A stretch of 22,140 nucleotides of DNA from a virus. The stretch spans positions 1-22,140 of IMG/VR virus record IMGVR_UViG_3300033143_001152; one strand, written 5' to 3'. The first letter of the stretch is position 1. Each line of letters starts with the position of its first letter. Below the pieces are notes generated by a model that was not told the DNA's origin, ran no database searches, and was given only the letters and a program-made list of their open reading frames with translations. Below are positions 1 through 22,140 of the stretch, piece by piece. A program made the position numbers and the translations under genes.

Positions 1-178
1 ATAACGTAGTAGAGGTATATTGTAGTAAATAGGTAGTAAAGGCTATTATTATATGATATGCGACATAATGTGCATAAGGGTAAACGAGGTAAAAGAGGAT
101 GCGATGAACAGTCCATCACTATCACCCCCCACAACTAACTGTGAATGAGCAACAAAGAAGCAAAACAGAAACAACAAA
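1..178. other. Left edge, no supported gene
   Basis: I see no convincing coding sequence here. Both strands have short open stretches, but their translations look like shadows, with low-complexity Tyr/Leu-rich or Ser/Thr-rich composition. The first 50 bases are rich in TAGTA-type words (GTAGTAAATAG followed by GTAGTAAAGG), a weak direct repeat without obvious function. A leftward gene may begin just outside the window, because the nearest real gene also points left. Confidence 0.4.
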
Positions 179-192
179 CTACCCGAAGGTAG
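179..192 (-). terminator. Short UUCG-loop terminator for the minus-strand gene
   Basis: Read on the minus strand, CTACC and GGTAG form a 5-bp stem closed by a TTCG loop, i.e. the extra-stable C(UUCG)G tetraloop. A T-rich run (TTTGTTGTTTCTGTTTT) follows. It lies about 24 bases past the stop codon of the leftward gene at 216-485, where an intrinsic terminator is expected. The stem is short, so it may be only moderately efficient. Confidence 0.5.
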
Positions 193-215
193 CCTGTTGC
201 CTGTGTACTGTAGAC

Positions 216-485
216 CTACATGGTATGTACCACGTTGTCTTGGTTGCTGTTCACGAAGCATCCGTTCTCAACACCACCGATGACCTTACCTTCTGCATCA
301 ACAGCAGCCTTATCGTCCTCATACAGGAAGTCGATAGTCTTGGTAACGTCGAGGTCACCCTGAACACGGTAGTTCTTACCAGCAGCACTGGCAAAGAGCT
401 TAGATGTCTTAGGGTTCTTAACGATGCTGATTGATGTGGCATTCGCCTCAGCTTTGAACTCATCAATAGAAAGATTGCGTAACAT
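216..485 (-). CDS. Small conserved-looking phage protein of unknown function
   Basis: This 89-residue protein is the only minus-strand gene I can support. It starts MLRNLSIDEFKAEAN and continues with a beta-rich segment (SKLFASAAGKNYRVQGDLD, about residues 28-46), then an acidic stretch and a C-terminus ending in NVVHTM. The composition is that of a folded soluble protein: no signal peptide, no membrane segment, balanced charge. The plus-strand ORF over the same bases (141-434) has a poor, Thr/Val/Leu-biased composition and is rejected. The ATG is at 483-485, the stop is TAG, and a UUCG-loop terminator follows. I recall similar short KLF-containing proteins from Bacteroidota phages but know no function. 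It is transcribed away from the rest of the window, so it probably belongs to an early or accessory block. Confidence 0.7.
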   Translation of the reverse strand: MLRNLSIDEFKAEANATSISIVKNPKTSKLFASAAGKNYRVQGDLDVTKTIDFLYEDDKAAVDAEGKVIGGVENGCFVNSNQDNVVHTM

Positions 486-683
486 AGTTTCTAGTATTTA
501 ATGAATATAATTAAGTGTACGGGCATAAGCCCAATCGCAAAACTTAGTGCGGGTTAACGTTAAGGTAAGGTATACTTTCGAAACAATATAAAAAATTTTT
601 AACTTTCTAGAAAAAATAGTATTTATTTCAGTTAATCATCATTTATAACTACTTTCAGGAATATTTTACTTAACTTGTCTCCT
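486..683. promoter_or_regulatory. Divergent intergenic region with palindrome
   Basis: This 198-base region separates the leftward gene from the rightward block and should hold promoters for both. It contains a perfect 10-bp palindrome TTAACGTTAA at 554-563, then a TAAGG TAAGG direct repeat and GTATAC at 570-575. There is also a small GGGC-ATAA-GCCC hairpin at 521-532. Near-matches to the Bacteroidota -7 box occur (TAACTTTC near 599, TAACTTGT at 671), but none has a well-spaced TTG upstream. I therefore cannot place a promoter. The palindrome is the best operator candidate. Confidence 0.35.
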
Positions 684-896
684 ATGAAAGAACTTATTAA
701 ATATCATGGAGTAAAATGGATAATGCTTTTAGTGACTATTGGATTGTTTACATGGGATCGTGTATTAGGTGTAACCTCTGATGATTCAAAAGCTAGTTGG
801 TTTTTAGCACTGCTTATACTCTTTCAGATAAGAGGTATCCTTTGGGAAGAATCATATCGAAAAAGAATACGAAAGTTAGAAGAAGAAATAAAATAG
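684..896 (+). CDS. Small two-helix membrane protein
   Basis: The product is 70 residues counted from the ATG at 684; a TTG nine bases upstream is an unlikely alternative. Two hydrophobic segments, roughly WIMLLVTIGLFTW and SWFLALLILFQI, are separated by a short DDS-containing loop. They are followed by a strongly charged tail, RKRIRKLEEEIK. This fits a small phage inner-membrane protein. Size and two-helix topology would suit a holin or superinfection-exclusion protein, but no family motif fixes this. The lysis genes lie at the far right of the window, which argues mildly against a holin here. It heads a cluster of three tiny genes ending at 1141. The stop codon is TAG. Confidence 0.6.
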   Translation: MKELIKYHGVKWIMLLVTIGLFTWDRVLGVTSDDSKASWFLALLILFQIRGILWEESYRKRIRKLEEEIK

Positions 897-920
897 ATAA
901 TATTTTGTAACTTACCACAC

Positions 921-995
921 ATGAGATTGGTCGTTATAATATTATACGGAATACTCATCGTAATATATTTAATTATATTTAAAAGGAAGAAATGA
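921..995 (+). CDS. Tiny single-pass membrane peptide
   Basis: A 24-codon ORF encodes MRLVVIILYGILIVIYLIIF followed by KRKK: one hydrophobic helix with a basic cytoplasmic tail. It starts 25 bases after the previous stop. Its stop overlaps the next start as ATGA (992-995), a junction typical of translationally coupled phage genes, and this is the main reason to believe it. It could instead be a leader that only delivers ribosomes to the zinc-ribbon gene. No function can be assigned. Confidence 0.4.
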   Translation: MRLVVIILYGILIVIYLIIFKRKK

Positions 996-1141
996 CATTA
1001 CATTGTGAAAGGTGCAAAAAGAATACATTACATAGGAAAGTGACAGAAGTGAGTCAGCCTAATGATCCATTTACGTATTTAGCGTGTTATGATTGTGGAG
1101 AGATTCACCCTCAGAGTTTTACGAAACCTCAAGTGAAGTGA
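992..1141 (+). CDS. Zinc-ribbon miniprotein
   Basis: A 49-residue protein with two Cys pairs, C5-x2-C8 (CERC) and C32-x2-C35 (CYDC), separated by 23 residues, i.e. a minimal four-cysteine zinc ribbon. It has no other domain. The ATG overlaps the stop of the preceding membrane peptide by four bases. It is one of four separate zinc-ribbon miniproteins in this window (see 4468, 7824, 9268). The fold commonly binds nucleic acid or protein, but the partner is unknown. A stretch of about 190 bases with no supported ORF follows, carrying the fibre promoter. Confidence 0.6.
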   Translation: MTLHCERCKKNTLHRKVTEVSQPNDPFTYLACYDCGEIHPQSFTKPQVK

Positions 1142-1272
1142 TACTTGAACACAAAAAGAAAAGTACCAAAAGAAAAAAAGTAGGTGATCTCATAATTAAT
1201 ATGAGTTCGCTGTGCTCAGTAATGGCGAAGTTATAATAAATTTCTGACATTATCACCATAATTCCTATTTAT

Positions 1273-1303
1273 TTTGCCTTTCTTAGAAAATTGATTACCT
1301 TTG
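1273..1303 (+). promoter_or_regulatory. Bacteroidota-type promoter for the fibre operon
   Basis: TTTG (1273-1276) is followed after 19 bases by TACCTTTG (1296-1303), an exact match to the -7 consensus TAnnTTTG with normal spacing. Transcription would start near 1308, giving a leader of about 20 bases before the ATG at 1329. This is the best promoter match in the window. Confidence 0.7.
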
Positions 1304-1328
1304 TTGAAACACTTAACAAATAAATATT

Positions 1329-2843
1329 ATGGGATTAACTAAATTACAAGAATTTACGAATAGAGAGTATGAGTATGCAACACCAGATGATACTTTTCTA
1401 GCAAGAGGTTTTCACCTTAATGATATTAATGATAATCTCAGTTTGGTAATTGATGCAGTAGACACTCTTGTAGCAGCAGGAGGAAGTTATACTTTTGAAA
1501 ACGCAATTACTGAAGCAGGTGGTATTGTTACGTTAGGTGGTGCAATGACTCAGCAAACTGATATTACAGGTGCATATCAGATGAACATAGGAACTACTGT
1601 ATCATTTGTACACAGTGTTAATATGAGAGCTACTAATGGAATAGGTTTATATGTTACTGGTGGAGCTGTTGGATTATCATATGTAGTTGGTGGAACAGTA
1701 AGAGGACTCTCCTTTAGTGCAGCAGGTATGGTAATTACTGATAGTGTAGATTCTATTGGTCTGGTATATGCAAGTGACTATTCTACTGCTGGTGTAGGAA
1801 GTGATCGCTGGATACCGGATTATGGAGCAGTGAAAGCCTACGCAGATGCCGCAGGATCAGTGTCAGTAGATAATCAAGCTAATAACAGAGTGTTAACAAG
1901 CACTGCTGTTACAGACACTCTCAATGCAGAGCAGTATATGACCTTTGATGGAACTACTTTAACATTAGGTAATGCTTCTGCAATTGCTGTAGATACTTTA
2001 GGAGAAAGTACAGGAGCAGCAGGAGTAACGATTAATGATGAGATTTATCTTCCAAATATTACAGGATCAGGAACAGGTACTTCAATTGTTCTCTTTAATC
2101 GAAGTACTGGGGAACTTACATATGGAGATGCTCCTTCTGGTGGAGGAATGATATATCCAGCAGCAGGTATTGCTTTATCTACAGGAAGTGGATGGGACGG
2201 TACTTCTGTTGTTAATAATTCAGCTAACTGGAACACCGCATACGGGTGGGGCGATCACTCAGGCGTATATGACACCACAGGAACAGCTTCAGGTTTAGTA
2301 GGAACACATGAATCTAATTATAACCACGCACAGTATAATACAGCTTACTCTCATATATCACTTACGAATAATCCACACTCAGTAGACGCAACAGATATAC
2401 TTCCTTCTCAGAGTGGACATACAGGAGAGTATTTAACCACTGACGGTTCTGTATTGTCTTGGGGTGCTGGTGCTACTGGAGTAACGAGTGTATCAGGTGG
2501 AACAGGAATCTTTTCTTCAGGAGGTGCTACTCCGACTGTATATCTAACAGTTGATGAACTAGCAGAGAAGTCAGGGGCAGTTGTAGGTACAGATAGATTA
2601 GTTGGTACAACAGGTACGGTTAATTGGGCTGAGACAATATCAAATATTCCTTTAAGTATATTTAGTGGTGGTATGGATGTAGCTAGTGGTGGAACTGGTT
2701 TATCAACGATAGGAGTAAACTACATGCTTACAGGTAATGGAACTTCTGCTATGACTGCTGAAGCTAATTGTCAATTTAATGGTTCTACGTTATCAGTTAC
2801 AGGTGCAATAACCGTAACTGGTGAAGTAACTGCATATGCATAA
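1329..2843 (+). CDS. Modular tail-fibre-like structural protein
   Basis: This 504-residue, Gly/Thr/Ser/Ala-rich, almost Cys-free protein is built from blocks that recur in phage fibres. They include an N-terminal head (LNDINDNLSLVIDAVDTLV), a DRWIPDYGAVKAYADAAG segment, a VLTSTAV...MTFDGTTLTL block, a TSIVLFNRSTGELTYGD block, NWNTAYGWGDHSG, and YNHAQYNTAYSHIS with NPHSVDATDI. A repeated SGGTG motif follows. The C-terminus is a GSTLSVTGAITVTGEVTAYA segment. In many phage fibres a Ser-Asp-x-Arg-Leu-Lys chaperone (peptidase S74) domain follows that kind of segment; here the protein stops at it. The likely role is host adsorption or a head or tail appendage. It has its own promoter, and another surface-type protein follows 25 bases later. 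Confidence 0.7.
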   Translation: MGLTKLQEFTNREYEYATPDDTFLARGFHLNDINDNLSLVIDAVDTLVAAGGSYTFENAITEAGGIVTLGGAMTQQTDITGAYQMNIGTTVSFVHSVNMRATNGIGLYVTGGAVGLSYVVGGTVRGLSFSAAGMVITDSVDSIGLVYASDYSTAGVGSDRWIPDYGAVKAYADAAGSVSVDNQANNRVLTSTAVTDTLNAEQYMTFDGTTLTLGNASAIAVDTLGESTGAAGVTINDEIYLPNITGSGTGTSIVLFNRSTGELTYGDAPSGGGMIYPAAGIALSTGSGWDGTSVVNNSANWNTAYGWGDHSGVYDTTGTASGLVGTHESNYNHAQYNTAYSHISLTNNPHSVDATDILPSQSGHTGEYLTTDGSVLSWGAGATGVTSVSGGTGIFSSGGATPTVYLTVDELAEKSGAVVGTDRLVGTTGTVNWAETISNIPLSIFSGGMDVASGGTGLSTIGVNYMLTGNGTSAMTAEANCQFNGSTLSVTGAITVTGEVTAYA

Positions 2844-2868
2844 TAAATATTAATTAATATAAGTCTAA

Positions 2869-3954
2869 ATGGCACTTCCAACTACATTTTTAACAACAAC
2901 TGCTATTGGCACTGCTTTGAGTAATGCTAGTAGAGATTTAAAAACACTATGTACCGATTCAAATGTTAATCCTTGGTCAAGGTATAAGCCGGGATATTTA
3001 GAGTCTGATGGAAGTGCAGACAGGTTTATAGTGTATCAAGAACCTCAAGGTTTAGGTTTTACAGACCCAAGAGGATATAATACAGATTCTCAATCAAGTA
3101 TAGAAGGTTTTAGATTAGGAGATTTCAGAGGATATAATCATTCTGCTCTTGCTCCTTATGTTACTTTTTCTGGTGTAACTATTGAATATGGTTCTGGAAC
3201 TGGAATTGCTACTGGATTGTCAATTCCATTTTATGCTCAAGAAGTTGAATGGTCAGATGCAGGAGTATATAGAGAAACTAATAATTGGGCTGGATTTACT
3301 CACGTTCTTGCATTAGACGATGATGATGGTAATGCTATCATAGGATCAGCAGAAATACCAGCTATTGATGGAAATGTTGATATTGATTTAGATGATATTA
3401 CATTAACTCCCGGTGTAACCGTTACTAAAAATATTCACATAGCTCTTGGAGTTGATGCAACTCACTGGTCTGTTAAACTTGGTACTAACTATGGTGCTGG
3501 TGGGATTGGACAAGTTAAAGTATTAGAGTTACTGGAAAGAGCACAGACGGATGCAGATTGGACTGACGCTGGAAGTACAAATATAACAGGTGGAGCTAAT
3601 GATCCTTATACTGATGTTACTATACCGGGAGGACAAAGTAAATCGTTCTCAGGGTCTAATGTTGCTATATGGCAATTTGATGGTGCTCATCCCTCATTTA
3701 GATGTGCTCATGCAGGAGGAACTGATGATTATACAAGAATGAACGCTGATTGGCTTATCAAAGGATTCAAAGATGAACCATCTGCTGAGTATATTGTTCA
3801 AACTGCACAAATATATGGTAACTCAGGAAATACTACTGTAACTCTACCCGGAGGTGGTTTAGCACGATCTGGTGGTGGAGACAACTCACCAAATCAGTTT
3901 ACTGATGGTGATGATATAACTTTAATATTTAAAAATATAACTATAGTATTTTAA
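2869..3954 (+). CDS. Virion surface or baseplate-like structural protein
   Basis: A 361-residue beta-rich protein. Near residues 28-46 it contains LCTDSNVNPWSRYKPGYLE. This motif, short loop then N-x-W-S-x-Y-K-P, is what I recall from N-terminal regions of tail or baseplate surface proteins in Bacteroidota phages and prophages. The rest is Gly/Asp/Thr-rich, with a DDDDGN segment and a glycine-rich C-terminal stretch (GGGLARSGGGDNS) that suggests a flexible or trimeric surface region. It follows the fibre gene after 25 bases and is presumably co-transcribed. A receptor-binding or fibre-associated role is inferred from context. The stop codon directly abuts a TTG promoter element. Confidence 0.55.
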   Translation: MALPTTFLTTTAIGTALSNASRDLKTLCTDSNVNPWSRYKPGYLESDGSADRFIVYQEPQGLGFTDPRGYNTDSQSSIEGFRLGDFRGYNHSALAPYVTFSGVTIEYGSGTGIATGLSIPFYAQEVEWSDAGVYRETNNWAGFTHVLALDDDDGNAIIGSAEIPAIDGNVDIDLDDITLTPGVTVTKNIHIALGVDATHWSVKLGTNYGAGGIGQVKVLELLERAQTDADWTDAGSTNITGGANDPYTDVTIPGGQSKSFSGSNVAIWQFDGAHPSFRCAHAGGTDDYTRMNADWLIKGFKDEPSAEYIVQTAQIYGNSGNTTVTLPGGGLARSGGGDNSPNQFTDGDDITLIFKNITIVF

Positions 3955-3986
3955 TTGGATATTAAAAATAAATGATTATCTTTACA
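3955..3986 (+). promoter_or_regulatory. Promoter with TATCTTTACA -7 box
   Basis: TTG (3955-3957) is followed by 19 bases and TATCTTTACA (3977-3986). The same ten bases occur at 4109 and 5301, both just before start codons, which argues that this is a real element. Transcription from here (about 3990) meets a strong terminator at 4031-4075 before any ORF. Confidence 0.55.
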
Positions 3987-3989
3987 AGT

Positions 3990-4075
3990 AATCGTGCGTA
4001 CTTTTGTTTTAGTTAAACAACCCTCTCTCCGAAACCCCCCTGTGCTGACATAACGCAGGGGGGTTTCAACTTTTT
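3990..4075 (+). ncRNA. Candidate small RNA of about 85 nt
   Basis: A promoter at 3955-3986 and a terminator ending near 4075 frame a segment with no ORF. The predicted RNA has a perfect 6-bp hairpin at 4004-4020 (TTGTTT, 5-base loop, AAACAA). A C/U-rich linker CCCTCTCTCC at 4021-4030 follows, then the long GC terminator hairpin. A single-stranded C/U-rich linker between two hairpins is typical of antisense small RNAs that pair with purine-rich ribosome-binding sites. The structure is read from the sequence; the function is inference. The segment could instead be only the 3' end of the fibre operon. Confidence 0.35.
4031..4075 (+). terminator. Strong intrinsic terminator
   Basis: GAAACCCCCCTG (4031-4042) pairs perfectly with CAGGGGGGTTTC (4056-4067). 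A G-T and a G-C pair extend the stem to 14 bp around a 9-base loop. AACTTTTT follows. It separates the fibre operon from the next operon. The A-rich 5' side is too short for efficient termination on the opposite strand. Confidence 0.85.
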
Positions 4076-4085
4076 ATAGTTTTTA

Positions 4086-4118
4086 TTGTGTAGTCTAATA
4101 AAAAGTATTATCTTTACA
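4086..4118 (+). promoter_or_regulatory. Promoter of the 4.1-9.5 kb operon, predicted leaderless
   Basis: TTG (4086-4088), 20 bases, then TATCTTTACA (4109-4118). The ATG of the next gene is at 4122, only three bases after the box. The usual start site is about five bases past TAnnTTTG, so the mRNA would begin at or next to the start codon, giving no room for a ribosome-binding site. Confidence 0.6.
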
Positions 4119-4121
4119 TAC

Positions 4122-4481
4122 ATGGAGAAAGTAGTAAGATTAATCAACATCCTTGATGAGAAGACCGTAGACAAGTTAGTTCTGCTAGACAGGCTAGTAA
4201 AGTTCTATGTCCAGTTCCTCAAGAAGTGGAGGAAAGCAGAAGTTACCTCCAATGGAACTCTTGTACGAGTGAAGTTCGCTTACTTAGATAAGTATGAGCG
4301 TGAGACTCACACTGAGAGAGAGTTTCCTATGAAGGATATTGAGAAGCGGATCAGCTCTTATAAAGGAAAGATCAAGAGAGAGTTTAATCAACGTCACGAG
4401 AACGAGCGTGTTCAGAGAGCTAAGACGCTTCGTAGGTGGCAAAACATTATAAAAGAAATGAGAAAAGATGCCGACGTTTAG
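4122..4481 (+). CDS. Basic helical protein of unknown function
   Basis: Counted from the ATG at 4122 the product has 119 residues. A longer reading from TTG 4086 would start inside the promoter and is rejected. The first 40 residues form an amphipathic helix (KLVLLDRLVKFYVQFLKKW). The middle is a short beta segment (TLVRVKFAYLDKYERETHTE), and the C-terminal 45 residues are very basic and helical (KREFNQRHENERVQRAKTL). The overall positive charge suggests nucleic-acid contact or assembly with an acidic partner, but no family is recognised. It is the first gene of the operon, and its last 14 bases overlap the next ORF. Confidence 0.65.
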   Translation: MEKVVRLINILDEKTVDKLVLLDRLVKFYVQFLKKWRKAEVTSNGTLVRVKFAYLDKYERETHTEREFPMKDIEKRISSYKGKIKREFNQRHENERVQRAKTLRRWQNIIKEMRKDADV

Positions 4482-4761
4482 ATGCGACAACGATGACTGT
4501 CCTCAGTTTGGAGGCACAGAGTTAATTCCTCATGTAAAATTTGTTTGGAATGAAACTATTAACAAGCTTGAAGCCAAGGAAGCAGAATGTCCTAATTGTG
4601 GACGACAGAGGGAGACAGTTAGGGAAGATGGTCCAATACAAATTCCTTGGTTTAAACCTGAGAATGCGAAGAACCATAACAACAAAACAATTAAAAAGTA
4701 TGACTATGACCATGACGCAGCTAAGTCAACGACAGTTGACATATCTGGAAAGACTCTATGA
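4468..4761 (+). CDS. Zinc-ribbon protein
   Basis: A 97-residue protein with C6-x4-C11 (CDNDDC) and C41-x2-C44 (CPNC), a treble-clef or ribbon-like pattern, followed by a Pro-containing linker and a polar, His/Lys/Asp-rich tail. The first pair is spaced by four rather than two residues, which is less common. It begins 14 bases before the end of the preceding gene. The overlapping frame at 4541-4852 is rejected over this part because this frame carries the cysteine pattern and a balanced composition. Function is unknown; DNA or protein binding is plausible. Confidence 0.65.
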   Translation: MPTFRCDNDDCPQFGGTELIPHVKFVWNETINKLEAKEAECPNCGRQRETVREDGPIQIPWFKPENAKNHNNKTIKKYDYDHDAAKSTTVDISGKTL

Positions 4762-4852
4762 GAGATACCTGAAAATGGTAAGAGCAGAATTAAAAGTAAG
4801 GAGAGCTAAACACGGCTCTAGTATTAAAACTTATAAAACTATAACGAGATGA
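4736..4852 (+). CDS. Possible small basic helical peptide
   Basis: This gap-filling frame encodes a convincing amphipathic basic helix (TYLERLYERYLKMVRAELKV). It ends with TGA overlapping the next gene's ATG as ATGA (4849-4852). Two starts are possible: TTG at 4736, giving 38 residues, or ATG at 4775, giving 25 residues and lying 13 bases after the upstream stop. The ATGA junction is the main support. The frame is open further upstream, but there it shadows the zinc-ribbon gene. Confidence 0.4.
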   Translation: MTYLERLYERYLKMVRAELKVRRAKHGSSIKTYKTITR

Positions 4853-5292
4853 GCGGAAAAGAAGAAGTAGACAAGTTACTTGCACAAGGACCAGTAGACG
4901 ACGGTGCTAATGAGGCTATGGAGAAGATCGAACACGATCTCTTAATGAAAAAATCACCATTGACTGAAGCTCAACAACTTAGACAAGAGAAGATTAATCG
5001 TAAACAAGCAGCAGATGATCTTGCTGATTATATGAAGCGGTTACGCAAGTCTAATGAGATGAAGACTCTTCAGGTAGAAGAACTTAAAATTGGTATTGAG
5101 TATTATAATGCCAAGATGGAATTTAGGAAACTGAAACCCAAGATGGATGAACTTGATGCTGTCGAAGAGGCTGAAGCAAAGGAACAACAGAAGGTACAAC
5201 GAGAAGCGTATGAGGCTCAGTTGAAGGAGCAAGAGAAAGAAAAGAAACCTTCGATTATTCAATCGGGAGGTGGAATGCCCAGAAGTAAGTAA
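4849..5292 (+). CDS. Coiled-coil protein of unknown function
   Basis: A 147-residue, highly charged, almost wholly helical protein. Residues about 20-75 and 80-130 carry heptad-like Leu/Ile/Met patterns (QLRQEKINRKQAADDLADYM; LQVEELKIGIEYYNAKMEF), then an E/K/Q-rich stretch and a flexible GGGMPRSK tail. It is probably an oligomeric or scaffold-type accessory protein, but no family is recognised. Its ATG overlaps the preceding small ORF, and the next gene begins about 20 bases downstream behind a TATCTTTACA element. Confidence 0.65.
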   Translation: MSGKEEVDKLLAQGPVDDGANEAMEKIEHDLLMKKSPLTEAQQLRQEKINRKQAADDLADYMKRLRKSNEMKTLQVEELKIGIEYYNAKMEFRKLKPKMDELDAVEEAEAKEQQKVQREAYEAQLKEQEKEKKPSIIQSGGGMPRSK

Positions 5293-5300
5293 AAATTATG

Positions 5301-5310
5301 TATCTTTACA
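5301..5310 (+). promoter_or_regulatory. Third TATCTTTACA element
   Basis: This is an identical 10-mer to those at 3977 and 4109, ending two bases before the ATG at 5313. No TTG lies 19-20 bases upstream (that position falls within ATGCCCAG), so the promoter may be weak or need an activator. If used, it would again give a leaderless mRNA. Confidence 0.4.
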
Positions 5311-5312
5311 AG

Positions 5313-5690
5313 ATGAAAAGAATTGAGACAAGGGATAACGAGTTTTTGATGCAGTTTCGAGACACGCTTCGAGACTCGTTCCCCCATGCTCTCGATTTAA
5401 CAGTAGACTATTACGTAGGAGAAGATAAAGGCGTTAGAGGACTGTACTTTACAATTACATCAAAATTCGGTATGCTTTATAATAAGCATGTGAAACTGAA
5501 GAATGGTGAGACAGTTTATGATGTCGAGGAGCCTTTTATGGATAAAGTCATTAATGACTTCGTTCTGCAAGGAATATCTTTTCTCAACCTCTTAGCTTTC
5601 GACAGCGTTAATCCTGAGAAAGTTGTAAAAGAGATTGAAGCTGTTCCATTCAGGAATAGTGCTCCCCGTAGACTCATATACCAAAACTAA
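5313..5690 (+). CDS. Unknown protein of about 125 residues
   Basis: The chosen start is the ATG at 5313 (MKRIETRDNEFLMQ). An in-frame ATG at 5298 adds five residues, but it would place the promoter-like box inside the coding region. The protein looks globular and soluble: an N-terminal helix (NEFLMQFRDTLRDSF), a beta-rich centre (DLTVDYYVGEDKGVRGLYF), a helix (VINDFVLQGISFLNLLAF) and a basic C-terminus. I do not recognise the family. Its TAA overlaps the ATG of the helix-turn-helix gene by one base, so the two are probably translated together. Confidence 0.6.
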   Translation: MKRIETRDNEFLMQFRDTLRDSFPHALDLTVDYYVGEDKGVRGLYFTITSKFGMLYNKHVKLKNGETVYDVEEPFMDKVINDFVLQGISFLNLLAFDSVNPEKVVKEIEAVPFRNSAPRRLIYQN

Positions 5691-6061
5691 TGAAGAAAGC
5701 AGTATCATTTAATGTTGACACAAACCCGGAGAAATACTTTCATCAACTCGTTGAGATATTGAGAGTGTTTCCTCCGTTTAGTCAACTACGTAAAAGGCAG
5801 CGAGAAGTGTTTGCCGAAATATTGTATCAACTTTACAACTACCGTGAAGAGACAGAAGCAGTTAGAGAACGTCTTGTCTTCGACTATAAGACGAAGGAAG
5901 AGATCGCTACCAGACTCAGTATCTCAAAAGGGAATCTATACAATATATATAAGGAGCTTAGACAACTTAATTTGTTAACGAAAGATGGAATTAATGAAAA
6001 ATTCGCAATCGGGTACATGCAGTATCCCGCTATCACGTTTAAGTTTACAGAAAAAAGTTAA
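5690..6061 (+). CDS. Helix-turn-helix DNA-binding protein
   Basis: A 123-residue protein. Residues about 67-96 (YKTKEEIATRLSISKGNLYN followed by IYKELRQLNLL) match a winged or tri-helical helix-turn-helix: EEIA...LSIS as helix 2 and turn, GNLYNIYKELR as recognition helix, then a short wing. The N-terminal half has a helical segment (QLRKRQREVFAEILYQLYNY) like a sigma-region or replication-initiator helix. A transcriptional role within the late programme, or a DNA-recognition role in packaging, would fit. A small terminase is less likely because a better candidate lies at 8406. Start and stop are clear, and the next gene begins 20 bases later. Confidence 0.6.
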   Translation: MKKAVSFNVDTNPEKYFHQLVEILRVFPPFSQLRKRQREVFAEILYQLYNYREETEAVRERLVFDYKTKEEIATRLSISKGNLYNIYKELRQLNLLTKDGINEKFAIGYMQYPAITFKFTEKS

Positions 6062-6081
6062 CCATTAAACACACAATAAAT

Positions 6082-7476
6082 ATGAAAGTAGTACATCAAT
6101 ATGACAAAGAATCAGGAGAGTATCTTGATTCATTCATTAGCGCAGTAGATGCAGCAAATGAAACAAGAGCAGATCAATCTCACATCAGGAAGTGTGCTCT
6201 TGGACAAAGAAATATAGCAGGTGGCTTTAAATGGAGTTATGAGAAAGCCGACAATATTGCTGAAACTGATGTAACACGTATGTACGCATTACAAAGAGGA
6301 ATTGATCCTGATACGATAATCAGGACGAGAGTATCAGAAGGCACAAATGGATCAGATCGAATTACAATCGAAACCAAACCAAAGCCTCCTAAAAGATCAA
6401 TAGCGGAGTTAGGAGTAGAGGACTTCCAGAAGAAACAGAAAGCTCTACAGCGCAAGACTGACGAGAACAACGTTATCAAGAAACACTTCAGGGAATATGG
6501 ACGAGTCGAGAATGCACTCACAGCTCTGAACGAAGCTCTAAACGAGCAACTTACCAATCAAACATTCAAACCCTTTACGTATGAGCACCCAGACAAGAAA
6601 GGAACTGTACTGGTAGTACAGGTTACAGACTTGCACCTCAACGAACTTGTGGAGATGCCTGATAACGAGTATGGGTTTAAAGTTGCTGCAAGGCGTTTAC
6701 AGAAGTACGCCCACACTATTCACCAGATGGCTAAGGTCTATAATGTATCTGATATTGTCGTAGCGTTGACCGGAGACATTATCAATTCTGACCGCAGGTT
6801 GGACGAGATGATGCACATGGCAACCAATAGAACCAAGGCTTCTCTGATAGCTACTCAGGTATTATTCCATTTCTTGCAGGATATTAATCGTGCTGCGAAC
6901 TTGAGTGTTCTAAGTGTGAGTGGTAATGAGTCTAGGATTAAGGATGAATGGGGAATGTCTGAAATGACAATGAGCGACAACTATGACTACCTTGTATATA
7001 ATATGTTGAAGATGTTGTTTAAGGACGCAAAAGGTGTTACCTTTATAGAAGGTGATCCTGTAGAACAGGTAATGAATGTTAATGGAAGTAATATACTCGT
7101 AACTCATGGAATTGGAATCAAGGAAGGACAAGCAGCCATGCAGCAAGTCTTCGGTAAGTATGCCGCTAAAGGGATTCTTCTTGACTATGCTATTTTTGGA
7201 CATATTCATTTTACTAATATTACTGATATATATAGTCGTAGTGGTAGTCTCATTGGTAACAATGTTTATAGTGATAGGAGTCTCAATCTTATTACGAAAG
7301 CGTCGCAGGTCTTACATATCATCGAAACCGACGGGACGATCAATTCGCTCAAGGTTGGATTACAGTATGCGTCAGATTATGAAGGATACGATATTGAAGA
7401 CGATCTGGAAGCATATAACTCGAAACTTGCCGACAACACAAGGCAGAGAACAACAATAGTTCAAGTAGTAATATAA
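6082..7476 (+). CDS. Metallophosphoesterase with N-terminal NUMOD1-like domain
   Basis: A 464-residue protein. Residues 1-53 resemble the NUMOD1 DNA-binding module of homing endonucleases: HQYDKESGEYLDSFISAVDA, then a helix and GGFKWSY. A charged linker follows. From about 175 there is a calcineurin-like phosphoesterase core with D183-x-H185 (VTDLHL), G231-D232 (LTGD), GNE 281-283, T-H-G with H342, and G373-H-I-H376. These are metal-ligand positions for a two-metal phosphohydrolase or nuclease. The canonical GNH is GNE, so the histidine usually acting as general acid is replaced, while the Asn ligand remains. A DNA-targeted nuclease or phosphatase is likely, but the substrate is unknown. The stop overlaps the next ATG by one base. 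Confidence 0.75.
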   Translation: MKVVHQYDKESGEYLDSFISAVDAANETRADQSHIRKCALGQRNIAGGFKWSYEKADNIAETDVTRMYALQRGIDPDTIIRTRVSEGTNGSDRITIETKPKPPKRSIAELGVEDFQKKQKALQRKTDENNVIKKHFREYGRVENALTALNEALNEQLTNQTFKPFTYEHPDKKGTVLVVQVTDLHLNELVEMPDNEYGFKVAARRLQKYAHTIHQMAKVYNVSDIVVALTGDIINSDRRLDEMMHMATNRTKASLIATQVLFHFLQDINRAANLSVLSVSGNESRIKDEWGMSEMTMSDNYDYLVYNMLKMLFKDAKGVTFIEGDPVEQVMNVNGSNILVTHGIGIKEGQAAMQQVFGKYAAKGILLDYAIFGHIHFTNITDIYSRSGSLIGNNVYSDRSLNLITKASQVLHIIETDGTINSLKVGLQYASDYEGYDIEDDLEAYNSKLADNTRQRTTIVQVVI

Positions 7477-7655
7477 TGGAAGTTGAATTTGCAATAACCA
7501 AACGTAAGGCTGAGATAGCTGATACAAGGCGTAAACTAGAACTTGGATTAATAACTTTTGAAGAACATGCAAAGTTTATGTTGGAAGAGAAACCTTTGGA
7601 TATAAAGTATAATACAAGAACTTCACAAGTGAAACCTCCTAAACTTATAATATAA
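7476..7655 (+). CDS. Small helical protein
   Basis: A 59-residue ORF. Its ATG shares a base with the stop of the metallophosphoesterase gene and its TAA shares a base with the next ATG. Residues 1-40 are amphipathic and helical (KRKAEIADTRRKLELGLITF then EEHAKFMLEEK), followed by a Pro-containing tail (KPPKLII). The one-base overlaps at both ends and the coding-like composition support it as a gene. No family is recognised. Confidence 0.6.
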   Translation: MEVEFAITKRKAEIADTRRKLELGLITFEEHAKFMLEEKPLDIKYNTRTSQVKPPKLII

Positions 7656-7822
7656 TGAGTAGAAAAATTACAACCATAACGTATACGTATGGTCCAGAGT
7701 GGGGAAAGGATATTGAAGGAACGAAAATGACTTTAGTACATAACCCTGCGTTCGATTCATCAATAGAGAATTATGAAAATAATTCAGATTATATTGTAAA
7801 GGAAATAGAAATAAACGATTAA
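7655..7822 (+). CDS. Small acidic protein
   Basis: A 55-residue ORF (MSRKITTITYTYGPEWGKDI start) with an alternating beta-type N-terminus and an acidic, Asn-rich C-terminus ending EIEIND. It starts on the last base of the previous stop, and the next gene starts one base after its own stop. The arrangement supports a real coupled gene. Function is unknown. Confidence 0.55.
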   Translation: MSRKITTITYTYGPEWGKDIEGTKMTLVHNPAFDSSIENYENNSDYIVKEIEIND

Positions 7823-7823
7823 A

Positions 7824-8003
7824 ATGGAAAGATGTGATCGCTGTGAATCAGTCGGAAGGAGATCGGAGATAAAGGGAATACCTTATCACCTACAAGGACC
7901 AAATGGTATACCAATGACTCTGTGTAACTTATGCTATACTGAGTTTCAAGATGAGGTTGGTGAGATAATGAACTTTAGTAATTATGAGGACGAAGAGGAC
8001 TAA
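7824..8003 (+). CDS. Zinc-finger miniprotein
   Basis: A 59-residue protein with C4-x2-C7 (CDRC) and C34-x2-C37 (CNLC), 26 residues between the pairs, and an acidic tail (NYEDEED). It is a four-cysteine zinc ribbon or treble clef with no further domain. The ATG lies one base after the preceding stop, and its 3' end overlaps the HU-like gene by 20 bases. It is the third zinc-ribbon miniprotein of the window. The acidic tail makes a protein-binding or regulatory role as likely as direct DNA binding. Confidence 0.6.
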   Translation: MERCDRCESVGRRSEIKGIPYHLQGPNGIPMTLCNLCYTEFQDEVGEIMNFSNYEDEED

Positions 8004-8223
8004 AGTATATATGGAAGAAACAGCAGACGAACATGGAGTTAAGCAAAGCCAAGTAAAGGAAATCGCTGACTCCATGTTCGAATTTGTTGCTGAAGTAATG
8101 TCTGAAGGTGAGCGTAAAAGCCTTAACTTTCCTGAGATACGTCTTATGAAATGGGGAATATTTAAAGTTAAAGAAGGTAGGAGGAAACACTTTGAAAAAA
8201 TCAATAAAGAAAAAACGAAGTGA
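7984..8223 (+). CDS. HU/IHF-like DNA-bending protein
   Basis: A 79-residue protein that can be laid along HU/IHF. TKVYMEETADEHGVKQ fits the first helix and turn, QVKEIADSMFEFVAEVMSEG the second helix, and SLNFPEIRLMKWGIFKVKEG the strand region where HU has its V-x-L-x-G-F-G-T-F segment. A basic C-terminus follows. The first-helix match decides for the ATG at 7984 over the ATG at 8011, although it overlaps the previous gene by 20 bases. The DNA-binding beta arm is shorter than in HU (about 90 residues). crAss-like phages are known to encode IHF-like proteins. A role in shaping DNA for packaging or transcription is inferred. Confidence 0.5.
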   Translation: MRTKRTKVYMEETADEHGVKQSQVKEIADSMFEFVAEVMSEGERKSLNFPEIRLMKWGIFKVKEGRRKHFEKINKEKTK

Positions 8224-8236
8224 CTTTGGAGAGCAC

Positions 8237-8455
8237 ATGAAGGAGGAAAACATGCATGTTCATAATCCTCCATCATTTCCTGTGGGAATGGGAATAATGC
8301 AGCAGATAGAAGAAGCTGATGAGAATAAGGAGTCCTATGAAGGTCTTCCTAATTCTATTGAGGAGTTTATAGAGTTAATTGAAGAAATATACAAAGTGGC
8401 TAATAATGAAAAATCTAATAACGCTAGAACAAAACGTTCTCCAAATCGCTCCTGA
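8237..8455 (+). CDS. Small acidic protein of unknown function
   Basis: From ATG 8237 the product has 72 residues (MKEENMHVHNPPSFPVGMG start), with an acidic helical centre (NSIEEFIELIEEIYKVA) and a basic tail. Two other starts are possible. ATG 8252 has a near-perfect Shine-Dalgarno sequence, AAGGAGG, five bases upstream. TTG 8192 lies inside the HU-like gene and also has GGAGG upstream. Strong Shine-Dalgarno sequences are unusual in Bacteroidota, so neither settles the matter. Its end overlaps the next gene by about 50 bases. Confidence 0.5.
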   Translation: MKEENMHVHNPPSFPVGMGIMQQIEEADENKESYEGLPNSIEEFIELIEEIYKVANNEKSNNARTKRSPNRS

Positions 8456-8954
8456 AGCTTTGGTTATCCAAGAATTTCATAAGATATGGAAGAGGGATAA
8501 AACAAAGACTAAAGACAGAGCACTGAGGGAATTAGCTTTCATATATCATACGACTGATTTTCAGTCTATTTATAGAAACTACCATCCTAATCAACGTGAT
8601 GGTAAGATCAAGATGGACATCTTTAAAGACAAGAAATGGATGCCTGATCCTGATATACTCATCGCTCAGGACAAATATGCACAACTTCAGACTACTCTTT
8701 CGATGGAGTTATTGAACGATGCAGAGATGGGACTAACCAAACTTCGAGATTACTTTCGTGAAGCAAGTTTTGAAGACGATGAGAATGGAGTAGCAGCAAA
8801 GAACTTCATTGCCAACATCAAAGCGTTGGGTGATGTAGTGAAAGGAATGAAATCTCTACGTGAAGAGGTAGAGAAAGAACTTAGTGATAACATGCAGCTT
8901 AGAGGTGCTAAATCAGTAAACCTCAGAGAGTTGCCAAGAGATAGGAGGGGATAA
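8406..8954 (+). CDS. Putative terminase small subunit or packaging accessory
   Basis: From ATG 8406 the product has 182 residues, starting MKNLITLEQNVLQIAPEALV; an upstream in-frame ATG at 8379 adds nine. The N-terminal region is helical with a basic motif (FHKIWKRDKTKTKDRALREL). A YHTTDFQSIYRNYHPNQRDG segment follows, then a long helical C-terminal half (GLTKLRDYFREASFED; LGDVVKGMKSLREEVEKEL). I recall similar proteins just upstream of large terminases in Bacteroidota phages. Size, helical content and position suggest the small subunit that recognises phage DNA, but no diagnostic motif proves it. The stop overlaps the next ATG by one base. Confidence 0.45.
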   Translation: MKNLITLEQNVLQIAPEALVIQEFHKIWKRDKTKTKDRALRELAFIYHTTDFQSIYRNYHPNQRDGKIKMDIFKDKKWMPDPDILIAQDKYAQLQTTLSMELLNDAEMGLTKLRDYFREASFEDDENGVAAKNFIANIKALGDVVKGMKSLREEVEKELSDNMQLRGAKSVNLRELPRDRRG

Positions 8955-9271
8955 TGGTAATAAAAGATTTTAAATTTGATCACATTATTAGAGGTGATGG
9001 AGAAAAGATAGTTCATTATCTTAATTTAACTTCGGATGTTATAATCGTAAGAGAGGGAAAAACATATTCAGTTCCTCTTGTTCAAACATATGAATATCCT
9101 ACGAAGATGTATAATGTAGAAACGCTTGAACTTACTATACTTGGGTATATGCGTTATGCTGAAGAAATATCTAAGAAATGGAAATTAGTAGTAGAAGACA
9201 TAATTATATTAGATGGAGGAGGAAGAGTAATAACTCAACATCCGTTTGACTTTATAAACAATTTATCATGA
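8954..9271 (+). CDS. Unknown protein between the terminase genes
   Basis: A 105-residue protein (MVIKDFKFDHIIRGDGEKIV start) with an alternating hydrophobic pattern suggesting a compact beta fold (HYLNLTSDVIIVREGKTYSV), then a helix (YMRYAEEISKKW) and a final strand pair. It has no cysteines and no membrane segment. Its ATG overlaps the previous TAA by one base, and its TGA overlaps the next ATG as ATGA. I do not recognise the family. Its conserved-looking position in a coupled chain leading to terminase suggests packaging or an accessory role. Confidence 0.6.
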   Translation: MVIKDFKFDHIIRGDGEKIVHYLNLTSDVIIVREGKTYSVPLVQTYEYPTKMYNVETLELTILGYMRYAEEISKKWKLVVEDIIILDGGGRVITQHPFDFINNLS

Positions 9272-9504
9272 CATTATATAACTCAAAATGCTCAATGTGT
9301 GGAGCTTCGCTTATGACAGGAGATGTGGATGGAATGTGTATTAGTTGTAAAAATGCAGGGTTTGACAAACAGTTTCAGAATAACATGAGTGGGGGATGGA
9401 TATGTCCGAGATGTGGACAAGTAAATGCACCTTGGAAACCAAAGTGTGACTGTCCTCCACCGAGTATAACGACAACTGATACACAAATTAAAATTGATTT
9501 TTAA
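9268..9504 (+). CDS. Double zinc-ribbon protein
   Basis: A 78-residue protein with eight cysteines in two zinc sites. C8-x2-C11 with C24-x2-C27 (CSMC, CISC) forms the first; C46-x2-C49 with C60-x1-C62 (WICPRCGQVNAPWKPKCDC) forms the second. The second half resembles the CPxCGxxN...C type of zinc ribbon seen in many phage and bacterial small proteins. Its ATG overlaps the preceding stop, and its TAA shares a base with the terminase ATG, so it is probably co-translated with terminase. It may be a packaging accessory; function is unproved. Confidence 0.65.
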   Translation: MTLYNSKCSMCGASLMTGDVDGMCISCKNAGFDKQFQNNMSGGWICPRCGQVNAPWKPKCDCPPPSITTTDTQIKIDF

Positions 9505-11729
9505 TGAACAGTAGTATATTAGTAGCTAAACCTTGGGAAGGAGTACCTAATCCACTTGCAAATACAGATCAGCCGTATCTAAAGTTTGTGAATACTGCTG
9601 TGTTTCAGGAGGATGGTAGATACTTCTTGAGAAACGGCTTTTATACAAGTGCTCCTTTTGGTTCTAAAGATTATAATGATTATTGGGACTTACAGGAAGA
9701 GAGAGTTATGAACGGTTATAGTGTTGGTGGTATCAGAGTGACAGGTCGGCACTATTTCTATCTGAACTTCTGTCTGATCAAGGCTAGACCTATTGATCCT
9801 AATACGGGTGCAGAAAAGAAGGGAGAGAATCGTAAGATTATTACTTTACCTCGTTTTCTTGATCATAACTACTATTGGTTCAACGAGTTCGAAAAGCATA
9901 CTGCTGAGGGACCACATGTGGGAAAAGAGAAGAAAGGAATGATTATTGCGAAGAGTCGTCGTAAGGGATTCACATATCAAGTTACAGGTGGAGTTTACTC
10001 CTATAATTTCAATTTCATTCCAGCTTCAATGAACATTCTTGCTGCTTATGAAAAAGGACATTATAAGGTTACACTTGATGGTATTCACTTTTCAATCAAC
10101 CATGTTAATAGAATTACAGATTGGGGAAAGAAGCAAGGTAAACTTTCTAAACGTGACCACTTCCGAGCTTCGTTTGTAATGAAGAATCAAACTACTGGTA
10201 TTGAAGTTGAAGACGGATACATGTCTGAGATTCAAGCTATTTCATTTAAAGATAATCCTTTTAAGTCTATTGGTGAATCGACAGACGTAATGGGATTTGA
10301 GGAAGCTGGTAAGTTTGAACACCTTTTAACTGCTTATACTATCTCTGAATCTACTTTTCGAGATGGAGATATTATAACAGGAACTCCTTTGATATGGGGA
10401 ACTGGTGGTGACATGGAGAAAGGTACAGCAGATTTTGCTGAAATGTATTATGATCCTGAACCTTATGGACTTGCTTCATATGAGAATATCTATGATGAGA
10501 ATGCTACAGGAGATTGTGGTTGGTTCGTAGATGATATGTGGTACTATCCCGGTCACGTAACAAAGAAACATTTCATTGTTGACCAATGGGGAAAAGAAAT
10601 CGAAAAGACTGAAGAATTACCATTCGTTGATGATCAAGGTAATTCTCATCGAGATTTAGCCGAAGAATCACTAGATAATAAGAGAAAGAAAAGACGTAGA
10701 GGTTCTCGTGCTGCATACAACAAATTCATCACTCAGCAGCCTAAGACCCCGGCAGAAGCGTTTTTACGTGTACAGGGTACTATGTTCGACACAATACGAG
10801 CGTCAGCAAGGCTTGGGATGATCATAACGAATAAGAAAAAGTTTGTTGATAGTATTTATAAGGCGAACTTAACTGTTGATCCAGTAGCACAGCGTATTAA
10901 GTTTGAGTATAATCTAACAGGGATTCCTCTTCATGACTTCCCAATCAAGGATACTCATCAAGATGGTATAATTGAAATATATGAAATGCCTCAGAAGGAT
11001 GGTAATGGTGAAGTACCTTATGGACGTTATATCGCAGGAATTGACCCATATGATGACGACGAATCCTCAACAAACTCTGTCGGTTCTATCCTAGTGTTGG
11101 ATTTACTTACTGATAGGATTGTTTGTCATTATAAAGGAAGACCATCAGCAGATAGGTTTTTTGAGACCGTGAGAAGAATTTTGAGATTCTATAATGCTGT
11201 AGCTAATTATGAACGTAATAAAAAAGGTCTTTACGGATACCTATATAATAAGGGACAATTACATTTGTTATGTGATGAACCTGAAATCCTAAAGGATAAA
11301 GGAATTAGTAAGGCTAACACGATTGGTAATAACTCGAAGGGAACATATGCTTCTACACCTGTTATCCTATATGGATTACAGCGATCTGTAGCATGGATGG
11401 AAACTCCTGCATATGGTGAAGAAATAGAAGATGAAAATGGTAACATAATGCCATCAGAGATAACAAATCTTGATAAGATCAGGTCGATACCTCTTTTAAA
11501 AGAAACGATTGCTTGGAATCCTGATGATAACTTTGATGATATGTCGGCTCTTATCATGTTAATGATTTACCGAGAAGACCGTTTACAGTTCAAAACGCAC
11601 ATGCGAGAGAAGCAAATTGCTCAGGTAACTAACGATCCTTTCTTCGATAGACATGTAGGAGGAGATAGTAAAAGCTATAGCAACAAAACTTACATAGACT
11701 TTATTAAAGTAGGTAACACAAAAAATTAG
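9504..11729 (+). CDS. terL: Terminase large subunit
   Basis: This 741-residue protein is the packaging motor: an N-terminal ATPase that pumps DNA through the portal and a C-terminal RNase H-like nuclease that cuts the concatemer. A Walker-A-like AKSRRKGFTYQ lies at 149-159, a Walker B DVMGFEE at 261-267, and ITGTP (motif III) at 291-295. The linker motif TPAEAF is at 415-420. The nuclease has GIDPYDDDE near 512-520 (first acidic ligand D514) and NFDDMSAL at 676-683 (final acidic pair). The Walker A lacks the usual GK[ST] and uses the SRRKG form common in phage terminases. Length is at the high end for TerL but normal, from memory, for crAss-like phages. The portal gene follows after 34 bases. 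Confidence 0.9.
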   Translation: MNSSILVAKPWEGVPNPLANTDQPYLKFVNTAVFQEDGRYFLRNGFYTSAPFGSKDYNDYWDLQEERVMNGYSVGGIRVTGRHYFYLNFCLIKARPIDPNTGAEKKGENRKIITLPRFLDHNYYWFNEFEKHTAEGPHVGKEKKGMIIAKSRRKGFTYQVTGGVYSYNFNFIPASMNILAAYEKGHYKVTLDGIHFSINHVNRITDWGKKQGKLSKRDHFRASFVMKNQTTGIEVEDGYMSEIQAISFKDNPFKSIGESTDVMGFEEAGKFEHLLTAYTISESTFRDGDIITGTPLIWGTGGDMEKGTADFAEMYYDPEPYGLASYENIYDENATGDCGWFVDDMWYYPGHVTKKHFIVDQWGKEIEKTEELPFVDDQGNSHRDLAEESLDNKRKKRRRGSRAAYNKFITQQPKTPAEAFLRVQGTMFDTIRASARLGMIITNKKKFVDSIYKANLTVDPVAQRIKFEYNLTGIPLHDFPIKDTHQDGIIEIYEMPQKDGNGEVPYGRYIAGIDPYDDDESSTNSVGSILVLDLLTDRIVCHYKGRPSADRFFETVRRILRFYNAVANYERNKKGLYGYLYNKGQLHLLCDEPEILKDKGISKANTIGNNSKGTYASTPVILYGLQRSVAWMETPAYGEEIEDENGNIMPSEITNLDKIRSIPLLKETIAWNPDDNFDDMSALIMLMIYREDRLQFKTHMREKQIAQVTNDPFFDRHVGGDSKSYSNKTYIDFIKVGNTKN

Positions 11730-11763
11730 TAATTTTATGGAAACTTTGCAAAGTTAAAATATT

Positions 11764-14187
11764 ATGAGTATAGGACATACACTGAAAAGAACAGCTCATT
11801 TCCCTTATCAAAAGAAATCAACTGCTAAGAAGAAGAGACAATTTGCTATTGATTGTATCGAATCGTCTATTGACATGTCATATAATGGTGACACCGATCT
11901 AATCAGAAGCAAAAGAGATATGCATGTTAATTATAACTTGCGTATGGACCTTCTTGACGAAAAGGATATGGAACAAGCAGTTAACCCTCATGGAATCAAA
12001 GGAGCGAGTTTTCCTGCTAAGATGCAGAATTATCCAATAGCAAATCCAAAGATCGACCTTCTTATTGGAGAGGAATCTAAAAGACGTTTCGATTGGAGAG
12101 TTATGGTTGTTAACCCAGATGCGATTTCTAAGAAAGAAGAAAAGCAAAAGGACTTAATGAACCAACTTCTAATGACAGCTATTGAAGATGAGAATTATGA
12201 TGAGGAGAAGTTAGCTGAAGAGATTCAGAAACTTGAGAAGTGGAGCAAGTATGAAGTTCAAGACTTACGTGAACGTAGAGCTACTCAATACTTACAATAC
12301 TTATGGAAAGAGCAAGACTTGAAGATGAAGTTCAACAGAGGCTTCGAGGATGCACTTGTCGCAGGAATGGAAGTCTACAACGTAGACGTAGTAGGAGGAG
12401 AACCTGTTGTAAGAAAATGCGATCCTCTTTCTCTTACGGTGATTCGAACTGGTGCGAGTTATCAGATTGAGGATGCTGATATTGTAATCGAAGATACATA
12501 TCAACCTATTAGATGGGTTATTGATAATTATTATGACCATCTGACTTCAGCACAAATTGATGCTATAGAAAAAGGATATATTGGTACTGGAACTTCTCCA
12601 AGTGATCTAATTAAATACTATCCTCATCGTCCGGTACAGAATCCTATTACTATGACTAATGCAACTAATACTGATGCTGACGTTAACGAATGGGAATATT
12701 CTCTTATTGATCTTGATGATTATGCTACTCAGAACGTTGCTGCTTACAGCGATGCTGGTGAGGTGCGTGTAGTAAGGGTTGTATGGGTGAGTATGAGGAA
12801 AGTAGGAGAAAAGAGTTGGTATGATGAAGAAGGTGAACTTCGAAAAGAACTTGTAGACGAGAACTATAAAGCTAATGAAGAACTAGGAGAGAAGATCGAA
12901 TGGTTCTGGATCAATGAATGGTGGGAAGGTACTCGTATTGCAGAAGACATTTATGTGAAATGGGGTCCAAGACCTATTCAGTTCCGTAGTATGGGTAACA
13001 AATCTCAAGGTGGATCAGGTTACGTTGGAACTATATACAATACTAATACATCTCAATCTCGTTCATTGATGGATAGAATGAGACCTTATCAATACCTATA
13101 TAATGTATTTATGTATCGAACAGAACTTGCCTTTGCTAAGAGTAAGGGAAAGATTTCTGTTATGGATACCTCACGTATTCCTGAAGGATGGACGATGGAT
13201 AAGTGGATGTATTACGCTGAAATCGTTGGATGGGCAGTTGAAGACCCGTTCAAAGAAGGTAACAAAGGTGCAGCTCAAGGAAAACTAGCTGGTGGAATGA
13301 ACCAGAACTCTAAAGTACTTGACCTCGAAATGGGTAATTATATCCAGCAACACGTAATGATGCTTGATTTTATCAAACGTGAACTTGGTGAAATTGCTGG
13401 TGTAAATGCTCAACGTCAGGGACAGGTAGAGAATCGTGAGACTGTTGGTGGTATTGAACGTGCTGTAACTCAATCTTCTCATATTACTGAGAAGTGGTTT
13501 ATGATGCATGATAATACTAAGATGCGTGTTCTCACTGCTCTACTGGAAACTGCGAAGTATGCGTGGAGAAACAAGAACCACGAGAAGCTCCAGTACATTT
13601 CAGACGAGATGAGTTCTACTATCACAGAAATCGACGGTCAGATGTTTAACGAAGCTGACTACGGTATCATGATCAGTAACTCAACTAATGATGCTGAACT
13701 GGTAGGTGCTATGAAGCAATTGGCTCAAGCTGGTCTACAGAATGATAAGATTAACTTCAGTGGTCTGATGGATATTTATCTATCTGAATCAATGAGTTCT
13801 ATGAGACGTAAGATTGAGAAGTATGAAGATGATACTGAAAAAGCTCAAGCACAACAGCAACAACAAGCAGTTGAACAACAACAACAAGCAGTTCAAGCTC
13901 AAATGGACGATAATCAAGCCGAAAGAGATCAGAAGTTCAAGGTTGAAGTTCTTAAATCTGAAACCGATCTAGCTGTAGCTGCGATGGGTAAAGAAGAAGG
14001 TGGTGATGAAAATGCTATACGACAACATCTTCTTGCTATCGACAAGTTGAAATTAGATGAAGATAAAGTTGCTAAAGATTACGAATTAAAGAATAAAGAT
14101 TTAAAAGAAAAGGTACGTCATAATAAGCAGACTGAGATCACTGATCGAAAGAAAGCGGTACAAAAACCTGCTGTGAAGAAGCAGTAA
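11764..14187 (+). CDS. Portal protein
   Basis: This 807-residue protein would form the dodecameric ring at the head vertex through which terminase packages DNA. Support is its place directly after TerL, its size, and a portal-like course. The N-terminal part has PIANPKIDLLIGEESKRRFDW, a long helix follows (EIQKLEKWSKYEVQDLRERR), then mixed alpha/beta. From about 535 come stem-like helices (FIKRELGEIAGVNAQRQGQV). The last 120 residues are a coiled coil with a Gln-rich segment (QQQQAVE QQQQAVQ, residues 698-711) encoded by a 21-base tandem repeat, and a basic tail. This Gln-rich barrel or tail is common in large portals. No adjacent gene suggests an alternative. Confidence 0.8.
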   Translation: MSIGHTLKRTAHFPYQKKSTAKKKRQFAIDCIESSIDMSYNGDTDLIRSKRDMHVNYNLRMDLLDEKDMEQAVNPHGIKGASFPAKMQNYPIANPKIDLLIGEESKRRFDWRVMVVNPDAISKKEEKQKDLMNQLLMTAIEDENYDEEKLAEEIQKLEKWSKYEVQDLRERRATQYLQYLWKEQDLKMKFNRGFEDALVAGMEVYNVDVVGGEPVVRKCDPLSLTVIRTGASYQIEDADIVIEDTYQPIRWVIDNYYDHLTSAQIDAIEKGYIGTGTSPSDLIKYYPHRPVQNPITMTNATNTDADVNEWEYSLIDLDDYATQNVAAYSDAGEVRVVRVVWVSMRKVGEKSWYDEEGELRKELVDENYKANEELGEKIEWFWINEWWEGTRIAEDIYVKWGPRPIQFRSMGNKSQGGSGYVGTIYNTNTSQSRSLMDRMRPYQYLYNVFMYRTELAFAKSKGKISVMDTSRIPEGWTMDKWMYYAEIVGWAVEDPFKEGNKGAAQGKLAGGMNQNSKVLDLEMGNYIQQHVMMLDFIKRELGEIAGVNAQRQGQVENRETVGGIERAVTQSSHITEKWFMMHDNTKMRVLTALLETAKYAWRNKNHEKLQYISDEMSSTITEIDGQMFNEADYGIMISNSTNDAELVGAMKQLAQAGLQNDKINFSGLMDIYLSESMSSMRRKIEKYEDDTEKAQAQQQQQAVEQQQQAVQAQMDDNQAERDQKFKVEVLKSETDLAVAAMGKEEGGDENAIRQHLLAIDKLKLDEDKVAKDYELKNKDLKEKVRHNKQTEITDRKKAVQKPAVKKQ
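13855..13896 (+). repeat. Two-copy 21-base in-frame tandem repeat
   Basis: The two units lie end to end at 13855-13875 and 13876-13896 and encode QQQQAVE and QQQQAVQ near the portal C-terminus. They differ at two bases. CAA/CAG runs of this sort are prone to slippage, so copy number may vary between related phages. Confidence 0.7.
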
Positions 14188-14220
14188 TGGCTATACCAAA
14201 CATAAACTGACATCTAATAA

Positions 14221-14252
14221 TTAGTATTAGATTATAAGTAATATTAACTTTG
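14221..14252 (+). promoter_or_regulatory. Possible promoter for the scaffold and capsid genes
   Basis: TAACTTTG (14245-14252) matches the -7 consensus TAnnTTTG exactly. TTAG (14221-14224) lies 20 bases upstream as an imperfect TTTG. The start site would fall near 14257, about 16 bases before the ATG at 14273. The 85-base gap between portal and scaffold genes holds no credible ORF. An internal promoter would give extra mRNA for the most abundant proteins. Confidence 0.5.
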
Positions 14253-14272
14253 TGTAAACAGAAGAGACAAAA

Positions 14273-15538
14273 ATGGCTAATGAAAAGAAGGATGAATTAT
14301 TCGGTACAAGCCTTGGAGACGGTTTGATCGACATTCCAGAAACAGTAATAGCAGAAAAAGAAGAAACACCTGCTGTAAAGATCGAAAAGGAAGTTGAAAA
14401 AGAAAAGGAGAAAGAAACTCCGACAGGATTTCAACAATATGAAGACGGTACAATTGAAATAGACGAAGCTCTCCAAGCAACCATCGCTGCTGGTAATAAA
14501 AAAGCCGAAGAGGATGACGACAATATTGAAAAGACTGAAAAGCAAGGCAAGGCTCCCTCGGAAGGTGATAATTCGGGCGACTCTTCTCCTTCTTCTTCAC
14601 AGTACTTAGCCTTCGCCAAGGATCGAGCCTCCGAGGGGGTATTCCTTGACTTTAATGACGAGGATTGGAAAGGGCTGCTGGATAGGAATGACGGAGATGA
14701 AGCTGCTGCACTTAGAGAACTATCAGTTATCTCTATGAGACAAATGGTAAAAGATGGTGTAGACAGTTATAAAGATTCGCTCACGGATGATGATCGAGCA
14801 CTTTATGAAGCTAAAGAAAAAGGTGTTCCTGTAGACAAATATGGGAAAGCCAAACACGAGTTCGATAAATGGTCTAAGGTTAGAACCGAAGATTTGAAAG
14901 AGAATGAGAAGCTTCAGATAGATGTTATTAGTAAAGGACTTGAATTAAGAGGTTATACTAAGGAAGAAATCGTTGATCAAATTGAAGATTACAAAGCTTT
15001 AGAAAAGTTAGAATCTCAATCTGAAAAGATTCTTCCTCTTCTACCTAAGAAATTCAAGGACGAGATAACAACAATGGAAGAAGGTGCTGCTGCCGACGAT
15101 GCATCAAGGAAAGATAGGATCAGACAAGGTGTTGCAAAGATGAAGCAACTTGTAGATACTACTCCTGAGATTATTCCCGGTATTAAGCTAACAAAGCCTA
15201 CACGTGATAAAATCGTTAAGTCGATGACAGACCCAGTTGCAAATGATGCAGATGGTAATCCAATGAATGCTGTAACAGCAACAAGGAGTAAAAATCCAGA
15301 TGCATTCAATATGATGATTCATTACTATCATCAACTTGGATTGTTTAATATCGACGAGAACGGACAGATGAAACCTGATTTTAGTAAGATTTCTAAAAGT
15401 GCAAAGAATGAAGCAGCAGATGCAATGAGAGGTATCTTTGAAAGTACTGAAAAGCAGGTATCAGGAAAGACTCAGAAACCTGCAACTAAGGAAGAAGAAG
15501 ATGACGATTGGGATGCAGCTTTCAGAAGAATTAAATAA
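14273..15538 (+). CDS. Putative scaffolding protein
   Basis: A 421-residue, strongly acidic and charged protein placed between portal and major capsid genes, where tailed phages normally encode the scaffold. Residues about 20-110 are low-complexity E/K-rich then S/D-rich (EEDDDNIEKTEKQGKAPSEG). The middle is helical (NEKLQIDVISKGLELRGYTK; LEKLESQSEKILPLLPKKF), and the C-terminus ends EEEDDDWDAAFRRIK, where a basic RRIK helix could contact the capsid shell. There is no protease catalytic triad that I can see. The assignment rests on position and composition, not on a sequence motif. A possible promoter lies just upstream. Confidence 0.6.
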   Translation: MANEKKDELFGTSLGDGLIDIPETVIAEKEETPAVKIEKEVEKEKEKETPTGFQQYEDGTIEIDEALQATIAAGNKKAEEDDDNIEKTEKQGKAPSEGDNSGDSSPSSSQYLAFAKDRASEGVFLDFNDEDWKGLLDRNDGDEAAALRELSVISMRQMVKDGVDSYKDSLTDDDRALYEAKEKGVPVDKYGKAKHEFDKWSKVRTEDLKENEKLQIDVISKGLELRGYTKEEIVDQIEDYKALEKLESQSEKILPLLPKKFKDEITTMEEGAAADDASRKDRIRQGVAKMKQLVDTTPEIIPGIKLTKPTRDKIVKSMTDPVANDADGNPMNAVTATRSKNPDAFNMMIHYYHQLGLFNIDENGQMKPDFSKISKSAKNEAADAMRGIFESTEKQVSGKTQKPATKEEEDDDWDAAFRRIK

Positions 15539-15584
15539 ATAGTATAATAATAAATAATAATAAACCCTTTTAAAAACGGTAAAA

Positions 15585-17048
15585 ATGAAGATTTCACCAT
15601 TTCAACTTTATGAATCAGAGGACATTACGGGTCTCGTAACCAAGTCACACTTGGGTCACAGATTTGGTATTGAGCCTCAACAAGCGTCTAAAGTTGCAAC
15701 AATGATTCATCAAGCGAATCTTGGTGCTACTGTAAATGCTTATCTAAACCAGTTTCCGACTAAGACGTTTGCGACTGATGATGATTTCACATGGGATATT
15801 ACCACTAATGGTAAGAAAAACATCCCTCTAGCAAAAGCTCAGGTAACTGAAGGAACCGCACTTGCTGCAACAGACAGAGCTGGTTTCAACTTTTCAGAGT
15901 TTTTCCTATATTTCCACGAGGCTTATTTCACTGACGTAAACGTTATTGTAGGTGAGCGTAACGAAGTTTATCCTATTCAGGTTCTTGAAGACCCTAAGAG
16001 TGTAGGTGGACTATGGCAATATAGAGTACGCCTGTTAACAGGTGATCCTGCACTGTTTATCCCTTATGATGAACTGCTTGTTGGAAAACGTTTCAGTAAG
16101 GACTTCTCACCAGTTGAGAAAGAACTTTCTGTTAAAGGTGGTGGAGTTCACTATACGTTCCCGTATAAGATGATGAACGCCATGACTATGATTCGTATGG
16201 AAGACACAATTCCGGGTAACATGATCGAAAGACCAGTTAAGTTCTCTTGGATTGATCCGATGATGAAAAAACTCATGACTACTTGGATGGACTATCGTTC
16301 ATACGAGCTAGAAATGCAATATCAAGATGAGATTAACCACATGCTTGTGTACGCAACGTCTAACAAGACTGCTGAAGGTACATACGTGCAGAAAGGTAAA
16401 TCAGGTAGAGTGATCCAGATGGGTGCTGGTATTAAGCAACAAATGGAAGCTGCCAACTATAATACATATAACCAATTTGACATTAAGAAATTTACTGAGA
16501 TGCTTCTTGACCTAACCGTTGGTAAGGTTGTTATGGGACAGCGTGAAGTAACTGTTCTTACTGGTGAGTGGGGAATGTATCAATTCCATGAGGCTCTTGA
16601 GTCTTATACTGCTCTCTATACTCCTGCAAGGGATAACCATCGTATCTTCAGTGGTGCTGGTAATTCAATGGGATTCAGAGGACAATTCTTAGAGTACATT
16701 GGACCAAACGGAATCAAAGTTAACATCGTTCACGATGCTCTGAAAGACGATTTCGCAAGGAACAAAGTATACTATCCCGGTAAGCAGGGTCTTGCTGAGT
16801 CATACGTGTATGACATTATGAATATGGGTACTAGTGATGGTAGACCAAATATTCAAAAAGTAGCTCTTGCCAAGTTTGGTGATATTAGAGGTTATGAAGC
16901 TGGTCTTCGTGATCCTTTCACAATTGGACAAGCAAACCGTGTAATGAGTAATCCTAAAGACGCTTGGACTGAGCATAGAGCTTATACAGGTGGAAGTATC
17001 GTTTACGATCCAACTAGGACTGCAACATACAAACCAATTATACTTTAA
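15585..17048 (+). CDS. Major capsid protein
   Basis: This 487-residue protein would have the HK97-type fold and form the shell. Order (terL, portal, scaffold, then this) and length fit. From memory, several segments resemble crAss-like capsid proteins: TWMDYRSYELEMQYQDEIN near residues 240-260, GKSGRVIQMGAGIKQQMEAA at 268-287, LTGEWGMYQFHEAL, FLEYIGPNGIKVNIVHD, and the C-terminal VYDPTRTATYKPIIL. The last resembles a DPTRT motif I associate with that group. There is no cleaved prohead segment, in line with a scaffold supplied by a separate gene. A ribosome-binding site is weak. A 36-residue-codon-free gap of 46 AT-rich bases precedes it. Confidence 0.8.
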   Translation: MKISPFQLYESEDITGLVTKSHLGHRFGIEPQQASKVATMIHQANLGATVNAYLNQFPTKTFATDDDFTWDITTNGKKNIPLAKAQVTEGTALAATDRAGFNFSEFFLYFHEAYFTDVNVIVGERNEVYPIQVLEDPKSVGGLWQYRVRLLTGDPALFIPYDELLVGKRFSKDFSPVEKELSVKGGGVHYTFPYKMMNAMTMIRMEDTIPGNMIERPVKFSWIDPMMKKLMTTWMDYRSYELEMQYQDEINHMLVYATSNKTAEGTYVQKGKSGRVIQMGAGIKQQMEAANYNTYNQFDIKKFTEMLLDLTVGKVVMGQREVTVLTGEWGMYQFHEALESYTALYTPARDNHRIFSGAGNSMGFRGQFLEYIGPNGIKVNIVHDALKDDFARNKVYYPGKQGLAESYVYDIMNMGTSDGRPNIQKVALAKFGDIRGYEAGLRDPFTIGQANRVMSNPKDAWTEHRAYTGGSIVYDPTRTATYKPIIL

Positions 17049-17074
17049 TAACTTATAAATAGGAGAAAAACAAA

Positions 17075-18064
17075 ATGGCTAAGAAAAGTGAAGAAGTTCT
17101 TAAAGCAGGTAATGAAGAAACTGCTGAGACACAAAAGATAGCTGCCCAACCAGTAGCGACGGAAACAGTGAAAGCATTTTCATTACCTAACACTAAAGTC
17201 CACGTGAAGCCAATCCTCCGAGCGGGGAAATGGCTTCCCGATGGACATAGTGGTTCTTTCATGTATGATCATACCGTTTTGGGACTTCAGGTTCCAGTTG
17301 ATAAAAATACAGGAAGATTAAAAAACCCTCTTACAAAAGAGGAACAAGCGTACTTTGAAATAGATGCAGGTCTTGATTTGGAACAAGGTGATCTTAATCC
17401 TTATAAGAAGAAAGATAATTATTGGACAGACTTTAAAGTATCAATCAGAAAGAGTGATGATATCGTAACTGATAAAACCATCCTCATGACACTTGATCTA
17501 AGTCATCCTTTACAATATCTTCAGTATAAAGTTCTAATGACGAACACTGCTCCTGATGGAGGCATGGTTGCCCCTGATTGGACAGGCAGGTTGAATAGTG
17601 GAACATACAGGATTGCACTAGTACACGAAGGTCAGCAAAACGTTGATAAACTCAAACGTTCTGATCAGATGCAGAAAGTGTATAAGTACTTAGGTAAGAT
17701 TAATAGTTCAGAAGAAGAAATGTTTGATTTCCTAACCATCTATCATCTAGAGAATGGGAACAGCAAACGTCCTTCTGAGGATTGGAACAAAGGTACTTAC
17801 GTTTCAGAGATTCAAGAAATCATTGATAAAGACCTTGATGGATTTGTCAAAATTGTTGATGATGCTGTTAATTACGATTTCAAACTTCTAGTACATAGAG
17901 GTTTAAAGATTGGAGCACTAACAATGGTAGGCGGTAATAAGATTGAGACTGTAGATGGAATCCCTGTAGGAAACGGATTAAAACAAGCAGTTCAGTGGTA
18001 CAAAGATGACAGACATCAAAATGAATATTTGACATTAAAGAATCAAATAGATTTAGCTAAATAA
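17075..18064 (+). CDS. Virion-associated protein downstream of capsid
   Basis: A 329-residue protein with a disordered, Ala/Glu-rich first 35 residues, then a region around residues 38-100 (KVHVKPILRAGKWLPDGHSG; VLGLQVPVDKNTGRLKNPLT). A segment with KTILMTLDLSHPLQYLQYKV and a helical C-terminal half follow. I recall similar proteins beside the capsid gene in Bacteroidota phages and would expect a head-associated or internal virion protein, but I know no defined role. A GGAG ribosome-binding site lies in the 26-base gap, and its TAA shares a base with the next ATG. Confidence 0.6.
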   Translation: MAKKSEEVLKAGNEETAETQKIAAQPVATETVKAFSLPNTKVHVKPILRAGKWLPDGHSGSFMYDHTVLGLQVPVDKNTGRLKNPLTKEEQAYFEIDAGLDLEQGDLNPYKKKDNYWTDFKVSIRKSDDIVTDKTILMTLDLSHPLQYLQYKVLMTNTAPDGGMVAPDWTGRLNSGTYRIALVHEGQQNVDKLKRSDQMQKVYKYLGKINSSEEEMFDFLTIYHLENGNSKRPSEDWNKGTYVSEIQEIIDKDLDGFVKIVDDAVNYDFKLLVHRGLKIGALTMVGGNKIETVDGIPVGNGLKQAVQWYKDDRHQNEYLTLKNQIDLAK

Positions 18065-18792
18065 TGACAGCAACAGAAATGGGATATGAGTTCGACGTTG
18101 GTTATGATAAAATAACCAACTTCGACAATCCCGGTTACGAACCAAAAGAGAAGTCAACCTTCTTGACAAAAGCTCAGGAAGAACTTGTACTTAATATACA
18201 AAAAGGCAGTTCTTATTCTGAATTTAATAAGAGAGTTCTTGACGTATTGAAAACAACTCAGGAAAGACTCGCTGCTGCGATGAGTGCTGGTCCGTATCCA
18301 AACTCATTCTGGGCAGATTTACCAGCGACATCATTTGGTATTGTCAATGAGAGAGCTACACTTACACCAAAAATTAGTCATTTTTATACTGGTCAGGTGT
18401 TTACAGATGTTCGAGTTAAACCGATAGATGATGATTATTATCATATGAATATTAAGAATCCTCATAAGAAACCTACACACGAATTGGTGTGGAGATTAGA
18501 TTATGGGGAAACCGGTTCACCTTGGACAAGCAAGGTAGTATATATCATTGAATCTAACGAGGTTCTGACAAGTGTACAAATACATTATTACAGAAAACCT
18601 GCCCCTATTATAATAGGAGATGCAGCAGCTTCGGGTACTATAGATGGAGTAGTAGTAACAGCCGATGTAGATTGTGAACTAAATAAAATAACACACCGAG
18701 AAATTGTAGATAGAGCAGTTAAGTTAGCTTATGCAGCTCTACAAGATGAAAAAGGATTTCAAATTAGTTCTATGAAAGAACAAACTAAATAA
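18064..18792 (+). CDS. Putative head-tail connector or neck protein
   Basis: A 242-residue protein with the N-terminal motif NFDNPGYEPKEKSTFLTKAQ followed by a helical segment (FNKRVLDVLKTTQERL). A central beta region contains the ISHFYTGQVFTDVRVKPI segment, and the C-terminus is helical (EIVDRAVKLAYAALQDEKG). The combination of an F-L-T-K-A-Q-E-E start and a closing bundle (I-V-D-R-A-V-K-L-A) is what I recall for ring or stabilisation proteins under the portal of crAss-like and related phages. The overlap of one base with the previous gene suggests coupled expression. The precise ring position cannot be told from sequence. Confidence 0.55.
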   Translation: MTATEMGYEFDVGYDKITNFDNPGYEPKEKSTFLTKAQEELVLNIQKGSSYSEFNKRVLDVLKTTQERLAAAMSAGPYPNSFWADLPATSFGIVNERATLTPKISHFYTGQVFTDVRVKPIDDDYYHMNIKNPHKKPTHELVWRLDYGETGSPWTSKVVYIIESNEVLTSVQIHYYRKPAPIIIGDAAASGTIDGVVVTADVDCELNKITHREIVDRAVKLAYAALQDEKGFQISSMKEQTK

Positions 18793-18803
18793 AAAATTAT
18801 AAA

Positions 18804-19751
18804 ATGAAATCGACTAAAATTAATACGAACAATAAAAATGCAGACTTTAAAAGTCCAGTTGAAGCTGCTATAGTTAGAGGAAGATTTTTCAATGATCTAA
18901 AAGACGATTTCGATGAAAACTTTAGTGAAAATGGAGCAGCTACTCTTGATACAATTACTGAAAAGACTGCTGATGCAGGTGTTACTATCGAGGGTATACA
19001 ATTGATAGATGATGGTATTAGTCCAACAGCTAATGTGATAGAAAAGACAGTAATAACAACATTAACTGCTGCTCAAATTGTAGGTACGTCTGCTGGTGAT
19101 GTTGGACATGCAAGTGGAGCAATCCTTGTTGCATCTCCGGGATCAGACTATGTACTTGAGCTTGTCTCAACCATATTAGTTTATGATTTTCTTACTGCTG
19201 CTTATACAGGTGGTGGTGATGATAATGTTATTCAATTAGGAACAGTTACTCAAACAGCAGCTATAGCAGGTGCAGATTTACTAGAAGCATCGGGAGATAA
19301 AATTGTAATGCTTACACCTCTTGCAGCAGTTGATCTTCCTATGACAGTAGGAACTACATTGAATCTTCAAGGAACAGCTCTTACACAACCCGGAGCCGTT
19401 GAAATTTTCACTTTAGAAATGACTGTTGCTGAAGATACAGGTGGAATTTGTACACTGACTATAGATGGAGTAGCACACAGTATTCCTCTTTCAGCAGATA
19501 CAGTAGGTGTTAATGCTCTTGAGATTAAAGCATATATTGATGCAAATATGACGACCCACACTGCAACAGTATTGACTGATACAGTAACAGTTACTTCTGT
19601 TGCCCTCAGTGCGGATACAAATGCTACCTTTGCACAAGGAACTTGTAATTCCTCAGCAGCTACAGTAGTAGTCACTCAAGGAGGAGTAGATGGTGCTGCT
19701 GGTGTTCTTAGAGCACATGTTACATATAGAATACATACAACTGGATTATAA
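18804..19751 (+). CDS. Decoration-like virion protein with an inserted domain
   Basis: A 315-residue protein. The outer framework (about 80-200 and 300-315) reads like capsid decoration or fibre-cap proteins: TLTAAQI, GHASGAILVASPGSDYVLEL, YDFLTAAYTGGGDDNVIQLG, LNLQGTALTQPG and VLRAHVTYRIHTTGL. Between ALTQPG (near 200) and GAAGVLRAHVTY (near 298) lies about 100 residues of a distinct beta-rich module, with TLEMTVAEDTGGICTLTIDG then SIPLSADTVGVNALEIKAYI and TVTVTSVALSADTNATFAQG. That module looks like a surface-exposed insertion in a loop. Codon use does not differ obviously. The gene is 11 bases after the connector gene and 41 before the next. Confidence 0.6.
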   Translation: MKSTKINTNNKNADFKSPVEAAIVRGRFFNDLKDDFDENFSENGAATLDTITEKTADAGVTIEGIQLIDDGISPTANVIEKTVITTLTAAQIVGTSAGDVGHASGAILVASPGSDYVLELVSTILVYDFLTAAYTGGGDDNVIQLGTVTQTAAIAGADLLEASGDKIVMLTPLAAVDLPMTVGTTLNLQGTALTQPGAVEIFTLEMTVAEDTGGICTLTIDGVAHSIPLSADTVGVNALEIKAYIDANMTTHTATVLTDTVTVTSVALSADTNATFAQGTCNSSAATVVVTQGGVDGAAGVLRAHVTYRIHTTGL

Positions 19752-19792
19752 TACTAAAAACAAAGATTTTTTTAACTTAATATTTTAATAAA

Positions 19793-21106
19793 ATGAAAAC
19801 AATTAAAAATTCAACTCAACTATTTGTCGGTCTAGCTGACACAAACACTGCTGGTGTAGAAGGTAATGTTATTAGCGACTATGGTGACATGACTGATGGT
19901 GAAATTGTGATTACTGATCACAAGAACCTTGTACTAACAGTTTCAGGTAACTTGGTTGCAGCCGACTTCCCATCTCAGGAATTTAAGTTTATCGCAAGAA
20001 GCGGTACTCAGTTGGTGCATTCACCCCTGATTGGTAAGGAAGACATTGTATCTTACACCCTAGGTGTTCAATCTGCTGAAGTTCAGCAAGTTAACTATGT
20101 AGGGTCGAATGGTGCAACTGGTTCTCTTGGAGCTATTGTAAGTAACCTTCACACAATTAGACTGTATATTCAGGAATGGACAATTGGTGGATTCATGCAA
20201 CAAAAGATTAAAGAAGGATTTTACAAATCTGCTGCAAGTACTAGTCAGTCTGCTATTGCTCTTGGACTTGTAAACAGCCTAGTTGCTAATTACAGCCGTG
20301 AGCCTGAGCAAGACTTGCTGTTCGAAAGAGTTAATGATGGAACACCTACCGCAGTTCCTACCAGTGCAGACAATTTTACTTTCACAAAAGGAAGTAAGTA
20401 TTTTACTGCAACTGATATTGACGATGCAACTGGTACTGCTGCTCTTGTAGTAGGAGACCTGCTTGTTCTTGGTACTGCTGTTACTGATTCTGTATATAAG
20501 ATCACAGCTATCGACACTGCAACTGACATTGGTACTCTTGACAGAGCCTATGTTGGAACTACACAAGTTCTTGCTGATACAGCAATGAAAGTGATTGTAG
20601 TTGCTGCCGAAGGAAACTACGGTATCAAGATTACAGGTGTTGATAGAGGATTCGTTGCTGGTTATAGGAATGCAGAACCTATTGCTTTCAAGACTACTCT
20701 TGATTTCGGTGATAGTTCTGCTACTACAGTTGTTGAAACAACTGCTGCTTATCCCGGTATTGGAACTGCTCAACAACTTGCAAAACTTGAGAAAGAACTG
20801 CAAGCTGACGAGAACGTATATCGTTTATTCGTAGAAGGTGGTGTAGTAGATAGAGCACAAATGAGTGCTGCTGTTCTTGCTGGAACACTCTCTGACGTAA
20901 TTACAATTAATTACACAAAAGAGATTGAAACTGGATTAGGGGCTATTGTTAAGTCTCCTGCCACAATAATGCTTGCATCTGTAAAAGAATCAGCAAATAC
21001 TCTGTTTGAGGATGCTGACTCAGGTTTAGTTGTAGGTCTTGATAAGTTGATCGTAACAAACTGGGCACATCCCGGTGCTGCGACTCTTCAAGGATCAATG
21101 ACATAA
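19793..21106 (+). CDS. Structural protein closing the virion operon
   Basis: A 437-residue protein starting MKTIKNSTQLFVGLADTNTA, with a beta-rich N-terminal domain (NLVLTVSGNLVAADF; FKFIARSGTQLVHSPLIG). A helical segment (MQQKIKEGFYKSAASTSQSA) follows, then a middle insert-like beta domain (about 185-265, DLLVLGTAVTDSVYKITAID). The C-terminal part has LAKLEKELQADENVYRLF. A tail-tube or other tail-component role is possible from its place after the connector and decoration genes. No motif proves it. The ORF ends right before a strong terminator, so it is the last gene of the operon. Confidence 0.55.
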   Translation: MKTIKNSTQLFVGLADTNTAGVEGNVISDYGDMTDGEIVITDHKNLVLTVSGNLVAADFPSQEFKFIARSGTQLVHSPLIGKEDIVSYTLGVQSAEVQQVNYVGSNGATGSLGAIVSNLHTIRLYIQEWTIGGFMQQKIKEGFYKSAASTSQSAIALGLVNSLVANYSREPEQDLLFERVNDGTPTAVPTSADNFTFTKGSKYFTATDIDDATGTAALVVGDLLVLGTAVTDSVYKITAIDTATDIGTLDRAYVGTTQVLADTAMKVIVVAAEGNYGIKITGVDRGFVAGYRNAEPIAFKTTLDFGDSSATTVVETTAAYPGIGTAQQLAKLEKELQADENVYRLFVEGGVVDRAQMSAAVLAGTLSDVITINYTKEIETGLGAIVKSPATIMLASVKESANTLFEDADSGLVVGLDKLIVTNWAHPGAATLQGSMT

Positions 21107-21123
21107 TAATATATCTCAACAAT

Positions 21124-21159
21124 AAGGGAGTACGGGACATCCCCGTATTCCCTTTTTTT
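21124..21159 (+). terminator. Intrinsic terminator of the virion operon
   Basis: AAGGGAGTACGGG (21124-21136) pairs with CCCGTATTCCCTT (21142-21154) as a 13-bp stem with one G-T pair and a 5-base loop ACATC. It ends in a run of seven T. It lies 17 bases after the stop of the last structural gene, and the next gene is on the far side, so the late virion transcript should stop here. Confidence 0.85.
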
Positions 21160-21182
21160 CTATTTCTCTAATTTAACTTAAA

Positions 21183-21590
21183 GTGGATAATCTTGAAAAA
21201 TTAAGAGAGTTAACAAAAAATCTTCCTCCTGTTCCTAAACTAGAAGATTTTAAGAGTGAGCAGGAGAAAAGTACTGAATATATGCTAGAAGTAGGAACTT
21301 GTATATCTTACAATCTACTAAGCAGGTCAGAGGCTTCTGTAGCTCTTACATTTATCTCATCAGGTGGTAAGTTTCCAGAGCACCAGCATAGTGAGAAAGA
21401 GTTTGCTGTAATCATTTCAGGTTCTATGATAGTATATAAAGGAGATAAAAAAGAAACACTTGGAGTAGGTGGATGTATGGTATTCAATGAAGGTCAATCA
21501 CACAGGGTAAGAGCCTTAGAGGACGTATGGTTGATAGCTGTAACAGTTCCTCAATCAAAAGATTTTCCAAATTCTAAAAATATGTTGTAA
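21183..21590 (+). CDS. Metal-binding cupin protein
   Basis: A 135-residue single-domain cupin. Motif 1 is GGKFPEHQHSEKEFAVIISG with H67, H69, E73 and G80; motif 2 contributes H107 in FNEGQSHRVRA. All four canonical ligands (two His, Glu, His) are present, so a mononuclear metal site, usually Fe, Mn, Ni or Zn, is likely. Cupins of this size can be sugar isomerases, dioxygenases or ligand sensors; the substrate cannot be read from the sequence. The GTG at 21183 is the first start in the frame after the terminator, and a promoter between 21160 and 21182 is only weakly visible (TAATTTAA). The TAA overlaps the next ATG by one base. It is not a typical phage lysis or structural gene. Confidence 0.75.
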   Translation: MDNLEKLRELTKNLPPVPKLEDFKSEQEKSTEYMLEVGTCISYNLLSRSEASVALTFISSGGKFPEHQHSEKEFAVIISGSMIVYKGDKKETLGVGGCMVFNEGQSHRVRALEDVWLIAVTVPQSKDFPNSKNML

Positions 21591-21835
21591 TGCCAGAAAC
21601 TCCTCAACTACCTAATGGATGGAACTCATGGGGAAACCACGTGTTAAAGGCACTGGAATCAAATGAGACTGACCATAAGGATTTAAACATTATAATGAAT
21701 AAGCTGGTAATAGACATGGCAGTGTTAAAGACTCGAATGACTATAAGAGCAGGATTTACAGGAGCACTCTCTGGGGTGGTATCTGGAATAATGATTGGAA
21801 TAGTAGTATGGTTAATAACGAAATCAAATGTATAA
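21590..21835 (+). CDS. XhlA-like lysis-associated membrane protein
   Basis: An 81-residue protein in two parts: an N-terminal polar region with NGWNSWGNHVLKAL and a helical heptad-like stretch (HKDLNIIMNKLVIDMAVLKT), then one C-terminal transmembrane helix (about 53-77, FTGALSGVVSGIMIGIVVWL) and a short SNV end. This layout, coiled stalk then membrane anchor, fits the hemolysin XhlA-type family and similar holin-associated proteins encoded next to endolysins. It overlaps the cupin by one base and the endolysin ORF by eight bases. The likely role is to assist membrane release of the endolysin. A holin role on its own is possible. Confidence 0.6.
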   Translation: MPETPQLPNGWNSWGNHVLKALESNETDHKDLNIIMNKLVIDMAVLKTRMTIRAGFTGALSGVVSGIMIGIVVWLITKSNV

Positions 21836-22140
21836 TCATAAACTAGGCAAGAGGTCTAAGAAACAATTTGATACTTTACATCCTGACTTACAGACAATTG
21901 TAAGCTGGGGTTTGAAGTATTGTGCTGTAGACATGACTCTTGTAGAAGGACATAGACCTTTCAAAATGGACGATGGGTTATAATTAATAAAAAACAAGTT
22001 ATTACCAATGTAGATGGACATCGTGTTAAAGGAAAACATAATTATTCTCCATCTATTGCTGTAGATATATGTGCGTATGTTCCGGGTAAAAAACAACTTA
22101 CTTGGGATATTAAACATCTTACTTATATTGCAGCAAGTCT
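21828..22140 (+). CDS. M15-type endolysin, frame broken, cut by window end
   Basis: The first 51 codons (MYNHKLGKRSKKQFDTLHPD onward, then VDMTLVEGHR) match the start of phage M15 (VanY-like) peptidoglycan peptidases, which cleave peptide cross-links. That frame stops at 21981. The next part of the same fold continues in the -1 frame without a start codon: VITNVDGHRVKGKHNYSPSI, AVDICAYVPGKK, TWDIKHLTYIAAS, with the H and D zinc ligands of KHxxxPSxAVD. One extra A in the AAAA run at 21963-21966 would join the two frames (EGHRPFKNGRWVIINKK). So this is a single broken gene, a frame error, or a rare programmed shift. The last His ligand lies beyond the window. Confidence 0.7.

Follow-up and report, generated by a model that had tools for sequence, protein, structure and literature searches.

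A candidate small-RNA gene with its own predicted promoter and a shared terminator behind a fibre-like gene of a crAss-like phage

In a 22,140-base record of an uncultured virus, analysed over its whole length and hereafter called the window, a promoter-like sequence stands directly behind the stop codon of a putative fibre gene and runs into a strong terminator, which raises the question of what such a promoter is for. The phage is crAss-like and belongs to a group far from cultured isolates, judging by the major capsid protein (15585-17048; Pfam Crass_capsid match, 3e-126), a terminase matching a PHROG head-and-packaging family, and the capsids of annotated phages, the nearest of which are <40% identical to the window capsid. 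Among the viruses that infect Bacteroidetes, crAss-like phages rank with the most abundant. With moderate confidence, we read the element as a small-RNA gene, a putative phage counterpart of the type I 3'-UTR sRNAs, whose product most likely acts in trans. The basis of this reading is the anatomy of the locus, the conservation of its layout, and the conservation of a linker sequence in close relatives.

The preceding gene (2869-3954, plus strand; 361 aa, putative fibre or appendage protein) ends with the stop codon TAA at 3952-3954. The predicted promoter P1 (3955-3986, plus strand) is of the Bacteroidetes primary-sigma type, TTG-N19-TATCTTTACA, and begins immediately behind this stop codon, with the TTG at 3955-3957, 19 nt of spacer, and TATCTTTACA at 3977-3986; the sequence is as the initial annotation described it. 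Exact TATCTTTACA occurred three times in the window, each time on the plus strand (3977, 4109, and 5301). The Bacteroidetes consensus is TAnnTTTG at -7 and TTTG near -33 (PMC7366714), and the -7 box of P1, TATCTTTA, which stands 19 nt behind the TTG, agrees with the primary-sigma form TANNTTTG except that its final base is A where the consensus has G. In relatives, the -7 box was TANNTTTG or TANNTTTA, matching TANNTTTR, and the -33 TTG was recognisable in only 5 of 10 P1 promoters; in Flavobacterium johnsoniae, the -33 motif was likewise not recovered (PMC7366714). A scan for sigma-70-type promoters, which does not cover those of Bacteroidetes, yielded sites no more numerous than in shuffled sequences. 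A further promoter-like TACTTTTG was present at 3999-4006, so the predicted 5' end could lie near 3990 or, if set by this second element, near 4010. The chance of finding TANNTTTR at P1's distance in one shuffled interval of the window was ~9%; the match in the window alone is therefore unremarkable, and conservation decides.

The predicted small RNA (3989-4075, plus strand; ~85 nt, with the 5' end placed at ~3989-3991) was delimited by the promoter-terminator distance, by folding, and by the lack of a conserved ORF. Its predicted fold consisted of a small 5' hairpin, TTGTTT-TAGTT-AAACAA (about 4004-4020), an unpaired C/U-rich linker CCCTCTCTCC (4021-4030), and an intrinsic terminator (4031-4075), all on the plus strand; sequence and fold thus agreed with the hairpin, single-stranded linker, and strong terminator noticed in the initial annotation. 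The linker was 98% unpaired in the predicted ensemble. The terminator stem GAAACCCCCCTGTG/CGCAGGGGGGTTTC (4031-4067), reading GAAACCCCCC.../...GGGGGGTTTC and followed by the T-tract AACTTTTTAT, had an energy of -25.7 kcal/mol, and the preceding gene shares its 3' end, including this terminator, with the small RNA. The minimum free energy of the whole RNA was -29.6 kcal/mol vs. -17 for shuffles (z about -4), mostly contributed by the terminator. The built-in terminator scan of the window missed the 4031-4075 terminator; the likely reason is a loop and tail spacing beyond the limits set for the scan. Covariation, proposed earlier as a check, was found in part: compensatory changes were seen across relatives in the terminator stem, and there was no clean covariation in the 5' hairpin, which was predicted in five of five relatives of the A and C types defined below, with pairs not always identical. 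Rfam 15 gave no match to the RNA at the gathering threshold, and the lone match in the window was a weak His_leader on the minus strand (30.6 bits vs. a threshold of 49).

Relatives were found with the downstream 119-aa gene as the anchor. This yielded 11 distinct genomes carrying the gene together with upstream sequence; two contig pairs identical across the locus were each counted once. In every relative found, alignment showed this gene (4122-4481, plus strand) directly behind the element, as the first of its operon. Its product had no match in Pfam or PHROG, its predicted structure (pLDDT 80) had no PDB match at E<=0.001, and no homologue was present in annotated phages or, by a pattern scan, in GTDB genomes; therefore, no cultured phage with the element is known from these collections. 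The gene ahead of P1 was fibre-like in the window, coded for a 118-aa protein in the close relative L005, and was GIY-YIG-endonuclease-like in another, L004 (named by eye from sequence). The unit of P1, RNA, terminator, P2, and 119-aa gene was kept together while this upstream gene was replaced, which makes chance similarity within a conserved 3' end a less likely explanation. A noncoding gene can evidently stay in place while its neighbours are swapped.

Since the element was found only before the 119-aa operon, which was also the search anchor, the main rival explanation is an attenuated leader. P1 would then serve as an additional promoter for the downstream operon, read-through at the terminator and C/U stretch would be regulated (through an RNA, a protein, or antitermination), and the short RNA would be no more than an aborted leader. 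The position of the element directly ahead of this operon, even with a changed upstream gene, fits such a leader, as does the conserved linker adjoining the terminator stem, a possible antiterminator or protein site. Against it stands P2 (4086-4118, plus strand), a distinct promoter for the downstream operon (TTG-N20-TATCTTTACA in the window, TANNTTTR in relatives), which lies beyond the terminator and almost touches the ATG at 4122. A second TANNTTTR between terminator and ATG, 12-29 nt before the ATG, was present in 11 of 11 relatives; this bears out the earlier claim of an independent promoter for the next operon, and P1 is therefore not needed for its transcription. In the window, the 119-aa gene is probably near-leaderless when transcribed from P2. 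Moreover, a single strong terminator separated the stop codon from P2 in the genomes scanned, with energies of -13.5 to -25.7 kcal/mol wherever scored, no leader peptide was found, and no antiterminator fold was seen among the predicted folds. We consider the leader unlikely. The small-RNA reading of the initial annotation is supported here: promoter, body, and terminator are retained as a unit despite the change of upstream gene, and P2 is independent of them.

Two other putative regulatory sites were observed in the window. The third TATCTTTACA runs across the beginning of ORF 5298 (5298-5315; ATGTATCTTTACAAGATG), and the relatives retained TTGTATCTTTAYAA or TCGTACMTTTR at this place; the promoter element being kept over the annotated start, translation probably begins at the second ATG instead, again near-leaderless from this promoter. 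A perfect palindrome AACTTTGCAAAGTT (11740-11760), kept in G003, L006, and L008, lies between the terminase and portal genes and may serve the portal operon as promoter or operator.

Conservation of P1 and the linker in relatives had been set in advance as one test of the small-RNA reading, which withstood it. TANNTTTR occurred 47-60 nt ahead of the terminator stem in 10 of 11 relatives (all but L105), vs. 0.75 expected from shuffles of the same intervals, a count drawn from related genomes and so not from independent events. The spacing from promoter to terminator in this clade is ~35-50 bases, and the RNA would probably be short and regulatory throughout, ~75-90 bases long. The linker was conserved in the three closest genomes (group A: the window, L004, and L005) and recognisable in two more. 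RNAs of group A have in common ATTGTTTT...ACAA(C)YCTCTCTCCGAAA; their longest invariant run between the promoter and the terminator end was the 12-nt CTCTCTCCGAAA (p=0.0025, column shuffles), which spans the linker CCCTCTCTCC with GAAA. The two more distant genomes that form group C (L104 and L106) had this run in the version TTTCTCTG, with a hairpin and the related TTTCTCTGTAAC at the equivalent place. In the five genomes of group B (L098-L100, L102, and L103), the body was unrelated, lacked the C/U linker, and mostly contained TCATGATC; a further TACTTTTG was frequent there. The linker was unpaired at 78-99% in groups A and C and often paired in group B. As a general feature, the C/U linker named in the initial annotation did not hold, being absent from the most divergent relatives. 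Pattern scans of IMG/VR DNA for the linkers returned the known loci only; other matches were due to chance, inside unrelated sequence.

This divergence of RNA bodies between groups is what could be expected from a terminator preceded by a spare promoter, which fires into the terminator and gives a functionless RNA, or is a relic; conservation would then reflect the terminator and recent common ancestry. The chance frequency of TANNTTTR, ~3-9% per interval in such AT-rich DNA, points the same way. However, the intergenic sequences of groups A, B, and C did not align between groups, and the retention of P1 in all but one genome in spite of this points to selection; in group A, it was the linker that proved to be the best-conserved part of the RNA. 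As an internal control, strong terminators were listed in eight genomes or contigs: TANNTTTR was present in the preceding 110 nt at 8 of 8 focal terminators vs. 3 of ~34 others (Fisher p about 1e-6), so most other terminators of the same genomes lacked it. A functionless transcript is thus, in our estimate, quite improbable. That the RNA encodes a very small protein, e.g., from the GTG-started 19-codon frame at ~3995-4054, is nearly excluded and hardly credible at all: open frames of 14-35 codons occurred in several relatives, but frames, start positions, and peptides were not conserved, the frames ran into or through the terminator stem, and the nearest relative L096 had frames of 1-2 codons only, so that the statement of the initial annotation that no ORF lies between promoter and terminator was inexact as to the existence of a frame and right in that none is conserved.

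One of the three other terminators with TANNTTTR belonged to a second promoter-to-terminator noncoding unit of ~150 nt (L075:12580-12770; TTG...TATTTTTG, strong terminator), directly ahead of a tRNA-Pro gene; in Rfam, it had sub-threshold sRNA matches only. The same relative, a 99.8-kb crAss-like genome with 24 tRNA genes (L075, L076), carried a tmRNA gene (L079:13166-13487, IMGVR_UViG_3300042991_000159; ARAGORN tag GDNKVVPMYTNYYSRVAA; Rfam RF00023, 72 bits vs. a threshold of 47). Two other near-complete relatives had 1-3 tRNAs only.

Targets were sought by computing duplex energies of each genome's RNA against all of its gene starts and combining them by orthogroup (49 orthogroups; nine genomes or contigs). 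The top orthogroup score for phage gene starts was 14.3, which was equalled by 36 of 60 shuffled controls. The pairing of the linker CCCUCUCUCC with GGAGAG-type ribosome-binding sites, suggested earlier, was not borne out, as phage gene starts matched no better than they did shuffled RNAs; an antisense mechanism, with phage targets as the scope, is unsupported. The ribosome site of gene 8954 (GATAGGAGGGGATAATG; GATAGGAGAGGATAAAATG in the G003 orthologue) was among the best pairing matches in both genomes. We rejected it as a target, since the protein before it ends in a conserved ...DRRG*, encoded by this very stretch, and this C-terminus accounts for the sequence. Also rejected was the start of the 119-aa mRNA (ATGGAGAAAG): the window and L004 show pairing there, and L005 has lost it.

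For the small-RNA gene, we propose that host RNA polymerase would start at P1, directly behind the preceding stop codon, and halt ~85 nt on, at the terminator that would also end the mRNA of the preceding gene. The product would be noncoding, with a hairpin at its 5' end, then an exposed stretch rich in C and U, and finally the terminator hairpin. Through the exposed stretch, it would most likely act in trans, either on an RNA of the host (or a late one of the phage) or on an RNA-binding protein. Transcription, the 5' end, stability, trans action, and the target are what we infer in this scheme. A wider version, which we put forward tentatively and would not yet bet on, is a clade-wide sRNA of crAss-like phages with fixed promoter and terminator and a fast-changing, group-specific body of the CUCUCUCC, UUUCUCUG, or UCAUGAUC type, each type perhaps tuned to the RNAs of a different host, i.e., a host-takeover RNA working without Hfq. 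A correspondence between the group-specific bodies and different hosts, if one emerged, would add to the interest of the gene. The element offers one fixed, readily recognised place for the inspection of transcriptomes.

Full-text searches of open-licence papers turned up no crAss-like phage with a described regulatory RNA. The put antiterminator RNAs of phage HK022 are structured, lie directly behind their promoter, and act in cis to let polymerase read through terminators; here, in contrast, a strong terminator follows P1 closely, and a separate promoter serves the next operon. The phage sRNAs PreS (lambda), VpdS (VP882), and PAK_P4as15 resemble the candidate in being short phage noncoding RNAs with suspected base pairing (PMC12197685). 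PreS and VpdS depend on Hfq (PMC12197685), and none of the three comes from a crAss-like phage. Bacteroides has no obvious Hfq (PMC7366714), and a phage sRNA would therefore probably need another route. In Bacteroides thetaiotaomicron, a promoter together with an intrinsic terminator is the criterion for high-confidence intergenic sRNAs, and both features were present in 8 of 9 validated candidates (PMC7366714). Like these sRNAs, e.g., GibS (PMC7366714), the predicted RNA has a TANNTTTG-type promoter and a Rho-independent terminator, and is AT-rich and partly unstructured; unlike them, it belongs to a phage and is known from sequence alone, with the relation compared via Rfam only. The closest parallel in layout is the type I 3'-UTR sRNA, an RNA with a promoter of its own located at the 3' end of the gene before it (PMC7821165). 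As in MicL, DapZ, RsmW, and ArgX (PMC7821165), the candidate has a predicted promoter of its own just downstream of a coding sequence, and it too has the intrinsic terminator of the upstream gene in common with that gene. It differs from the bacterial type I sRNAs in being phage-encoded, in its Bacteroidetes-type promoter, and in an upstream gene that varies across relatives.
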